Shown one piece after another: positions 1 through 64,000 of a stretch of 64,000 bases of DNA. Numbering within the stretch: position 1 is the stretch's first letter; every line of letters begins with the position of its first letter. The translations under genes and the position numbers were made by a program. The stretch covers positions 62,001-126,000 of the forward strand of contig NZ_WSZK01000012.1 of NCBI RefSeq assembly GCF_009791395.1, in the 5' to 3' direction. Below the pieces are notes generated by a model. That model saw only the letters and a list, made by a program, of their open reading frames with translations. It was not told the origin of the DNA and did not search any database. The stretch comes from Halomarina oriensis. GTDB taxonomy: Archaea; Halobacteriota; Halobacteria; Halobacteriales; Haloarculaceae.

Positions 1-1
1 C

Positions 2-580
2 GAAGAGACGCGCGAGGAGGTCGAAGCGGAGTTCGGGACCGACTTCTCGACCGGTAGCGAGGTCCCACCGGCGGGCGAGGCCGACATCGAGACACCCGAG
101 CGAGAGTCGGAGGATGCCGTCGAGTCGGCGGCCGAGACGACGACGGATGCGACCGACGCCACCACCGACCCGGACGAACCGTCGTTCGAACCGACGGGCG
201 GCGACGAGACGGTCGACGACGAACCGGCATTCGAGCCGACCGAGACGGACGAGTCGGCCGTCGACGACGGGACCGACGCGGCTACCGACTCGGACGCCGG
301 GTCGGAGAGCGAGTCGCCCGCCGCGGTGGAGAGTGAGTCGCCCGCCGACACGGACACGGCGAGCGACGCCGAAGCCGATGCGGACGTCGACCTCGAGACG
401 GCCCTGCTGGAGGAGATGAAGGCGCTCGACGACGGCGACGGTGCACCCCGAGACGAACTGGTCACACGCGTCGGCGACCGGACCGGTGCGGACGAGGACA
501 CGGTGGCCGACGCCATCCAGGATGCGCTGATGAGCGGGCAGTGTTACGAACCGGAGGACGGGCGACTCAAACCCATCTGA
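2..580 (+). CDS. RPA-associated protein (rpap-type), C-terminal part, cut by window start
   Basis: The reading frame is open from the first base and ends at TGA 578-580; the start lies outside the window. The visible 192 residues begin with a segment typical of the C-terminal half of haloarchaeal RPA-family partner proteins. They continue through a long acidic linker rich in Asp, Glu, Thr and Ser (about residues 30-125). The last 60 residues are a compact helical domain ending GRLKPI that resembles a small winged helix. Haloarchaeal rpa operons encode a single-strand DNA-binding RPA, an associated protein (rpap) and a phosphoesterase (rpe). The phosphoesterase follows here within 3 bases, which supports the call. 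The role in ssDNA binding is inferred from family and context, because the OB-fold part is not visible. Confidence 0.7.
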   Translation, partial: EETREEVEAEFGTDFSTGSEVPPAGEADIETPERESEDAVESAAETTTDATDATTDPDEPSFEPTGGDETVDDEPAFEPTETDESAVDDGTDAATDSDAGSESESPAAVESESPADTDTASDAEADADVDLETALLEEMKALDDGDGAPRDELVTRVGDRTGADEDTVADAIQDALMSGQCYEPEDGRLKPI

Positions 581-582
581 AC

Positions 583-1368
583 GTGCTCGAACCGGTGCCG
601 GGCGAACCGGCCGCCGTCGCCGACTGCGACGGCGAGCGCACGCTCGTGGTTGCGGACTACCACGCCGGCCTGGAGGTAGCCCTGCGCTACGACGGCGTCG
701 AACTGCGCTCCGCGGCGGGTGACCGTCGCCAGCACCTGCTGGGCCTGCTCGACTCGACTGCGGTGGACCGCGTCGTCTTCCTCGGTGACCTCGCCAACGC
801 CATCGGGACGCCCTCCCGCGAGGAGCGCCGTGAGTTGACGACGCTGCTCGGTGCGGTCAGCGAGCGGGTCCCCGTGACCGTCGTGAAGGGGAACCACGAC
901 GGTGACGTCGAGGCGTGGGCGAGCGAGAGCGAGCGTGCCAACGCCATCGACGTGACTCCGACCAGCGGCACTCGACTCGGGGACGTCGGGTTCGTCCACG
1001 GGCACACGTGGCCCGCCAGCGGGGTGGCGAGCGCCGACGTCGTCTGCATGGGCCACGAACACCCGACGATTCGTCTCGAAGACGAGGTGGGAGGTGCGCG
1101 TGCCGAACGAGTGTGGCTCCGTGGACCGCTCGTACCGGACCCGTTCGTCGAGCGGTTCTCGACGACGACGGACGACGGCGACGGGACCGGCGACCCACCG
1201 ACGGTCACCGGCGAACTCGTCGTCTGTCCGGCGTTCAACGACCGACTGGGTGGGACGTGGACCAACGCCGGACAGGGTTTCCTCGCACCGTTCCTGCCCG
1301 AGGGGATGCCCGAGGCGGAGGCGTACCTGCTCGACGGGACGCGACTCGGCCCCTACCAACGGGTCTGA
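583..1368 (+). CDS. RPA-operon metallophosphoesterase (calcineurin-like, SbcD-related)
   Basis: A protein of 261 residues. I chose GTG 583 because it sits 2 bases after the upstream stop; the same frame could open further upstream only inside the previous gene. Metallophosphoesterase motifs appear in order: ADYHAG (D-x-H), FLGDLAN (GD), KGNHDGD (GNHD), HGHTWP (GHxH-like) and MGHEHP. These form the two-metal site. The family is related to the SbcD/Mre11 nuclease fold, but there is no long capping domain, so it is a single-domain archaeal enzyme. Translational coupling with the RPA-associated gene matches the rpa-rpap-rpe arrangement described in Haloferax. The substrate is unknown. A role near single-stranded DNA or its repair is inference from the operon. 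Confidence 0.85.
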   Translation: MLEPVPGEPAAVADCDGERTLVVADYHAGLEVALRYDGVELRSAAGDRRQHLLGLLDSTAVDRVVFLGDLANAIGTPSREERRELTTLLGAVSERVPVTVVKGNHDGDVEAWASESERANAIDVTPTSGTRLGDVGFVHGHTWPASGVASADVVCMGHEHPTIRLEDEVGGARAERVWLRGPLVPDPFVERFSTTTDDGDGTGDPPTVTGELVVCPAFNDRLGGTWTNAGQGFLAPFLPEGMPEAEAYLLDGTRLGPYQRV

Positions 1369-1462
1369 ATCGGTCGGTCGGTCCGACACGCGTCCCAGCG
1401 GTCACGTGTGGTTTCGCCGCAAGGACTTTTACCACGCCTGTGACACGTTGGCACGAATCATC

Positions 1463-3007
1463 ATGAACGTCTACCACTACGTTCGCTACAGCGCGGGTCG
1501 AGTCCCCGACGCCGTCGCGGTCCGCCGTCCGCACGGCGAGGACGTCACCTACCGGGACATCGACCGGCGAGCGCAGCGAGTCGCGGCGTGGGTCGACTCA
1601 CAGGGGATGGCCGACGACGCTCGTATCGCCGTCTTTCTGCCGGACTGTGCGGCCTACGCGTCGGTCGTGCTCGGAATCTGGCGGGCGGGCCGTGTCGCCG
1701 CGCCGCTGAACGCCCGGTTCGGGACCGACGAGTTGACCTACACGCTCACCGACCTCGACCCGTCGGCGCTCGTCACGGCCGACGCGTTCGCCGACCGGAC
1801 GGCGGCGATTCACGACGCGGTCGACGCGCTGGACGCCGACTCGACGGTGACCGCCGTCTCCGGCGGCGTGTTCGACGAGCGCGCGTTCCCTGACGCCGAG
1901 TCGGTACCGGCTTCCGACCCCGTCACCCGCCTCGACGAGGAGCCTGCGGTCGTCATGTACACCTCGGGAACGACGGGGCGGCCGAAGGGCGTCGTCCAGA
2001 CCCACCGGAACGTCACCGCGAACGTCCAGTGTGGCATCACCACGTTCGACTACACCGAAGACGACGTCGCCGTCGCCGCGGTGCCGATGTTCCACGTCGG
2101 CGGGCTCTACGGCGTGATGCTCCCCATCCTCGCGGTCGGAGCCGAGTTCGCCATCCTCGACGCGTGGGACGCCGCGAGGTGGGCCGAACTGGTCGAGGAG
2201 ACCGGTGCGACGCTGACGGGCCTCATCCCGACGATGATGGTCGACGCCGTCAACACGCCCGAGGCCGTCGAGCGCGACACGTCCTCGCTCGAACGGGTGT
2301 TCTACGGCGGCGCGCCCGCGACGGTGGCGACACTCGACGCCTTCGAGGAGGCGTTCGACTGCGCGGCGCTCCTCGACTACTACGGTCAGACCGAGAACAC
2401 GGGCGTCAGCGTCACGTTCGACGAGTCCACCGAACGGAAGCCGGCACTGCTCGGCTACCCGATGGACAGCGTCCGTGCCCGCGTCGTCGACTTCACCACC
2501 GGCGATGACGTCCCGACGGGCGAGCAGGGCGAACTGCTGTTGAAGGGCGACGTCATCACACCGGGCTACTGGAACGTACCCGAGCGGACCGAGGAGGCGT
2601 TCACCGAGCACGACGGACGACGGTGGCTTCACACCGGGGACGTCGTCCGACGGGACGACGAGGGCCTCCTGTACTACGTCGACCGGGTCGACGACATCGT
2701 CCTCACGGGCGGTGAGAAGGTCGCACCGACGGCCGTCGAGGAGGCGCTCCAGGCGATGCCCGGTGTCGCGGCCGTCGCGGTGTTCGGCACCGACCACGAG
2801 CGGTGGGGTGAGGCCGTCACCGCGGCCATCGTCCCCGGCGAGGCGGGACTGACCGAGGAAGACGTCCTCGACTACTGGGAGCGAGAGGTCGACCTCGCCG
2901 GCTACCAGAAGCCACGGCGCGTCGTCTTCCGCGAGTCGTTCCCACGGACGGCGACGCAGAAGGTCGACAAGGTGGCGCTGGCAGAGGACGTCGGAAGCGG
3001 GGGGTGA
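1463..3007 (+). CDS. AMP-dependent acyl-CoA synthetase/ligase
   Basis: A 514-residue enzyme of the ANL adenylate-forming superfamily. It activates a carboxylic acid with ATP and loads it onto CoA. The phosphate-binding loop YTSGTTGRPKG lies near residue 160. The YGQTEN motif follows near residue 310, and the HTGDVVRRDD and YVDRVDDIVLTGGEKV hinge motifs lie in the last third. The C-terminal PRTATQKVDK contains the catalytic lysine. The start ATG 1463 removes an unlikely 123-residue upstream extension that overlaps the previous gene. The sequence cannot distinguish a medium- or long-chain fatty acid substrate from an aromatic acid. The gene appears to be transcribed alone between the RPA operon and a convergent small membrane gene. 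Confidence 0.88.
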   Translation: MNVYHYVRYSAGRVPDAVAVRRPHGEDVTYRDIDRRAQRVAAWVDSQGMADDARIAVFLPDCAAYASVVLGIWRAGRVAAPLNARFGTDELTYTLTDLDPSALVTADAFADRTAAIHDAVDALDADSTVTAVSGGVFDERAFPDAESVPASDPVTRLDEEPAVVMYTSGTTGRPKGVVQTHRNVTANVQCGITTFDYTEDDVAVAAVPMFHVGGLYGVMLPILAVGAEFAILDAWDAARWAELVEETGATLTGLIPTMMVDAVNTPEAVERDTSSLERVFYGGAPATVATLDAFEEAFDCAALLDYYGQTENTGVSVTFDESTERKPALLGYPMDSVRARVVDFTTGDDVPTGEQGELLLKGDVITPGYWNVPERTEEAFTEHDGRRWLHTGDVVRRDDEGLLYYVDRVDDIVLTGGEKVAPTAVEEALQAMPGVAAVAVFGTDHERWGEAVTAAIVPGEAGLTEEDVLDYWEREVDLAGYQKPRRVVFRESFPRTATQKVDKVALAEDVGSGG

Positions 3008-3026
3008 GACGGCGAGGGGACCGGAC

Positions 3027-3302
3027 TCAGAACGTGCCGGCGAGTTCGAAGCCGCCGAGCACGAGGAGTGCGACACCGCAACAGAGCATGCCGTACGAGC
3101 GGATGCCGTGGTCCGACGGCTGGCCGTGGGGGCCGTCGCTCCGGTGACCCGCGACGGCCAGTGCACACCCCACCACGCCGACGACGGTGAACGAGACGCC
3201 GAGCCAGCCGACGCCCTCCACCCGGAGTTCGCCGACGCCCCGGAGGAGGTTCCCGAGGCCGAACCCGAACCACCCGAGCCAGTAGACCGTCGCTGCGTTC
3301 AC
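3027..3302 (-). CDS. Small predicted membrane protein
   Basis: A 91-residue hydrophobic protein, using GTG 3302 as start because it directly precedes the first hydrophobic stretch (NAATVYWLGWFGFGLGNLL). Three membrane segments are visible: near residues 4-20, 28-48 and 70-88, separated by a short His/Asp/Gly loop. There are no catalytic motifs. It is convergent with the acyl-CoA synthetase and divergent from the helicase. The family is not recognised; small membrane proteins of this kind are common and variable in haloarchaea. Confidence 0.6.
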   Translation of the reverse strand: MNAATVYWLGWFGFGLGNLLRGVGELRVEGVGWLGVSFTVVGVVGCALAVAGHRSDGPHGQPSDHGIRSYGMLCCGVALLVLGGFELAGTF

Positions 3303-3436
3303 GCACCGAGTTCCAGGGTCCGAGACAAGTGCGTTCCGGTGACACGATACGCGTGAAACGGCATAGAACGGTGGCAGGCGACGGCCTCTTACCGATTCGC
3401 CCCCAACGTGAGACAGTGAGCGAGCCACGGGCAGGG

Positions 3437-6259
3437 ATGGACGCGTTCGCCCATCTCGGCGAGCGCGTTCGGTCGGCGTTGTCGACACGCGGGTTCGAGA
3501 CGCCCACCGAGCCACAGCGCCGCGCGATACCGACGCTGGCGAGCGGCGACCACGGCCTCGTCATCGCGCCGACGGGGACGGGGAAGACGGAGACGGCGAT
3601 GCTCCCCGTCTTCGACGCCATCGCCAGCAAGCGCGACTCGGAGGGGACGCCGTTCGGCATCTCGGCGCTCTACGTCACGCCGCTGCGGGCGCTGAACCGC
3701 GACATGCGCGAACGGCTGGACTGGTGGGCCGAGGAGTTGCAACTGGACGTGGACGTCCGCCACGGCGACACCACGCAGTACCAGCGGGGGAAGCAGGCCG
3801 ACGACCCACCGGACGTGCTGGTGACGACCCCCGAGACGTTACAGGCGATGCTGACCGGGAAGAAACTGCGACGGGCGCTCTCGGACGTGGACCACGTCGT
3901 CGTCGACGAGGTCCACGAACTCGCGGCCTCGAAGCGCGGGGCGCAGATGGCTATCGGCCTCGAACGCCTGCGCGAACTCGCCGACGAGTTCCAGTGTATC
4001 GGTCTGTCGGCGACGGTCGGTGACCCCGAGGAGGTGGGGAAGTTCCTCACGGGCGACCGTGGCTGTTCCATCGTCGAAGTCGAGGCGGGGAGTAAACTCG
4101 ACCTTCGCGTGCTGACCCCCGAGGTTACGGAGGAGGACGAACGCCTCGGCGGGACGCTGATGACGAAACCGGACGTGGCGAGTCACGTCCGTGCGATTCG
4201 GGATATCGTCGAGGCCAACGACTCGACGCTCGTGTTCGTCAACACCCGTCAGACCGCCGAAGCGCTCGGCTCGCGGTTCAAGAAGCTGGAGACGAACATC
4301 GGCATCCACCACGGATCGCTGTCGAAGGAGGCCCGCATCGACGTCGAAGACCGGTTCAAAGCCGGCAGTCTCGACGCGCTGCTCTGTACCTCCTCGATGG
4401 AACTCGGTATCGACGTGGGTCGCATCGACCACGTCGTCCAGTACCAGTCGCCTCGGGAGGTCTCACGACTCCTCCAGCGCGTCGGCCGGGCGGGCCACCG
4501 CCGGGACGTGGTGTCTCGGGGAACCGTCGTTGCGACGATGCCCGACGACACCTTCGAGTCGCTGGCCATCTGTCGCCGCGCCGAACGCGGGCAGGTCGAA
4601 CCGGCGAACATCCACCACGGCAGTCTCGACACCGTCGCCAACCAAATCGTGGGTCTCGTGATGGACTTCGGGGATATCGGGGCGATGCGGGCCTACGACA
4701 TCGTCACGCGGGCCTACCCGTTCCGGGAGGTCACCCGCGAGCAGTTCCGCGAGGTGTGTCGCGAACTCTCCTCGAATCGGATTCTGTGGATAGCGGAGGA
4801 GGAAGATCGACTGGAGAAGTCGGGCGGGACCTGGCAGTACTTCTACGCCAACCTCTCGATGATCCCCGACGAGGCGACGTACGCCGTCGAGGACATGGCC
4901 TCGGGGCGGCAGGTCGGCACGCTCGACGAACGGTTCGTCGTCAACTTCGCGCAACCCGGCGAGGTGTTCATCCAGCGCGGGGAGATGTGGCGCATCACCG
5001 AAGTCGACGACGAAGAGGAGGCGGTGAAGGTGACGCCCGTCGAGGACCCCGGCGGCGAGGTGCCCTCGTGGGTGGGCCAAGAGATTCCCGTCCCCTACGA
5101 CGTCGCACAGGACGTGGGTGACCTGCGATACGACGCTCGCCAGCGGTTCGAGGTCGGCGAGGACCGCCCGACCGTCGCGCGGTGGGTCGTCGAGGGCTAC
5201 CCGACCGACGACCACACCGCGAGCGAGGCGCTCGAACAACTCGAACGCCACACGCAGGCGATGCCCGCGAGCGACCGCCTGGTGGTCGAGTCCTACGGCC
5301 GCGAGATCGTCCTCAACGCCTGTTTCGGCCACAAGGTCAACGAGACGCTCGGCCGACTCCTGTCGGCGCTGCTCGGCCAGCAGACCGGGTCGTCGGTCGG
5401 GATGGAGATAGACCCCTACCGTATCGAACTGGAGGTGCCCGGTGGAACGAGCGCGACCGACGTGCTCACGCTGTTGCGCGAGACCGACCCCGACCACGTG
5501 GCGAGTCTCATCGAACTCTCGCTGAAGAACGCCGACGCGCTGAAGTTCAAACTCGCGCAGGTCGCCGCGAAGTTCGGGTCGCTCAAGCGCTGGCAGGGGA
5601 GCGGGTCGCGCCAGTTCGGCCGGTCGCGCCTGCTCGAAGCGCTCCGCGACACCCCGATGTACGACGAGGCGGTCCGAGAGATACTCCACGAGGACCTCGA
5701 CGTCGACGGCGCGGCCGACGTGCTCCGGCGGGTACAGTCGGGGGCGCTCTCGGTCGAGACGGTCACCGAGCGCACGCCCGTCGGGATGGGCGGGCGCTCG
5801 TCGGGCCAGGAACTCCTGAGCCCGGAGAACGCCGACGCGAGCGTCATCGAGACGGTCAGAGAGCGCATCCAGGAGGACCGCGTGTTGCTGTTCTGTCTGC
5901 ACTGTCAGGACTGGGAGCGTCGCCAGCAGGTCGGACGCGTCCCCGACCAACCGGAGTGTCCGCTGTGTGGGTCGACGCGCGTGGCGGCGCTCAACCCGTG
6001 GGCCGACGAGGTGATAGACGCGGTCAGGAGCGGCGACAAGGACGACGAGCAGCGAAAACGGACCGAGCGTGCCTACCGCTCGGCCAACCTCGTCCAGAGT
6101 CACGGCAAGCAGGCCGTCGTGGCGCTCGCGGCCCGTGGCGTCGGGGCGCACAACGCCGCGCGTATCATCGCCAAACTCCGAGAGGACGAGGACGACTTCT
6201 ATCGCGACATCCTCCAGCAGGAGCGCCGATACGCACGGACCAAGTCCTTCTGGGACTGA
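3437..6259 (+). CDS. Lhr-type ATP-dependent helicase (superfamily 2)
   Basis: A 940-residue SF2 helicase of the archaeal Lhr group, which unwinds 3'-tailed or branched nucleic acids and is linked to repair and restart. Motif I APTGTGKT is at residues 44-51, motif II DEVH near 156, motif III SAT near 193, and motif VI QRVGRAGHRRD near 350. The Lhr core winged helix and domain 4 follow. Near residues 819-845 there is a C-x2-C ... C-x2-C zinc motif (CLHC, CPLC) inside the C-terminal domain. I chose ATG 3437; GTG 3416 in the same frame would add seven residues. Archaea carry more than one Lhr paralog, and I cannot assign the subgroup with certainty. Confidence 0.9.
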   Translation: MDAFAHLGERVRSALSTRGFETPTEPQRRAIPTLASGDHGLVIAPTGTGKTETAMLPVFDAIASKRDSEGTPFGISALYVTPLRALNRDMRERLDWWAEELQLDVDVRHGDTTQYQRGKQADDPPDVLVTTPETLQAMLTGKKLRRALSDVDHVVVDEVHELAASKRGAQMAIGLERLRELADEFQCIGLSATVGDPEEVGKFLTGDRGCSIVEVEAGSKLDLRVLTPEVTEEDERLGGTLMTKPDVASHVRAIRDIVEANDSTLVFVNTRQTAEALGSRFKKLETNIGIHHGSLSKEARIDVEDRFKAGSLDALLCTSSMELGIDVGRIDHVVQYQSPREVSRLLQRVGRAGHRRDVVSRGTVVATMPDDTFESLAICRRAERGQVEPANIHHGSLDTVANQIVGLVMDFGDIGAMRAYDIVTRAYPFREVTREQFREVCRELSSNRILWIAEEEDRLEKSGGTWQYFYANLSMIPDEATYAVEDMASGRQVGTLDERFVVNFAQPGEVFIQRGEMWRITEVDDEEEAVKVTPVEDPGGEVPSWVGQEIPVPYDVAQDVGDLRYDARQRFEVGEDRPTVARWVVEGYPTDDHTASEALEQLERHTQAMPASDRLVVESYGREIVLNACFGHKVNETLGRLLSALLGQQTGSSVGMEIDPYRIELEVPGGTSATDVLTLLRETDPDHVASLIELSLKNADALKFKLAQVAAKFGSLKRWQGSGSRQFGRSRLLEALRDTPMYDEAVREILHEDLDVDGAADVLRRVQSGALSVETVTERTPVGMGGRSSGQELLSPENADASVIETVRERIQEDRVLLFCLHCQDWERRQQVGRVPDQPECPLCGSTRVAALNPWADEVIDAVRSGDKDDEQRKRTERAYRSANLVQSHGKQAVVALAARGVGAHNAARIIAKLREDEDDFYRDILQQERRYARTKSFWD

Positions 6260-6393
6260 TTAGCCGACTCGGACCGCTTCGTGACGTCGAGTGAACAACC
6301 CGTCCCTGCAGGTTCCGGGGACCAGCCGCCGTCGAGCGTCGACCGGCCCGTGTCACTTCTCTCTTTGTTCTCATATTAGAGAATGACACGAAG

Positions 6394-6400
6394 TTATATC
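6394..6400 (+). promoter_or_regulatory. TATA-like promoter box for the 75-aa membrane protein
   Basis: The AT-rich stretch ttatatc stands out in GC-rich DNA. It lies 24-30 nt before ATG 6424, the spacing expected for a leaderless haloarchaeal transcript. Confidence 0.55.
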
Positions 6401-6423
6401 TGTCTGGGCTGTGGTAACGAGTC

Positions 6424-6651
6424 ATGGACTTCTCAAGCGGTAGCCGGGTCAGAACGGTCGTCGGCGTCACCCTCATCGTCTCGCTGTCAGGTACTGCGGT
6501 CGTCGCTCAGCACTCGTTGCTGGAGACGGCGGGCAGGTACGTCTCGGCCGGTGACGTCGGTGGGTTGGTGTTCGTCGCGTGGCTGACCCTCCTGTTGGTC
6601 GTCGCCGTGGGCAACGTACCGAGTCCCGACGTCGACGACGAGGACCGATAG
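6424..6651 (+). CDS. Small two-helix membrane protein
   Basis: A 75-residue protein with two clear hydrophobic segments, about residues 9-30 and 46-64, and an acidic C-terminal tail ending DVDDEDR. A TATA-like box sits at leaderless distance upstream, which supports a real gene. It has no conserved catalytic residues and no recognised family. It stands alone between the helicase and the convergent CDC48 gene. Confidence 0.6.
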   Translation: MDFSSGSRVRTVVGVTLIVSLSGTAVVAQHSLLETAGRYVSAGDVGGLVFVAWLTLLLVVAVGNVPSPDVDDEDR

Positions 6652-6929
6652 GCCGACGCGCCGAAACGAACGACGACCCGGCCGGAGTGACGGCGGCCGG
6701 GGCGAGGGAGGGAGAAAGGTCAGCGGGGGCGCACGTTCCACGATTCGTGAGCCCGGCATAAGCTTTCAGTTAGGTAAAACGTGGTTCGTGTTCTCACGCA
6801 GCGTGTCGGACCCGGAGCGTCTCGCCAGTCGCCGGCGGAGCGACGGCATCCGGCCACTGACCCTCCCGGAGCGACCGTGAGGGGTTCGGGTTCCCGGCGG
6901 CCGTCCGGAGACCACGACGACCCCCCGAC

Positions 6930-9155
6930 CTACCGACCGCTGCCCGGTGGTTCGACCTTCGAGCGGGCGTCCTCGAAGTGCTCGCGGCCGATGCGAATCT
7001 CGTCGGCGCGTTCGTTGGCCGCCTCGGGGCCGACGTCGGTCGCCATCGCCCGGATGGCGAACAGCGACGCCTGTCGGACGAGCGCTTCGAGGTCCGCACC
7101 GGAGTAGCCCTCGGTCTCGGCGGCGAGTTCGTCGATGTCGATGTCCTCGTCGAGCGGTTTCCCCTCGGTGTGGACCGAGAGGATGAGGCGGCGGGCCTCC
7201 TCGTCGGGCAACGGCACCTCGACGTGTGACTCGAAGCGACCCGGCCTGAGGAGCGCGGGGTCGATGGCCTCGTAACGGTTGGTCGCCGCCAGCACGACCA
7301 GGTTCGGGTTCGAGGCGAGCCCGTCGAGTTCGGTCAGCAGTTGGGAGACGACCCGTTCGGTCACGTCCTGTTCACCGCCGCGGGCGGCCGCGATGGCGTC
7401 CACCTCGTCGAAGAAGACGATGGTCGGGGCGGTCTGTCGGGCGCGGTCGAACACCTCGCGGACGGCCTTCTCGCTCTCGCCGACGTACTTGTCGATGAGT
7501 TCCGGCCCGGCGACGTGGATGAAGTTGACGCCGCTCTCGCCCGCGATGGCCCGAGCGAGGAGCGTCTTCCCGGTCCCCGGCGGGCCGTACAGCAGGATGC
7601 CCGTCGGCGGGTTGGTGTTCGTCGCCTCGAAGAGGTTCTCGTAGGAGAGCGGCCAGATGACCGACTCCCTGAGGGTGGCTTTCGCCTCGTCGAGACCGCC
7701 CACGTCCTCGAAGGTGGTGTTGGTCGTCTCGACGACGTACTCGCGCATCGCGCTCGGGTCGACGGCGGCCATCGCCGCCTCGAAGTCCGAACGGCTGACG
7801 GTGAGCGGCGTATCGGGGTCCGACTCGCGTTCGTGGCGGTAGCGTCGCAGGGCGGACATCGCCGCCTCCGTCGAGAGCGTCCGGATGTCGGCGCCGACGA
7901 AGCCGTGGGTCCGTTCGGCGAGGCGGTCGAGGTCCACGTCGTCGTCGATGGGCATCCCGAGCGTGTGGACGTCCAGAATCTCGCGGCGGCCCTCCTCGTT
8001 CGGGACTCCGATTTCGATCTCGCGGTCGAACCGACCGCCACGACGCAGTGCGGGGTCGATGGAGTCTACCCGGTTGGTCGCCCCGATGACGATGACCTCC
8101 TCGCGGCCGCTCATGCCGTCGAGTTCCGTCAGCAGTTGGGCGACGACGCGGTTCTCCATGTCGGCGTCGTCGTCGCGTTCACCGGCGATGGAGTCGATTT
8201 CGTCGATGAACAGGATGGCCGGGGAGTTCTGTCTGGCCTCCGCGAACTTCTCGCGGATCTTCTCCTCGGAGTCACCCTTGTACTTCGAGACGACCTCCGG
8301 CCCGGAGATGGTGAAGAAGTTCGCCGACACCTCGTTGGCGACCGCCTTGGCGATGAGCGTCTTCCCGGTCCCCGGTGGGCCGTGGAGCAGGACGCCACGC
8401 GGTGGGTCGACGCCGAGTCGTCGGAACAGGTCCGGTTCCGACAGCGGGAGTTCGACCATCTCGCGGATGAGTTCGAGTTCCTCGTCCAGGCCACCGATGT
8501 CCTCGTAGGCGACGTCGGTCTTCGGCCCGCCGGTGGTCGGGCGTGCTCCCTGCCCACCGAGCGCCTCCTCGACGGACTCGGACCCCCCGGTCGACGACCC
8601 GCTCTGACGGCCGCCGCTCCGGCCGCTGTCGCCGCGTCGGCCTCCAGACGACCCCTGAGAGCTCTTCAGCTGTCGACTGCCGGTCTGGACGGTCACGCGG
8701 GTGTCGTCGACGACCTGTACGGTCGTCTCCGGACTCGTCGACTCGACGCGCGCCTCGGTGCCGGAGTCGTTGAGTGCGACGGTGTCACCGATCTGGATGG
8801 GTCGCTGGAGGAGCGTCCGTTTGACGTAGTCCGCGAGGTCGGCGTTGGTGACCTCCGGCGTGTTCGGGAGCGACACCATCACGCTGTCGGCCTCGTCGAC
8901 GTCCTGTTCGCGGACGGTGACGGTGTCGCCGATCTTCACCGACGCGTTCTGTCGTGTCCCGGCGTCTATCTTCAGCACCCCGTCCTCGCCGCCCGGCCAC
9001 ACCTTCGCCACGGTGTCTCTGGCCCCCTCGACGACGATAGTGTCGCCGCTCAGCACGCCGAGCGTCTGCATCGTCGCGTTGGAGAGCCGTGCGATTCCGC
9101 GACCCGCGTCGCGTTTCTCCGCACCCTGGACCGCGAGGTCCACGCCACGTGTCAT
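6930..9155 (-). CDS. AAA+ ATPase of the CDC48/VAT family
   Basis: A 741-residue unfoldase with two tandem AAA domains. The N-terminal double-psi barrel and adjoining domain cover about residues 1-160. Walker A GPPGTGKT occurs at 259-266 and again near 527-534. Walker B motifs are LFIDEID and VFFDEVD, and SRH-type arginines follow. Archaeal CDC48 (VAT) works as a hexamer that unfolds proteins for the proteasome. The length matches haloarchaeal CDC48 proteins. Haloarchaea usually have several paralogs, so I give no letter. One oddity is a Gly/Ser/Arg-rich linker at about 163-200 between the N-domain and the first AAA domain. A TATA-like box lies 23-31 nt before the start. Confidence 0.93.
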   Translation of the reverse strand: MTRGVDLAVQGAEKRDAGRGIARLSNATMQTLGVLSGDTIVVEGARDTVAKVWPGGEDGVLKIDAGTRQNASVKIGDTVTVREQDVDEADSVMVSLPNTPEVTNADLADYVKRTLLQRPIQIGDTVALNDSGTEARVESTSPETTVQVVDDTRVTVQTGSRQLKSSQGSSGGRRGDSGRSGGRQSGSSTGGSESVEEALGGQGARPTTGGPKTDVAYEDIGGLDEELELIREMVELPLSEPDLFRRLGVDPPRGVLLHGPPGTGKTLIAKAVANEVSANFFTISGPEVVSKYKGDSEEKIREKFAEARQNSPAILFIDEIDSIAGERDDDADMENRVVAQLLTELDGMSGREEVIVIGATNRVDSIDPALRRGGRFDREIEIGVPNEEGRREILDVHTLGMPIDDDVDLDRLAERTHGFVGADIRTLSTEAAMSALRRYRHERESDPDTPLTVSRSDFEAAMAAVDPSAMREYVVETTNTTFEDVGGLDEAKATLRESVIWPLSYENLFEATNTNPPTGILLYGPPGTGKTLLARAIAGESGVNFIHVAGPELIDKYVGESEKAVREVFDRARQTAPTIVFFDEVDAIAAARGGEQDVTERVVSQLLTELDGLASNPNLVVLAATNRYEAIDPALLRPGRFESHVEVPLPDEEARRLILSVHTEGKPLDEDIDIDELAAETEGYSGADLEALVRQASLFAIRAMATDVGPEAANERADEIRIGREHFEDARSKVEPPGSGR

Positions 9156-9177
9156 ACCCTTCGTTTCGCCCCGGCTG

Positions 9178-9186
9178 ACTTTATCC
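9178..9186 (-). promoter_or_regulatory. TATA-like box for the CDC48 gene
   Basis: On the minus strand the sequence reads gggataaag. It is centred about 27 nt before the ATG at 9155, which fits a leaderless transcript. Confidence 0.45.
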
Positions 9187-9232
9187 CTCCGCCGGAGTAA
9201 CGCATTTGCCTACCCACCGTCGACCTTCTGAC

Positions 9233-9367
9233 ATGGTAACACTAGACGAACGTGACGAGACGACGTGGTACACCTGTGAGGACTGTGGACTGATGTTCGA
9301 CGACGAGGACGACGCCGAGCGCCACGAAGAGCGCTGTGACGCCACGGAACCGACCTACATCCAGTGA
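9233..9367 (+). CDS. 44-aa single zinc-finger protein
   Basis: ATG 9233 to TGA 9367 encodes 44 residues. The motif C-x2-C-x12-H-x4-C (CEDC ... H ... C) predicts one zinc site in a very acidic protein. A TATA-like cgcatttgcc about 27 nt upstream supports expression. Such one-finger miniature proteins are widespread in haloarchaea and mostly of unknown function. The gene is divergent from CDC48. Confidence 0.75.
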   Translation: MVTLDERDETTWYTCEDCGLMFDDEDDAERHEERCDATEPTYIQ

Positions 9368-9708
9368 GGGGGTTGGAGGCGGGCGTCTCCCGGTAGCTGT
9401 TTCGGCGTGGACGCTCGGTCAGCGGTCCTGCCGTAGGTCCCGTCGCCCTCGGTAGCGTCGTTGGTCGACGCGCCGAGCACGAGGACGTTCAGCACGACGA
9501 GCGCCGAGATGGCGCGGTCGACCCACCTGCTGGCCGGGCCGCTGTCGGGCGTGAGCAGTTCGTGCGTGTGACGACGAAGCCGACGATACGCGTCCACGTC
9601 GACGACGACGGTCGGCAGCGAGAAAACCGCCGACGACCGTCCACCGCGACAGACTGTCGACCGCGGGTGTCCGGAGCAGGTGGGCGACGGGGGACTCTGG
9701 TCCGAGCG
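9368..9708 (-). pseudogene. Possible remnant of a voltage-gated ion channel N-terminus
   Basis: This 340-nt stretch has no intact gene. On the minus strand a frame opening at 9597 gives a start resembling haloarchaeal six-helix potassium channels: arginine-rich MDAYRRLRRHTHELL, then RWVDRAISALVVLNVLVLG, which looks like the beginning of helix S1. The similarity stops after about 42 residues; the frame then runs on as low-quality sequence and reads into the zinc-finger gene on the other strand. I read it as a degraded channel gene of which only the first helix survives. The alternative is chance resemblance. Confidence 0.35.
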
Positions 9709-10137
9709 TCACTCCTCGGCGACGAGTTCCCAGGACTGCTCGCCGAGTTCGTCCTCGGCGAAGACGAACACTCGGCCACGGGCGGCCTCGGGGTCAGCGT
9801 CGACGGTGACGCGGTAGGACTCGACGCGCACGTCGACGCCGGGGAACACCGACGTCTCCTCGCCGGCGTCGAGGACGACCCGCCCGACGCCGGAGTCCTC
9901 TAAAATCTCGTCGCTCGTCTTCCGGTCGTTGACGTAGACGACGACACCCTCCGTCTCGGTCGGGTCCGTGACGAGGACGTGGACGTCCTTGCCCGGCGCT
10001 GCGGTCACCGGCCCGGTCGCTCGCTGTGGGACTCCGTGGTAGAACACCGACCGACCGTCGTGGTACTCGACTTCGACACCCTCCGGCTGGAGCGAGACGG
10101 AGAGGCTGTCCGGAGCGATGTCGTTGCGCAGAGTCAT
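9709..10137 (-). CDS. Haloarchaeal conserved protein of unknown function
   Basis: A 142-residue soluble acidic protein, starting at ATG 10137, which is the first methionine after the preceding low-quality frame. The sequence starts with MTLRNDIAPDSLSVSL and reads as mostly beta strand, with repeated short segments such as VFYHGVPQR and VVVYVNDRK. No signal peptide, membrane helix or catalytic motif is seen. I recognise it as a typical haloarchaea-restricted uncharacterised protein but cannot assign a role. It is divergent from the shikimate kinase gene. Confidence 0.75.
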   Translation of the reverse strand: MTLRNDIAPDSLSVSLQPEGVEVEYHDGRSVFYHGVPQRATGPVTAAPGKDVHVLVTDPTETEGVVVYVNDRKTSDEILEDSGVGRVVLDAGEETSVFPGVDVRVESYRVTVDADPEAARGRVFVFAEDELGEQSWELVAEE

Positions 10138-10335
10138 ACGCGGGGCTTGGCCGTCGAGTGGGAAAAGCGGCGCGTTCGTTCGACCGACGCCGGAGCTGCC
10201 CGTCGGCGGCCCGGACCGCCCTGCCCATCGACTGTCTCCCCCACCGGTTCCTTCTCGCACTGACACCCTCCCGCGCCTCCCGCCAACGTCGCCCGGACCA
10301 CCAGCGGTAAGTCCTCCCGCGAGAAGGGGTGGGTG

Positions 10336-11295
10336 ATGCCGAGAGGACGAGCGAGCGCCCCCGCCGCTGGCACCATCCTGAACGCCCTCGCCACCGGTGT
10401 CGGGTCGGCGTTCGCCATCGACGCCGACACCACCGCCACCGTCGAACTGGACGTCTCGACGGGTGGCGACACCGCCGAACGCGCCGCCACCGGCAGCGAC
10501 GCGGGTGTCGGAGACGGTGTCACCGGAGCCATCACGGGCGAGGTAGCGGGCGTCCCCGACGCCGACACTCGCCTCGTCGAACGGTGTGTCGAACTCGTCG
10601 CGGCGGCCGCCGACGTGTCGCTCGACGCCGCGCACGTCCGAACCGAGAGCGAGATACCGATGGCCGCCGGCCTGAAGAGTTCGAGTGCGGCCGCGAACGC
10701 GACCGTTCTGGCGACGTTCGACGCACTCGGGGTTCGGGTCACCGACGACCCGACCGACGAGGGAGCCACTGCCGACGCCATCTCCCGCGTCGACGCCTGC
10801 CTGCTCGGCGTGCAGGCCGCCCGAGACGCAGGCGTCACGGTGACCGGCGCGTTCGACGACGCCAGCGCCTCGATGCTCGGCGGACTCACCGTCACCGACA
10901 ACGAACAGGACACCGTCCTCCACCGCGACACCCCGGTGTGGGAGGTCGCCGTCTGGACACCCCCCGAACAGGCGTTCTCCGCGGACGCGGACGTCGAGCG
11001 CTGTCGGGCGGTCGCGCCGATGGCCGACCTCGCCGCCGACCTCGCGCTGGGCGGGCAGTACGGCCGCGCGATGACGGTCAACGGGTTGGCGTTCTGTGCC
11101 GCACTGGAGTTCCCGACCGACCCGCTCGTCACCGCCATGAGCGACGTGACGGGCGTCTCGCTGTCCGGGACCGGACCGAGCGTCGTCGCCGTCGGTGACG
11201 AGACGGGGGTCGAGACGGTCGCCGACCGGTGGGCAGCACGGGCGGGCGAGACGTGGCTGACGACGACGAAGACGGACGGAGGCAGACAAGGATGA
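10336..11295 (+). CDS. aroK: Shikimate kinase, archaeal GHMP type
   Basis: About 319 residues. It phosphorylates shikimate at the 3-OH in the aromatic amino acid pathway. Archaea use a GHMP-kinase enzyme unrelated to the bacterial AroK fold, and this protein fits: SAPAAGTILNALATG at the N-terminus, the ATP-binding loop PMAAGLKSSSAAANA near residue 108, and a C-terminal SLSGTGPSVVAVG glycine motif. The start is ATG 10336; GTG 10333 would add one residue. The gene overlaps the following chorismate mutase by ATGA (11292-11295), so the two are translationally coupled and act two steps apart around chorismate. Confidence 0.9.
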   Translation: MPRGRASAPAAGTILNALATGVGSAFAIDADTTATVELDVSTGGDTAERAATGSDAGVGDGVTGAITGEVAGVPDADTRLVERCVELVAAAADVSLDAAHVRTESEIPMAAGLKSSSAAANATVLATFDALGVRVTDDPTDEGATADAISRVDACLLGVQAARDAGVTVTGAFDDASASMLGGLTVTDNEQDTVLHRDTPVWEVAVWTPPEQAFSADADVERCRAVAPMADLAADLALGGQYGRAMTVNGLAFCAALEFPTDPLVTAMSDVTGVSLSGTGPSVVAVGDETGVETVADRWAARAGETWLTTTKTDGGRQG

Positions 11296-11618
11296 CACCA
11301 GACGACACCGACGATTCGAACGTATCGACCGGACCCGACCGGACCGAGGAGACGAACCTCGACGAACTCCGCGAGGAGATACAGAGTATCGACCGCGAAA
11401 TCGTCGAACTCATCGCCCAGCGAACCTACGTCGCCGACTCCATCGCACAGGTGAAACGCGAGCACGGTCTGGCGACGACCGACGAGAGCCAGGAGGCAGC
11501 CGTGATGGCACGCGCCGGCGAGAACGCCGAACGGTTCGAGGTGGACGCCAACATGGTCAAGGCCATCTTCCGACTGCTCATCGAGTTGAACAAGATCGAG
11601 CAGCGGAGCGAGCGGTAG
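11292..11618 (+). CDS. Chorismate mutase (AroQ class)
   Basis: A 108-residue helical protein that converts chorismate to prephenate. The N-terminal 22 residues are an acidic Thr/Asp tail. The AroQ helix 1 (LDELREEIQSIDREIVELI) then starts with the catalytic arginine, followed by QRTYVADSIAQVKREHG and a C-terminal helix FRLLIELNKIEQRSER. The start codon overlaps the shikimate kinase stop. Its last codons, LNKIEQRSER-stop, lie within a 36-bp sequence that recurs exactly about 3 kb downstream and again imperfectly about 4 kb downstream. The gene end therefore looks like an insertion target that has stayed intact. Confidence 0.9.
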   Translation: MTPDDTDDSNVSTGPDRTEETNLDELREEIQSIDREIVELIAQRTYVADSIAQVKREHGLATTDESQEAAVMARAGENAERFEVDANMVKAIFRLLIELNKIEQRSER

Positions 11619-11622
11619 TCGA
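11587..11622 (+). repeat. Direct repeat copy A (3' end of chorismate mutase gene), putative attachment site
   Basis: A 36-bp segment containing gagcagcggagcgagcggta and the gene's stop codon. An identical 36-bp copy lies at 14570-14605 and a 32-bp copy with three mismatches at 15534-15565. The sequence after copy A aligns without gaps, at lower identity, with that after copy B for about 100 bp (for example ccgctct and gctgtgctc at matching offsets). Confidence 0.8.
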
Positions 11623-11843
11623 ATCCTGGCGTTTCAGCCGCTCTACCGTCCTCCGGATGGCCGAACCCTCTTTCGCTAGCTGTGCTCACTTTCGTCGGTC
11701 GATGAGCGAAGACATATCTCACCACTGTGTGTCCCTGACGGGGTCTCTGAGGAGTCTACTGGGGGAGTGACCGATGTCCAAACGCACGGATGCACGTCTC
11801 TCGACGAACGGTCTGGGAATCTCCACACGGCGGGGTGATAGAT

Positions 11844-12494
11844 TCACCCCGTCGGCTTTGCTCGTGACTCCGGGCCGGTGACCTGCTTGGAATCTCTCCA
11901 GTGGAGATAACCGACCGCGACGAGAACGACGGCGGTGATGCCTCCAAGGGCCAACTGGAGCACTGCGACGACTTCACCAGTTACGATTTTCGAGAGTAGC
12001 AACACTGCCAGACCCAGAAATCCCGCAACTGGTATCAACAACAAGATGCCGAACGTTCGTGATGGGACCGCTGACCTCGTACTGGCGATGCCGTAGGCGA
12101 GAAAGCTCAGTAGTGCCAGAACGAACGCCCCGGCCAACAGCGGCGGTGCCCAACTACCAGGCTCCGCGAACGTCCGTTCGGACGTGACGTCGACGACGCC
12201 CGCCGCGAGCATCGTCGCGGTCCAAGCGATCCACGCAATGGCGCTGGTCCAGAATCCGCCACGCGCTAACCGTGGGGACCGCTCGGCGATGGTGTCGTAC
12301 AGGCCGGTCAGCCCGACGAACACGAACCAGAGTCCGAACAGAAGGGGTACCATGACCCACTCCGGGGTCGATACGACTCCTGCGACGTCCAGTGACCCAA
12401 CCACGGTGGTACCGAGGATTCCGACTCCGCCGACGACGAACGCAGTCGGACTCCAGCGTTCGAACTGTCCGACCGCTTGCTCACGCACGCTCAT
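11844..12494 (-). CDS. Polytopic membrane protein, paralog of the gene at 13731-14384
   Basis: About 216 residues with roughly six hydrophobic segments. I chose ATG 12494 over GTG 12593 because the paralog's N-terminus aligns from that point: MSVREQAVGQFERWSPT here versus MTEASTRRWQSLERWSPT there, with nearly equal total lengths. The segments run from WVMVPLLFGLWFVFVGL through a closing VVLVAVGYLHW. No transporter signature is recognised. It is the last gene of a minus-strand group with the zinc-ribbon regulator. An AT-rich stretch near 12640-12680 may hold a promoter. Function unknown. Confidence 0.65.
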   Translation of the reverse strand: MSVREQAVGQFERWSPTAFVVGGVGILGTTVVGSLDVAGVVSTPEWVMVPLLFGLWFVFVGLTGLYDTIAERSPRLARGGFWTSAIAWIAWTATMLAAGVVDVTSERTFAEPGSWAPPLLAGAFVLALLSFLAYGIASTRSAVPSRTFGILLLIPVAGFLGLAVLLLSKIVTGEVVAVLQLALGGITAVVLVAVGYLHWRDSKQVTGPESRAKPTG

Positions 12495-12743
12495 GGACAC
12501 GGCACCTCCCGAAGACGGTCGATTCGTTCGGTCGGTGGTTCGTCCGGCGTCGGTCCAAGAGTCGGGGTCGTCGTTCGTATCATCGGCGGTCACTCACGGT
12601 CGATCGGTCGGTGATCGACGGAGCAGCAGTGGACCGGAGCCACAATAAATCTCATTTGTACTGCATTTCAATAGTTTTCCTGACATGTCGTCGCCACGCG
12701 ATGCGTGGTCAGTGGAACTGGCCGAGAGACGTACCGCTCCGGT

Positions 12744-13724
12744 TCAACGGTAGACGTCGACGACGTCTGCTGTCTCATCAAACGTCAGGCAGACCGTCTC
12801 CTCACGGACGACTCGGACGACGACCCGGGGCGGGTCTCGAGAAGCGAGTTCCATCTCGTGATCGTCCATCAGGCCGAACACTCGTCGCACGCTCTCGGAG
12901 TCGTCGGCCCGTATTCGGGTCGAGACGTCGTGGTCGTCATAGAAGGAGATCACCGCGGGGTGGAAGAGCACGAGGCTCTTCGGTGACGTGGTGCTGTGGT
13001 TCTTGCAGATTCGACACTGAAACTGTGCCCAGACGGCGAACCTCCTCCCACAGTGTTCACAGTCGCCCGATGGGTCGTGGTCCGGACAGCACTCCAACCG
13101 GCTCTCGACTGGTCCCGAGCAGGCGGGACAGAGACCGTCGAATAGGCTCTGCACCTGTCGAAGTGCCGCAACAGTGGACGCAGCGCGAATCTCCTCGGGG
13201 GTCCGATCGGCCAGGCCAGCGGGGTCGAACGGAACGGCACTGAGGAACCCTTCCGTGTCAGTCTGTGCTTGGCCGGTGCCGTCACACTCGGTGCAGGTGT
13301 GAAAGAGAACTCCGTCGCGGTAGCTGATTACGGTGGGGGATTCACAGAACGGACACAGCTGGTCGATCTCGGTTGGTGGAAGTTCGACGTCTTGCACGCC
13401 CGCACCCGCGATGACGGCCCGGACGAGTTTCAGACCAGTTTCTCGAAGTTCGTATCCGCCACGCTCGGTGTGCTGCTGGACGAACTGCCCTTTGAGTTTC
13501 GTGAGGTGGTAGCTAACGTTCCCGCGGTCGTCGTGGTCCACGCGCTCGAATATTCGAGAGAACGGGACAGTGTTGTCGTTCGTGTGCGGGTCGTACTCGT
13601 CCCACAGCGCCAAGAGAATCGAAAGCCGCGTCTCGCTCCCGAGGAGGGCGAACGCCTCGACAGCGTGCGGGCCAGCAGCTCCCGTACCTACCCCCAACGA
13701 CGATGGGAGATCCGAATCGACCAT
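12744..13724 (-). CDS. Winged-helix regulator with zinc-ribbon segments
   Basis: A 326-residue protein. An ArsR-like winged helix sits at about residues 20-100 (FALLGSETRLSILLALW ... GNVSYHLTKLKGQFV). Cysteine pairs CPFC ... CTEC follow near 123-145, and a second cluster CPAC ... CC ... CEHC lies near 200-226, suggesting two zinc ribbons. The C-terminal part is a putative sensor domain. This layout is a recurrent haloarchaeal regulator type with unknown ligands. It begins 6 nt after the upstream membrane gene stops, so the two are probably co-transcribed. It may control the flanking paralogous membrane genes, which is inference from position. Confidence 0.75.
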   Translation of the reverse strand: MVDSDLPSSLGVGTGAAGPHAVEAFALLGSETRLSILLALWDEYDPHTNDNTVPFSRIFERVDHDDRGNVSYHLTKLKGQFVQQHTERGGYELRETGLKLVRAVIAGAGVQDVELPPTEIDQLCPFCESPTVISYRDGVLFHTCTECDGTGQAQTDTEGFLSAVPFDPAGLADRTPEEIRAASTVAALRQVQSLFDGLCPACSGPVESRLECCPDHDPSGDCEHCGRRFAVWAQFQCRICKNHSTTSPKSLVLFHPAVISFYDDHDVSTRIRADDSESVRRVFGLMDDHEMELASRDPPRVVVRVVREETVCLTFDETADVVDVYR

Positions 13725-13730
13725 CGGTCT

Positions 13731-14384
13731 TCAACCGACGGTGACGCCAGTCGCTGGCGCTTCCCGTTCGTCCGGGGATGCAGTTGCTCGGAGCGTGTAT
13801 CCGAGGCCCACGTGGGCGACGGCTTGGGCACTACTGATAGCGAAGGCCGACATCGCCAGGGTACTCTCCGAGGACAGCCCGAACTGCACGAAGAGGATAG
13901 CCCCGAGCAGCATCGTAGTGTATGCGACGGCTGGTACGACGAGGAGCAGTCCGACAATCCGTGGGTAGACAGTGGCACGGAGGCAGGCGGCACCCAGCAG
14001 TAGATAGCCAGGGACCATGCCGACAGTCACGAGAAAGAGCGACACGCCGGGATCACTCGTCGACGCCATCCCCACGACGACGGCGAGACCTTGGAGTAGA
14101 ATCACCGAAAATCCGACGGCCCCGAGGCTCACGCAAATGATCCCGACGCACGCTAGTTTCGAACGCCTCTCAGCTAATCTCCGAGACAACCCGAGCGCCC
14201 CGAGGAATCCGAAGACGAAACCAGCGGGACCGACGACGTCCTCCACCGGTACGAAGATAATATCCGAAAACGCAGCGAGTCCGTTGAGTGCGGCATACCC
14301 GACCAACAGCCCTCCTGCAAGTAGATACATCGTTGGACTCCACCGTTCGAGTGACTGCCATCGTCGCGTGCTAGCTTCAGTCAT
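13731..14384 (-). CDS. Polytopic membrane protein, first gene of the cassette operon
   Basis: A 217-residue protein with about six hydrophobic stretches, starting at ATG 14384 (MTEASTRRWQSLERWSPT). An upstream in-frame extension to 14576 would run into the repeat region and is unlikely. It resembles the protein at 11844-12494 in length, in the ERWSPT N-terminus and in overall hydrophobic pattern, so the two are paralogs flanking a regulator. It ends 6 nt before the regulator's start. Base composition is less GC-rich than in core genes, consistent with acquisition. The function is not recognised. Confidence 0.65.
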   Translation of the reverse strand: MTEASTRRWQSLERWSPTMYLLAGGLLVGYAALNGLAAFSDIIFVPVEDVVGPAGFVFGFLGALGLSRRLAERRSKLACVGIICVSLGAVGFSVILLQGLAVVVGMASTSDPGVSLFLVTVGMVPGYLLLGAACLRATVYPRIVGLLLVVPAVAYTTMLLGAILFVQFGLSSESTLAMSAFAISSAQAVAHVGLGYTLRATASPDEREAPATGVTVG

Positions 14385-14846
14385 GGGGCGAATACCGAGA
14401 CCACCGAAATAATTGTTCGGGAGCAAACACGAAACTCCGGGATGGGTGCGGTTTGGATTCAGAACGGTGATTCGAACTGGCAACAGGACCGGTCTCTTTA
14501 GACCGAAATCAGAGGCTGAGGGTAGAGATTCGACTCGGCCACAGCATGGTACGTTAGATCTTGCGTCGCTGAACAAGATCGAGCAGCGGAGCGAGCGGTA
14601 GTCGATTTCGAACGCTTCACCCGCTCTGTCGGCCGCTGATTGGTTGGGTGTTCTCCCGCTGGCTGTGCTCGTGTTCCTCGATAGGTGAGAGAAATCGCAG
14701 TTCCTTCGCGACGGGTGCCTGACAGGGGGCCGGGAACGACGAGAAAGGTTTCGAGCGACCCCCAGAACGAAACGACGACAGGAGCCCTCGTCGAGGTTCG
14801 ACGGGGGGCGAGAGGATCGGAACGTGAGACCCGTCGAATCCCGCGG
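14385..14846. other. Gene-free stretch carrying repeat copy B
   Basis: No supported gene lies in these 462 bases. They hold the promoter region of the minus-strand membrane gene, the exact 36-bp repeat at 14570-14605, and about 100 bp after it that resemble the sequence following the chorismate mutase gene. The remainder, up to the toxin gene's stop, shows no recognisable feature. Confidence 0.6.
14570..14605 (+). repeat. Direct repeat copy B (identical 36-bp copy of chorismate mutase 3' end)
   Basis: Identical over 36 bp to 11587-11622, including the stop codon and the following tcga. In frame it would encode LNKIEQRSER-stop, but no chorismate mutase body precedes it; the similarity begins abruptly at the repeat. 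Gapless weaker similarity to the copy A flank continues to about 14700. Confidence 0.8.
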
Positions 14847-15242
14847 TCAGTACGGACCGAACCGCCGGACAGCGAGCAGTTCACGAAGCCCCTCTGTATC
14901 GAAGTCGTCGTCGGAGACGACCAGTTCTTTCCGTTCAGACCGAGCCGTCGCTGCAATCATGAGGTCACGCGGCGACATCGGGACACCGGATTCGAGCAGG
15001 TGATCCTGCATCCGGGCAGCCTCGAACGCGACGTCCTCGGAGAAGGCAAGGGGAACGACTCGCCCGAAGTGTCTACGCGCCTCGACGAGGTCGGTCTCAC
15101 CTGCCGAGAACACGTCACCCGCGAGCACCTCGTAGACACAGATGCTGGAGGTGGCCAACTGCGATTGGTCGTCGACGAACTCGACGATCTCTTCGACCCC
15201 GTCGAGGTAGTCGATGATGACCGACGAATCGAGGAACGTCAC
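14847..15242 (-). CDS. PIN-domain toxin (VapC-like)
   Basis: A 131-residue PIN-domain ribonuclease. The four conserved acidic positions are visible: Asp in MTFLDSSVIIDYLDG, Glu in CVYEVLAG, Asp in MSPRDLMIAATA, and Asp in VVSDDDFD. VapC toxins cleave RNA, often tRNA, and are held inactive by the partner antitoxin. The start overlaps the antitoxin stop by ATGA at 15239-15242, the usual coupled arrangement. It is located between two copies of the chorismate mutase 3' end repeat, in an accessory region. The specific RNA target is unknown. Confidence 0.85.
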   Translation of the reverse strand: MTFLDSSVIIDYLDGVEEIVEFVDDQSQLATSSICVYEVLAGDVFSAGETDLVEARRHFGRVVPLAFSEDVAFEAARMQDHLLESGVPMSPRDLMIAATARSERKELVVSDDDFDTEGLRELLAVRRFGPY

Positions 15243-15439
15243 TGCTCGTAGCTCTCACGGGACCGTTCGATCGCCTCACGCGCTTTCTCGGCTTTGTCAG
15301 TCCCTTTCCACGCCCCTGCTGTCATCCCCGACTCCTCGTTCGCCAAGCGGTCCAGGAACTCGTCCCAACTCTCGTCTCCACGCTTCAGCCTCGCCAACTT
15401 CTCTTTCGTCTCGTCGGAGACCCGGATCGACGTGCTCAT
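15239..15439 (-). CDS. VapB-type antitoxin
   Basis: A 66-residue protein, MSTSIRVSDETKEKLARLK at the start, with a beta strand plus helix resembling ribbon-helix-helix DNA-binding antitoxins. The helical C-terminal tail (TDKAEKAREAIERSRESYEQ) would wrap the toxin. I chose ATG 15439; ATG 15445 would add two residues. The first gene of the pair, it is probably autoregulated by the antitoxin-toxin complex, as is general for the family. Confidence 0.8.
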   Translation of the reverse strand: MSTSIRVSDETKEKLARLKRGDESWDEFLDRLANEESGMTAGAWKGTDKAEKAREAIERSRESYEQ

Positions 15440-15533
15440 ACGCATACATCGCGTATGCAGACGGAAGTAGTTTGAGGGGTGGTCGGCAGGAGCGTAACAG
15501 CGTGGGTAGGTAGTATGGTAGGTTTTATCTCGT

Positions 15534-15565
15534 TGAACGAGGTCGAGCAACGGAGCGAGCGGTAG
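15534..15565 (+). repeat. Direct repeat copy C (imperfect)
   Basis: A 32-bp match to copy A with three mismatches, ending in the same cggagcgagcggtag. Weak gapless similarity to the copy B flank continues for about 25 bp (tccgaacggttc versus ttcgaacgcttc). Confidence 0.7.
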
Positions 15566-15676
15566 CGGCGTCCGAACGGTTCGGTGACTCTTCGCTCATC
15601 TGGCTGGTCGGCCGTCGTCCCTGCGCTCGGACGCCACCGAGAGTCACCGGCCGTACCGGGACCGGTGGTTCGGACG

Positions 15677-16072
15677 CTACCCCTCCAACTCCTCCATCCT
15701 GTCCGCCATGTGCTCGAAGACGGCTCTGTGGTCGTCCTGTGGACTGAACAGGAGGAACTCCGTCTCCTCGTCGACCCAGAGCGTGTGTCCCGGCGGCCAG
15801 TAGAAGAGGTCACCCGTCTCGTCGACCTCCTCGGTCCCGTCGCTGTACCGGAGGTTGATCGACCCGTCGAGCACGTATCCCCAGTGTGGGCACTGGCACG
15901 TGTCGTCGGGGAGTCCTTCCAGGAGCGGCGTCAGGTCGGTTCCCGCCTCGAACCTGATGCGCTCTGCAGCCAGTTCTCCGTAGTCGGTCGCCGCACCGAA
16001 GTCCGTCTGTTGCTGGACGGTGGCCGTCTCCGTCCGCATGACGACCGGAACGTCCTCTTTTGCTTTCTGCAT
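15677..16072 (-). CDS. Cupin-fold protein
   Basis: A 131-residue single-domain cupin. The first cupin motif is degenerate (CQCPHWGYVLDGSINLRYSDG), with a His and a Gly in the expected places. The second is GDLFYWPPGHTLWVDEETE. This indicates a small beta barrel that may bind a metal or ligand through His and Glu. The N-terminus is rich in Glu, Lys and Thr. The gene precedes (on the minus strand, follows) a predicted regulator 150 nt upstream. Binding target unknown; the family is functionally diverse. Confidence 0.7.
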   Translation of the reverse strand: MQKAKEDVPVVMRTETATVQQQTDFGAATDYGELAAERIRFEAGTDLTPLLEGLPDDTCQCPHWGYVLDGSINLRYSDGTEEVDETGDLFYWPPGHTLWVDEETEFLLFSPQDDHRAVFEHMADRMEELEG

Positions 16073-16222
16073 CGTCTCGGAGCCTCCGGGTATCGGTTCG
16101 ACCCGGATGAGGATGTAGGCATCCGTCGCGTGAGGACCGTCCTACGACAGGTTGCAGCCCACGACGGCACGTCACACCCTGCAGCGAGGCGCGACGTGAA
16201 GGGATGCGACGGGGACCGGTGG

Positions 16223-17035
16223 TCAACCGACGATGGCCCCGAGGTCGACGGGCCGGGCGTCGTGCCTGTACGAACCGTAGAGGGCTTCGGCCCACCGTCT
16301 CGCCGGAGCGGCGTCGGTGTCGACGGTCGCTCGCATGACCCCGGTCTCCCGGTCGTAGCCCGCGAGGCCGATACGGTCGTCGAAGAGACCACACGCACAC
16401 GGGAGTTCCCGACTCGTGAGGACGGTGAGCGTGCCGCTCTCGACGGCCGCCGAGAGGAGGTCCGGATGCGACTCGAGGACCGTCGAGGTGAGGTCGGGAG
16501 GCCAGACGATTTCGGTCTCCATACCGTCGGTAGCGTTTCGCAAGAGGGCCTCCACGTCCGTGCCGACGGTCGTCGTCGTGAACCCTCGGAACTGCTTGGT
16601 CCCCTCGACCAGTTCGACGAACCGGTCGACGGTTCGGTGGGGGGCACCGAACGCCGGCACCCTGACGACGGCGTCGACGAACAGGTCGATATCGAGGTCG
16701 AGTACCTCGGTCGGGAGCCACTTCCAGACCTCGCGTAGCCCTCGCTCGGTCTCCATCCGGTCGAGGAGGGTCACCATCCCCTCCGCGACGAACGCGCCCA
16801 ACGGCGTCGCCTCGTACCGGTGCTCGACGCGCTCGACCCAGCACCGCTCTTCGAACTCGGCCAGCATCCGTCCGATGGTGGATGCCGACGCTCCGGTCGA
16901 CGCTCGGAGGGCCGCCCGAGAGCGTGGCCGCTCGACCAGCGAGTCGAGTACCGCCACGCGGTGCTCCGAACGGGCGAGAAACTCGACGTCGTCGAGCGAC
17001 GACTCCACACGGGGTCGTTCGAGAGGGTCGCTCAT
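16223..17035 (-). CDS. Winged-helix transcriptional regulator
   Basis: A 270-residue protein starting at ATG 17035. An N-terminal winged helix spans about residues 12-85 (FLARSEHRVAVLDSLVERP ... TGASASTIGRMLAEFEERCWVERV). A larger C-terminal domain follows, with a conserved-looking GTKQFRGFTTTTVG and a later CACGLFDDRIGLAGYD. This two-domain layout, ArsR-like DNA binding with a sensing domain, is a common haloarchaeal regulator type. It lies between the cupin gene and the orc gene, all on the minus strand. No target can be deduced. Confidence 0.75.
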   Translation of the reverse strand: MSDPLERPRVESSLDDVEFLARSEHRVAVLDSLVERPRSRAALRASTGASASTIGRMLAEFEERCWVERVEHRYEATPLGAFVAEGMVTLLDRMETERGLREVWKWLPTEVLDLDIDLFVDAVVRVPAFGAPHRTVDRFVELVEGTKQFRGFTTTTVGTDVEALLRNATDGMETEIVWPPDLTSTVLESHPDLLSAAVESGTLTVLTSRELPCACGLFDDRIGLAGYDRETGVMRATVDTDAAPARRWAEALYGSYRHDARPVDLGAIVG

Positions 17036-17086
17036 AGTCGTACTACGTGTCACCGTACAACACTCTTTTCTAGCGTTCGAGACGCG

Positions 17087-17158
17087 TACCGACGGCTACG
17101 GAGGTATCGACGACCACAGACCTACCGACGGCCACGAATCTATCGACGACCACGGACT
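17087..17158. repeat. Two 36-bp imperfect tandem repeats
   Basis: Two adjacent 36-bp units each begin with taccgacgg and contain tatcgacgaccac. They sit in the 225-nt gap between the regulator start and the orc gene stop. Confidence 0.5.
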
Positions 17159-17230
17159 CGGGAGCGGTCGGAGACGAGCGGTCGGTGAGACGCCGACGGT
17201 CGGCGGTGTCTCACGGCGGAGAGACGGTAC

Positions 17231-17244
17231 CGTCGCCGCTGTAA
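17231..17244 (+). repeat. Single origin-type motif downstream of orc
   Basis: cgtcgccgctgtaa matches the core of the motif iterated at 18554-19170, but lies on the other side of the orc gene, just after its stop codon. Confidence 0.6.
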
Positions 17245-17260
17245 ACACGACGGCCGTCCG

Positions 17261-18511
17261 TCACTCTTCGAGCGGTTCGAGTCGGTCGTCGCGGAGCAGG
17301 ACTTCGAGGACGATGTCCGGCGACTCCAGCAGTCGATGTTTCCCGGTGACCCCCTCGCCACGCCCACGACTCTCCTTCGTCGAGTCGATGACGTTGAGGA
17401 AGTCCTGCTCTTGGAGGAGTTCGCGGGTTCGACGCTCCGACAGCGCGTCGAGGTCGATGGCGGCCGCCGTCCGTGTGTACGCGTGGTAGATCTCCCGTGA
17501 GGTGAACTCGACGCCGTCGTTGTTCGTCGTCAGTTTCGTGAGCGCGTAGAGCAACACCTTCGCCTGGAGCGGCGACCCGTCGATGAGTTCGGCGAGGCGG
17601 TCGACCTCGGTCTTCTCCTTGGCCTGTCGGATGTGGTCCTCGGTGACCGTCTCCTCGTCGACGCGCTTGGCGATACGGCCGGCGTTCCGCAGGATGTCGA
17701 TGGCCTTCCGCGCGTCACCGTGTTCCTGTGCGGCGAGCGCCGCGGCCAGCGGAATCGCGTCGTCGGTCAGCACGCCGTCGTGGAACGCGTCGCGTCGGTT
17801 CTCCAGTATCTCGCCGAGTTGGTTCGCGTCGTACGGCGGGAAGACGAGTTCGTCGCGGGAGAAGGAGGATTTGACGCGTTCGGACATCTGGTCCGGGTAG
17901 TCGATCTTGTTCGAGATGCCGATGACGCCGATGCGGGCGCTGTCGATGCGTCGGTTCTCGCTGGCCCGCGAGAGTTTGCGGAGCACCTCGTCGTCCTCCA
18001 GCATGTCTATCTCGTCGAGGATGACGATGGCGACGTCGGTACAGGTGTCGAGGACGGTCCAGAGGCGCTCGTAGTAGTCGCCGGTCGCCAGCCCACGCTC
18101 GGGGACGGTGAACTCGGTCCGTTCGGGGTCGTTGAGCGACTGGGCGACCCGTTTGACGACCGACGCCTCGGTGTTCTTCTCGCCACAGTCGATGAACGCG
18201 TACTGGACGGTGACCCCCTCTCGGTCCGCTTCGGTCTGGAGCATCTCGGTGACCGACCGCGATATGAGCGTCTTCCCGGTGCCTGTCTTCCCGAAGACGA
18301 AGAGGTGGGAGGGAGCAGAACCGAAGATAGCCGGGTTCAGCGCGTCCGCGACCTTCTGCATGTGTTCGTCGCGCCCGACGATACGCTCGGGGGCGGGGAG
18401 GTGACCGATCTCCAGCAGGTCCTCGTCGGCGAAGATAGTGTCCGTGTAGTCGAAGAGGGTGTTTCGCTCCTCGGAGAGGTCGGAGTCCCGAGGAACGTCG
18501 TTGGTGGGCAT
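17261..18511 (-). CDS. Orc1/Cdc6-type replication initiator
   Basis: A 416-residue AAA+ protein of the archaeal Orc1/Cdc6 family, which binds origin recognition boxes and starts replication. Walker A GKTGTGKT is at residues 74-81, Walker B VAIVILDEIDMLED follows near 165, and the sensor-1 segment GVIGISNKIDYPD near 195. The C-terminal winged helix covers about the last 80 residues. I chose ATG 18511, where a TATA box at 18535-18546 gives leaderless spacing. Upstream lies a 0.6-kb gene-free region of repeated motifs, the usual arrangement of a haloarchaeal origin next to its own orc gene. Haloarchaea carry many orc paralogs, so no number is assigned. Confidence 0.92.
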   Translation of the reverse strand: MPTNDVPRDSDLSEERNTLFDYTDTIFADEDLLEIGHLPAPERIVGRDEHMQKVADALNPAIFGSAPSHLFVFGKTGTGKTLISRSVTEMLQTEADREGVTVQYAFIDCGEKNTEASVVKRVAQSLNDPERTEFTVPERGLATGDYYERLWTVLDTCTDVAIVILDEIDMLEDDEVLRKLSRASENRRIDSARIGVIGISNKIDYPDQMSERVKSSFSRDELVFPPYDANQLGEILENRRDAFHDGVLTDDAIPLAAALAAQEHGDARKAIDILRNAGRIAKRVDEETVTEDHIRQAKEKTEVDRLAELIDGSPLQAKVLLYALTKLTTNNDGVEFTSREIYHAYTRTAAAIDLDALSERRTRELLQEQDFLNVIDSTKESRGRGEGVTGKHRLLESPDIVLEVLLRDDRLEPLEE

Positions 18512-18534
18512 GTTCCGTCTGGAACTGACGGCAC

Positions 18535-18546
18535 TAGTATATAGAA
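18535..18546 (-). promoter_or_regulatory. orc promoter TATA box
   Basis: On the minus strand the sequence reads ctatatacta, about 27 nt before ATG 18511. One copy of the iterated origin motif ends roughly 14 nt further upstream, so initiator binding there could affect transcription. Confidence 0.6.
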
Positions 18547-18553
18547 CAGTAGG

Positions 18554-19170
18554 CATCGCCGCCGCTGTAAATCGGCTCTCAGACCACGCCTGATATCACG
18601 ATACACCCGTCTCGTGGAGACCGGCTCGAACGGTGAACTCGCCACTGTAACCGCGACATCTCGTGAGACGGCCTCACAACGGGGTGTCGTCGCCGCTGTA
18701 AATGTGCGCCGAGCGGCACTCAGAGCGGTTCTGGAGTAGAAGACCGCTCGGCCATCGTCCGGGAGTGGGACACCACCGTCGCCGCTGTAAGACCGGTCGA
18801 AGGTGGGTGGGGGGAGGTGTCGTCGCCGCTGTATCGTCGGAACGGTGTTCTCGGAGCACTCCACTCACCACCACCACCACTGTAACAGACACGACACACT
18901 ACTCTAGAGACGAGGAGACACCACCGTCGCCGCTGTAAATAGTCGTTAGGGTATCGATACAGACGCTCTCGGCTCGGTTCGGCCGTGGATGGTGAACGAC
19001 GACACACCACCATCGCCGCTGTAAGTCCCGGACGACCGGTCGACGACGTGGAAGCCGACGACTTTCGCGGACTACCGCCGCTGCTGTAACCGTCGACACC
19101 GACTCGGCAGGGTGGCTGTAGCCGACCTCCCTCCCCTCCCACGTCGTTACAGCGGCGAGGGTGGTGTGTC
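18554..19170. other. Candidate replication origin with iterated Orc-box-like motifs
   Basis: This gene-free region upstream of orc carries about nine direct motifs resembling caccaccgtcgccgctgtaa. Their 3' ends fall near 18570, 18650, 18701, 18790, 18833, 18885, 18938, 19024 and 19089; the fullest copies are those ending at 18790, 18938 and 19024. One inverted copy starts at 19147. The spacing is 43-89 bp. The motif differs from the familiar haloarchaeal origin boxes I know. An array beside a cognate orc gene, including an inverted copy, is typical of archaeal origins. A modest AT-rich stretch lies near 18936-18965. Confidence 0.65.
19147..19170 (-). repeat. Inverted copy of the origin motif
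   Basis: ttacagcggcgagggtggtg on the plus strand is the reverse complement of the direct motif. Together with the direct copies upstream it gives the inverted arrangement often seen flanking an unwinding element. Confidence 0.6.
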
Positions 19171-19184
19171 CCGGTTCGACCGAG

Positions 19185-19201
19185 GGCCGGTTTCGCCGGC
19201 C
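19185..19201 (-). terminator. Possible stem-loop terminator
   Basis: ggccgg and ccggcc pair around a 5-base loop, directly after the minus-strand stop at 19203-19205 and next to the origin region. Confidence 0.3.
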
Positions 19202-19202
19202 G

Positions 19203-19729
19203 TCACTCCTGTCGTCGTTCCCCGTATCGAGCGAACACCGGCACGTCACGGTCGTACTCCCGAGCGCCGAGGCCGTCGGTCACCGCCACCGAAGCGGGCG
19301 TCGTGGCGACCACCTCCTCTACCGTCACGCCGGGGTCGAAGACGACGTCACCCCGATTGCTCAGAACCGGTCCGGTGGCGACGACGGCGACGGGGGACTC
19401 CGTCGTCCGTCCCGGCCATCGTGGTGATACCTCCGCTGACCGATACCGAGCGTCTCGGCGACGTGGTCGGCCGCGGCCCGGCCGGCCGCAGCGGCGCACT
19501 TCCGCGGTGCCCAGCGTTCGAACGGCGTCGTCTCGAAGTGTGGTTCGCGTTCGGGGAACGCCCCTTCCGTCACCGCCTCGTGGTTCGTGTGGACCCACGC
19601 CCCGACGAACCGGACCGTACCATCGTCGAGGGCCGAGACGTGCTCGTCGTCTTCGACCGACCGAACGCTGACCTCGGTATCGCTCTCGCCGCGGACCGGT
19701 CCGCTCGGCGTGGCGGGGGACGGCGACAC
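19203..19729 (-). pseudogene. Frameshifted conserved gene in operon with carbonic anhydrase
   Basis: GTG 19729 lies 2 nt after the carbonic anhydrase stop. The frame gives good coding sequence (DDGTVRFVGAWVHTNHEAV ... APRKCAAAAGRAAADHV) up to about 19415, then degrades. Another frame takes over with SPVAVVATGPVLSNRGDVVFD and continues to TGA at 19203. Adding one C to the run of five C near 19395 joins both parts into one protein of about 175 residues. So this is one gene broken by a single-base deletion, or a sequencing error. The family is not recognised; the joined protein is soluble and acidic. Confidence 0.6.
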
Positions 19730-19731
19730 GC

Positions 19732-20412
19732 TCAGTACTCCCAGCGGCGGGCGACCCGTGCGCCGAGGTCCGGATGCGTCTCCCGGAGCGTCTCGACGCT
19801 CGTCTCGCCGTTCGCGTTGACGACGTGGACCTCGCCACGCCGCCCGCCGTAGACGTCCTGGAAGTCGTAGACGACACCGAACACGTCGACGTCGTCCGGG
19901 ACGTCCTCGCTGTCGAGGAGGAACTCGACCTGTCGGTCGACGTTGTACTCCACGAGGTGGTCGATGGCGTCCGCTCGGTCGAGTCCGTCCGGGAGCGCCT
20001 CGACACCGGGTTCCAGTCGTGGACGCAACAGCCCGATGCAGTGGGCGATGCCGTCGGGTTCGTCGAGGCCGTCGGTCAGCGAGTCGTACGTCGCGGTGAC
20101 CGCGCCACAGCCGGTGTGGCCGACGACGACCACCGTCTCGGTCCCGGTGTGGCGAATCGGGTAGAGTAGGTCACCCGAGACGGCTTCGCCGGCGTCGGTT
20201 CGCTGGACGACTCGGTTGCCGATGTTCGCACACGTGAAGACGTGACCGGGGGCGTCGTTGCCCCAGATGTGGTCCTGGAGGACCCGAGAGTCAGAACAAC
20301 AGACGGTGACCGCGTCGGGACGCTGGCCGTCCTGAACGTCGTCGAACCGGGACTGGAACGTGTCGGCGTGTTCGGCGTTGCCACGCAGTAGGTCGAGGAG
20401 TACCGACTCCAT
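19732..20412 (-). CDS. Beta-class carbonic anhydrase
   Basis: A 226-residue zinc enzyme that interconverts carbon dioxide and bicarbonate. The ligands are all visible: Cys39 and Asp41 in CCSDSR, and His99 and Cys102 in GHTGCGA. The Asp-Arg dyad of CSDSR is kept. I start at ATG 20412, which removes an unlikely 45-residue extension. The C-terminal third (DDVDVFGVVYDFQDVYGG) is the usual closing beta-alpha unit. It is cytoplasmic, with no signal peptide. A conserved gene of unknown function follows 2 nt downstream but appears frameshifted. Confidence 0.9.
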   Translation of the reverse strand: MESVLLDLLRGNAEHADTFQSRFDDVQDGQRPDAVTVCCSDSRVLQDHIWGNDAPGHVFTCANIGNRVVQRTDAGEAVSGDLLYPIRHTGTETVVVVGHTGCGAVTATYDSLTDGLDEPDGIAHCIGLLRPRLEPGVEALPDGLDRADAIDHLVEYNVDRQVEFLLDSEDVPDDVDVFGVVYDFQDVYGGRRGEVHVVNANGETSVETLRETHPDLGARVARRWEY

Positions 20413-20810
20413 GACCGGTCTTCGTCCAACGGCCGCTTGACTCTGCCGGAGAGGGTGGTGGCCCACGGCCGTCGCCCGGGGACACACCCCCTTCGGACCA
20501 CGCCGTCGTGGTGACTCCTCGTCGCTGTCTCCGTGCCCGGTAGCCACCGGATACCGTCGACTGGGCCGAACTATCGCGTCGTTAAGCTGGCGACGCGTGG
20601 CGGGAGAGACACAGCGACCGGTGTCGTCGGTGGAGACCCACGGCGTCGGTCACGGAGCCAACTCGTCGTCGGGAGCAGCCGAGCCGCGGGCAGTATCAAT
20701 CGCATAACAAAGTCACGTATCGGTGAGTGTTCGGTCGAGGTGCGAGGACCACGGGCTAGTTCGGCACTCGGTATCCGAGCGCCCGAACCGACTCCTCGCC
20801 CCGTACTCCC
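20413..20810. other. Intergenic stretch without a recognised gene
   Basis: This 398-nt gap separates the divergent carbonic anhydrase and Tat-protein genes. It contains an AT-richer segment near 20693-20712 (cgcataacaaagtcacg) that could be a promoter for the exported protein, leaving a leader of about 80 nt. Nothing else is supported. Confidence 0.5.
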
Positions 20811-22469
20811 ATGAAGAACCCAGAAACCCCCGTCGGTCGACGAACGGTACTGAAAGGCATCGGTGCGAGCGCGTTGTTGGCAACAGGCGGTGCTACCCTC
20901 TCGGGGACCGCCGCGGCACAGTCCACCGATCGCTCGGCGATGTTCACGTTCACGGACGACTGTACCGGTGTCGACGTGACGCTCGGCGGCTACGACGGTC
21001 GGTACACGCTCGAAGTCCTACTAGAGAACGGCAACACCACGACCCGGAGCAAGCAGGCTCCCGCCGGCACCAGCCGGAGCTTCAGTTTCGCACGGAGCAT
21101 CGTCAAAGCCCGCGTGCTGGTCGACGACACGGTCGTCGGGAGCGCGGTCTGCCCATCCGCGACCATCCAGTTCACGGACGACTGCACCGGTGTCGACGTG
21201 ACGCTCGGCGGCTACGACGGTCGGTACACGCTCGAAGTCCTCCTGGAGAACGGCAACACCACGACCCGGAGCAAGCAGGCTCCCGCCGGCACCAGTCGGA
21301 GCTTCAGTTTCGCACGGAGCGTCGTCAAGGCACGAGTGAGCCTCTACGGCGTCGTCGTCGGGAGCGCGGTCTGTCCGGCCGCCGACATCCAGTTCTCCGA
21401 GGACTGCACGGGTGTCGACGTCGCCATCGACGGCTACAGCGGTCGGTACACGCTGGCCGTCGAGTTCGAGAACGGCAACACCACGACGCGGAGCAAGCAG
21501 GCCCCCGCCGGTACCAGTCGGAGTTTCAGCTTCGCCCGCCAGGTGGCGACGGCTCGCGTCGTCGTCGCCGGCGTCGTCGTCGGCAGCGCGACCTGTGAGC
21601 CGACCGACGACGACCCCGGTTCGGCGACCATCGCGTTCACCGACGACTGCACGGGCGTCGACGTGACGCGCGAGGAAGCGGACGGCGAGTTCACGCTCGA
21701 GGTCCTGCTGGACACCGGCAACACGACGACGCGAACGAAGGCCGCTCCCGCCGGGGAGACCCGGAGCTTCACGTTCGCCCGCGGTATCGTGAAGGCGCGC
21801 GTCCGTGTCGACGGCGAGATCGTCGCCAGCGCCATCTGCCCGACGCCGACGCTCACCTTCTCGGAGGACTGCACCGGAGTGACCGTCGAGATAGACGGCT
21901 ACAGCGGCTGGTTCGTCCTCGAAGCCGAACTCGCGAACGGGAACACGAAGACCCGGATGAAGAAGCTCCCCGAGGACGGTTCGCGGAGCTTCACGTTCGC
22001 CCGCGCCATGACCAAGGCCCGTGTGAAGGTCCAGGGTGTCGTCCTCGGCAGCGCGACGTGCATGCCGGCCGCGGAGACGACGTACTACCAGGTCGACTTC
22101 GTCGGCGGAACGCCCGAGGAGCTGCTGGGCGAGACGCGCGACGACTTCTACAGCCCGCAGGGGCGACTCGTCCGCTACCTCCACGGGAGCACCGAGGAAC
22201 CGATGATGCGACAGAGCACGCCGCCCTCGCTGTCGGCGGCCCTCGCCGACTGCGTCACCGTCGACGAGATGACCGTCGACGACATGGCCGGAACCGCGAC
22301 GGTGGCGTTCACCGTCGCCGACGGCTGTGAGGAGGAACTGTCGCTCGCGTCCTACCAGAAAGACGGTCCCGGCTTCGACCCGACCGAGCTGCAGACGCTC
22401 TTCGACGGCGAGACCGACACGTACGGCCCCGGTGAGTACGAAATCACCGTTCAGCTCCCCGGCTACTGA
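20811..22469 (+). CDS. Tat-exported protein with five tandem approximately 74-residue repeats
   Basis: A 552-residue protein. The N-terminus carries a twin-arginine signal (GRRTVLKG, hydrophobic ASALLATGGATLSG, cleavage near TAAAQ), so it is exported folded. Five imperfect repeats follow, at about residues 44-117, 118-191, 192-272, 273-346 and 347-420. Each opens with F(T/S)xDCTGV and contains NGNTxTRxK, then SFxFAR, and ends GSAxC or similar. Each repeat has one Cys near its start and one near its end, which could pair as a disulphide. Repeats 1 and 2 are nearly identical in DNA with a 222-bp period. A distinct C-terminal domain of about 130 residues follows. Function unknown; a surface or secreted beta-rich protein is likely. 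Confidence 0.8.
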   Translation: MKNPETPVGRRTVLKGIGASALLATGGATLSGTAAAQSTDRSAMFTFTDDCTGVDVTLGGYDGRYTLEVLLENGNTTTRSKQAPAGTSRSFSFARSIVKARVLVDDTVVGSAVCPSATIQFTDDCTGVDVTLGGYDGRYTLEVLLENGNTTTRSKQAPAGTSRSFSFARSVVKARVSLYGVVVGSAVCPAADIQFSEDCTGVDVAIDGYSGRYTLAVEFENGNTTTRSKQAPAGTSRSFSFARQVATARVVVAGVVVGSATCEPTDDDPGSATIAFTDDCTGVDVTREEADGEFTLEVLLDTGNTTTRTKAAPAGETRSFTFARGIVKARVRVDGEIVASAICPTPTLTFSEDCTGVTVEIDGYSGWFVLEAELANGNTKTRMKKLPEDGSRSFTFARAMTKARVKVQGVVLGSATCMPAAETTYYQVDFVGGTPEELLGETRDDFYSPQGRLVRYLHGSTEEPMMRQSTPPSLSAALADCVTVDEMTVDDMAGTATVAFTVADGCEEELSLASYQKDGPGFDPTELQTLFDGETDTYGPGEYEITVQLPGY

Positions 22470-22616
22470 ACGCCGTTCGACCGAGACTCACGGTTCTTCC
22501 CGCCTCGCGCTCGGTGGGACGACGTGTCGCTCGGTCGTTACCGACGGTACACTCCCCGTCCGCGCTCTCTCCTGAAGCCGACCGTCCAATCGCCTCGGAA
22601 CGCCTCGAAGCCTCGC

Positions 22617-23384
22617 TCAGAACCGCTCAGAGAGGGACGACAGCGTCTCGTGGTAGGTGACGGTGTGTGGTGCGGTCAGTGGCGAGACGCTCACCTTGCC
22701 GTCGAGGACGGCCCGTCGGTCGGTGCCGTCGGGGTCGGGGACGGTGTCGTCGTTCATCCGCTCCCAGATGCGGTCTCTGAGGTGGACGACGTCGCCCTCT
22801 CGGTCCGCGTCCATGTCGTAGAACGTCGACGGTTCGGTGACGACCATCTCGCCCGCCGCTCTCTCCGCCGTCGGTGCGTTGACGTTGAGGTAGTCGGCGA
22901 TGCCGAACACGCCGTCGGCGGCCGTCTCCTCGACGAGATAGCGCGTCGCGCGGGCCGCCTCCGCGTACACCTCCGGGCCGGGGTCGTACGTCCGGAAGTC
23001 GACCTCGTCGCTGGGGACGTACATCGAGACGGCGATGGCCGGTCGCTCGAAGAACGTCGCCTCGACGGCGGCGCTGACCGTCCCCGACCGGCCGAGCGTG
23101 TACTGTCCGAGGTTCGCTCCCCGGTTACAGCCGGCGACGACGATGTCCACGTCGCTCAAGAGGGACTGGAGTCCGACGACGACGCAGTCCACGGGCGTCC
23201 CCTCCACGGCGTACCCCAGGTCGTGTTCTCGGACGTCGACACGCGTCGAGAGCCGCCGCCCGACGGCGCTCTGGTCGTCCGCCGGGGCGACCGCAGTCAC
23301 CTCGGCGACGTCGTCGAGTGCGTCGTAGAGCGCCCGAAGCCCGGCCTCGTCGATACCGTCGTCGTTCGTGAGGAGGACGTGCAT
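22617..23384 (-). CDS. surE: 5'/3'-nucleotidase SurE
   Basis: A 255-residue nucleotidase that removes phosphate from nucleoside monophosphates. The SurE hallmark LLTNDDGI opens the protein, with the metal-binding Asp pair. SAVGRRLSTR follows near residue 40, and the VVAGCNRGANLGQYTLGRSGTVSAA segment, where SurE families read SGxNxGxN...YSGTVGAA, lies near 88-110. The ATG 23384 start matches the family, where the DDG motif lies about 8 residues in. It is divergent from the anchored protein gene at 23469. The serine of the usual S/N G metal loop reads as Cys here, a small variation. Confidence 0.88.
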   Translation of the reverse strand: MHVLLTNDDGIDEAGLRALYDALDDVAEVTAVAPADDQSAVGRRLSTRVDVREHDLGYAVEGTPVDCVVVGLQSLLSDVDIVVAGCNRGANLGQYTLGRSGTVSAAVEATFFERPAIAVSMYVPSDEVDFRTYDPGPEVYAEAARATRYLVEETAADGVFGIADYLNVNAPTAERAAGEMVVTEPSTFYDMDADREGDVVHLRDRIWERMNDDTVPDPDGTDRRAVLDGKVSVSPLTAPHTVTYHETLSSLSERF

Positions 23385-23468
23385 GGCGGGCGGACGGTCC
23401 GGGATGCGAAAACTCCACCGACGTGTGTAGCCGGCAGGGCTTTTCGTGGCGACCCGCAAACACGCCCG

Positions 23469-23993
23469 ATGCGACGAGCAGCCGCGACGGTTCTCGGCGT
23501 CGTCGTCGTCCTCTTCGCTGGACTCACGGCGGGCGTGGTCCTCGGGATGGTCGACGTGACACCCCCGCTCGTGGACGATTCGTCGGCCGAGACGACGGCC
23601 ACACCACAGGCCGACCTCCGGACCGACGGGGCCGGAGACGGACCCGGGACGTCGAGCGACGACCACGGATACGCGATGAGCGTCGACCGCATCGAGTCGT
23701 GCGGACCGACCTGCCGGGACGTGACCGCGACCATCACGAACACCGGGGACGGCCCACGTGAGAACGTCAGCGTCGTCACGCGTGTCTCCACCGGTGGTGA
23801 ACAGGTCTGGAGCGGGTCACAGGACGTCGGCACGCTCGCCCCCAGCGAATCCCACACCACCACCGAGCGCGTCGAGTTGGGCTCCCTCGACGGCCTCCGC
23901 GTCGAACGCAACGACGGCTACGTCACCGTCGAGACGACGGTTCGGTCGGACTCGGGGACGACGACGTTCGCCGAGCGACGACGGGTCGGCTGA
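23469..23993 (+). CDS. Membrane-anchored secreted protein with a beta-sandwich domain
   Basis: A 174-residue protein. A hydrophobic segment at residues 7-28 acts as an uncleaved anchor or signal. An acidic, Thr-rich linker follows, and then a beta-rich domain (SCGPTCRDVTATITNTG ... VSVVTRVSTGGEQVW ... HTTTERVELG) resembling the CARDB-like adhesion modules of archaeal surface proteins. Two Cys at about 78 and 82 are close together. A TATA-like gcttttcg lies about 28 nt before the ATG. The exact role is unknown. Confidence 0.65.
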   Translation: MRRAAATVLGVVVVLFAGLTAGVVLGMVDVTPPLVDDSSAETTATPQADLRTDGAGDGPGTSSDDHGYAMSVDRIESCGPTCRDVTATITNTGDGPRENVSVVTRVSTGGEQVWSGSQDVGTLAPSESHTTTERVELGSLDGLRVERNDGYVTVETTVRSDSGTTTFAERRRVG

Positions 23994-24033
23994 ACCCGGA
24001 CCCCTCGTCGGCCGCTCGCTCCACTCGGCCCCC

Positions 24034-24750
24034 TCACGAGAACACCCGCTCTCTGAGGCCGTGGGGCATCGCGCGGATCAGCCACCCGACGAGTCGCCAG
24101 CGCCGGGTGACGTAGGCGTGGCGACGGCCCGCCTCCGCTGCCCGGAGAATCTGTCGCGCGGCCGTCTCCGGGGAGGCCTTCCAGAAGTCGCCGAACGCCA
24201 TCTCCGTGTCCACGTAGCCCGGTTTGACGTCCACGACCGCGACGTCGGCGTCACGGCCCGTCGCCCACGCACGCAGACCGTCGCAGTAGTTCGAGACGAA
24301 CGCCTTCGACGCGCTGTACGCCGGCGACGCGCCACCGCCGAACAGCGCGGCCACCGAGGAGATGCCGACGAGCGTGCCGTGTCCCTGCTCGTCGAACGTC
24401 GCCATCGCCGTCGTCGCCAGCGCGGCGAACCCCTGTGCGTTGACCGCCAGCGTCTCACCTTCGACTGCCCAGTCCAACTCGGGGTTCGGCCGGCCGACAC
24501 CCGCCGAGAGGACGACGAGGTCGACCCCGCCCATCGCGTCGACGAGCGCGTCGAACCGCTCGCGGGCCTGCTCGGTGTCGGTCACGTCCAGCGTTGCGAC
24601 GTACGCTTTCGTCGGGAGGGACTCGCCGATGGCGTCGAGGCGTTCGACGCGACGGGCGGCCAGTCCGACCTCGTAGCCACGCTCTGCCAGCAGTTCCGCG
24701 AGTGCCTGCCCGATTCCCGACGACGCCCCGACGACGATAGCTCGCTCCAT
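24034..24750 (-). CDS. SDR-family oxidoreductase
   Basis: A 238-residue classical short-chain dehydrogenase/reductase. The dinucleotide-binding VVGASSGIGQALAELL is at residues 5-20, followed by RRVERLD, a motif that often favours NADPH. VLSAGVG stands in for the NNAG motif, GISSVAALFGG contains the catalytic Ser, and YSASKAFV holds Tyr-x3-Lys. The substrate cannot be told from sequence. It ends near the anchored-protein gene on the opposite strand (convergent) and its start is 39 nt from the Rsm22 gene's stop. Confidence 0.88.
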   Translation of the reverse strand: MERAIVVGASSGIGQALAELLAERGYEVGLAARRVERLDAIGESLPTKAYVATLDVTDTEQARERFDALVDAMGGVDLVVLSAGVGRPNPELDWAVEGETLAVNAQGFAALATTAMATFDEQGHGTLVGISSVAALFGGGASPAYSASKAFVSNYCDGLRAWATGRDADVAVVDVKPGYVDTEMAFGDFWKASPETAARQILRAAEAGRRHAYVTRRWRLVGWLIRAMPHGLRERVFS

Positions 24751-24788
24751 GTGCCCCCACCGGGCGCGACCGTCTTAGGAGTCGAGTC

Positions 24789-26315
24789 TCAGGCGACGCG
24801 GTCGACGACCGTCTCCCCGTCGACGACGAGGTTGTACGCCTCCTCGTCGTCGTTCCAGAGCACGAGGACGTTCTCGAACGCCAGCAGCGCGCCGTAGGGA
24901 GCCTCACCGAGCGTCCGGTTGAGCGCCGACTCGCGGGTGCAGACGGCGTAGTGGTCGACCGCCTGACTCCCGTCACCGACACGGTACAGCGGGTTCCCTT
25001 CGGCGAGGTTCGCGCTGAGTTTGAACGCCACGCAGTCGACGCGGCCGGTGACGTGGTCCTCGCTGTTCGCCAGCGGGGCGAACCGTGCGGGGTCGGGCGT
25101 GAACGCGACGCGCGTCCGGCCGTCCCGACGCAACAGCGAGTGGGCGTACTGCACGTCGACGTTGACGAACTCGCCGGGGGCGTGTTCGTCGTCGGTGTCC
25201 GGCGTCGCCTCGTCGAGACGGCGCTGGAAGTCGGGAACCGCGAGGTCCGGTCGGACCTCGAACGACCACCCGCCGTCCTCGGGCGTCCGCCACGACCAGA
25301 GACGGACCTCCGGGCCGTAGACGGTCAGGGTCGCCCCCTCGGCGCTCCCCTCGCGTTCGAGGGCACGCTCGACCGTCCGCAGACCTATCGCGGTGTTCCT
25401 GTCGGCCGGAGCGATACCGACGAGCGTCCCGTCCGCCGCGAGGACGTCGGCGTACCGCCGCGCCACCGCCGTCGGGTCGTCGAGTTCCGAGAGGACGTTC
25501 GAGAAGACGACGAGGTCGAATCCGGCCGCGTTGGCCTCGGTCGCTCCCTCCTCGCTCGCGTCGCCGGCTTCACTCCCGTCGTCGGCCCCGGTTCCCTCAG
25601 CGTCTCGGTCGGCGGCGGCGACCAGCGTCTCCGGGGCGAACGCCTCCGCCGTCTCGCGGTGGACCGTGACCCGCTGGTTTCGGCCGGCTTCGACGAGATC
25701 GTCGAAGACGGCCGCGGCGGCGCTCGGTTCGACGGCGTGGTAGTCGACCAGTGCGTCGTCGGGCAGCAGGTCGAGCAGGCCGAGCGCGGGGCCGCCGACA
25801 CCTGCCCCCACGTCGAGCACCCGGAGCGGCCGCGGGAGCAGGCCGTCGCCCGCGAGTGCGCCGCCGACGTACTGCCCGACGGCGTAGTAGTCGGGGAGGT
25901 GGTAGAGCGCGTAGGCCAGTGCCGTCTCCTCGTCGTACTCGACGGGGTTCTGTCGGTAGTAGTCCTCCTTGACGCGCCGGACGATACCCCGGAGTCGGTC
26001 GCCCGACTCGCCCTCGGCCCACTCCCAGCCGTAGCGGTCGACCAGCAGGGCGTCGAGTCGTTCGGCGTACGCCTCCGGGAACGCCTCGACACGCTCGATG
26101 CGCGTCCGGACCGGGTCGTCGTCGACGGGGACGAACGTGCCGTCCTCGCGTTCGACCACGCCGAGGTCGAACTGTGCGTCACGGAGCGTCTGGCGGACGA
26201 CGGCGGGGTGGGGCGTCCCCTCGACGTACTCGTGTATCTCCTCGGGGTCGACGGGCCGGACCTGCCGCAGGTAGCGGGCGTTGTCGAGGACGGCCTGTCG
26301 CTGGTCGGCGTTCAC
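24789..26315 (-). CDS. Rsm22-like putative rRNA methyltransferase
   Basis: A 508-residue protein of the small ribosomal subunit Rsm22 family, S-adenosylmethionine-dependent methyltransferases tied to ribosome assembly in mitochondria and archaea. A long N-terminal helical domain includes RRVKEDYYRQNPVEYDEETALAYALYHLP (near 120-148). The methyltransferase motif I is VLDVGAGVGGPALGLL near 166, and motif IV is LVVFSNVLSELDD near 275. An acidic insertion of about 30 residues interrupts the domain. The protein has only two cysteines, so the cysteine cluster reported for mitochondrial homologues is absent. It starts at GTG 26315, overlapping the prephenate dehydrogenase stop. Confidence 0.72.
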   Translation of the reverse strand: MNADQRQAVLDNARYLRQVRPVDPEEIHEYVEGTPHPAVVRQTLRDAQFDLGVVEREDGTFVPVDDDPVRTRIERVEAFPEAYAERLDALLVDRYGWEWAEGESGDRLRGIVRRVKEDYYRQNPVEYDEETALAYALYHLPDYYAVGQYVGGALAGDGLLPRPLRVLDVGAGVGGPALGLLDLLPDDALVDYHAVEPSAAAAVFDDLVEAGRNQRVTVHRETAEAFAPETLVAAADRDAEGTGADDGSEAGDASEEGATEANAAGFDLVVFSNVLSELDDPTAVARRYADVLAADGTLVGIAPADRNTAIGLRTVERALEREGSAEGATLTVYGPEVRLWSWRTPEDGGWSFEVRPDLAVPDFQRRLDEATPDTDDEHAPGEFVNVDVQYAHSLLRRDGRTRVAFTPDPARFAPLANSEDHVTGRVDCVAFKLSANLAEGNPLYRVGDGSQAVDHYAVCTRESALNRTLGEAPYGALLAFENVLVLWNDDEEAYNLVVDGETVVDRVA

Positions 26316-27157
26316 GACCGGTCACCTCCCGCCGCGTCGTCGGCCCGCTCGCTGCCGGTTCCCTCCGTCGCCGTCTCTTCGTCCTCTCGCGGCCCACCGG
26401 ACCGTCCCGCTTCCTCGTAGAGCGTGGCGAACGCCTCGGGGTCGCCCCGGCTCTCGGCGACTCGCTCGGCCGCCGCTGCGAGTTCCTCGGCCCCGTCGAA
26501 CGCGGCCTGGATGTCGCCGAAGACGTGGGCCGTGCTCCCGGTGATGCTCTCGACGGCCTCGAACAGCGCCGTCGAGACGTCGGTGTGGTAGCGCGGGTCG
26601 ACCGCCTCGCGGACGAGTCCGTAGGCGAGGACGGCGGCGTGGGCCTTCGCCTGGACCGTCTCCATCGCCTCGTCGTGATCGGTCGCCGTCGTCTCGAACA
26701 CCTCGTTGCCGGCCGCGACGAGCGCCTCCCGAATCGCGTCGGTGACGCGACCGGTCGCGTCGGGGACGGCGGCGATACGCCCCGGCGCGTTGGCCGTCGA
26801 GAACATCGGGTGCAGGGAGAGTCGTTCGTGGTCGGGGGCGTGCTCGCGCATCGCGTCGAGCGCCGGCCCCATCACGCCGGTCACGTCGACGACGGCGTGT
26901 TCGGCACGGGGGGCCTGTGCGGCGACGGCCTCCGCGACGGCGGGTATCGGAACCGCCAGCACGACGGCGTCGAACCGGTCCGTCGACTCGGGCGTCGGTG
27001 GGGGCGACACCGGGACCGTCCCGCCGTCGACTGTCGTGGCCGCTCGGTCGGCGGCGTCCGCGTCGAGGTCGGCGACGGCGACGTCGTGGCCGGCGTCGGC
27101 CAGTGTTCGGCCGACCCACGTACCCATCTCGCCCGCGCCGACGATACAGCAGTGCAT
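26312..27157 (-). CDS. tyrA: Prephenate dehydrogenase
   Basis: A 281-residue enzyme converting prephenate to 4-hydroxyphenylpyruvate in tyrosine synthesis. The nucleotide-binding motif CIVGAGEMGTWVG opens the protein. The catalytic region includes VDVTGVMGPALDAM and LHPMF near 110-135 (LSLHPMF holds the conserved His). A helical C-terminal half and an acidic tail follow. Archaeal enzymes of this type use NAD(P) through a Rossmann fold; the cofactor preference is not determined here. It precedes Rsm22 with GTGA overlap, an arrangement common in haloarchaea. It uses prephenate made by the chorismate mutase encoded at 11292. Confidence 0.85.
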   Translation of the reverse strand: MHCCIVGAGEMGTWVGRTLADAGHDVAVADLDADAADRAATTVDGGTVPVSPPPTPESTDRFDAVVLAVPIPAVAEAVAAQAPRAEHAVVDVTGVMGPALDAMREHAPDHERLSLHPMFSTANAPGRIAAVPDATGRVTDAIREALVAAGNEVFETTATDHDEAMETVQAKAHAAVLAYGLVREAVDPRYHTDVSTALFEAVESITGSTAHVFGDIQAAFDGAEELAAAAERVAESRGDPEAFATLYEEAGRSGGPREDEETATEGTGSERADDAAGGDRS

Positions 27158-27291
27158 GTGGGAGCGACTCCGTCGCGGGGGAAAAGGCTGTCCGAGTCCG
27201 GGTCGAACGTCGACCGTTCGGAGACTATACAGCTAGCCGAGCAACGTTTGGTGTGAACTCCCTGGACTTCTGGTAGGTTCAGACGAGACTC

Positions 27292-27450
27292 ATGCCCCAC
27301 TGTGACAACTGCAACGCCCACGTTTCGCGTCGCTTCCAGACCGTGTTCGCCGACGACCGGGGGGACCTCCTCGCGTGCCCCAGTTGCTCGCCGAACGCCG
27401 GTATCGCCGAATCCTCACGCGACCGAACGCGCGACAGGAGGAGCGACTGA
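27292..27450 (+). CDS. 52-aa zinc-ribbon protein
   Basis: ATG 27292 to TGA 27450 encodes 52 residues, too short for long-ORF detection. Two Cys pairs, CDNC near the start and CPSC near residue 30, form a zinc ribbon. The segment RRFQTVFADDRGDLLACPSCSPNAGIAE matches a well-known haloarchaeal small-protein family of unknown function. The arginine-rich tail could bind nucleic acid, which is inference. It is divergent from tyrA. Confidence 0.75.
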   Translation: MPHCDNCNAHVSRRFQTVFADDRGDLLACPSCSPNAGIAESSRDRTRDRRSD

Positions 27451-27499
27451 CCGTCGGCATCGACCGTCGGGAGACCGCACCACGGACGGCGAAGCGGCG

Positions 27500-28318
27500 T
27501 CATCCCAACCGTTCGCGGAGGACCGCTTCGACCGCGTCGGGGTCCTCCAGCGCGTCGAGCGCACAGTGGTACGACCCGCCCGGTAGTCGGCGCTGGAGGA
27601 CGAGCGCGTCGTCCGTTCGCTCGTAGCCGACGAACCGTCCCCACGGAACGTACTGCTCCCGGACGGTACCTCGGCCGGTCACGACGACGCCCCCTTCGAG
27701 TGCGGTGTACTCCGTCGTCCGGTCGAGGACGGTCACCGCCATCAGACCGATGGCGATGCCACCGCTGAGGAGTCCCGGCGTAAGCGGCACGTCGAACAGC
27801 GTCCCCGCGAGGCCGCCCACCGAGAGGACGACGGCGGCCACGAGGTACCAGTACCGCGTTCGTCTCCGCCGAGGCTCGTCCATCGGCGCGGCCCACGTTC
27901 GGCGTTCGCGCTCCTCGGACCGACGGCGGTGCGCGTACAGGTTGTCCGCCGAGACGAACGCGACACCGCCGACGACGGCCAGTGACACCCCCACGGCGAG
28001 CGCGAGGCCGACCCACGTGTCCGGGCCGACTCCCTCGGCCGCAACGTCGAGTGCCACCGTCCCCGTCACGTCGAGTGCCACGAGGACCACTCCGACGGCG
28101 ATGGGGAGCACCGGCAGGACGTAGTGGAGTCGTCGGGCGGCGAACGCGCTGGCGAGGTCACGCCACCGGGACGCGAGCAGGACGGCGACGAGACACGATA
28201 CACTCTGGACGGCGATGGCCGTCGGAGGGAGGCCGGCGACGGCGGCGACTCCTGCGACGGTCAGTGCGACCCAGAGCGCCAGCAGCGGGCCGAACAGCTT
28301 CAGTGGAGGGCGGCTCAT
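27500..28318 (-). CDS. Membrane protein with C-terminal PH-like domain
   Basis: A 272-residue protein with hydrophobic segments near residues 8-28, 33-50, 66-86, 103-125, 155-172 and 180-200. The last 70 residues, TTEYTALEGGVVVTGRG ... VPWGRFVGYERTDDALVLQRR, read like a short soluble beta domain of the bacterial PH type, facing the cytoplasm. Such proteins are common in haloarchaea and poorly characterised. It is convergent with the zinc-ribbon gene. No partner is evident. Confidence 0.65.
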   Translation of the reverse strand: MSRPPLKLFGPLLALWVALTVAGVAAVAGLPPTAIAVQSVSCLVAVLLASRWRDLASAFAARRLHYVLPVLPIAVGVVLVALDVTGTVALDVAAEGVGPDTWVGLALAVGVSLAVVGGVAFVSADNLYAHRRRSEERERRTWAAPMDEPRRRRTRYWYLVAAVVLSVGGLAGTLFDVPLTPGLLSGGIAIGLMAVTVLDRTTEYTALEGGVVVTGRGTVREQYVPWGRFVGYERTDDALVLQRRLPGGSYHCALDALEDPDAVEAVLRERLG

Positions 28319-28411
28319 ATCGGACAGTCGACGTGACTGCTGAAAAAGCGTCGGGGTGTGTCCAGATGCGAGCGCTCCACGGCCGGGAGCCTCGTTCAGT
28401 TCCGCTTCGGT

Positions 28412-29602
28412 CTACTCGACGACCAGTTCCTCGGGGTAGTCGGTGAAGTTCTCGTAGCCGTCCTCGGTGACGACGGCGATGTCTTCGATGCGGACGCCAC
28501 CGAACTCGGGGTCGTAGAGGCCGGGTTCGACGGTGACGACGTGGCCCGGTTCCAGTTCGCCGCCGCGGGGACTGAGACTCGGCCCCTCGTGGATGTCGAG
28601 GCCGACGCCGTGGCCCGTCGAGTGGATGAACCCCGTCTCCGTGGCCTCGTCGCTCCGCAGGGTGGGCCAGCCGGCGTCCTCGTAGACGTCACAGACCGCG
28701 TCGTGGACGTCCTTGCCCGTCGCACCGGGTTCGAGCGCGTCGAACGCCGCCTCTTTGGCCTCCTGGGTGAGGTCGTACCACTCCGCGACGGTGTCGTTGG
28801 GCGTCCCCTTCACGAACGTCCGGGTCATGTCCGCGAAGTACTTCGTCTCCTTGTCCCGCGGGAAGATGTCGACGATGATGGACTCGTCTGCACGGAGCGG
28901 GCCGCTCCCCCGGTCGTGGGGGTCCGCGGCGTCCGCACCGCAGGCGACGATGGTCTCGTCGAGCGCACAGCCGTGACGGAGCAGTTCCATCTCTATCTCG
29001 CGGGTGACGCGCTCGCTGGTCAGCACCTCCCCCTCGTGGACGAGGACGCCGCTGCCGGCGTCGGTGCCCGTCTCCACCCTCGCCTCGGCGATGAGTTCCT
29101 CGGCACGCGCCATCGCACGCTCGTTGGCCGTCTGGGCCTCCGCGACGTGTTCGACCTCTTCGCTGGTCTTGACCGCCCGGATGTCGTCGACGACGCCCTC
29201 GCGTTCCGCTTCGAGGTCGACCCCCTGCGCTCGGAGGCCGTCACCGACACCGAGCGGGAACTCCTCGGGCGTGACGACGCTCTCGACGCCGTGTTCGGCG
29301 AGGAACTCGGCGGTGATGCGGTCACCGGCCTCGTCGTGGCCGTACTCCTCCAGTTTCGCGCGGTAGTCGTAGTCGGCGTGGCGAGCGACCGTCGCGGGTC
29401 GGTCGGCCTTCCGCGCACGACCGTACTCCAGACTGGAGACGAGCAGGTGTACCTCGCCGTCGTAGAGCGTCAGGAACGGGTCCGGCGCGTCGAACCCCGA
29501 GAGGTAGCGCTGGGTCGAGTCCTCGCTGTCGGCGTAGACGAGGTAGCCGCCCGCACCGCGGTCGTCGAGGAACGAATCGAGGTCGGAGAGGTCCGGTTGC
29601 AT
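28412..29602 (-). CDS. Xaa-Pro dipeptidase/aminopeptidase (M24 family)
   Basis: A 396-residue metallopeptidase, releasing residues in front of proline. The creatinase-type N-terminal domain covers about 1-150. The pita-bread catalytic domain follows, with metal ligands visible: Asp in IIVDIFPRD, Asp in FADMTRTF, His in [12 protein letters not shown], Glu in VTVEPGLY and Glu in [10 protein letters not shown]. All five are kept, so it should be active. I chose ATG 29602, which starts at [12 protein letters not shown] as in haloarchaeal homologues. The upstream frame to 29740 overlaps the next gene. Confidence 0.87.
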
Positions 29603-29673
29603 ACCCGGACCCAGCGCCGCCGGCGAGAAAACAGTACTGACACCGGGTGACGATGCGCCTCGGCGACCGCTCC

Positions 29674-30021
29674 TCAGCCGAGTCCCCGAACCATCGCCGC
29701 CAGCGTCGGCAACACGAGCGTCGCACCGAGCGCCAGCCACGTCAGTTGCCCGGCGACGGCGAACTGCCCGAGCGCCCCGAACAGCCAGAGGTACGCGAGG
29801 AACGCCGCGAGCACCGCGATACCGAAGTAGAGGCCGTACTGCACCGCCCGCCAGAAGGAGGGGGCGAGGACGCCCAGCAGGAGGCCGCCGACCACGAGGC
29901 CGACCCAGTGGACGGCCGTCACCGCGAGGCCGACGAGGAACGTGAACACGACGAGCACGTCCGAGTACTCACCCGTCCGGAGTGCGTCGCGCAGTCGCCC
30001 GGTCTTCGCGGCGTCGCTCAT
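29674..30021 (-). CDS. Small four-helix membrane protein
   Basis: A 115-residue protein of four hydrophobic segments (about residues 22-38, 40-55, 62-82 and 88-108) with a charged N-terminus. It overlaps the stop of the penicillin-acylase-family gene by ATGA (30018-30021), so the two are coupled and likely act together. There are no recognised motifs. A role as partner or helper of the exported hydrolase is inference from coupling. Confidence 0.6.
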   Translation of the reverse strand: MSDAAKTGRLRDALRTGEYSDVLVVFTFLVGLAVTAVHWVGLVVGGLLLGVLAPSFWRAVQYGLYFGIAVLAAFLAYLWLFGALGQFAVAGQLTWLALGATLVLPTLAAMVRGLG

Positions 30022-32558
30022 CGCTGCCCTCCGTCCTCGGCGTCCGCACCGGCGTCGCCGTCACTGCCGTCATCTCCACCGGAGGCAGTGAACCGGATGT
30101 CAACCGCGCCGGCGTCGTCGAAGTCCATCGGCTTGTACTCGCCCTCGGCCCACTCGTCGAGTTGGTCGTGGTAGTGCGGCGAGAACGGGTTACCGGACTG
30201 GCCACCGGGGATGACACCCGACGACTCCCCGTCGAACGTCGAGACCATGCGCCAACTCGACCCGGCCTGCATCGACCCCTCGGTGCGGAAGTTGAAGACG
30301 GTGAACGGCGACCCGTCCATCGCCCGCTCGGGGTAGTCGAGGTAGCCCACCGGGAACGGGTGGTTCAGGTCCAGTCGGTTGTAGTCGCCGTAGGTCTCCC
30401 AGCCGTTCTCGTCGGCGCGGGCCTTCGCACGTTCCATCGCCTCTGCGTAGGCGTCGGCGCGCGTCTCGCGCTCGTCGGTCCGGACGTCGTCGAACCACTC
30501 GCTGTCCTCCGGCAACGTCTGGACGACGTAGAGGTGTGGGTAGTAGCCCTCGTCCAGCCCTTTCGGGTGGTACTCGTCGTAGAACGTGGCGTTCCTGACC
30601 TCCTGGCGGAAGAGCGCGAACGCGAGCGCCGCCTCCGAGTCGGCGGTCATGTTGTAGTCCCACGATTCGAGGCTATCGGCCCACTCGCGGGTGTCCTCGT
30701 CCATCGCACTCCGGCTATCGAGGACGCCGGGGACGAACCCCTCGGCGGCCGTCGAGTAGACGTCGCGCTGCATCGTCCGCATGAACTCGGCGTCCATCGG
30801 TTCGCCCGACTCGGCACGCCGGTCGAGCAGTTCGTAGATGCGCTCTCCCCTGTATGGGTCGGCGTAGCGACCGCTCGTCGAGAGGTAGAACCCCGGCTGG
30901 TCGGCCGTGCGCTGGTTGGCCGTGGCGATGTAGTCCGCCCCGAACACGTGGGGCACCTGCTCGTAGGGGACGAACCCCTCCCACGAGGACTGACCGAACG
31001 GCGTGAACCCACGCCACTCGCCCTCGCCCGCAGAGCCGTCGAACACGCGGTCACCGCGGACGACTTCGCCGTCACCGGACTGCGTCCGGTTGCCAGACGA
31101 ACTCCGTTCGTCGCTGTCGGTGTAGCGGTACGGGTACTTCCCCGTCGCTCGGTAGAGCGTCCCGCCGTCCCTGTCCGCTGCCACGAGGTTCTGAGTCGGC
31201 GAGTCGAAGTCGCGTGCGGCCTCCTCGACGTCGTCGACCGTCTCGGCGCGGTTGAACCCCCAGATAGCGAGCGCCTCCTTCGTGCCCGTCATCCCGGTCC
31301 ACGCGACGCCGACGCCGACCGGACCGTCGGGCGTCTCACGTTCGAGGTACGCGCCGTGGACCGTCTTCCGAACGGTGACGGTCACGTCCTCGCCGCCGCT
31401 GACCTGGATGGTCTGCTGTTCGGTCTCGAACGCGCGTTCCTCGCCGTCGTAGACGTAGGTGTCGTTCGAGGGCGTCTCGTAGGTGTAGAGGTCGGTCACG
31501 TCCGCGCCGACGTTCGTCACTCCCCACGCGACGTTCCGGTTCTGGCCGATGATGACGCTCGGGACACCGGGGAACGTCACCCCGCGCACGTCGTAGCCGT
31601 CGTCGCCGGTCAGGTGGAGGCGCATCTCGTACCAGACCGGCGGCACGGTCAGCGTCAGGTGGGGGTCGTTGGCGAGTAGCGGTTGCCCACTGGCCGTCTG
31701 GTTGCCCGAGACGACCCAGTTGTTCGACCCGATGCCCGGTTCGCGCTGGAAGTCACGCAGGGACTCGTAGAGCGCGTCGTAGGCCGCGAGGTCGGTCCGG
31801 TTCGACGTGTTCGCAGTCGGGGCGTCCCACTCGGTGCGGAGGACGGGACTGTCGTGGGCCAACTGGTCGGGGTAGAGTTCGCTCGTCGCCTCGGTGCCGA
31901 GTTTCGAGTCGAGGACGCCCGCCTCCAGGTCGCGGAAGTCCCCCGACAGCGACCACGAGATCTGCTTGTCGACGAGGAGTGTCGCCGTGGGCGTCCACGG
32001 CTCCGGTTCGTAGTCGTTCAGGCGGAACTCGACGGGGAGCGGTTCGGTCGCCCGGTAGCGGTTGACGCCGTCGGTGTAGGCCCGAACCAGCGGTCCGTAC
32101 TCGGTGTCTTCGAGCGCTTCCCACGAGGCTTCGGCCGCCCCCTGGAAGTCCATCTGCCGGTAGAAGCGGTCCGACTCCACCGCCTGCTCGCCGACGGCCG
32201 CCGAGAGGTTGCCGGCCATCAGACGGCGCTGGAGGTCCATCTCCCACAGTCTGTCGCGGGCCTGGACGTAGCCGACGGCGTAGTACAGCGCCGCCTCGTC
32301 GTCGGCCTCGATGTGGGGGACGCCGTCGGCGTCGTAACTGACGGTCGCCTCGCCGTACGGGTTCTCGACGGTCGTCTCGCCGGAGAGCGCGTCGCCGGCG
32401 GCGCTCCCGACGCCGTCACCACCGTCGCTCACGCCGCTCCACGCGGCACCGCTGAAGGGCGCAGCGAGCGAGAGGTAGCTCCCGCCGAACACCCCGGCGG
32501 TGACCAAGAGGACGGCGGCGACCACCGCGGCCGCCACCTGTATGGGGTTTCGTGACAT
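30018..32558 (-). CDS. Penicillin acylase family Ntn-hydrolase, membrane-anchored
   Basis: An 846-residue protein. Residues 7-28 form an N-terminal membrane segment, so the enzyme faces the outside. The family is made as a precursor that cleaves itself before a serine, which becomes the N-terminal nucleophile; here the GSNNWVVSG motif near residue 275 supplies that serine. Upstream, the alpha part has GVPHIEA and YVQARDRLWEMDLQRRL, the family hallmarks. The long beta part follows. These enzymes hydrolyse amides such as N-acyl-homoserine lactones or penicillin-like compounds, and the substrate here is unknown. The C-terminal tail is a low-complexity Gly/Asp stretch. It is coupled to the small membrane gene that follows. 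Confidence 0.88.
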   Translation of the reverse strand: MSRNPIQVAAAVVAAVLLVTAGVFGGSYLSLAAPFSGAAWSGVSDGGDGVGSAAGDALSGETTVENPYGEATVSYDADGVPHIEADDEAALYYAVGYVQARDRLWEMDLQRRLMAGNLSAAVGEQAVESDRFYRQMDFQGAAEASWEALEDTEYGPLVRAYTDGVNRYRATEPLPVEFRLNDYEPEPWTPTATLLVDKQISWSLSGDFRDLEAGVLDSKLGTEATSELYPDQLAHDSPVLRTEWDAPTANTSNRTDLAAYDALYESLRDFQREPGIGSNNWVVSGNQTASGQPLLANDPHLTLTVPPVWYEMRLHLTGDDGYDVRGVTFPGVPSVIIGQNRNVAWGVTNVGADVTDLYTYETPSNDTYVYDGEERAFETEQQTIQVSGGEDVTVTVRKTVHGAYLERETPDGPVGVGVAWTGMTGTKEALAIWGFNRAETVDDVEEAARDFDSPTQNLVAADRDGGTLYRATGKYPYRYTDSDERSSSGNRTQSGDGEVVRGDRVFDGSAGEGEWRGFTPFGQSSWEGFVPYEQVPHVFGADYIATANQRTADQPGFYLSTSGRYADPYRGERIYELLDRRAESGEPMDAEFMRTMQRDVYSTAAEGFVPGVLDSRSAMDEDTREWADSLESWDYNMTADSEAALAFALFRQEVRNATFYDEYHPKGLDEGYYPHLYVVQTLPEDSEWFDDVRTDERETRADAYAEAMERAKARADENGWETYGDYNRLDLNHPFPVGYLDYPERAMDGSPFTVFNFRTEGSMQAGSSWRMVSTFDGESSGVIPGGQSGNPFSPHYHDQLDEWAEGEYKPMDFDDAGAVDIRFTASGGDDGSDGDAGADAEDGGQR

Positions 32559-32692
32559 ACACTCACGGGAACAGGAGGGCGGTTAAGCGTTCCGTCGTGT
32601 CGGCTCGTTCGCGGTGCAGTCGGCCGAAGACGGCGAGAATCACCGCCGGAGAGTCCCAACGGTTTTGTCCTCCTCAACGGCAGTTACGGGCG

Positions 32693-34330
32693 ATGGACAA
32701 GTGGACGCGACGGACGGTCAAGTACATGGCGGGGCTGTTCGCCGTTATTCTCGTCTACGCGGCCGTCTACGACTACGGGATGACCGCCTTCGACGGCCGA
32801 CCGCGGACGTTCCTCGAAGCCCTCCAGGTCGTCGTCGAGACGTTCACGACGACCGGATTCGGCTCCGACGCCCAGTGGGAGAGCTGGCAGATGCAGGCAC
32901 TCATCATCGTGATGGATCTGACGGGCGTGTTCCTCATCTTCCTCGCGTTGCCCACGCTCGTCTTCCCGCTGTTCGAGGAGGCGCTCTCGACGGCCGCGCC
33001 GACGAGCGTCGACCGGGTCGGTCACGTCGTCATCGCGGGCTACACCCCTCGTGGGCGAGCGCTCATCCGAGAACTCGACGCGCGAGACATCCCGTACGTC
33101 GTCGTCGAACCCGACCGCGACCGGGCGGCCGACATCTACGAGACCGACACGACCGTCGTCCACGGCGACCCCGAGAGCGTCGAGGTGTACGGCGACCGCG
33201 TCAACCTCGGAGACGCCCGTGCGCTCGTCGCGGACGTCGACGACGCCACCAACGCCTCCATCGCGCTCACTGCCACTCAGGTCTGTGACACGCCGGTCAT
33301 CACGTTCGTCGAGGAGCCGTCCCAGAAGGAGTACCACAGTCTGGCCGGCGCATCGGAGGCGTTCTCGCCCCGCCAGTTGGTCGGTGAGAGCCTCGCCACG
33401 AAGGTCACCTCGGGTGTCACCTCGGACCTGGACGACGCCATCGAGATCGGTGACGGCTTCGACGTCGTCGAACTCCCGGTCGAGTCGGGGAGCGAACTCG
33501 ACGGGGTCAGCGTCGCCGAGAGCGGCATCCGTGAACGGACCGGGGCGAACATCGTCGGCGCGTGGTTCCGCGGCGAGTTCGTCTCGCCACCTTCGCCGGA
33601 CGCGGTCGTCGACGAACAGACCATCCTGCTCGTCGCCGGTCAGGAGGAACAACTGGAGGGACTGAAGCGACTCACGCGCTCCGAACAGCGCCGGCGGCGC
33701 CGTGGCCACGTCGTCGTCGCGGGGCTCGGTATCGTCGGCACCACCGTCGAGCGAGCCATCGAAGACTCGGACCTCGGTCTGCCGCAGGTGACCGTCGACC
33801 GCGACCCCGCGAAGGACGCGGACGTGACCGGGGACGTCACGGACGCCCACGTCCTCCGGGAGGCGGGTGTCGGGGCGGCCGGGACGGTCATCCTCTCGCT
33901 CCCGAACGACACCGTGACCGTCTTCGCTACGCTCGTCGTCCGGGAGTTGAACCCGGAGATCGAGATCGTCGCCCGCGCCGAGTCCCAGGAGAGCGTCAGG
34001 AAACTCTACCGTGCCGGTGCGGACTACGTCCTCTCGCTGGGGACCGTCAGCGGTCGGATGCTCGCCTCGACCATTCTCGACGAGGAGGTCATCACGTTCG
34101 ACCAGCAGGTCGAACTCATCCGCACGGGGCCGGGAGACCTCACCGGCCGGACGCTCGGCGAAGCCGACGTTCGACGGAAGACCGGCTGTACCGTCGTCGC
34201 CGTCGAACGCGACGGCGCGCTGGTCTCCGACCTCGGTCCGGACTTCAGACTCCAGCGTGGTGACGAACTCGTCGTGGCCGGGACGGACGACGACATCGTG
34301 ACGTTCTCCGCGCTGGTCGGCGACGAGTGA
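32693..34330 (+). CDS. Potassium channel with two RCK (TrkA-type) domains
   Basis: A 545-residue protein. A membrane part at about residues 10-100 has two helices flanking a pore loop with the filter TTTGFGSD. Two Rossmann-fold TrkA-N domains follow (VVIAGYTPRGRAL near 107 and VVVAGLGIVGTTV near 342), each with a TrkA-C domain. RCK domains bind nucleotides or calcium to gate the pore. The filter reads GFG rather than the usual GYG, a natural variant. I start at ATG 32693. It is divergent from the penicillin acylase gene. Physiologically it would let K+ through the membrane, important in a high-potassium halophile. Confidence 0.85.
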   Translation: MDKWTRRTVKYMAGLFAVILVYAAVYDYGMTAFDGRPRTFLEALQVVVETFTTTGFGSDAQWESWQMQALIIVMDLTGVFLIFLALPTLVFPLFEEALSTAAPTSVDRVGHVVIAGYTPRGRALIRELDARDIPYVVVEPDRDRAADIYETDTTVVHGDPESVEVYGDRVNLGDARALVADVDDATNASIALTATQVCDTPVITFVEEPSQKEYHSLAGASEAFSPRQLVGESLATKVTSGVTSDLDDAIEIGDGFDVVELPVESGSELDGVSVAESGIRERTGANIVGAWFRGEFVSPPSPDAVVDEQTILLVAGQEEQLEGLKRLTRSEQRRRRRGHVVVAGLGIVGTTVERAIEDSDLGLPQVTVDRDPAKDADVTGDVTDAHVLREAGVGAAGTVILSLPNDTVTVFATLVVRELNPEIEIVARAESQESVRKLYRAGADYVLSLGTVSGRMLASTILDEEVITFDQQVELIRTGPGDLTGRTLGEADVRRKTGCTVVAVERDGALVSDLGPDFRLQRGDELVVAGTDDDIVTFSALVGDE

Positions 34331-34339
34331 GGGGTCGCG

Positions 34340-34951
34340 TCAGAACAACCGGAACGCCGTCGCCGTCGTCCAGCCACCGAGTGCGAGCGCCCCGACGATT
34401 TCGGGGAGCGCGAGCGAGAGACCGGTCGGGGCGAAGACGGCGACGTACACGACCCACGTCAGGAGGTTGAGCAGGCCGAGACCGACCGTCGTCGCCCCCA
34501 CACGACGGTCACCGGCCAGCAGGTTCCCGCCGCCGTAACACCACATCGACACCGACAGCAGGAGGTAGAACGACACCGCCGCCGGGAAGTGCCACTCGGT
34601 CCCCATCGGGAAGCCGCCGACGAGCGCCATCGCCACGCCGGTCAGTGCGAACGCTCCCCCACCGACCGATTCGAGGCGGTTACGAGCGGTGCCGACGAGA
34701 CGCGCGGCGAACGGCAGCGAGACGAGCCCACCGAGAATCAGGCCGTAGTTGAACAGCGGGCGGGTCGGTTCGCCCGAACTCCCGAGGAACGAGAGCGGTT
34801 CGCTCGTCCACGTGAACGTCGGCGAGAGCACCGTTGCGAGGAAGATGGCACCGAGTGCGATGGTCGGTGCGAGGACGCCCGCCGCCGTCGTGACCTGCTC
34901 GGCGGGCGTCTCGGCGCTCGCCCGGCGGCGTGTACCGTCGTGTGTTCCCAT
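34340..34951 (-). CDS. DUF998-type membrane protein
   Basis: A 203-residue polytopic protein starting at ATG 34951. About six hydrophobic segments are seen, from ALGAIFLATVLS through the last VYVAVFAPTG and GALALGGWTTATAF. The segment SPTFTWTSEPLSFLGSSG and GVAMALVGGFPMGTEWH are typical of DUF998 membrane proteins. The function of the family is unknown. The earlier in-frame start at 35392 overlaps the VOC gene and is rejected. Its stop is 9 nt from that of the channel gene (convergent). Confidence 0.75.
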   Translation of the reverse strand: MGTHDGTRRRASAETPAEQVTTAAGVLAPTIALGAIFLATVLSPTFTWTSEPLSFLGSSGEPTRPLFNYGLILGGLVSLPFAARLVGTARNRLESVGGGAFALTGVAMALVGGFPMGTEWHFPAAVSFYLLLSVSMWCYGGGNLLAGDRRVGATTVGLGLLNLLTWVVYVAVFAPTGLSLALPEIVGALALGGWTTATAFRLF

Positions 34952-35053
34952 GACACGAAGCGGAGTCGCGCCTGCGGCACATCGGTTACGGTTCGCCGTC
35001 CGGTACGGGTCACCGCCGGAACGGTTTAGCGGCCGGCACGCGCGAACCGCGAT

Positions 35054-35395
35054 ATGGGACTCGTCTTCTTCCGAACCACGGCGCTCGCAGACCTCGTCGC
35101 GTTCTACACGGACGTCGTCGGGGCGCGTGTCTGGCACGAGCAACCGGCCTGTACCATCCTCGAACACGGCGCGTTCCGCGTGGGGTTCTGCGACGGCGAC
35201 GAGACGGAGACCGACGGGGTACTCACGTTCGTCTACCCGAACCGGGCGGGCGTCGACGCGGCCCACGAGCGCCTCCACGACCACGGCGTCGACACTGACG
35301 GCGACCCCAGGTTCAACGAGCGGTACGACATCTACCAGTTCTTCGCCGAGGACCCCGACGGCCGGACCGTCGAGTTCCAGACGTTCGAGCACTGA
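35054..35395 (+). CDS. VOC (glyoxalase/dioxygenase fold) protein
   Basis: A 113-residue single-domain protein with the paired beta-alpha-beta-beta-beta pattern of the vicinal oxygen chelate family. LVAFYTDVVGARVW is the first repeat and FFAEDPDGRTVEFQ the last. Metal-ligand positions in VOC enzymes are usually His and Glu; one Glu is clear (VEFQ), while others are uncertain. A TATA-like ggtttagc upstream gives leaderless spacing. The substrate is unknown. It is divergent from the DUF998 gene. Confidence 0.78.
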   Translation: MGLVFFRTTALADLVAFYTDVVGARVWHEQPACTILEHGAFRVGFCDGDETETDGVLTFVYPNRAGVDAAHERLHDHGVDTDGDPRFNERYDIYQFFAEDPDGRTVEFQTFEH

Positions 35396-35427
35396 CCCCG
35401 AGCGTCCCTCACGAACGCCGGGGGCGC

Positions 35428-36987
35428 TCAGGCCGGGTCCGTCGTACGGTCGGCCGACGGGCCATCGTCGACCGGTCCGGTCGTGTCCCGAAGTGACTCG
35501 GTCCGTTCGCGGTGGTGCTGAGACCGACGCTCGGCGACGGCGGTGTGCATCCGGCGTTCGACCTCCTCGCGGAGTCGGTCGGCGTCCTCGGTGTCGATGT
35601 CGACGGCCTGTGCGTCCTGCCCGCCGTACCCTCCCGACCCGGCGGTGTCGACGACGAGCGTCGCGAGGTCACGACGGCGCTGGAACACCGTCGAGGCGGT
35701 GGTGACCGTCTGGATGCGGTGGTACGGGACGACCACCTCCCGCTGGACGACGTAGCCGTTGCGTGCGAGGACGTAGTCGCCCTGGATGGCGTAGCCACGG
35801 GCGCTCCACGTCGCCTGTGCGGCCACCGGGACGACGGGGAGCAAGACGAGCGTCCCCCACCACGCGCCGTCGAGCGGTGTGAACCGGACGACCGCGTAGG
35901 CGAGTGCGACGACACCGAGTGCGACGGCGAGATACCGAATCGCGTAGCGCGTCCGTGCACGCTTCGGCGGCCGGACGTACTCGGGGTCGTCGAACGATTC
36001 GATGGACTGAGCCAGCGAGACGACGCGGTCACGTTCGGCGAACGGGACGGCCGACTGCGACCCGCCCTCGCCGGGGGCGTACCCCGCGGTAACCACCGCG
36101 AGCGACCCGTGGCCGATGGCCCGCGCGAGGACGTTCGCCTTGATGGAGAGCGACTGGACCTTGTCGAGCGGGATGGTGCCGCTGTAGCGTTGCAACAGTC
36201 CGCGCTCGTAGCGGAGTTCGTCGTGGGCGCGCCGGAGGGTGAACCCGTAGTAGTTCGTGACGGCGACGAGGCCGCCGACGAGCGCCGCGACGGTGTAGAG
36301 GACGAGCAGGCCGCCCACGCCGAGCGTGATGGGCGAGAGTTGGACCAGCAGTGGCCGGGTCGGTGCGACGACGTCGCCGAGCGACGGCGCGAACAGCGGC
36401 ACCCCGACCGAGAGAAACGAGAGGATACGGAGGTCGACCGAGACGAACCCCAGCAAGAACAGTTCGCGCATCGTGATGGCGAACAGGGGGTCGTCGCCGT
36501 CGGCGTCGGTGTACCGCTCGGCGTCGGCGTCCTCGACGGCCGACTCCCCGCGGTTGAGACGGCCGATGTCGTCCTGGAGGCGACGGGCCTCCGAACGGGA
36601 GACGTACCGGAGGGTCGCCTCGGTACCGCTTCCACCGGCCGTCTCCAGTCGGACCTCGGCGATGCCGAGCGCACGCTGGACGGGGTTCGCGGCGATGTCG
36701 ACGTTCTGGATGCGCCGCAGTGGTATCTCGCGGGTCCGCCGCGAGACGATGCCCGAGCGGATGTCGAACGTCTGGTCGGTGAGGTCGTAGGTGAACCGTC
36801 GGAAGTAGAGGACCTGGTAGCCGGCGGCGAGGGCGACGACGAGCACCACCGCGCCAGCCAGCAACAGCGCTGGCGGGGCGAGCGACGTGTCGTTCCCGCC
36901 GGTGATGGCGACGATGGCCACCAGCCAGACCAGACGGGTCACCGACTCGCCGGCCCGGTACGGGATCGAACGGACGTCGAGTCTCAT
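35428..36987 (-). CDS. Bacterial-PH-domain membrane protein (YdbT-like)
   Basis: A 519-residue protein with repeated units of membrane hairpin plus bPH2 domain. Each domain has the pattern R-I-Q-x-V: REIPLRRIQNVDI near 93, IPLDKVQSLSIKANV near 275 and VPYHRIQTVTTAST near 423. Hydrophobic pairs precede each domain. Bacillus YdbT works with a neighbouring YdbS; the same pairing occurs here, with ATGA overlap at 36984-36987. A role in membrane stress or antibiotic response is known for some bacteria only. Function in archaea is undetermined. Confidence 0.8.
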   Translation of the reverse strand: MRLDVRSIPYRAGESVTRLVWLVAIVAITGGNDTSLAPPALLLAGAVVLVVALAAGYQVLYFRRFTYDLTDQTFDIRSGIVSRRTREIPLRRIQNVDIAANPVQRALGIAEVRLETAGGSGTEATLRYVSRSEARRLQDDIGRLNRGESAVEDADAERYTDADGDDPLFAITMRELFLLGFVSVDLRILSFLSVGVPLFAPSLGDVVAPTRPLLVQLSPITLGVGGLLVLYTVAALVGGLVAVTNYYGFTLRRAHDELRYERGLLQRYSGTIPLDKVQSLSIKANVLARAIGHGSLAVVTAGYAPGEGGSQSAVPFAERDRVVSLAQSIESFDDPEYVRPPKRARTRYAIRYLAVALGVVALAYAVVRFTPLDGAWWGTLVLLPVVPVAAQATWSARGYAIQGDYVLARNGYVVQREVVVPYHRIQTVTTASTVFQRRRDLATLVVDTAGSGGYGGQDAQAVDIDTEDADRLREEVERRMHTAVAERRSQHHRERTESLRDTTGPVDDGPSADRTTDPA

Positions 36988-37532
36988 ACCGCGTCTTCAC
37001 CCTCGGCGACGATGGCGAGGCGTTTCAGTCGCTCCTGTAACTCCTCGGCGTCCTCCGGGGTGAGACCGGGGATGGTCACGTCCGCGCCCCGCGACCCGGC
37101 GGTGTAGACGACGACGGTGGCGAGGCCGGCCCCACGTTCGACGGGGCCGCGGTTTGCGTCGACGTGCTGGATACGGACGTACGGGACGACCGTTCGGACG
37201 CGCGTGAACACCCCTCGGTCGAGGAACAGCGAGTCGGTCCGGACCTGGTAGCGCCAGATGCGGTATCTGGCGACGGCCAGCAGGACGGAGACGAGTCCGA
37301 ACAGCGCGAACACGACGACGCCGGGCCAGAGCAACCGCTCGACTGCGTAGGCGATACCACCGACGATGGCTCCGAGCACCGCCGCCGTCAACAGCGCCTG
37401 GGTGACCCAGACGTATCTGACTCGGGGGTCGAGTGAGCGCATCGGTCCCGACAGCGCCTCGCGGTCGGACTCCACGGACGTGTCGGCGGCTTCCTCGCTC
37501 GCGTGGTCCGCGTCACCGTCGGCGGTCGTCAT
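36984..37532 (-). CDS. Bacterial-PH-domain membrane protein (YdbS-like)
   Basis: A 182-residue protein with two membrane segments near residues 45-65 and 68-85 followed by one bPH2 domain (VFTRVRTVVPYVRIQHVDA). It is the first gene of the two-gene operon with the longer bPH protein. I start at ATG 37532, which has a TATA-like ctatttact about 29 nt upstream; GTG 37541 would add three residues. The gene pair is comparable to ydbS-ydbT. Confidence 0.82.
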   Translation of the reverse strand: MTTADGDADHASEEAADTSVESDREALSGPMRSLDPRVRYVWVTQALLTAAVLGAIVGGIAYAVERLLWPGVVVFALFGLVSVLLAVARYRIWRYQVRTDSLFLDRGVFTRVRTVVPYVRIQHVDANRGPVERGAGLATVVVYTAGSRGADVTIPGLTPEDAEELQERLKRLAIVAEGEDAV

Positions 37533-37635
37533 CGTGCACACGACGACACCCGGCAGTAAATAGCTGGGTGGAGACGCCGCGTCGAACCGACCGACGCGGG
37601 AGCACTCGGGGACGGTCGGTCGCGTCGGCCGGCAC

Positions 37636-38352
37636 TCAGACGCGCCGCACCCGGTCGGCCTTCACCGCCAGCGCCGGCGCGTAGTGACAGACCGGGTCGC
37701 CGTCGGGCGTCTCGAACCCGTTGGCCACGAAACAGTCGTTGCGCCGCACGTCGAGTTCGGCGGGGACGAGCGGCCACGGGTCGTGTCGAATCTCGCCGAC
37801 GCGGGTGGATTCGGCGGCCGTCCGCGGGTCCGCGCCCTGCGCCGCCGCGTCGACGCCCGCCGTGAAGAAGCGGTAGCGCTCGGTGAGAAAGCGCGCTCGC
37901 TGCTCGTCGGCCAGCGGTTCGTCGGTCGGTCGGTAGTCCGCGTCGAACACCAGCGGCGGGGCGTCCCGGTGGACGCGCCGTGAGCGGAACCGAACGCCGT
38001 CGTCGCGGTCGGTGACGCGCATCGACGCGTCGTAGTACGGGAGGTGGAACAGTCGGCGGGCGGCCCGGACCCCGAGGCGGTCCCCCGCGTCGAGGTTGAA
38101 GAAGTAGATGCCCGGTGACCCTTCGTGGGTGACGTAGGTCCGGAGGTTGAGTTCGGGAAACGAGAAGCCCAGCGCCTCGGGCGTCCCGCGTGGCCGAATC
38201 CCGTCCATCCGGAAGCCGACGACGCTCAGCCACGCTCGCCCGCCGTACGTGTCGAGGGCCAGTCCGGGCGGGAGGCGGGAGGCGACCGTCTCGGGAGCGA
38301 CCGCCCAGTGGGCGAACAGCGTATCGCGCCACGTCATCCTGACGAGCGACAT
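37636..38352 (-). CDS. DUF2071 family protein (YqjF-like)
   Basis: A 238-residue soluble protein. The family features are clear: MTWRDTLFAHWAVAPETVASRLPPGLALD at the N-terminus, then WLSVVGFRM and ELNLRTYVTHEGSPGIYFFNLDA in the middle. It resembles an acetoacetate decarboxylase-like fold. No confirmed biochemical role. The start ATG 38352 is used, 75 nt from the divergent zinc protein gene. The C-terminus is rich in aspartate, typical of a halophile. Confidence 0.8.
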   Translation of the reverse strand: MSLVRMTWRDTLFAHWAVAPETVASRLPPGLALDTYGGRAWLSVVGFRMDGIRPRGTPEALGFSFPELNLRTYVTHEGSPGIYFFNLDAGDRLGVRAARRLFHLPYYDASMRVTDRDDGVRFRSRRVHRDAPPLVFDADYRPTDEPLADEQRARFLTERYRFFTAGVDAAAQGADPRTAAESTRVGEIRHDPWPLVPAELDVRRNDCFVANGFETPDGDPVCHYAPALAVKADRVRRV

Positions 38353-38426
38353 AGGTCGACTACGAGGGCCGTCGGTTTCGGCGTACCGTTCGCGGTACTT
38401 TTCGAGGCAGCGTCCCCACTCGACGC

Positions 38427-38639
38427 ATGGACCTCCCCGCCGACACCCCCGCACGCTGCCCGGTATGTGAGACGGCGTACGACTCCGTCTCGGTGCACGA
38501 CTCGGGGCTGATGGTCAACCTGCTCGACAACCCTCGCTACCGCCGGGTCTGCTTCGAACCGGTCGAGGGACCGGCGGTCCGGTTCTACCACCACACGCAC
38601 GAACAGGTGATAGGGAGGGGCGACGGCGAACGCGACTGA
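38427..38639 (+). CDS. 70-aa zinc-ribbon protein
   Basis: A 70-residue protein with a CPVC pair near residue 11 and a lone Cys near 42, followed by a basic C-terminal end containing RFYHHTHEQV. The Cys pair suggests a metal site, possibly completed by His residues in the C-terminal part. It is a haloarchaeal small-protein type of unknown function, divergent from the DUF2071 gene. Confidence 0.65.
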   Translation: MDLPADTPARCPVCETAYDSVSVHDSGLMVNLLDNPRYRRVCFEPVEGPAVRFYHHTHEQVIGRGDGERD

Positions 38640-38789
38640 CCTCGCGGCCACCTACGCCGCTCGCCGGCCACCCACACGAGACGCAGTTCCGGCACGCGAC
38701 GACGACCGACCACGCGTTCGACGCCTCGTCTCGCCCGACCGGACGTCCCGCCGGCACACCGAGAGAGCCGACCCGCACACCGTGTTCAG

Positions 38790-39764
38790 CTACTGGTGGC
38801 CGGCGACGCGCACCGGTTCGTACGGCGCTTCGAGGTACTCCACGTCGGAGTCCGACAGCGAGATGTCGAGTGCCTCGACGGCCTCTTCGAGGTGTTCGAC
38901 GCTCGTCGTCCCGACGATGGGGGCGTCGACCCACTCCTTCGAGAACAGCCACGCGAGACCGATCTGGGCCATCGTCGCCCCCTCGTCGGCGGCGAGTTCC
39001 TGGACGCGCTCGTTGACCTCCGTCCCGCCGCCCTCGAAGTACGGGTGTGACCGGGCGTGACTGTCGGATTTGCCTCGCGTGGTCGCGTCGAACTCCTCGT
39101 GGGGACGGGCGAGGTAGCCGCGGGCGAGCGGCGACCACGGGACGACGCCGACGTTCTCCTGCTCGCAGAACGGGAGCATCTCGCGTTCCTCCTCGCGGTA
39201 GAGCAGGTTGTAGTGGTTCTGCATCGTGGCGAAGCGTTCGAGACGCTCCACGTCGCTGGTGTGAAGGGCGTCGGCGAACTGGTAGGCGTGCATCGAACTC
39301 GCGCCGACGTAGCGGGCCTTCCCCCGGCGGACGGCGTCGTCGAGCGCCCGCATCGTCCCCTCGATGGGTGTGTCGTAGTCCCATCGGTGGGTCTGGTAGA
39401 GGTCGACACACTCCATCCCCAGTCGGTCGAGGGAGTTGTCGAGTTGCTGTTCGATGGCCTTCCGCGAGAGACCACCGGAGTTCGGGTCGTCCTCGTCCAT
39501 CTGGAAGTACCCCTTCGTGGCGACGACCTGTTCGTCCCGGCGACCCTCCAGTGCCTTCCCCAGTACGCGCTCGGACTCGCCGTTCGAGTACATGTTCGCC
39601 GTGTCGAAGAAGTTGATACCGAGGTCGATGGCGCGGTCGACCAGTTCCAGGCCCGCCTCCTCGTCGAGCACCCAGTCGCGCCAGTCGCTGGTGCCGAAGC
39701 TCATACAGCCCAGACAGATGCGCGAGACGGTCGTTCCCGTGTCACCGAGCGTCGTGTACTCCAT
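38790..39764 (-). CDS. Aldo/keto reductase
   Basis: A 324-residue NADPH-dependent TIM-barrel oxidoreductase. The catalytic tetrad is visible: Asp in NFFDTANMYSNGESERVLG, Tyr in the same motif, Lys in VVATKGYF, and His in DLYQTHRWD. The C-terminal cofactor-binding TTSVEHLEEAVEAL is present. Length is typical. The substrate is not determined; members reduce many aldehydes and ketones. It stands alone between a zinc protein and the divergent SRPBCC gene. Confidence 0.9.
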   Translation of the reverse strand: MEYTTLGDTGTTVSRICLGCMSFGTSDWRDWVLDEEAGLELVDRAIDLGINFFDTANMYSNGESERVLGKALEGRRDEQVVATKGYFQMDEDDPNSGGLSRKAIEQQLDNSLDRLGMECVDLYQTHRWDYDTPIEGTMRALDDAVRRGKARYVGASSMHAYQFADALHTSDVERLERFATMQNHYNLLYREEEREMLPFCEQENVGVVPWSPLARGYLARPHEEFDATTRGKSDSHARSHPYFEGGGTEVNERVQELAADEGATMAQIGLAWLFSKEWVDAPIVGTTSVEHLEEAVEALDISLSDSDVEYLEAPYEPVRVAGHQ

Positions 39765-39860
39765 GAGATCGACTCACAGGGAACCGACATAACTCTCGGG
39801 AACGGGGCGAACGGGCGGCCCGTCCCTCGTCGTGAAGGCGGTGGCTCGCGTACCACCGGT

Positions 39861-40325
39861 ATGTCGCTCTCGCTCTCGCGGACGGCCGACGGGACCCGAC
39901 TCGAAATCGGACGGGTGGTGGACGCCCCCGCCGAGACGCTGTGGAACCTCCTGCGAGACACCACCACCTGGCCCGAGTGGGGGCCGAGCGTCCGCGCCGT
40001 CGACTGTGACGTCCGCTACGTGGAGGCGGGAACCGAGGGGCGGGTCCGACTCGCCACGCCGGGCCACCCGTGGGCACGGTTCCGTATCACCTCGTGTGCG
40101 GACCATCGCTGGTCGTGGTCGGTGAGTCCACCGCTGAACGACGCGATACGCAACGTCTTCGACCCCGGACCGACGCTTCCGGCGACGGGCCACCGCGTCG
40201 AACCGCTCGGTGAGGGGCGTTGTCGCGTCGTCTTCGAGGTGCCACCGCTCGCGGCGGGGTACGCCGTCGTCTGTCGACGAGCGCTGGCGAGGCTCGACGA
40301 GTTGGCACACGAACGGCGGACGTAG
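39861..40325 (+). CDS. SRPBCC-fold protein (polyketide cyclase/dehydrase-like)
   Basis: A 154-residue helix-grip protein. The N-terminal strand and loop RVVDAPAETLWNLLRDTTTWPEW is the START/SRPBCC signature. The remaining sequence is mostly beta strands with an amphipathic C-terminal helix LARLDELAHERR. Such domains bind lipids or small hydrophobic ligands. No catalytic residue is evident. It is divergent from the aldo/keto reductase. Confidence 0.75.
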   Translation: MSLSLSRTADGTRLEIGRVVDAPAETLWNLLRDTTTWPEWGPSVRAVDCDVRYVEAGTEGRVRLATPGHPWARFRITSCADHRWSWSVSPPLNDAIRNVFDPGPTLPATGHRVEPLGEGRCRVVFEVPPLAAGYAVVCRRALARLDELAHERRT

Positions 40326-40420
40326 GACCGGGACTGTCCCGTGTCCACTCGGCGCACGGGCAGGTCGCGTCCTGCAGGGGCGAGACGGGAGGAGGGCGGT
40401 TCGTGGTCGGTGCGTCGTAG

Positions 40421-40657
40421 CTACCGGGAGACGGTGATGGCGTCGCGTACCCGTCGAAGGTCCTCGCCGATGCCGGCCCCGTCACACTCGTCGCTCGGGC
40501 ACTCGTAGTGCCAGCCGTCCCGTGTCGCTCGTCGCTCCGCGAACCGCTCCCCGCACTTCCCGCAGAACAACTGCGCGTCCGAGCAGGTGTCGCGGTGGAG
40601 TTCGAGTTCGAGTTTCGACGTGAACGTCCGCTTGCAGTTCCTGCAGGTGTGCGTCAT
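40421..40657 (-). CDS. Small double zinc-finger protein
   Basis: A 78-residue protein. The first finger is C2HC type (CRNC-x11-HRDTC), the second is CGKCGERF followed by CPSDEC. They would bind two zinc ions. The rest is basic and acidic in patches. Zinc-finger small proteins of this length are common in halophilic archaea and may bind nucleic acid or protein. It ends close to the SRPBCC gene (convergent). Confidence 0.72.
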   Translation of the reverse strand: MTHTCRNCKRTFTSKLELELHRDTCSDAQLFCGKCGERFAERRATRDGWHYECPSDECDGAGIGEDLRRVRDAITVSR

Positions 40658-40773
40658 ACCCTTCCCTCATGGCTACAAAACTATAATATTACCGTAGGCG
40701 GCCGTGTGTGGCCTTCACACGGCGAATCGAGCGACGGCGTGGTTCCGTTCGGATATCGTGGCTGTACGGCGTT

Positions 40774-41231
40774 CTACAACGCCGTCACGTCGACGGCGAG
40801 GGGCCACGTCCCCCCACCGAGAGCGAGGAAGGCGAGTGCGCCGCCGACGATGGCGACGTTCTTCAGGAACTGGGTCGTCTCGGTCTGCCGGTGCTCCTCG
40901 GGGGCGGCCCAGAAGTCGTGCATCGTGGGCGTCGAGACCAGCAGGAAGACGACGAGCGCTCCCCTCCCAGGACAGGAACGACCCCCGTCGCCACCGACAG
41001 GCCCCCGAAGACGAGCATCCCGCCGGAGAACGCCACCGAGAGCCCCGCTGCCGGGACGCCCTTCGCGTCCGCGTATCCGGCCATCTGTTCGCCGTTCAGG
41101 AAGTGGTTCAGCCCCATGAACGCCAGCACTCCACCGAACAGGACGCGAGCGAGGAGGAAGACCAGTTCCGCCGTCACGCCGTCGAATACGGTCTGAAACG
41201 GTACGGCCGTGAAACCGACATCAGGTTGCAT
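40774..41231 (-). pseudogene. Frameshifted DoxX-family membrane protein
   Basis: From ATG 41231 the sequence MQPDVGFTAVPFQ ... LVFLLARVLFGGVLAFMGLNHFL is typical of DoxX membrane proteins. At about 40967 the frame breaks, after GVVPVLGG. A second frame continues the family: ALVVFLLVSTPTMHDFWAA ... TQFLKNVAIVGGALAFLALG, ending at a stop near 40774. One extra G in the run of four G at that point would restore a protein of about 152 residues. Either a true single-base deletion or a sequencing error. DoxX members are linked to redox or quinone functions. Confidence 0.7.
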
Positions 41232-41342
41232 CACGTCATCTGATAGGCGCTCGAACCCACAAGTTGTCTCGCGGACGTGAACGTTACCGGGGAGTAGCAC
41301 GCGTCACCAGGTGGCGACACGGGACATCGGGTGACGACGACG

Positions 41343-42002
41343 TCACCTGTCGGACATCGGGCCGACCAGCAGCGCCTCTTGGACGAGGACTTCCGAACCA
41401 CGGCGGATGCGCTCGGAGAGCGCCTGGTGTGAGATACCGAGTTCGTCGGCCAGTTCGTCGAGGTCGGTCTCGCGTGGCACCGCGAAGTACCCCGCCTCAC
41501 AGGCGTTCGTGAGTGCCTCGTACTGCTCCTGGGTGAGCCCGAACCGTCCGGAGGGCTCGCCGTTCATCTCGCGGACGTGGAGCACCTCGAACGAGAGGCC
41601 GTGGCTCTCACAGAACTCGTTGGTCTTCGAGAGCGCGTTCCGGTCGGGATAGAGGATGCGCAGTTCCCACCGCGTCCCGTTGGAGTAGGCGTTCATCACC
41701 GTCGCGTTGAGCGTCGTCACCATCTCCAGGACGAGTCGGACGTGGTCGACCCAGACCATCCGGTAGAGCATCTCCTCGCCGAAGTCCGCCAGCAGCGAGT
41801 ACTCCTCGACGTCCGGGTCCGCCTCCAGAGCCGACTCCAGTTCCTCGCTGTCGACGTTCCGTGCCCAGACGAGCGGCATCACCGCTTCGTCGCCGCTCTC
41901 GACGATTCGTTCACACTCGAACTCCACGTCCGGGAGATCGGCAATCGTCCGGCGGAGCGCGAACTCGTCGGCGGGTATCGCTGCACGCGTCACCGTCGCC
42001 AT
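41343..42002 (-). CDS. HTH-10 family regulator (bacterioopsin-activator type)
   Basis: A 219-residue regulator. The C-terminal helix-turn-helix of the bacterioopsin-activator (HTH-10) family is clear: RFGLTQEQYEALTNACEAGYF, then PRETDLDELADELGISHQALSERIRRG. The N-terminal part is a GAF-like or novel sensing domain. Such proteins control metabolic genes in haloarchaea, with the ligand unknown. The ATG 42002 start is supported by a TATA-like gctttacta about 32 nt upstream. No clear operon partner. Confidence 0.85.
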   Translation of the reverse strand: MATVTRAAIPADEFALRRTIADLPDVEFECERIVESGDEAVMPLVWARNVDSEELESALEADPDVEEYSLLADFGEEMLYRMVWVDHVRLVLEMVTTLNATVMNAYSNGTRWELRILYPDRNALSKTNEFCESHGLSFEVLHVREMNGEPSGRFGLTQEQYEALTNACEAGYFAVPRETDLDELADELGISHQALSERIRRGSEVLVQEALLVGPMSDR

Positions 42003-42095
42003 TGTCTGTCGGAACTGGCGAGGGGTGTCGTAGTAAAGCTGTTCCTCCCTGCACCCCGTTGCCGGAGGCGACCGGCGCGGCACCGACCGTGTCTG

Positions 42096-43130
42096 TCAGT
42101 CGTAGTTCTCGGGGTACGCCGCGGCCAGCAGTTCCGGGTCGTCGAGCAACCGTTCGCGGACCGGGGCGACGGCGTCCGCGATGTAGTCAGCCGCCGCGTT
42201 CTTGAGGTCCTGTGGGTGGAGTTCCTCGCTCACGAACTCCGCTTCGAGCGACTCGTAGTCCTCGTAGACGAGGTCACCGCCGAACTTCTCGGGGCGCTCC
42301 ACCGCGAAGGAGTCGCCGTCCTCCTCTAGCAGCGGGAAGACGAGGTAGCGGACGTACTCCAGCACGCCGTTGTCCTCGGCCTCGCCCATCGGGCAGTACG
42401 CCTGCTGGAGCTTCTCGCGGACGGCCTCCCGGTCGTCGGTGAGGTCTATCTTCGATTCGGGGGCGCTGGACGACATCTTGTCCTCGGTCAGCCCCGAGAG
42501 CAGCGGGGCGAACACACAGACCGGCTTGTCGTAGCCGTAGTCCGGCAGCATCTCTCGGGCGAGCATGTAGATGCCCCGCTGGTCGATACCACCGTAGGCG
42601 ATGTCGGCGTCGAGCGCCGCCACGTCGAGACTCTGCATCAGCGTGTAGACCAGTCCACCGAGTTTCGGGTTGTCGGACTGACGAACGACCTCGCTCCCCG
42701 CACGCTGGGCACGCGAGATGGTCGTGTCGGCGAGCATCCGGTAGAGGTCCAGCGTGTACGGCTGGTCGAGTTCGAACTCCCGACCCTGGACGAACTCGAT
42801 GGCGTCGGGATCCGCACCGGCGACGTCGACCATCGCCTCGATGGCGGTCTGGTAGTACTCGGTCCGTGCGTCCAACAGGTCGAAGGGGCTCTTCTCGTCG
42901 TCGAGGTGCGCGTGGAGGTCCGCGACGAGCACCGTCACGTCGACGCCCGCCCGGATGAAGTCGGCCAGTTTCCGGATGGTCGTGAAGTGCCCGATGTGCA
43001 TCTCGCCGGTCGGTGCGTAGCCGATGTACGCACTCGGCGACTCGCGTTCGAGCACCTCGGCGAGTTCCTCGTCCGTGACGACCTCCTGCGTGTAGCGGGT
43101 CATGAGTTCCCGCCGCTCGGCCGTGTCCAT
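42096..43130 (-). CDS. tyrS: Tyrosine--tRNA ligase
   Basis: A 344-residue class I synthetase charging tRNA-Tyr with tyrosine. The HIGH motif (MHIGHFTT) is at residues 45-48 and KMSSS near 219-223. Class I active-site residues such as YIGYAPTGE and QSDNPKLGG (tyrosine recognition in archaeal TyrRS) are present. Length fits archaeal enzymes, which are shorter than bacterial ones. A TATA-like gcttaagc at 43153-43160 gives leaderless spacing. The gene is monocistronic between a regulator and a divergent small gene. Confidence 0.93.
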   Translation of the reverse strand: MDTAERRELMTRYTQEVVTDEELAEVLERESPSAYIGYAPTGEMHIGHFTTIRKLADFIRAGVDVTVLVADLHAHLDDEKSPFDLLDARTEYYQTAIEAMVDVAGADPDAIEFVQGREFELDQPYTLDLYRMLADTTISRAQRAGSEVVRQSDNPKLGGLVYTLMQSLDVAALDADIAYGGIDQRGIYMLAREMLPDYGYDKPVCVFAPLLSGLTEDKMSSSAPESKIDLTDDREAVREKLQQAYCPMGEAEDNGVLEYVRYLVFPLLEEDGDSFAVERPEKFGGDLVYEDYESLEAEFVSEELHPQDLKNAAADYIADAVAPVRERLLDDPELLAAAYPENYD

Positions 43131-43152
43131 GGGTTCGCTTTCCGTCTCCTGC

Positions 43153-43160
43153 GCTTAAGC
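43153..43160 (-). promoter_or_regulatory. TATA-like box for tyrS
   Basis: gcttaagc lies 23-30 nt before the ATG at 43130, within otherwise GC-rich DNA, matching a leaderless promoter. Confidence 0.5.
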
Positions 43161-43373
43161 GATTCGGGATGTAGCGACGCCGTGCCACGGTCGGTCTCCC
43201 GAGCGTGTCGACTCTCCCGTCCGTGGCGGTGCGTTCGTCGCCGTCAGTGAATCGTCTCCGCCGAGCGCGTCGTCTGCCGACGGGCCACTCGCTCGGCGAG
43301 TGAAGCTGTGTACCTGACGGCGTGACCCATCGGAGTCGGAGAGGACAAACCGCCAGAGCCCATAGAGGCCGAT

Positions 43374-43829
43374 ATGTACACGGGCAAGACGGAGAAACCG
43401 TGTTGTCTCTGCGGCGACCGGGAGACCGTCGCACGCCTCGACCTCCCGCCGAGAGCGGTGCAGTCGATGAAGAACTCCGGGCCTATCGCGTGGCGGGACA
43501 TCGTCGGCGAGGTGTCCATCCACTTCTGTGAGTCCGACTGGGACGTCGTCACCGACCTCGTGCTCGACACGGGGATGTCGCCGCTCCCGAAGTGCAACGT
43601 CGCACAGGCCTCCCTCGACATCCGGGAGGACTTCGAGGCGCTGTTGAACGACGTGCGCGACGAACCCGACCAGGCACCGCTCGAACGCGAGATGCTCGCC
43701 GACGCCGAGGAGACCATCGAACGCACCGAACGCGAGGGAATAGAGGCGGTCAACACCCGCGCCGTCGTCGAGGCCTACGTCCGGAAGTGGTCGCTCGAAG
43801 ACGCCGACAGGATGACCACGACGGACTGA
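43374..43829 (+). CDS. Cysteine-containing haloarchaeal protein of unknown function
   Basis: A 151-residue protein. The N-terminus has CCLCGDRE, a metal-binding or redox pair, and a later single Cys in IHFCESDWD, which together could bind zinc. The C-terminal half is helical and acidic (FEALLNDVRDEPDQ ... MLADAEETIERTEREG). It is divergent from tyrS and convergent with the SDR gene. Not recognised; a haloarchaeal conserved protein is likely. Confidence 0.65.
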   Translation: MYTGKTEKPCCLCGDRETVARLDLPPRAVQSMKNSGPIAWRDIVGEVSIHFCESDWDVVTDLVLDTGMSPLPKCNVAQASLDIREDFEALLNDVRDEPDQAPLEREMLADAEETIERTEREGIEAVNTRAVVEAYVRKWSLEDADRMTTTD

Positions 43830-43862
43830 GTCTCGGGGGTCGCCGCCGCTCGACGGCGGCGC

Positions 43863-44669
43863 TCAGTACGGGACCGTCGGGAGCGCGTGGCCGCCGTCGA
43901 CGACGAAGTACCCACCGGTCACGTACGCGGCGGCGGGACTGGCGAGAAACAGCGTGAGCGGGACGCAGTCGGCCGCCTCGCCGAAGCGGTCGGCGGGGAT
44001 GGTCTCCAGCATGGACTCGGGCAACTGCCCACCGGCGGCCTCCGCGACACCCTCGGTCTCGACGATGCCCGGCGCGACGGTGTTCGCCCGGATGCCGTGG
44101 GCCGCCCACTCGTTGGCGACGGTCTGCATCAGGTTGTGGACGCCCGCCTTCCCCGCCCCGGAGTGGGCGTGGTACGGCGCGCCACCGACGCTGTTGGTCG
44201 CCCCCATCGAGAGGACGACGCCGCCGTCCTCCGCCATCATGTGCTCCCCGACCGCGAGCGTGCAGTACGCCGTCCCGTCGAGGATGGTCCCGACGACGGC
44301 CCGCCAGCCGTTGGGTGAGAGCGACTCCGTCGGACTGAGGAAGTTCGCCCCGGCGTTGTTCACCAGTACGTCGACACCGCCCAACTCCTCGACGACGGTG
44401 TCGCGCATCGCCTCGACTTCCTCGTACTCGCGGACGTCGACGGTGGTCGCACACGCGTCCACGCCCCGCTCTTCGATGGCTTCGGCGACCGGTTCGAGAT
44501 GCTCCATCGACCGCGAGGCGATGGCCACGTCCGCGCCGTGGTCGGCGAACGCGAGCGCCAGTTCTTCGCCGATACCGGTGCCACCCCCCGTAATCAGGAC
44601 GCACTCGCTCTCGAACAGGTCCTCACGAAAGAGGTCGGTGCTCGGCGGCGTGACCGGCCAGTCGCTCAC
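43863..44669 (-). CDS. SDR-family enoyl reductase-like oxidoreductase
   Basis: A 268-residue SDR. The nucleotide loop ITGGGTGIGEELALAF is at residues 23-38 and NNAG at 106-109. At the active site the sequence reads PYHAHSGAGKAG, so the Lys is kept but the Tyr four residues before it is Ser. This pattern is known in 2,4-dienoyl-CoA reductases, which use other residues. It starts at GTG 44669, overlapping the stop of a small upstream reading frame. An additional role in fatty acid oxidation is inferred. Confidence 0.82.
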   Translation of the reverse strand: MSDWPVTPPSTDLFREDLFESECVLITGGGTGIGEELALAFADHGADVAIASRSMEHLEPVAEAIEERGVDACATTVDVREYEEVEAMRDTVVEELGGVDVLVNNAGANFLSPTESLSPNGWRAVVGTILDGTAYCTLAVGEHMMAEDGGVVLSMGATNSVGGAPYHAHSGAGKAGVHNLMQTVANEWAAHGIRANTVAPGIVETEGVAEAAGGQLPESMLETIPADRFGEAADCVPLTLFLASPAAAYVTGGYFVVDGGHALPTVPY

Positions 44670-44722
44670 GCGTGGTCACCTCGTGTCGAGTCCTCGAACG
44701 GGGCGGGTCGGTCGTGGTGCAT
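44666..44722 (-). CDS. Possible 18-aa upstream leader peptide of the SDR gene
   Basis: ATG 44722 begins MHHDRPAPFEDSTRGDHA, stopping at TGA 44666-44668. That stop overlaps the GTG start of the SDR gene (GTGA). A TATA-like box at 44746-44753 lies about 28 nt before this ATG, so a leaderless transcript would start at this peptide rather than at the SDR gene. It may couple translation to the downstream gene. Coding status of such a short peptide cannot be proven. Confidence 0.4.
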   Translation of the reverse strand: MHHDRPAPFEDSTRGDHA

Positions 44723-44745
44723 GGTGACACGCCCGTGACGCCACC

Positions 44746-44753
44746 GCTTAACT
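44746..44753 (-). promoter_or_regulatory. TATA-like box for the leader peptide/SDR transcript
   Basis: On the minus strand the box reads agttaagc, 24-31 nt before ATG 44722. Confidence 0.45.
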
Positions 44754-44782
44754 GTGGGTGTCGTCGAGAGGCCCGCCGTCGG

Positions 44783-45511
44783 TCAGCCGATACGCGTCCC
44801 GACCTCCTCCTCGGCGACGAACGCGTCGAGACCGTCGAGGTCGAAGATGGTCGCGGGGACGTCGAGTGCGAGCAGTTCCTCGACCTTCGCGGCCATCCCG
44901 CCGGTGACGTCCGTCGACTCGCTCTCGCCGAGCGCACCGGCGACGTCCGCGAACGACGTCACGTGCTCGACGACCTCCCCGTCGTCGTCGTAGACGCCCG
45001 GGACGGCCGAGCAGAGGCCGACCCGCCGGGCGTCCAGTCGCTCCGCGAGTTCGACGACCAACTCGTCGCCCGAGAGGATGGTCGCGCCCTTCCCCTCGTG
45101 GCCAATAGCGTCACCGTGGAGCACGGGGACGAACCCCTCGCGGAGGAGGGTGCGGACCTGCCCGGTCGGGAAGACGAGGTCCGCGACGGCGTTGCGAAAG
45201 CCCGCCGAGAACGGGTGCACCGGGACGGCGGGGACGGCCTCGGCGTGGAGGGCGTCGAGGACCGCGCCGTTCAGCCGACACATCGCGTCGTGGATGCCGA
45301 CGACCTCCGAGTAGTCCTCCGTACCGACGGTCCGGGAGACGCCGTACTCGCTGGCGAAGTGGTGGCCGAACGACCCGCCACCGTGGACGACGACGAGGTC
45401 GTCGTCGACCCCGGCGAGCGCCTGTGCGGCACGCCCCAGCGCCGCCTCGTCGACCGTCTCGGGCGTGTCCTTGTCGGTGACGACGCTCCCGCCGAGTTTG
45501 ACGAGAATCAC
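44783..45511 (-). CDS. ipk: Isopentenyl phosphate kinase
   Basis: A 242-residue amino-acid-kinase-fold enzyme that phosphorylates isopentenyl phosphate to isopentenyl diphosphate, the last step of the archaeal mevalonate route. MILVKLGGSVVTDK opens the protein (phosphate-binding Gly-rich loop and Lys). VVHGGGSFGHHFA carries the His that marks isopentenyl phosphate kinases. It overlaps mvk by ATGA (45508-45511), so the two pathway enzymes are co-translated. Confidence 0.92.
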   Translation of the reverse strand: MILVKLGGSVVTDKDTPETVDEAALGRAAQALAGVDDDLVVVHGGGSFGHHFASEYGVSRTVGTEDYSEVVGIHDAMCRLNGAVLDALHAEAVPAVPVHPFSAGFRNAVADLVFPTGQVRTLLREGFVPVLHGDAIGHEGKGATILSGDELVVELAERLDARRVGLCSAVPGVYDDDGEVVEHVTSFADVAGALGESESTDVTGGMAAKVEELLALDVPATIFDLDGLDAFVAEEEVGTRIG

Positions 45512-46494
45512 TCCGCACGCACCCCCTCGCGGTCGAGTTCGGCGCGGAACGCCGCCTCACACCCCGGCGTGTAGCTGAGTGCCGTCTCCGTGGCCGGCGT
45601 GTCGTCGAGGGCGACGATGCAGCCACCGCCGCCCGCGCCCGTCAGTTTCGCACCCATCGCGCCGGCGTCACGCGCGGCCCACACCATCGCGTCGAGCGAA
45701 CGCGAGGAGACGCCCAGCGCCGACAGCAGGCCGTGGTCGAAGTTCATCAGCTTCCCCACGGAGGGCACGTCGTCGTCGGCCAGTGCTTGCTCGCCCTCGC
45801 GGACCACGTCACCGATGGCCTCGACGGTGTCGGCGGCGAAGTCGTACTCGTCGCGCAGCGCCCGGACGCCGGCGACGAGTTCGCCCGTGTCGCCCGCACC
45901 GCCGTCGTAACCGACGACGAACGGCAGGTTCGGCACGTCGTCGATACGCGTACAGTCGTCACCCTCGACGCGGACGGCCCCGCCCATCGCCGAGCAGAAC
46001 GTGTCCGCCCGCGACGCCTGCCCGTCTTGGACCTCGTGTTCGACCCGGTAGGCGCGGCCGGCCACCTCCTCGGTCGTGAGGTCACAGTCGAGTTCACGCG
46101 CCGCGGCGTCGATGGCCGCGACGACGACGGCCGCCGAGGAGCCGAGACCCGCTCCGAGCGGGATGTCGCTCTCGACGGTCATGTCGAACCCCGCGTCGGG
46201 TGTGTCGGCGGCGTCACGAGCCTGTTCGATGGCCCCGTCGACGTACCCCATCGCCGCCTCGACGAGCGGCGTTGGGACGTTCACGTCGGGTTGCTCGTCC
46301 GCGCCGCTGCTGTACTCGACGGTGAACCCGTCGAGGGTGAGGTCCTTCGCCTCGACGCGGAGTCGGTCGTCGTCGCGGGCCTCGACGGTCACCCGCGCCC
46401 GGCGCTCGATGGCGCACGGGACCGCGGGTTCCCCGTAGACGACGGCGTGCTCGCCGAAGAGGTAGACCTTCCCCGGCGCGCTCGAAACGGTCAT
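45508..46494 (-). CDS. mvk: Mevalonate kinase
   Basis: A 328-residue GHMP kinase that phosphorylates mevalonate at the 5-position for isoprenoid lipid synthesis. APGKVYLFGEHAVVYGEPAV opens the protein. The ATP loop PLGAGLGSSAAVVVA lies near residue 110, and the C-terminal KLTGAGGGGCIVAL near 270-283 is GHMP motif 3. A TATA-like box 24-32 nt upstream gives this gene its own promoter, although it lies just downstream of the ribosomal S2 gene. Confidence 0.93.
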   Translation of the reverse strand: MTVSSAPGKVYLFGEHAVVYGEPAVPCAIERRARVTVEARDDDRLRVEAKDLTLDGFTVEYSSGADEQPDVNVPTPLVEAAMGYVDGAIEQARDAADTPDAGFDMTVESDIPLGAGLGSSAAVVVAAIDAAARELDCDLTTEEVAGRAYRVEHEVQDGQASRADTFCSAMGGAVRVEGDDCTRIDDVPNLPFVVGYDGGAGDTGELVAGVRALRDEYDFAADTVEAIGDVVREGEQALADDDVPSVGKLMNFDHGLLSALGVSSRSLDAMVWAARDAGAMGAKLTGAGGGGCIVALDDTPATETALSYTPGCEAAFRAELDREGVRAE

Positions 46495-46516
46495 ACCAGT
46501 TACTGCCGGAGGGACC

Positions 46517-46526
46517 GTTTAAACGT
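46517..46526 (-). promoter_or_regulatory. TATA-like box for mvk-ipk
   Basis: The palindromic cgtttaaacg is centred about 27 nt before ATG 46494, giving a leaderless promoter between S2 and mvk. Confidence 0.6.
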
Positions 46527-46608
46527 GTCCGAACGACCTCACCCGGCGACGCCGGGAGAGCAGTCGCTCACCGGGAGAGAACGGGGGAACGTCGAATCGA
46601 AAGCGCGC

Positions 46609-47379
46609 TCAGATGTCGGTCTCGAAGTCGTCCAGCGAGTACGCCGGTTCGGCACCGCGGTTGTCGAGCGTCTCGTTGGCCAGCAGCCAGTAGACGACCG
46701 AGAGGGCCTTGCGACCCTTGTTGTTCGTCGGGACGACGAGGTCCACGTTCGACGTGGAGTTGTTGGAGTCACACATCGCCACGACGGGGATGCCGACGGT
46801 GATGGCCTCCTTGACGGCCTGTGCGTCACCGATGGGGTCGGTGACGACCACGACGTCCGGTTCGATGTAGCCGTCGTACTGGGGGTTGGTCAGCGTGCCG
46901 GGGATGAACCGGCCCGTCCGAGCGCGTGCACCGACGGCGTCGGCGAACTTCTCGGCCGGGAACCGACCGTACTGGCGCGAGGAGGCGACCAGAATCTGCT
47001 CGGGGTTGTAGTTCGACAGGAACCGAGCGGCCGTACGGATACGGTCGTCGGTCTGGGAGATGTCCAGCACGTAGAGCCCGTCGGTCCGGACGCGGTGGAT
47101 GAACCGCTCCATGTCCTTGGTCTTCTGCTGGGTCCCGATGTGGGCACCGGCGGCGAGGTAGTCCTCGACCGGGATGAGGAGGTCGGCCTCGTCGTCGGGC
47201 ATGACGTCCTCGTCGAGCACCGGTTCGAGGTCCTCGTCGGCCTCCTCGACCTCGGCGGCGTCCTCGGTGGCTGCCTCGGGTGCGTCTGCTTCGGCCGCCT
47301 CGTCGGCGGCGGGCGTTACTTCGTCCTCGGACTCCTCGGCCTCGTCGACCGCTTCGAGTCCTTCTTCGTTGTCGCTCAT
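46609..47379 (-). CDS. rps2: 30S ribosomal protein S2
   Basis: A 256-residue protein of the small ribosomal subunit (uS2). The N-terminal 65 residues are a strongly acidic extension, a common halophile feature. The core [18 protein letters not shown] ... [18 protein letters not shown] ... FIPGTLTNP ... [10 protein letters not shown] is typical. The start overlaps the enolase stop by ATGA. In haloarchaea S2 usually closes the S13-to-S2 operon, as here. Confidence 0.95.
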
Positions 47380-48590
47380 GCGTTTTCCTCGATTCTGATG
47401 AGTTCGTTCAGCTTCGCGGTTCGCTCGCCGCCGACCGCGCCCGTCTTGATGAACGGGGCGGCGGTCGCAACGGCCAGGTGTGCAATCGTCGTGTCCTCGG
47501 TCTCCCCGCTCCGGTGGGAGACGACCGCGTCGTACCCGTGGTCGCGTGCCAGTTCGATGGCGTCGAAGGCGTCGCTCAGCGTCCCGATCTGGTTGGGCTT
47601 GACGAGGATGCTGTTGGCCGCACCCTCCTCGATACCCGTCTCCAGTCGGTCGACGTTGGTGACGAACAGGTCGTCACCGCAGATCAGACAGTCCTCGCCG
47701 GGGTGCCCGCTGGCACCAACCCGGTCGGTCAGGTCGGCGAAGCCCTCGTAGTCGTTCTCGTCGAGCGGGTCCTCGACGTAGACGAGGTCGTACTGCTCGA
47801 CGAGGTCGGCGACGTAGTCGACCTGCTCGTCGGGCGTGCGCTCGGTGTCGCCGTAGACGTACGACCCGTCCTCGTAGAGTTCGGTCGCGGCCACGTCGAG
47901 GCCGAACCGAATCTCGAAGCCCACCTCCTCGGCGACCTGCGAGACCGCTTCGGCCATCACGTCGAACGCCTCGGCGTCGTCGATGGCCGGTGCCCACGCG
48001 CCCTCGTCGCCCTTCGCGGCGGCCGCGCCACGCTCGGCGAGGACGTCGCGTGCGGCGGCGTGGACGGCGGCGTTGGCGAACACCGCGTCGGCCACACTGG
48101 GTGCGCCGACGGGTGCGGCGAGGAACTCCTGGATGTGCGTCGCGTCGGCGGCGTGTTCGCCACCGCCGATGACGTTGCCCAGCGGCGTCGGGAACTCGGT
48201 CCCACGGAAGGCACCACCGAGATGCTGGTAGAGCGGTGCGCCGAGCATGTCCGCGCCCGCCTTCGCCGCGGCCATCGAGATGGCGACGGCGCTGTTGGCT
48301 CCGATCTCCGAGAAGTCGTCGGTGCCGTCGGCCTCGCGCAACACGTAGTCGACCGACCGCTGGTCGCCGGCGTACACCTGCCCCTCCAGTCGCGGAACGG
48401 CGAGTTCGCGGGCGTTGGCGATGGCCTCCTCGGCCGGTAGTTCGATGGCCTCGTACTCGCCGGTCGACGCGCCCGACGGCGCGGCACCGCGGCCGAACCC
48501 ACCGCTCTCGGTGGAGACGTCGGCTTCGACCGTCGGGTTGCCCCGCGAGTCCAGGATGCGACGGAGTCGCACCTCGGTGATGAGCGTCAC
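47376..48590 (-). CDS. eno: Enolase
   Basis: A 404-residue enzyme converting 2-phosphoglycerate to phosphoenolpyruvate. [16 protein letters not shown] opens it, [17 protein letters not shown] is the substrate loop, and [22 protein letters not shown] and [16 protein letters not shown] contain metal and catalytic residues. [17 protein letters not shown] closes. GTG 48590 overlaps the rpo6 stop, so it is coupled. Presence of enolase within the ribosomal/RNA polymerase operon is a conserved archaeal arrangement. Confidence 0.94.
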
Positions 48591-48766
48591 TGTTGCCCCC
48601 GGACGACGGTAAAGGGCAGTGCGCCCGCGTCGTACTCCTCGGCCGCGACGAGGATGGGTTCGGTCTGTTCGGAGTCCACCAGCACGGGTGCGCCGTAGGA
48701 CACCTGCAACGCTCGCGCGCCGATGATGCGAGCCTTCTCGTAGCGGTTGTGGTCCTGTTGTACCAT
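48587..48766 (-). CDS. rpo6: RNA polymerase subunit Rpo6 (K)
   Basis: A 59-residue archaeal RNA polymerase subunit, equivalent to bacterial omega and eukaryotic Rpb6. [30 protein letters not shown] is the conserved part. I start at ATG 48766, discarding an arginine-rich extension that reads into Rpo10. It overlaps the enolase start. Confidence 0.92.
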
Positions 48767-48960
48767 CACTGGTAGGGGGCGACGATGTCGACGAGGTCCT
48801 TGTGCGAGACGAGCATGCGTCGGCAGCACGGTCGCTCGACGCCGAGTTCGTCCAGCACCTCGGCCGGGTTCTCATCGTCCTCTTTCGTGCGCTGCTTGAA
48901 CTCCTCCCAGTGTTCACCCACGACTTTGCCGCACGTGAAACACCGGACGGGAATCATCAT
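48766..48960 (-). CDS. rpo10: RNA polymerase subunit Rpo10 (N)
   Basis: A 64-residue zinc-binding subunit. [14 protein letters not shown] and [10 protein letters not shown] give the CxxC...CC zinc site, the family signature. It shares one base with the rpo6 start codon. Confidence 0.95.
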
Positions 48961-48972
48961 GACTGGGTCACC

Positions 48973-49371
48973 TCAGCGGTAGGACTTCTGGTAACGCGCC
49001 CGAGCCCCAGGACCGCCCCACTTCTTGGATTCGGTCTGGCGGACGTCGTTGACCAGCAGCGAGCGGTCGAACGTCATGTACGCGTCGCGGAGTTCGGCGT
49101 CGTTCGTGAACTCGACGAGGCCACGAGCGATGGCGGTGCGGGCGGCGTCTGCCTGCCCCATCACGCCACCGCCGGAGACATCGACGTCGACGTCGACCTG
49201 CTCGCGCAGGTCCTCGTCGGCGATGCGGAACGGTTCGAGCATCTTGAGCTGCGCCATCTCCGGCTCGGTCAGCTCCACGGGCTGTGCGTTGATACGCACG
49301 CGGCCCTGGCCCTCGCGGACCGTCGCTCGCGCGATTGCGGTCTTCTTCTTGCCACTCGTGTTGGTTACCAT
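48973..49371 (-). CDS. rps9: 30S ribosomal protein S9
   Basis: A 132-residue ribosomal protein uS9. It starts [21 protein letters not shown] and ends [17 protein letters not shown], the conserved C-terminal tail that reaches the P site. It overlaps the L13 stop by 7 bases. Confidence 0.95.
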
Positions 49372-49817
49372 GTGACGTTCGCCCCGATCTGATCGCTGAT
49401 CTCGCCCAGCGTGACGAATTTGATGTTCGACAGGCGGTCGAGGGAGGTGCCCTCGATGATCTCCGCCTCGCGGTTCTCGTCGCCCTCGTACGGGTTGCCG
49501 ACGTACGTCCGGACGTTCTCGAACGCCTCGCGCCCGCGCGGCGTCTTGTACGGGATCATGCCGCGGATGGCGCGCTTGAACAGTCGGTCGGGACGCCGGG
49601 GGTAGTACGGCCCCTGGTCCGAACCGACGTCGACGCGCTTGCGGTAGACCGACACCACGTCCTCCTCGTCGCCGGTGATGATGGCCTGCTCGGCGTTGAC
49701 GACGGCGATGCGCGTGTTGCCGTCCATCGCGCGCTGAGCGACCTCACTGGAGACGCGGCCGAGGATGCAGTCACGGGCGTCGACGACGAGGTCGGCGTCG
49801 AACTCGGCGACGCTCAT
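49365..49817 (-). CDS. rpl13: 50S ribosomal protein L13
   Basis: A 150-residue ribosomal protein uL13. [20 protein letters not shown] is the N-terminal core, and [21 protein letters not shown] the central conserved part. ATGA overlap with L18e at 49814-49817 indicates coupling. Confidence 0.95.
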
Positions 49818-50161
49818 CGGATCACCCGCACGTCGGAGCCTTCTGGGTTCTGTTCGATTGCCTGTTCGAGGTCGATGGCCTCACCGACCTGACTGATCTT
49901 CGTGCGGGCCGTCCCGGAGAAGTCGACGGCGGCGACGGTGACGTCCTTGCGGAGCGCACCACTGCCGAGGACCTTGCCGGGAACGATGACGGTCTCGTCT
50001 TCCTGGGCGTACCGTTCGATACGCCCGAGGTTGACCTCCGCGTGCGTTCGCCGTGGCGATTCGAGCCGGTCGGCGACGTCGCCCCACACCGCGGCACCGC
50101 TGCGTGCGGCTGCCTTACAGTCGGCGATGAGACTCTGGAGTCTCGGGTTCGTCTTACTCAT
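49814..50161 (-). CDS. rpl18e: 50S ribosomal protein L18e
   Basis: A 115-residue archaeal/eukaryotic ribosomal protein eL18. [35 protein letters not shown] is followed by [26 protein letters not shown], the conserved block. It follows tRNA-Leu(CAG) by 22 nt and precedes L13, the usual archaeal order. Confidence 0.95.
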
Positions 50162-50183
50162 AGTTCTGAATTGTGAGAGAAAT

Positions 50184-50267
50184 GCAGGGAGCAGGATTCG
50201 AACCTGCGGACCCCTGAAGGACGGCGCCCTGAACGCCGCGCCGTTGGCCAGACTTGGCTATCCCTGC
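50184..50267 (-). tRNA. tRNA-Leu (CAG)
   Basis: An 84-nt tRNA on the minus strand. The acceptor stem pairs gcaggga with tccctgc, the T-arm is gcagg-ttcgaat-cctgc, and a long variable arm marks it as class II. The anticodon loop reads ttcaggg, giving anticodon CAG. It lies between rpo3 and rpl18e, as is usual in archaea. Confidence 0.92.
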
Positions 50268-50365
50268 TCGCGTTTGTGTGTTGGTGGGTCCCGTAAAACC
50301 CCTTTCGGTCCGTCGGCTCTGCGGGGCCTGCGTCATCACCGGGGGATTGGGGGTTCGGGTCATCG

Positions 50366-51115
50366 TTACAACTGGACCGCTTCTTCGAGTTCGTCCGCGC
50401 GCGCGTACAGCGAGTCGACGGCTTCGAGCACGAGGTCGTCGACGCTCATCGACCCGTCGGTCTCCACGTCGAAGACGAACGCGCCGGGGACGTCCTCGAC
50501 GCGCACCTCCTTGCCGGGGTACCGGTTGCGGAGGTCGTTACCGAACTCCTCGGTCGGGACGAGTTCGCCGTCGTCCTCGATGACGCCACGGATGATCTGT
50601 GGCTCGTCGTCCTCGAACTCGCCGAGGTCACCGACGACCTCGACGGTCTGGAGGTGGCGGTAGCCGACGGCGACCCCGCCCTGGTGTTTGGCGTGGGTCT
50701 TCCCGCGGTCGAGCACCGCTTCGGCCTCCAGTTCGAGGCGCTGGTTCTCCTTGAGGTCGATGATGGGGACGTTCTCGTCGGCCGGTTTCACGAGGTCGTC
50801 CGCGGAGACGAGGTCGCCGGAGTACGCCGTCGCCGGCCCCTCCACGTCGAGTGCGAGGGTGACGGTCTCACCCGCCTCGAACTCGCCGGGCGGGGTCGTC
50901 AGCGGGACGAGCCCCAGCCGAAGCCCGATCATCTCGTCGAACATCACCGACGAGTTCTCGATGACACGCAGCGTGTCGATGGAGAGCGTCGGGACGTCCG
51001 CGACCATCGCTCGCCGGATACCGTTGGCGAACGCGGGCGTGACACCACGGACGACGAACCGGGCGTCCCGGTCGTCCTCGGAGCGGTCGATGAACTCCAC
51101 GTCGAACTCACTCAT
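50366..51115 (-). CDS. rpo3: RNA polymerase subunit Rpo3 (D)
   Basis: A 249-residue RNA polymerase subunit, counterpart of bacterial alpha and eukaryotic Rpb3. [28 protein letters not shown] and [22 protein letters not shown] are the conserved dimerisation blocks. The iron-sulfur or zinc cysteines seen in many archaeal Rpo3 proteins are absent. Between S11 and tRNA-Leu. Confidence 0.94.
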
Positions 51116-51118
51116 GGC

Positions 51119-51511
51119 TCAGAACCCGCTGTTTTTCGGCGGTCGGGTGCCGTCGTGTGGGATCGGCGTGACGTCCTCGATACGACCGATCTCGAGGCCC
51201 GCGCGAGCGAGCGCTCGGATGGTCGCCTGCGCGCCGGGACCGGGGTTCTTCTGCAGGTTGCCCCCCGGACCACGGACGCGGACGTGGACGCCCTCGATAC
51301 CCTGCGCGAGGATGTCCTCGGCGACCGTCTCGGCCATCTGCATGGCCGCGTACGGCGACGCCTCGTCGCGGTTCTGTTTCACGACCGTCCCACCCGAGGA
51401 CTTGGCGAGCGTCTCCGCGCCCGTCTCGTCCGTGATGGTGATGATGGTGTTGTTGAACGATGCGTGGACGTGTGCGATGGCCCAGCGGCCCTCGGGTTCC
51501 TGTTGACTCAT
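51119..51511 (-). CDS. rps11: 30S ribosomal protein S11
   Basis: A 130-residue ribosomal protein uS11. [19 protein letters not shown] and [25 protein letters not shown] are diagnostic. ATGA overlap with S4 at 51508-51511. Confidence 0.95.
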
Positions 51512-52035
51512 TCTTGACCCTCCGCGCGAGCGGGGTGCAGGTCGTCCGCGAGCGGACTCGTCTCGTCGAACGCGATGGTGTCTTCCTCGTTCGTCGTCAC
51601 CGTGTACGACGGGATGCGGACGCGCGAGTCGTCGACGACCACGTGGCCGTGGACGATGAACTGACGCGCCTGCGTCGGCGTGCTCGCCAGCCCCTTCCGG
51701 TACGCGACCGTCTGGAGACGGCGTTCGAGCACGTCCGTCACGTCGAGCGACAGGATGTCGTCGAGGGAGTCGCTCTCCCCGAGGATACCCTTTCGCTTCA
51801 GGCTCGTGAGGAACTCCTGACCGGCCGCTTCGGCGGCCTCGGCGTCACCCTGAGACTCGCCGAGCAGACGGCGGGCCTCGCGGCGGTAGTCGCGCAGTTC
51901 GGACTGCGCCTTCCAGAGTTCCTCCTTGTTCTTCAGCCCGTATCGACCGGTGAGACCGGACTCCTCGGCGATGCGTTCGCCCTGGTACGGGTGGTTCGGC
52001 GTCTCGTAGAGCTTGGTGTTCTGTCCGAGCGTCAT
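51508..52035 (-). CDS. rps4: 30S ribosomal protein S4
   Basis: A 175-residue ribosomal protein uS4. [27 protein letters not shown] at the N-terminus and an S4 RNA-binding domain ([32 protein letters not shown]) are visible. It is coupled with both S13 and S11. Confidence 0.95.
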
Positions 52036-52529
52036 TCGTCCTCAGCTGCCTCCTCTTTGATGGCTTCGACGTTGACCCCGATGGTCCCCTCCGAGCGACC
52101 GGTGGACTTCGTCCGCTGGCCGCGGACCTTCTGACCGCGCTGGTGACGGACGCCCTTGTAGGAGCTGACCATCTTCATGCGGTTGATGTCCTGTCGGCGG
52201 GTCATCTCGAGTTCGTTGCCGACCTCGTGGGTGGTCTCGCCCGTGAAGTAGCCCTTCTGGTGGTTCGCGAGCCACTCGGGGATGCTGTCGACGTACTCCT
52301 CGACGGCCTCGACGACACGCCCGATGACGTCTTCGTCGAGACGGCCGAACGTCGCCGTACGGTCGACGTCCGCTTTCTCACAGACGATGCGGGCGGTTCG
52401 TCGCCCGATGCCGTTCATCTCGCTGAGCGAACGCTCGACGCTCTTGGTCCCGTCGAGGTCCGTCTGTCCGATACGGACGAAGTAACGAATGTCGTCGTCG
52501 TCTTCGCCCTCGGGTTGTTCCTGACTCAT
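52032..52529 (-). CDS. rps13: 30S ribosomal protein S13
   Basis: A 165-residue uS13, starting at ATG 52529, with an acidic 13-residue head. [22 protein letters not shown] and [15 protein letters not shown] are conserved; the C-terminus [20 protein letters not shown] closes. It is the first protein gene of the operon, 19 nt after tRNA-Ser. Confidence 0.95.
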
Positions 52530-52547
52530 GTGTTGGTGAATTCGGAC

Positions 52548-52629
52548 GTCGTGGCGGGGATTCGAACCCCGGAGGCTTGACGCCACTGAGTTAGCAACCC
52601 AGCGCCTTAGGCCGCTTGGCTACCACGAC
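52548..52629 (-). tRNA. tRNA-Ser (GCT)
   Basis: An 82-nt class II tRNA on the minus strand. The acceptor stem pairs gtcgtgg with ccacgac, the T-arm contains ggttcgaatcc, and the variable arm is long. The anticodon stem ctggg/ctcag carries the loop ttgctaa, giving anticodon GCT. It precedes rps13 in the same transcript. Confidence 0.92.
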
Positions 52630-52718
52630 TCGCTTTCGTATCTTCGCGTCGGACGCCGCGTCCGCACTCGGGAGCAGCCCTCCCTACACTGATTGCGTTC
52701 GTTCGAACCCAGTGGCGA

Positions 52719-52735
52719 TACTTAAACACACCGAA
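52719..52735 (-). promoter_or_regulatory. Promoter of the tRNA-Ser/ribosomal protein operon
   Basis: On the minus strand the sequence reads ttcggtgtgtttaagta, a BRE-like run followed by the TATA box gtttaagt. It lies about 95 nt before tRNA-Ser, so transcription would start about 65 nt upstream of the tRNA and run through the whole operon. Confidence 0.6.
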
Positions 52736-52840
52736 AGGCCAGACCCGTGCGAGAACGCCACACACCGTGACACTCACGGGATGCGGAACACGCGAGCGAC
52801 CGAGCGTCGAGAGGATCCGTCGGGGACGAGGGGCCGGTGG

Positions 52841-53833
52841 TCAGTCGGCGTCAGCGGGCATCCCGAGGTACTCCTCGTTGACGACCCACTCGTCGTTCTC
52901 GTCGCGCACCATGTACTCGCCGTAGTACGGCACCCGGTTGGCGACGACCTCCCGGAACGCCTCCCGAATCTCCGGTTTCGTCATCTCGCCCATCGGCCGC
53001 AGGTCGTCGTTTCGGTTGAGACAGCCCTTCAGATACCCCTGGTGGGTGACGCGCACGCGATGGCAGTTCGCGCAGAACGACTCGTTGCCGACGGGGTCGA
53101 CGATCTCGACCATCCCACCGTCCGAGGAGTCCGTCCCGCCCACCCAGTAGCGCTTCCGTCCGTGCATCTCGCGGCGTTCGACGCGGTCGGCCTGCTCTTC
53201 GAGCCACCCGTGGACCCGCTCGATGTCGATGGCCCACTCCGGTCGCCCCGCGAGTTCGGGCATGTACTCGATGAGTTGGAGCTGGAGGCCGTCGTTCTCG
53301 GCGACGTAGTCGACCATCTCCGGGACGTACCCCGCCGTCTTCTCGAAGACGACCATGTTGAGCTTGACGGGCGTCAGCCCCGCCTCGACGGCCGCCTTCA
53401 CGCCCGCGATGACGTCGTCGTACCCCCCGCTCTTCGTTAGCTCGCGGAACGCTTTCGGGTCGAGCGCGTCCTGTGAGACGTTCACCCGGTCGAGTCCAGC
53501 GTCGACGAGCGCCTCCGCACGGCCGGGCAGGAACGTCCCGTTCGTCGTCAACGACGTCTCCATCGAGTCCGGCGTGCGCTCGATGATCTCTTCGAGGTCC
53601 TGTCGGAGCATCGGTTCGCCCCCCGTGAACTTCGCCTTCTCGACGTCGAACTCCTCGGCGACCTCCAAGAACCGCACGACGTCGTCCGCGCTCATCTCGC
53701 CGTCCTGCGCCTCCATCGGGCCTCGCGTATCCCCCAACCCCTCGTTGTGACAGTAGACACAGTCGAAGTTACACCGATCGGTGAGAGAGATGCGGACGCC
53801 CGTGACCTCGCGGCCGAACTCGTCCGACAACAT
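52841..53833 (-). CDS. moaA: GTP 3',8-cyclase (molybdenum cofactor biosynthesis)
   Basis: A 330-residue radical-SAM enzyme that starts molybdopterin synthesis by cyclising GTP. The SAM cluster CNFDCVYC is at Cys21, Cys25 and Cys28. A second cluster site in the C-terminus shows [19 protein letters not shown], with Cys near 254-271. [15 protein letters not shown] and LTTNGTFL are SAM- and substrate-binding strands. The C-terminal GG of many bacterial MoaA proteins is replaced here by GMPADAD. A TATA-like gtttaaga 20-28 nt upstream gives leaderless spacing. Confidence 0.92.
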
Positions 53834-54018
53834 AGCACACCCTTCCCGTCAGCGTTCTTAAACCCACGCCGGAATTCGGCTCCGACGTAACTGCTCTCGG
53901 TTACCAGCGGGCCTCGTGAAACCGCCAGACGTTGTATCCGTCGAGATACATCGGAACCGGCCGACGTACCCACGAACGGTCACGGTCGACACGACGCTCC
54001 GATGCCCTCCGTTCACAA

Positions 54019-54026
54019 CCCTTATC
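54019..54026 (+). promoter_or_regulatory. TATA-like box for the Mrp ATPase
   Basis: cccttatc in GC-rich context, about 25-32 nt before ATG 54051. Leaderless spacing. Confidence 0.5.
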
Positions 54027-54050
54027 GGCCGAACGCGCCCACCGGCGACC

Positions 54051-55103
54051 ATGAACGAAACGGACGTCCGCGACCGCCTCCGGACGGTTTCGGACCCCGA
54101 CCTCGGCGACGACATCGTCTCGCTCGGCCTCGTCAACGACGTCACCGTCGACGACGACACCGTCTACGTCTCGCTCGCGCTCGGCGCACCGTACTCCCCC
54201 CACGAGACCGCCATCGCCGACGAGGTCCGCGAGGTGCTCTCCGACTTCGACCGCGACCTCACGCTCTCGGCCGACGTCGAGACCGCAGACGACCTCGACC
54301 GCGACGAGCAGGTGTTGCCCGACGTGACGAACATCGTCGCCGTCGCCTCGGGGAAAGGCGGCGTCGGGAAGTCGACGGTTTCGGTCAACCTCGCCGCCGG
54401 TCTCGCGGACATGGGTGCCAGCGTCGGCCTCTTCGACGCCGACGTCTACGGCCCGAACGTCCCACGGATGGTCGACGCCGACCAACACCCCGAAGCGACC
54501 CCCGAGGACACCATCGTTCCCCCGGAGAAGTTCGGGATGAAGCTGATGAGCATGGCCTTCTTGGTCGGTGACGACGACCCCGTCATCTGGCGCGGTCCGA
54601 TGGTCCATCAGATCCTCACACAGCTCTGGGAGGACGTCGAGTGGGGGCACCTCGACTACCTCGTCGTCGACCTCCCACCCGGAACCGGCGACACGCAACT
54701 CACGCTCCTCCAGTCGCTCCCCCTCGCGGGGTCGGTCATCGTCACGACCCCCCAGGAGGTCGCGCTCGACGACGCCCGCAAGGCACTGCGGATGTTCGGC
54801 AAACACGACACGCCCGTTCTGGGAATCGTCGAGAACATGTCCTCGTTTCACTGCCCCGACTGCGGCTCCGACCACGCCATCTTCGGCGAGGGGGGCGGTC
54901 GCCGCTTCGCCGACGAGGTCGACATGCCGTTCCTCGGCGAACTCCCGCTCGACCCACGCGTGCGCGAAGGTGGTGACTCCGGCCGGCCGGTCGTCCTCGA
55001 CCAGGAGAGCGCGACCGGCGACGCCTTCCGCGCGATGGTCGCCAACGTCGCCAACAACACCGGCATCGTCCGCCGCCGCCAGCATCAACAGGCGACCCGA
55101 TGA
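54051..55103 (+). CDS. Mrp/NBP35-type P-loop ATPase, iron-sulfur carrier
   Basis: A 350-residue protein with an N-terminal DUF59/MIP18-like domain (VRDRLRTVSDPDLGDDIVSLGLV) in residues 1-75 and the P-loop GKGGVGKS at 101-108. The CPDC pair near 268-271 would hold a bridging 4Fe-4S cluster between two subunits. It carries iron-sulfur clusters to apo-proteins. I start at ATG 54051, removing a long spurious extension. It is coupled by ATGA to the next small gene. Confidence 0.93.
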   Translation: MNETDVRDRLRTVSDPDLGDDIVSLGLVNDVTVDDDTVYVSLALGAPYSPHETAIADEVREVLSDFDRDLTLSADVETADDLDRDEQVLPDVTNIVAVASGKGGVGKSTVSVNLAAGLADMGASVGLFDADVYGPNVPRMVDADQHPEATPEDTIVPPEKFGMKLMSMAFLVGDDDPVIWRGPMVHQILTQLWEDVEWGHLDYLVVDLPPGTGDTQLTLLQSLPLAGSVIVTTPQEVALDDARKALRMFGKHDTPVLGIVENMSSFHCPDCGSDHAIFGEGGGRRFADEVDMPFLGELPLDPRVREGGDSGRPVVLDQESATGDAFRAMVANVANNTGIVRRRQHQQATR

Positions 55104-55312
55104 GCGTCGAGAAGGACGCCGAACGGGCGGCACTGGTGCGTGAGATAGCGGACGAGGTCCGGGCGGAGAGCTCCGAGAGCAAACAGCTCTCGGCGATCCT
55201 CTACCGGGTGAGCGACCTCTACGACCCCGACGAGGAGACCTCTCCCGAGGAGATCTACCTGAACGTGAAGTACATCTTCGACGTAAAAGAACAGGGCGGA
55301 ATCGACCGCTAA
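55100..55312 (+). CDS. 70-aa acidic helical protein coupled to the Mrp ATPase
   Basis: A 70-residue, mostly helical acidic protein. It overlaps the Mrp stop by ATGA (55100-55103), so it is co-translated and may assist it. The family is a conserved haloarchaeal one of unknown function. Its stop overlaps the convergent surface protein's stop by two bases. Confidence 0.7.
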   Translation: MSVEKDAERAALVREIADEVRAESSESKQLSAILYRVSDLYDPDEETSPEEIYLNVKYIFDVKEQGGIDR

Positions 55313-56253
55313 CGACGCCGGACGAGGAGCAGTCCGGCCACGGAGGCGGCGATGGCGAGGAGGAGTACGACGGGAATACCACGGACGGTCGGCCCGCTTT
55401 CTACCTGTTCCGGGAGCACTGAATCGCTCCCGACACTGGCGTTGTCGTATCGGTAGGGGTTCTCGCTCCACGGCCCTTCGACGGCTCGGTACGACTCGTT
55501 CCACGTGCTCGTCGACCCGTTCACCTCTCCGCGGAACCCGACCTGATCGATTCCACCACTGGATCGGTTCAACCGGCCGGCGTACAGTCTGGCTTCACCG
55601 ACGACCACCGTCTCGGGGTCGTCGAGGAGTTCGACGGTGACGGTTTCGGACTCGCCGGTGGGAACGATTGCAGCATAGAAACTCCCGTCTGTACCCTGGG
55701 TGTGTACCATCAGCTTCGTCGGGTACTGTTGAACAGACGGGTTGACCACAGTGATGTTGACGACTGTCGATGGCTCTCCGTCGATGGTCCCTCGTGTGAC
55801 CGTCGTATCGGCGATGTACGGCGTCGGAACGGTCGTCGAACTCTCGGGGTCGATTTCGTAGTCGAACTCGAACGCCCTCGTCGCGCCGTACGTCGAGACT
55901 CTGACGACGTGTGAGTCGCGGAGGGCGTCGAGAGAGGCTTCGATCTGGAGTGTCTTGTTCCACACCTCTCCCCCCGAGAGGCGAAAGTCAGAACTATGCA
56001 TTGTTCGGTTGTCGGTAGAAATCACGATTCCTGCTTGTTGGCTTCTGTTAGTTGGGTTCTCTGCGTATACCGTGATGCTACGTGCGTCTGAGTCGAACTC
56101 GAGCAGATACTCGATTCCAGTCATCGAAGTCATGTTTTTCGTCATGGTAGCGTCATCTGGCTTCGACGGCGCTGCATCTCCTATCGAGATACTATGAGCC
56201 CCTCCAGAGAGTGCTAGCAACCCGACGAAAATCACGATACCAATCGACCGCAT
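55309..56253 (-). CDS. Membrane-anchored surface protein, downstream partner of the PKD protein
   Basis: A 314-residue exported protein. MRSIGIVIFVGLLALSGGAHS is a classical signal peptide, and the C-terminal VVLLLAIAASVAGLLLVRRR is a membrane anchor with basic stop-transfer. The body is beta-rich with many Thr/Asn-containing segments and PEN/PTN-rich stretches, suggesting an immunoglobulin-like fold. I start at ATG 56253. An alternative, ATG 56313, would overlap the preceding gene by ATGA and add 20 residues; the AT-rich catttaac between the two looks like a promoter instead. The base composition is lower in GC than core genes. Function unknown. Confidence 0.65.
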   Translation of the reverse strand: MRSIGIVIFVGLLALSGGAHSISIGDAAPSKPDDATMTKNMTSMTGIEYLLEFDSDARSITVYAENPTNRSQQAGIVISTDNRTMHSSDFRLSGGEVWNKTLQIEASLDALRDSHVVRVSTYGATRAFEFDYEIDPESSTTVPTPYIADTTVTRGTIDGEPSTVVNITVVNPSVQQYPTKLMVHTQGTDGSFYAAIVPTGESETVTVELLDDPETVVVGEARLYAGRLNRSSGGIDQVGFRGEVNGSTSTWNESYRAVEGPWSENPYRYDNASVGSDSVLPEQVESGPTVRGIPVVLLLAIAASVAGLLLVRRR

Positions 56254-56309
56254 ACATCGTTTCGTTTGCTCGACTGTTAAATGAGTGTCGGACAGTAAAG
56301 AACGACGAC

Positions 56310-59300
56310 TCATCGCTCGCCCTCCGTCTCGCGTACTCTCTCTTTGATTGCTGCTTCGTCGAGAGCCCCACGACTAACGAACTCCGTCGAGAACTCCTCG
56401 ACGACGCGGGCCGTCTTGAGACCGGAATCGTCGGACCGGTACCGAATCACGCTCCCGCTCACCGTCGCGCGAGTTTCGACGACGACATCCTCCGTGGTGT
56501 ACGCCGGTCGGACGACGGTCCCGACGCTCGTCCGTTCCATCGTCCACTGCCGGTCGGTGACCGTCTCTCCGAGCCGACGGTCGGAGTCGCCTTTGGCGAT
56601 CCGCTTGGCGGTCCGCCCGTTCGAGACCGTCGTGTGTGTCCGCCACTCGTACCTCGCGGGCTGGACGACGGTCGTGTGAGAGGCGACGTAACGCCGTTCG
56701 GTGACTGTCGACCACGTCGTGTACTCGTGGCGGTACTCCGTCGCGTACTCCGCCGCATCGACGAGCGTTCGCCGGACGCTACCGGTGGCCGAGTGGTGTG
56801 AGAGCTGTTTCGACTGCGCCCAGTAGGTGTGACGAACACTGACGTAGACCGTCTCGTCGTACGTGACTTCGTAACAACCGACACCTGGGATGCACTGGTA
56901 GCTCGACCGCTCCCGGGTTCGAGGTTCGGAAGTGGTGTACTCGTACTCGCGTTCGACGACGTACTCTGCCGGGTCGACGAGCACCCGACGGGTGTCGCCG
57001 GTGTATCCACCACTGGGCGAACGCTTCCACTCCGTGTGGTGATTGGCGACTCGGCGGCGTTCGATTTCGGTTCCGTCGGCGGTCCACTCGGGGTGAGTGT
57101 CGAGATAGAGCCGACGGTGGTACGACGAATCGAACGCTTCGGTGTCTCTGTCGATGATCTCTTCCTGCGTCTGGACCCGCTTCTCGATTCTGTACCCCGT
57201 CGTCTCCGTAGTACTGTCGACGACTTCGTAGTCGCCGTTGCGGAGTTGCCGCATCTCCGCGCGGGTGTCCGCGACCGTGGTCTCGCTCGTCAGTTCTCTG
57301 ATGACGTATCTGCGGTCGTCGACACGGAGCGTCCCACGCTGCACGCGAGGCGCGTCGGTCAACTCGACGGTCGGGAGCGAGGTGGTCTCTTCTGCGTATC
57401 CCGGCCGATCGGCGTTGTAGAGGACGACCGTCGCGTTGGGACCGTTCGCAGCCAACGCACTCGCGGGCAGTTCGAGAGTGCCCTCGAACGCGAAACTGTT
57501 CTCGTCGGCGGTCCGGAGTTCGGTCCACTCCACCACGCTTCCCCGTGCGCCCCTGACCTCCGCGTCGATCTCGATGTCGGCGGTGTTGCGGCGGAACTGC
57601 ACTCTCTGTGTTCGAACCCGAATCTGGACCGTCTCGTCGGGATGATACGGCCCGTTACCGATGACTTCTGTCCTGTGTACGGAAGGGACGTACGTCTGCT
57701 GTGCACTCCAGTTCTGATATGCCCTGGCCCCCGTACCGTCTTCGACAATCAGCTTTCCATTCTCCCAGCCAGAGAGCCTACCGATTGCCTCGTCTCGGTT
57801 CGTTGCAGAAGCGCCGTTCCTCCAGATGTACGTCAGGTCACTCCCGTCGGGGTCGAACGAATCGCTCGCGTCGATGATGACGGTCTCTCTGAAGTCGACA
57901 GGCCCACCGGCAGAACTGTTGTCTCCGCCAACCGGACGGGCACCGTCGTTACGCATTCTGAGCCGAATGACTGGATCACTCGGGGTCACAGCGAAATTAG
58001 ATGTACCGCTGTTGACCCATTCCGTGGGTCCAGAGCCTCGCAGTGATAGCTGGTGGACGACGGAGTACGGACTTCCCGTACTCGGCGTGTCTCCAGCCCA
58101 GAAACTGTGGATCGTCACTGTCCCGTCCGAAACCTCTATCGAGCGTTCGACCACTTGGTGAACGGACTCTGGTTTCTGTGCCCACAGGTCGATATCGAAC
58201 TCTTCGATGCTGTGCCCGTTCAGGTCCACCTGCAGTACGTGGTGTGCAGTGTATCGGCCAGGGTCTATCTCGGGATGGTACGAATCGACAGGGCCGTCGA
58301 CGAACTCCGCCGAAATCACCTCTGGGGGCGCGGTGGGGACGACGGTCCGGTTCACGGTCGCCGTCTGTCCACGACTGTCGACGGCCGTGACGACTACCTC
58401 GTACTCCCGACCCGGTTCGAGGTCGGTCCAGTCGAACGCGGCCGTACCACCGGTCCCGAGCGACCCGGAGCGTCGTTCCGTTCGGATATCCTCGATAGAG
58501 ACTTCGACGGACTGGAGGTTTCCGTACTCGTCGGTGGCCGAGGCCCTGCCAGTGAGTCCGCCGTCGGTCCCGACGTCCGAAAGCGACGGCTGGGGTCTCG
58601 GGTCGGCGACGACACCGGTCGTTCCGTCCTCGAACGTCGCCATCTCGGTCGCTCCGTCGGAGTACGTGACAGCGGCACGGAGCGTGTGGTCGCCGGGCGT
58701 CCACGACGTCGAGAACTCGCTGCCGTTCGAGACGGTCTCACCGTCGACGAACCACTCGACAGAACTGACCGCTCCGCTCGCGGTGACAGCGTACATCCCG
58801 GTCAGCGGTCGGTCGCCGGTGACGAGCCGTGGCCCACGAACCGTCGGGCTACGTGTGGGTGCTGTCGATGTCGGAGCAGACGGGGTCGTCGTGGACGGCG
58901 TCGACGGAGGCCCCGTCGGTGGCGTGGTACCTCCCGGTGGTGTCGACGGCGGTGCCGTGGTCGGTCGGGAGGTCGTCGCGCGCTTCGACCGCTCTACGTC
59001 GACGTAGAGCGTGTCGGTGGCCGTCTCCCCGTCGTCGTCGGTGACGGTGAGTGTGACCGCGTAGCGCCCGATCTCGCGGGGGACGAACGACGTCCGGGCT
59101 GCCGACCCGTCGTGCGGAGTGACCGAGCCACCGGACGGTGTCTCGATACGCCACTCGTACCCGACGAGTCGGCCGTCGGGGGCACGCGACCCCGACCCGT
59201 CGAGGAAGACGGTCGTTCCGTTCGTGACAGACTGGTCCAGTCCCGCGTCGGCGAGCGGGGGACCTGCCCGGTCGATACTTCCGAGTGCCGTCGCTGGAGC

Positions 59301-59345
59301 GACCGACGCGACGACGAGGACGAACACCAGTACCAGCTTTCTCAT
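56310..59345 (-). CDS. Large secreted PKD-domain-containing surface protein
   Basis: A 1,011-residue exported protein. Residues 1-22 (MRKLVLVFVLVVASVAPATA) are a signal peptide. A PKD domain follows (GPPLADAGLDQSV ... VTLTVTDDDGETATDTLYV). A Thr/Pro/Ser-rich linker near 125-170 (TTAPPSTPPGGTTPPTG) is probably glycosylated. Further beta domains occupy 180-700, one resembling a second PKD unit (IIDASDSFDPDGSDLTYIW near 500-520). The last 300 residues are Tyr/Thr/Arg-rich with recurring segments: RRVLVDPAEYVVEREYEYT and RRTLVDAAEYATEYRHEYT. No membrane anchor is seen at its C-terminus. It may be held by the anchored partner encoded downstream. Function, such as adhesion, is inference. Confidence 0.75.
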   Translation of the reverse strand: MRKLVLVFVLVVASVAPATALGSIDRAGPPLADAGLDQSVTNGTTVFLDGSGSRAPDGRLVGYEWRIETPSGGSVTPHDGSAARTSFVPREIGRYAVTLTVTDDDGETATDTLYVDVERSKRATTSRPTTAPPSTPPGGTTPPTGPPSTPSTTTPSAPTSTAPTRSPTVRGPRLVTGDRPLTGMYAVTASGAVSSVEWFVDGETVSNGSEFSTSWTPGDHTLRAAVTYSDGATEMATFEDGTTGVVADPRPQPSLSDVGTDGGLTGRASATDEYGNLQSVEVSIEDIRTERRSGSLGTGGTAAFDWTDLEPGREYEVVVTAVDSRGQTATVNRTVVPTAPPEVISAEFVDGPVDSYHPEIDPGRYTAHHVLQVDLNGHSIEEFDIDLWAQKPESVHQVVERSIEVSDGTVTIHSFWAGDTPSTGSPYSVVHQLSLRGSGPTEWVNSGTSNFAVTPSDPVIRLRMRNDGARPVGGDNSSAGGPVDFRETVIIDASDSFDPDGSDLTYIWRNGASATNRDEAIGRLSGWENGKLIVEDGTGARAYQNWSAQQTYVPSVHRTEVIGNGPYHPDETVQIRVRTQRVQFRRNTADIEIDAEVRGARGSVVEWTELRTADENSFAFEGTLELPASALAANGPNATVVLYNADRPGYAEETTSLPTVELTDAPRVQRGTLRVDDRRYVIRELTSETTVADTRAEMRQLRNGDYEVVDSTTETTGYRIEKRVQTQEEIIDRDTEAFDSSYHRRLYLDTHPEWTADGTEIERRRVANHHTEWKRSPSGGYTGDTRRVLVDPAEYVVEREYEYTTSEPRTRERSSYQCIPGVGCYEVTYDETVYVSVRHTYWAQSKQLSHHSATGSVRRTLVDAAEYATEYRHEYTTWSTVTERRYVASHTTVVQPARYEWRTHTTVSNGRTAKRIAKGDSDRRLGETVTDRQWTMERTSVGTVVRPAYTTEDVVVETRATVSGSVIRYRSDDSGLKTARVVEEFSTEFVSRGALDEAAIKERVRETEGER

Positions 59346-59685
59346 ACGCACCTGTCGGCAGGTAATTAGGTACCCATTGAAAATGTTCGGTATCTGAGAG
59401 TGTTTCAGATATCTACCAGAGCGAGGAAAGGGGTCGGGTGGTCCTCGTTGGCGGTCCGAACCCAACTCCTTTTACCACAGTAGCCTGTAGGCCTCTACAA
59501 CCGAGTAGACGGTCGCTCACGGGATGCGAGCGAGCGACCGGCGGGGTCCGGTGTGGGCTGGCCGCTCGAACGGCGGGAGGCCGACCCACACGAGAGGACC
59601 GCGCAGGAATGCAGTCTCCAGCGGTCCGTCCTCGTCGGTCGGTCGCACGGTCGCGCCCGTCGGGCGACTCCTCGGAGTCAACACT
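59346..59685 (+). other. RNase J upstream region with several strong hairpins
   Basis: The 340-nt gap has no protein gene. On the plus strand a promoter-like ccttttacc (59468-59476) would start an RNA near 59498, leaving a leader of about 190 nt before RNase J. The leader holds consecutive stem-loops: 59510-59518 with 59532-59540 (9 bp), 59551-59563 with 59579-59591 (about 12 bp, one mismatch), 59596-59602 with 59621-59627 (7 bp), and a fourth near 59650-59668. Most haloarchaeal genes in this window have almost no leader, so a long folded one is unusual. Confidence 0.5.
59468..59476 (+). promoter_or_regulatory. TATA-like promoter for the RNase J leader
   Basis: ccttttacc is the only AT-rich promoter-like box between the divergent PKD gene's region and ATG 59686. 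Transcription would begin about 25 nt later. Confidence 0.4.
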
Positions 59686-61038
59686 ATGGAAGTCGAAATC
59701 GCAACGATTGGCGGATACGAAGAGGTCGGCCGACAGATGACGGCCGTCCGTGCCGGAGACGACGTGGTCGTCTTCGACATGGGTCTCAACCTCTCGCAGG
59801 TACTGATTCACGACAACGTCGAGACCGAGCGCATGCACAGTCTCGACCTCATCGACATGGGCGCGATTCCGGACGACCGCGTCATGTCCGACCTCGAGGG
59901 CGACGTGAAGGCCATCGTCCCGACACACGGCCACCTCGACCACATCGGGGCCATCTCGAAACTGGCCCACCGCTACGACGCCCCCATCGTCGCCACGCCG
60001 TTCACCATCGAACTCGTCAAACAGCAGATCCAGAGCGAGGAGAAGTTCGGCGTCCAGAACGACCTGCAGAAGATGAGCGCCGGTGAGACGATGAGCATCG
60101 GCGACTCGGGCAACGTCGAACTGGAGTTCGTCCACGTGACCCACTCCATCATCGACGCCATCAACCCCGTCCTCCACACGCCGGAGGGCGCGGTCGTCTA
60201 CGGCCTCGACAAGCGGATGGACCACTCGCCGGTCATCGAGGACCCCATCGACATGAAGCGGTTCCGCGAGATCGGCCGCGAGGGCAACGGCGTGCTCGCG
60301 TACATCGAGGACTGTACGAACGCGGGCCGAAAGGGTCGGACGCCCTCCGAGAGCGTCGCGCGACGCCACCTGAAGGACGTCATGACGTCCATCGAGGACT
60401 GGGACGGCGGTATCGTCGCCACGACGTTCTCCAGTCACATCTCGCGGGTCACCTCGCTCGTCGAGTTCGCCAACGACATCGGCCGTCAGCCGGTCCTGTT
60501 GGGTCGCTCGATGGAGAAGTACTCGGGCACCGCCGAGCGTCTGGGCTTCGTCGACTTCCCCGACGACCTGGGGATGTACGGCCACCGCAAGAGCGTCGAC
60601 CGGACGTTCAAGCGCATCATGAACGAGGGCAAGGAGAAGTTCCTGCCCATCGTGACGGGCCACCAGGGCGAGCCACGCGCGATGCTCACCCGGATGGGCC
60701 GCGGCGAGACGCCGTACCAGCTCGAGGACGGCGACAAGGTCATCTTCTCGGCGCGGGTCATCCCCGAACCCACGAACGAGGGCCAGCGCTACCAGTCCGA
60801 GAAGCTGCTGAAGATGCAGGGTGCGCGCATCTACGACGACATCCACGTCTCGGGCCACCTCCGCGAGGAGGGCCACTACGAGATGCTCCAGGCGCTCCAG
60901 CCGAAGCACGTCATCCCGGCCCACCAGGACATGAAGGGCTTCGCGCCGTACACGAGTCTCGCGGCCTCCCAGGGCTACACGCTCGGCCGTGACCTGCACG
61001 TGACGCGCAACGGGAACATGATTCAGCTGACCGAATGA
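59686..61038 (+). CDS. rnj: Ribonuclease J (beta-CASP)
   Basis: A 450-residue metallo-beta-lactamase/beta-CASP RNase. The metal motif THGHLDHIG (His81, His83, Asp85, His86) is complete; further ligands include HVTHSI and the C-terminal HVSGH. The beta-CASP domain and HQ... regions ([14 protein letters not shown]) are typical. Archaeal RNase J is a 5'-3' exonuclease acting on mRNA. The gene is coupled by ATGA to the prenyl synthase gene. It starts at ATG 59686, behind an unusually long structured leader. Confidence 0.93.
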
Positions 61039-62063
61039 GCGCCGACGGCGAACGGGTCGAACGGGCCGTCGAGGACCGCCGCGAACTGGTGAACGACGCC
61101 ATCGCGGAGATGATGCCCGTACAGCGGCCCGAACGACTGTACGAGGCGTCACGCTACCTGCTCGACGCGGGCGGGAAGCGACTGCGCCCGGCGGTCGTGT
61201 TGCTCGCCGCCGAGGCAGTCGAGGGCGTCGAACCGTTCGCCGAGGACTACCGGTCGTTCGGCGGGGACGACGTCGACGTGATGGCCGCCGCCGTCAGCAT
61301 CGAGGTCATCCAGTCGTTCACGCTCATCCACGACGACATCATGGACGACGACGACGTCCGCCGTGGCGTCCCGGCCGTCCACCGCGAGTACGACCTCGAA
61401 ACCGCGATTCTGGCCGGTGATACGCTCTACTCGAAGGCGTTCGAGTACATGCTCGACACCGGTGCGCCCGCCGACCGCACGGTCCGGGCGCTCGACGAGT
61501 TGGCGACGACCTGTACCCGCATCTGTGAGGGACAGGCGCTCGACGTGGAGTTCGAGGAGCGCGACGCCGTCGCCCCCGACGACTACATCGACATGGTGGA
61601 GTACAAGACGGCCGTCCTGTACGCGGCGGCGGCGTCGATTCCGGCCCTCCTCGTAGGGGCCGACGACGAGGTCGTCGAGGCGCTCCGGGGCTACGGCCTC
61701 GACGTCGGCCGTGGGTTCCAGATTCAAGACGACCTGCTCGACCTGACGACGCCGAGTGAGACGCTCGGCAAGCAGCGGGGGTCGGACCTCATCGAGCGCA
61801 AGCGGACCATCATCTCGCTGCACGCCCGCGAGAACGGTGTCGACGTGGACGCGCTCGTGCCTCGTGAGCGCGACGCGGTGACGGAGGCGGACATCGACGC
61901 CGCACTCGACGAACTCTCCGCGGCGGGGAGCATCGAGTACGCCCGCGAGATGGCGACGGAGTACGTCGAGCGCGGAAAGGGTCGCCTCGAAGTGCTCCCC
62001 GACGGCGAGGCCCGACGGACGCTCGAAGACATCGCCGACTACCTCGTCGAACGCGAGTACTGA
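61035..62063 (+). CDS. idsA: Geranylgeranyl/farnesyl diphosphate synthase
   Basis: A 342-residue isoprenyl diphosphate synthase making C15-C20 chains for archaeal ether lipids and carotenoids. The first aspartate-rich motif DDIMDDDD is at residues 100-107 and the second, QDDLLDL, near 230. [16 protein letters not shown] is the conserved N-terminal block. The chain-length region is typical of archaeal short-chain enzymes. It uses isopentenyl diphosphate from the mvk-ipk pathway in this window. Overlaps rnj by ATGA. Confidence 0.93.
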
Positions 62064-62171
62064 CGCCGACGTTCGGTACTGAACTCGTCGACGGCAGTTC
62101 GGGCGTCGGAGTCGCCGTAACCTGCACGAGCGGCGTCAACCCTTTTCCCGTGTCCCTGTGTCGGGAGAACC

Positions 62172-62387
62172 ATGTCGAACGAGCAGACCAGGTGGGAGTA
62201 CGAGACGCTACGTGCTCCCCGCGGGTCGACGAAACACGAGACGGCCGACCCGAAAGCCGAACTGAACGAGTTGGGTACCGACGGGTGGGAGTTGGTCGGA
62301 ACGGCCAGCTACTCCGGCGGCGGGACGAAGTACTACCTCCTCAAGCGACCGGTGACGGAAGCGACGGACAGGACCGCGAATGAGTGA
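62172..62387 (+). CDS. DUF4177-like small protein
   Basis: A 71-residue protein with the pattern WEYETL ... LNELGTDGWELVGTASYSGG ... KYYLLKRP typical of DUF4177, a small beta-sheet family. No catalytic motif. It overlaps the following membrane gene, indicating an operon of two. Confidence 0.75.
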   Translation: MSNEQTRWEYETLRAPRGSTKHETADPKAELNELGTDGWELVGTASYSGGGTKYYLLKRPVTEATDRTANE

Positions 62388-63432
62388 GGGTGACGACTCC
62401 AGCGACGACGGCACCGTCAGCAAGCAGTCGGACGTCAGCACCGAGAACACGATGCGTGCTCGGGCGGGCGAGAGCCGAATCAAGCTCTGGGTGCTGCTGG
62501 GCGCGAACCGGCTGTTCGTCACCGGCGTCCTCTGTGCCATCATCTTCGTGGGGTTCATCCTGTTCGGTATCACGTTGAACCCGCCGTTCTACACGCGGGT
62601 CGCGGAGGGCGACGTCCTCGGGACGATATTCTCCACGATGACCAGCGCACTCATCACCGGCGTGACGCTGGTCGTCTCCATCAACCAGCTCGTCATCTCA
62701 CAGGAGAACGGCCCGCTCGGCGACCAGCACACTCGGATGAGCAACACGCTCGACTTCCGGACGTACACCAGCGAACTCATCGGGTCGGTGACGCCCGCGG
62801 ACCCCTCGGCGTTCCTCTCGACCATCGTCGAGACCTCCGAGAAACGGGCGGAACGGCTCCGCGAGGCCGTCGACGGGTGTGACAACGACCAGTTCATCGA
62901 CGAAGTCGACGAGTTCGTCGGCAGTCTCACCGAGAACGCCGACACGGTCAAGGGGAAACTCGACGGCGCGACGTTCGGCACCTTCGACGTGCTGTTCGCC
63001 GCGCTGGACTACAACTACTCGTACAAGGTGTTCCAGGTCGAACGGCTCCGGGAACTGTACAGCGACGACGTCGACGAGAACACCGAAGCGGCACTCGACG
63101 ACCTGCACACGTCGCTGGTGATGTTCGGCCCTGCCCGCGAACACATCAAGACGCTCTACTTCCAGTGGGCGCTGACGAGTCTCTCTCAGCTCATCGTCTA
63201 CGCGGCGATTCCGGCGTTGCTCGTCTCGGGAGCGATGCTAGCGTTCGTCGACGGCGCGACGTTCACCGGGACGACGGCTGGCGTCAGCGACATCCTCTGG
63301 ATCACCTCCGGGGCGTTCACCGTCGCGCTGGTGCCGTTCTTCCTGTTCGTCTCCTACGTGATGCGTATCGCTACGGTGGCGAAACGGACGCTCGCCATCG
63401 GCCCGCTCATCCTGCGGGACTCCCAGCGCTGA
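62380..63432 (+). CDS. Membrane protein with large soluble loop
   Basis: A 350-residue protein with two N-terminal membrane segments (about 43-68 and 83-105) and two near the C-terminus (about 270-292 and 305-330), with a large charged domain between them. The loop contains helices with many Glu and Arg. It overlaps the DUF4177 gene by 8 bases. A stress or mechanical-sensing function cannot be deduced. Not recognised beyond a haloarchaeal conserved membrane protein. Confidence 0.7.
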   Translation: MSEGDDSSDDGTVSKQSDVSTENTMRARAGESRIKLWVLLGANRLFVTGVLCAIIFVGFILFGITLNPPFYTRVAEGDVLGTIFSTMTSALITGVTLVVSINQLVISQENGPLGDQHTRMSNTLDFRTYTSELIGSVTPADPSAFLSTIVETSEKRAERLREAVDGCDNDQFIDEVDEFVGSLTENADTVKGKLDGATFGTFDVLFAALDYNYSYKVFQVERLRELYSDDVDENTEAALDDLHTSLVMFGPAREHIKTLYFQWALTSLSQLIVYAAIPALLVSGAMLAFVDGATFTGTTAGVSDILWITSGAFTVALVPFFLFVSYVMRIATVAKRTLAIGPLILRDSQR

Positions 63433-63585
63433 AGGCGGGCGGGGTCGCTACGACTCCGCTCGGCGGGCTTCGACGGGCGTCCACGTCCGACCGCGTTCCC
63501 TCGTGAGCACTCGGTCGCTGGCCGGGGCTCCAGTCACACGTTCGACAGCGACCGGAGAACCGTGTCGACCGGTAGAGCCGTGGCG

Positions 63586-64000
63586 TCAGCTCCCGTTGTC
63601 GCTCGCCTCGACGCCCATCGCGGAGAACAGTTTGCGTCGAACCGCCTCCTCGGTCAGCTGGAGGAGCGTGTCGCGGTTGTCCTCGCTGGTCTCGATGCCG
63701 GTGAAGATGCCGAGCGGAATCTCGACGGTGGCGTCCGTCGAGTGCCCCCGTGCCTCGCCGATGTCGCCGAAGGCGTCTTCGAGCACGGCCCCGATGTTCA
63801 TCCGGATGTCCTTCGAGCGGGCGGCGAGGTAGATGGTGTCCTCGGTGATGGCGAACACCGCCGTCGTCGTGATGCCTTCGAGGTTGAGGAGGTGCTGGGC
63901 GGCCTGTGCGAGTGCGTCGCGGTCACGGACGAACCCGGCGTTCGAGACGAGGTGACTCCCCTTGACCTCCCGGTTGCGGATGGCCTCGGCGAGGACGTCG
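63586..64000 (-). CDS. DHH-type phosphoesterase, C-terminal part, cut by window end
   Basis: The minus-strand frame is open to the last base, and the visible 137 residues end at 63586. The DHHA1-like segment GHSTDATVEIPLG and LEDAFGDIGEARG are typical of RecJ/DHH nucleases or oligoribonucleases of archaea. The catalytic DHH motif would lie upstream, outside the window. Further N-terminal domains cannot be seen. Confidence 0.7.
   Translation of the reverse strand, partial: DVLAEAIRNREVKGSHLVSNAGFVRDRDALAQAAQHLLNLEGITTTAVFAITEDTIYLAARSKDIRMNIGAVLEDAFGDIGEARGHSTDATVEIPLGIFTGIETSEDNRDTLLQLTEEAVRRKLFSAMGVEASDNGS

What the first reader, a model, noticed from the sequence alone, without database searches (positions are those of the whole stretch)
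18554..19170. Iterated motif array next to orc: candidate origin with an unfamiliar box
About nine direct motifs and one inverted copy like caccaccgtcgccgctgtaa lie in a 0.6-kb gene-free region upstream of an Orc1/Cdc6 gene, with one more core copy just after the gene's stop (17231-17244). The array and a cognate initiator gene fit a haloarchaeal replication origin. The motif is unlike the origin boxes I recall for haloarchaea, so the initiator may recognise a distinct sequence.
Basis: partly seen in the sequence, partly recalled or inferred. Interest (0 to 1): 0.65.

Follow-up and report, generated by a model that had tools for sequence, protein, structure and literature searches.

The report
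Re-coded binding sites for replication starter
Beside the gene for a DNA-replication starter protein in a salt-loving archaeon lies a cluster of about ten matching docking sites, probably a replication start point, whose DNA code appears to have changed in step with one amino acid of the protein, making it a natural test case for how such proteins find their own sites.

Summary
Confirmed: nine direct boxes and one inverted box lie in 18551-19166, with one more (17225-17244) just after the stop of an Orc1/Cdc6 gene (17261-18511, minus strand). Of 11 exact 11-bp cores in the 4.07-Mb genome, 7 are here. In Halomarina rubra the boxes are kept (76% identity) while spacers diverge (49%).

The box is not foreign. 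On the other strand it reads TTACA-GCG-GCGACGGTGGTG, a variant of the box TTACA-NNC-GCGA found upstream of related orc genes, several on plasmids. The last base of the triplet is C in 245/245 boxes counted at 54 chromosomal and contig loci whose Orc has Q or N at recognition-helix residue 363. It is G in 15/15 boxes of the two Halomarina Orcs, which have R there. A distant Orc family with R also uses TTACAGCGG. So initiator and boxes appear to have switched code together.

Most likely this is the initiator's binding array: a probable chromosomal origin plus an operator for orc itself. Not shown: binding or firing. No AT-rich unwinding element is evident between the inverted boxes, and GC skew is inconclusive. 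New variant of a known kind.

The parts
17261..18511 (-). orc1/cdc6 initiator gene (416 aa, start ATG at 18511); recognition helix LSERRTRELL, residues 357-366
   Evidence: TIGR02928 413.7 bits (cut-off 181.3); Cdc6_C, Cdc6_lid above cut-off; best PDB relatives 2v1u, 2qby
18537..18544 (-). TATA-like element CTATATAC, about 27-30 nt before ATG 18511
   Evidence: read directly; conserved in H. rubra and in position in orthologues
18551..18570 (+). box 1, promoter-proximal, abuts the TATA-like element
   Evidence: a box in the 130 bp before the matched start in 54 of 54 orthologous loci
18631..18650 (+). box 2 (core CGCCACTGTAA)
18682..18701 (+). box 3
18771..18790 (+). box 4, perfect consensus CACCACCGTCGCCGCTGTAA
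18815..18834 (+). box 5 (ends TGTAT)
18866..18885 (+). box 6, degenerate (CACCACTGTAA)
18919..18938 (+). box 7, perfect consensus; followed by a somewhat AT-richer stretch 18939-18970
19005..19024 (+). box 8, one mismatch
19070..19089 (+). box 9, degenerate (CGCTGCTGTAA)
19147..19166 (-). box 10, the inverted copy at the distal end
   Evidence: inverted copies also at the distal end in H. rubra
17225..17244 (+). box 11, just downstream of the orc stop, overlapping palindrome ACGGTACCGT
   Evidence: conserved with its GGTACCGTCTCTCCG extension in H. rubra

Best explanation
The array is the set of origin recognition boxes of the adjacent Orc1/Cdc6 protein, probably a chromosomal replication origin of this Halomarina, with the promoter-proximal box also acting as an operator for orc. 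Proposed mechanism: the winged helix of each Orc reads the TTACA-GCG side and its AAA+ part contacts the G-rich end; several bound Orcs, including a facing pair (direct boxes against 19147-19166), recruit MCM to the DNA between them; the box next to the TATA element and the surplus boxes limit free Orc by repression and titration. The box is a derived version of the family box TTACA-NNC-GCGA: residue 363 of the recognition helix went from Q to R and box position 8 from C to G, so the pair differs in code from the other orc/box pairs of the cell. Shown by sequence: the array, its conservation, its exclusive link to this orc family, the residue/base covariation. Inferred: binding, origin firing, autoregulation, and the direct contact of residue 363 with position 8.
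For: Locus-specific motif; boxes kept while spacers diverge in H. rubra; family boxes at 54 orthologous loci, 262 upstream, 4 downstream, 11 elsewhere over 80 loci, against 6 for the reversed control; promoter-proximal box in 54 of 54; Haloprofundus plasmids of 48-52 kb with one orc match of this family and the boxes beside it; position 8 = C in 245/245 boxes with Q/N363, G in 15/15 with R363; unrelated family with R at this place and TTACAGCGG; residues 362-363 follow R360-R361, which align with ApeOrc1 R345-R346 near DNA and lie in a modelled helix; precedent that orc-adjacent ORB arrays are origins (PMC3528665, PMC3936714).
Against: No easily melted segment between the inverted boxes, and 21% of same-length segments of the contig hold an equally weak 50-mer. 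Orientation is 9 to 1 rather than balanced pairs. GC skew inconclusive: a shift on C4 but none in H. rubra. Only 3 of 146 genomes of its taxonomic family hold an orc of this kind at the threshold used, so it may be a recently acquired or dormant origin. Covariation rests on one or two independent Q-to-R changes; A8 occurs with N363 in two plasmids, and some other Orc families do not fit a one-residue rule.
Confidence: 0.7

Rival explanations
1. Regulatory array only: the boxes bind Orc but serve to repress orc and titrate the protein (compare oriC2D of Haloarcula hispanica), and replication does not start here.
For: Nine boxes point one way, one abuts the TATA-like element, no unwinding element is evident. 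An ORB-rich region without origin activity that restrains an origin is known (PMC3936714).
Against: The known negative region lies downstream of cdc6 with a separate origin upstream; here the array is the upstream region and only one box is downstream. Plasmid relatives with one orc of this family suggest the pair can drive a replicon.
Confidence: 0.2
2. Dormant or decaying origin: acquired with its orc next to the carbonic anhydrase gene, still bound but silent while other origins fire.
For: Sparse in the family; absent beside the same carbonic anhydrase gene in at least one other Halomarina; two degenerate boxes; dormant origins are known in Haloferax mediterranei (PMC4595724, abstract).
Against: Box sequences are conserved against spacer drift between two species, and the Orc is 94% conserved with an intact frame.
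Confidence: 0.25
3. The motif is a general promoter or repeat element, or chance in GC-rich DNA, unrelated to Orc.
For: One copy (18866-18885) is partly a simple CACCAC repeat.
Against: No matrix hit on the rest of the 151-kb contig; stray genome hits lie mostly inside long open frames. The sister box tracks one orc family across 54 loci.
Confidence: 0.03

Closest known systems
orc/cdc6-adjacent replication origins of haloarchaea (Wu et al. 2012, PMC3528665)
   Same: Repeated boxes in the region beside an orc1/cdc6 gene, at least one inverted copy, G-rich run at the box end, one box family per Orc family
   Different: Box sequence re-coded at position 8; no evident AT-rich element between the inverted boxes; strong orientation bias
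TTACA-NNC-GCGA boxes beside the orthologous orc genes of Natrialbaceae, Halorussus, Halogranum and Haloprofundus (found here; not located by letters in the held papers)
   Same: TTACA, GCGA and the GGTGGTG end; promoter-proximal box; distal inverted box; orthologous Orc
   Different: Triplet NNC becomes GCG or GTG; helix residue Q/N363 becomes R; ten upstream boxes instead of usually four to six
Haloarcula hispanica oriC2-cdc6E with oriC2D (PMC3936714)
   Same: Many ORBs around one cdc6 gene, suggesting titration control
   Different: There 11 ORBs lie downstream of cdc6E; here ten lie upstream and one downstream
ORB-like element TAACAGCGGAAACAGTGGGGTGG of Halorubrum lacusprofundi Hla_3512 and Haloquadratum HQ2959A (PMC3528665), and TTACAGCGGCA boxes of L149/L231-L238
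   Same: ACAGCGG half-site; R at the residue aligned with 363 in L149 and L209-L238
   Different: Different Orc family (46% identical for L149); different middle and G-rich half of the box. The helix of Hla_3512 was not checked

Membership tests
Orc1/Cdc6 replication initiator (protein) | Family model and domains: AAA+ with Walker A/B, lid, C-terminal winged helix | tested here: met
   TIGR02928, Cdc6_lid, Cdc6_C above cut-off; fold match to 2v1u and 2qby
Orc1/Cdc6 replication initiator (protein) | Arginines of recognition helix and wing that lie near DNA in ApeOrc1 (R345, R346, R367, R369) | tested here: met
   R360, R361 and the wing RGR align with them
Haloarchaeal orc-adjacent origin | Intergenic region directly beside an orc/cdc6 gene with repeated ORB-like elements | tested here: met
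Haloarchaeal orc-adjacent origin | At least one inverted pair of ORBs | tested here: met
   19147-19166 against the nine direct boxes
Haloarchaeal orc-adjacent origin | G-string at the end of the ORB | tested here: inconclusive
   GGTGGTG in boxes 4, 7, 8, 10; broken or absent in several others
Haloarchaeal orc-adjacent origin | AT-rich unwinding element between the inverted ORBs | tested here: not met
   19090-19146 is ordinary; weakest 50-mer of the array is matched in 21% of same-length segments. Spacers in the relatives are also only mildly AT-rich
Haloarchaeal orc-adjacent origin | Autonomous replication or marker-frequency peak | not testable with these tools
   needs experiment; GC skew inconclusive
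TTACA-NNN-GCGA box family | Box beside an orthologous Orc of the clade | tested here: met
   (clade of 25 rows, 100/100)
TTACA-NNN-GCGA box family | C at box position 8 | tested here: not met
   G in 15 of 15 boxes counted here and in H. rubra
oriC2D-type negative ORB cluster | ORB-rich region downstream of the cdc6 gene | tested here: not met
   one box only downstream

The most novel reading that the evidence does not exclude
An archaeal initiator and all of its boxes switched DNA specificity together through one recognition-helix change (Q363 to R, matched to box C8 to G), converging on the half-site of an unrelated Orc family. This keeps it apart from a co-resident paralogue (contig C48) that has the ancestral box, so residue 363 would be a simple code by which cells with many origins keep their initiators separate.
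Probability: 0.45. Interest if true: 0.65.

Novelty: new variant of a known kind. Interest (0 to 1): 0.5.

Why it matters
Haloarchaea run several origins, each with its own Orc1/Cdc6, and how an initiator tells its own boxes from the others is only partly understood. This locus gives a concrete minimal prediction, that one residue and one base set the pairing. Natural controls exist: T362 with Q363 keeps the old box, G363 goes with a third box, and a paralogue with the ancestral box sits in the same cell. A few gel shifts and swap mutants would test it.

Tried and rejected
Chance or general promoter motif: rejected. GC skew as a sign of origin activity: inconclusive. AT-rich unwinding element: not found. 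The pattern had three Ns instead of four and missed the window itself; it was discarded and replaced. Searches of papers with the letters of either box found no origin paper among the listed hits. PMC3089459 on origin discrimination by Orc1 is not held, so a base contact of residue 363 could not be checked. Crosstalk with the C48 paralogue as the cause of the switch: not supported, because H. rubra has the switched box and no such paralogue was found there. A simple rule 'R363 means G8' over all Orc families: not claimed, because the oriC1 family has another residue there and I recall a G at that place of its box; the alignment of boxes across families is uncertain. Matching the orthologue to one of the tested replicating fragments of Natrinema J7 (PMC5350488) was not possible without that genome's coordinates.

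Full report
What is there. The window is G000:C4:62001-126000 of a 4.07-Mb, 50-contig genome. Its nearest named relative at this locus is Halomarina rubra (Orc 94% identical), and H. rubra belongs to the same genus group in the genome search. Nine boxes on the plus strand and one on the minus strand occupy 18551-19166, upstream of an Orc1/Cdc6 gene on the minus strand (17261-18511). One more box lies 16 bp past its stop. The consensus 20-mer is CACCACCGTCGCCGCTGTAA; CTGTA is invariant in 11 of 11 copies. Seven of the 11 exact cores in the genome are here. A matrix scan of the whole 151-kb contig finds the 11 boxes and nothing else, finds none at the other orc loci examined in this genome, and finds ten local and five stray hits in 1.0 Mb of H. 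rubra. The stray hits lie mostly inside long open frames.

Constraint. H. rubra has the same plan: direct boxes, inverted copies only at the distal end, one box after the gene. Aligned box positions are 76% identical and spacers 49%. The promoter-proximal box, the TATA-like element and the downstream box with its GGTACCGTCTCTCCG extension are conserved.

A box family. Read on the other strand the box is TTACA-GCG-GCGACGGTGGTG, a half-site followed by a G-rich run, the general shape of haloarchaeal ORBs (G-string; PMC3528665 and PMC3936714). The 54 best orc loci from Natrialbaceae, Halorussus, Halogranum, Haloprofundus and Halomarina (62-94% identical) carry boxes TTACA-NNN-GCGA almost only upstream of orc: over all 80 loci fetched, 262 upstream, 4 downstream, 11 elsewhere, against 6 for the reversed control. 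All 54 have a box in the 130 bp before the matched start, typically just upstream of a TATA-like element. Most also have one or two distal boxes in the opposite orientation. Haloprofundus plasmids of 48-52 kb have one orc match of this family with these boxes beside it; in the one read in full it is the only annotated initiator, with ParA and RdfA. This supports, but does not prove, that such a pair can drive a replicon.

A changed code. Call the triplet positions 6-8 of the box. Position 8 is C in 235 of 235 boxes counted for 51 Orcs with the recognition helix SERRVQE and in 10 of 10 for three Orcs with VN. The two Halomarina Orcs have SERRTRE, and position 8 is G in 15 of 15 boxes counted (boxes that depart from TTACANNN[G/A]C[G/A]A are not counted). 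A distant Orc family (L149, 46% identical, and L209-L238) has RRVRD or RRIRD at this place; 39 of 39 boxes counted in ten of those loci read TTACA-GCG, and single boxes of that type occur in most of the others. Two Haladaptatus Orcs have T362 with Q363 and keep C8, so residue 362 alone does not switch the box. A Halorussus limi Orc with G363 has T8. An exception is A8 in one box each of two plasmids with N363. Residues 362-363 directly follow R360-R361, which align with ApeOrc1 R345-R346, reported to lie close to DNA (PMC9738581). They fall in the modelled helix 359-367 (AlphaFold2, mean pLDDT 82, but the wing itself is poorly modelled). The best structure matches are 2v1u and 2qby, both with origin DNA. 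The tree nests the window and H. rubra inside the Q/N clade (25 rows, 100/100), so Q-to-R and C-to-G are most simply placed on the Halomarina branch. In 293 genomes of the order the re-coded core CACCNNNNTCGCCNNTGTAA occurs more than once only in these two genomes.

Own-genome context. The genome has eight other Cdc6_C matches. Several have boxes of their own: C48 (63% identical paralogue, ancestral box TTACATCCGCGAGGGGGG), C45 (TTCACCGGAAACG), C28 (TTACACTCTTGACGAGG), C31 (TACACTCGGAA); none of these loci matches the window's matrix. So the window box is one of several separate codes in one cell. H. rubra lacks a C48-type paralogue, so the paralogue need not have driven the switch. The neighbouring carbonic anhydrase gene lies on the largest contigs of other Halomarina genomes, which suggests a chromosomal place. 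In one of them (G006) carbonic anhydrase and surE are present without this orc beside them in the stretch read.

Is it an active origin? For: adjacency, an inverted copy, family-wide conservation, plasmid relatives, and the precedent that five of seven predicted orc-adjacent origins in H. hispanica replicated autonomously (PMC3528665). Against: no easily melted segment between the inverted boxes, a 9:1 orientation bias, inconclusive skew, and rarity in the taxonomic family (3 of 146 genomes). My judgement: Orc binds the array, about 0.9; origin-competent, about 0.7; fires routinely in the chromosome, about 0.5.

Filing. As a protein it is an Orc1/Cdc6 initiator. As DNA it is an ORB array of that protein. 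It fails one usual feature of a haloarchaeal origin (AT-rich element) and one feature of its box family (C at position 8), so I claim that it works like an origin, not that it is a proven one. New variant of a known kind.

Noticed in passing
L149, L209-L238 (G003 and other Halobacteria): A widespread second Orc family uses TTACAGCGGCANNNNGGGGTG boxes and has R at the residue aligned with 363; it shares the half-site with the window box.
   Followed up: partly
L254 (Halorussus limi plasmid NZ_CP096660): Orc with helix RRVGELL has boxes TTACACTTGCGA on both sides of the gene: a third residue/base pairing, G363 with T8.
   Followed up: partly
17225-17244: The downstream box overlaps a palindrome ACGGTACCGT and is conserved in H. 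rubra well beyond the core; a similar GGTACC-box stands at H. rubra C15:628374 inside long open frames.
   Followed up: partly
17087-17157: Four imperfect 18-bp tandem units (TACCGACGGCTACGGAGG-like) between the downstream box and the next gene; not seen in H. rubra.
   Followed up: no
14847-15550: PIN-domain gene next to a VapB-type antitoxin gene: a likely toxin-antitoxin pair 2 kb downstream of orc.
   Followed up: no
20811-22469: 552-aa protein with five repeats of about 75 residues (TDDCTGVDV...SFSFAR); weak DUF7370 match.
   Followed up: no
L155 (G000:C5:10000-18873): An Orc homologue only 31% identical to the window's, with no repeated box found upstream; perhaps not an origin-linked Orc.
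   Followed up: no
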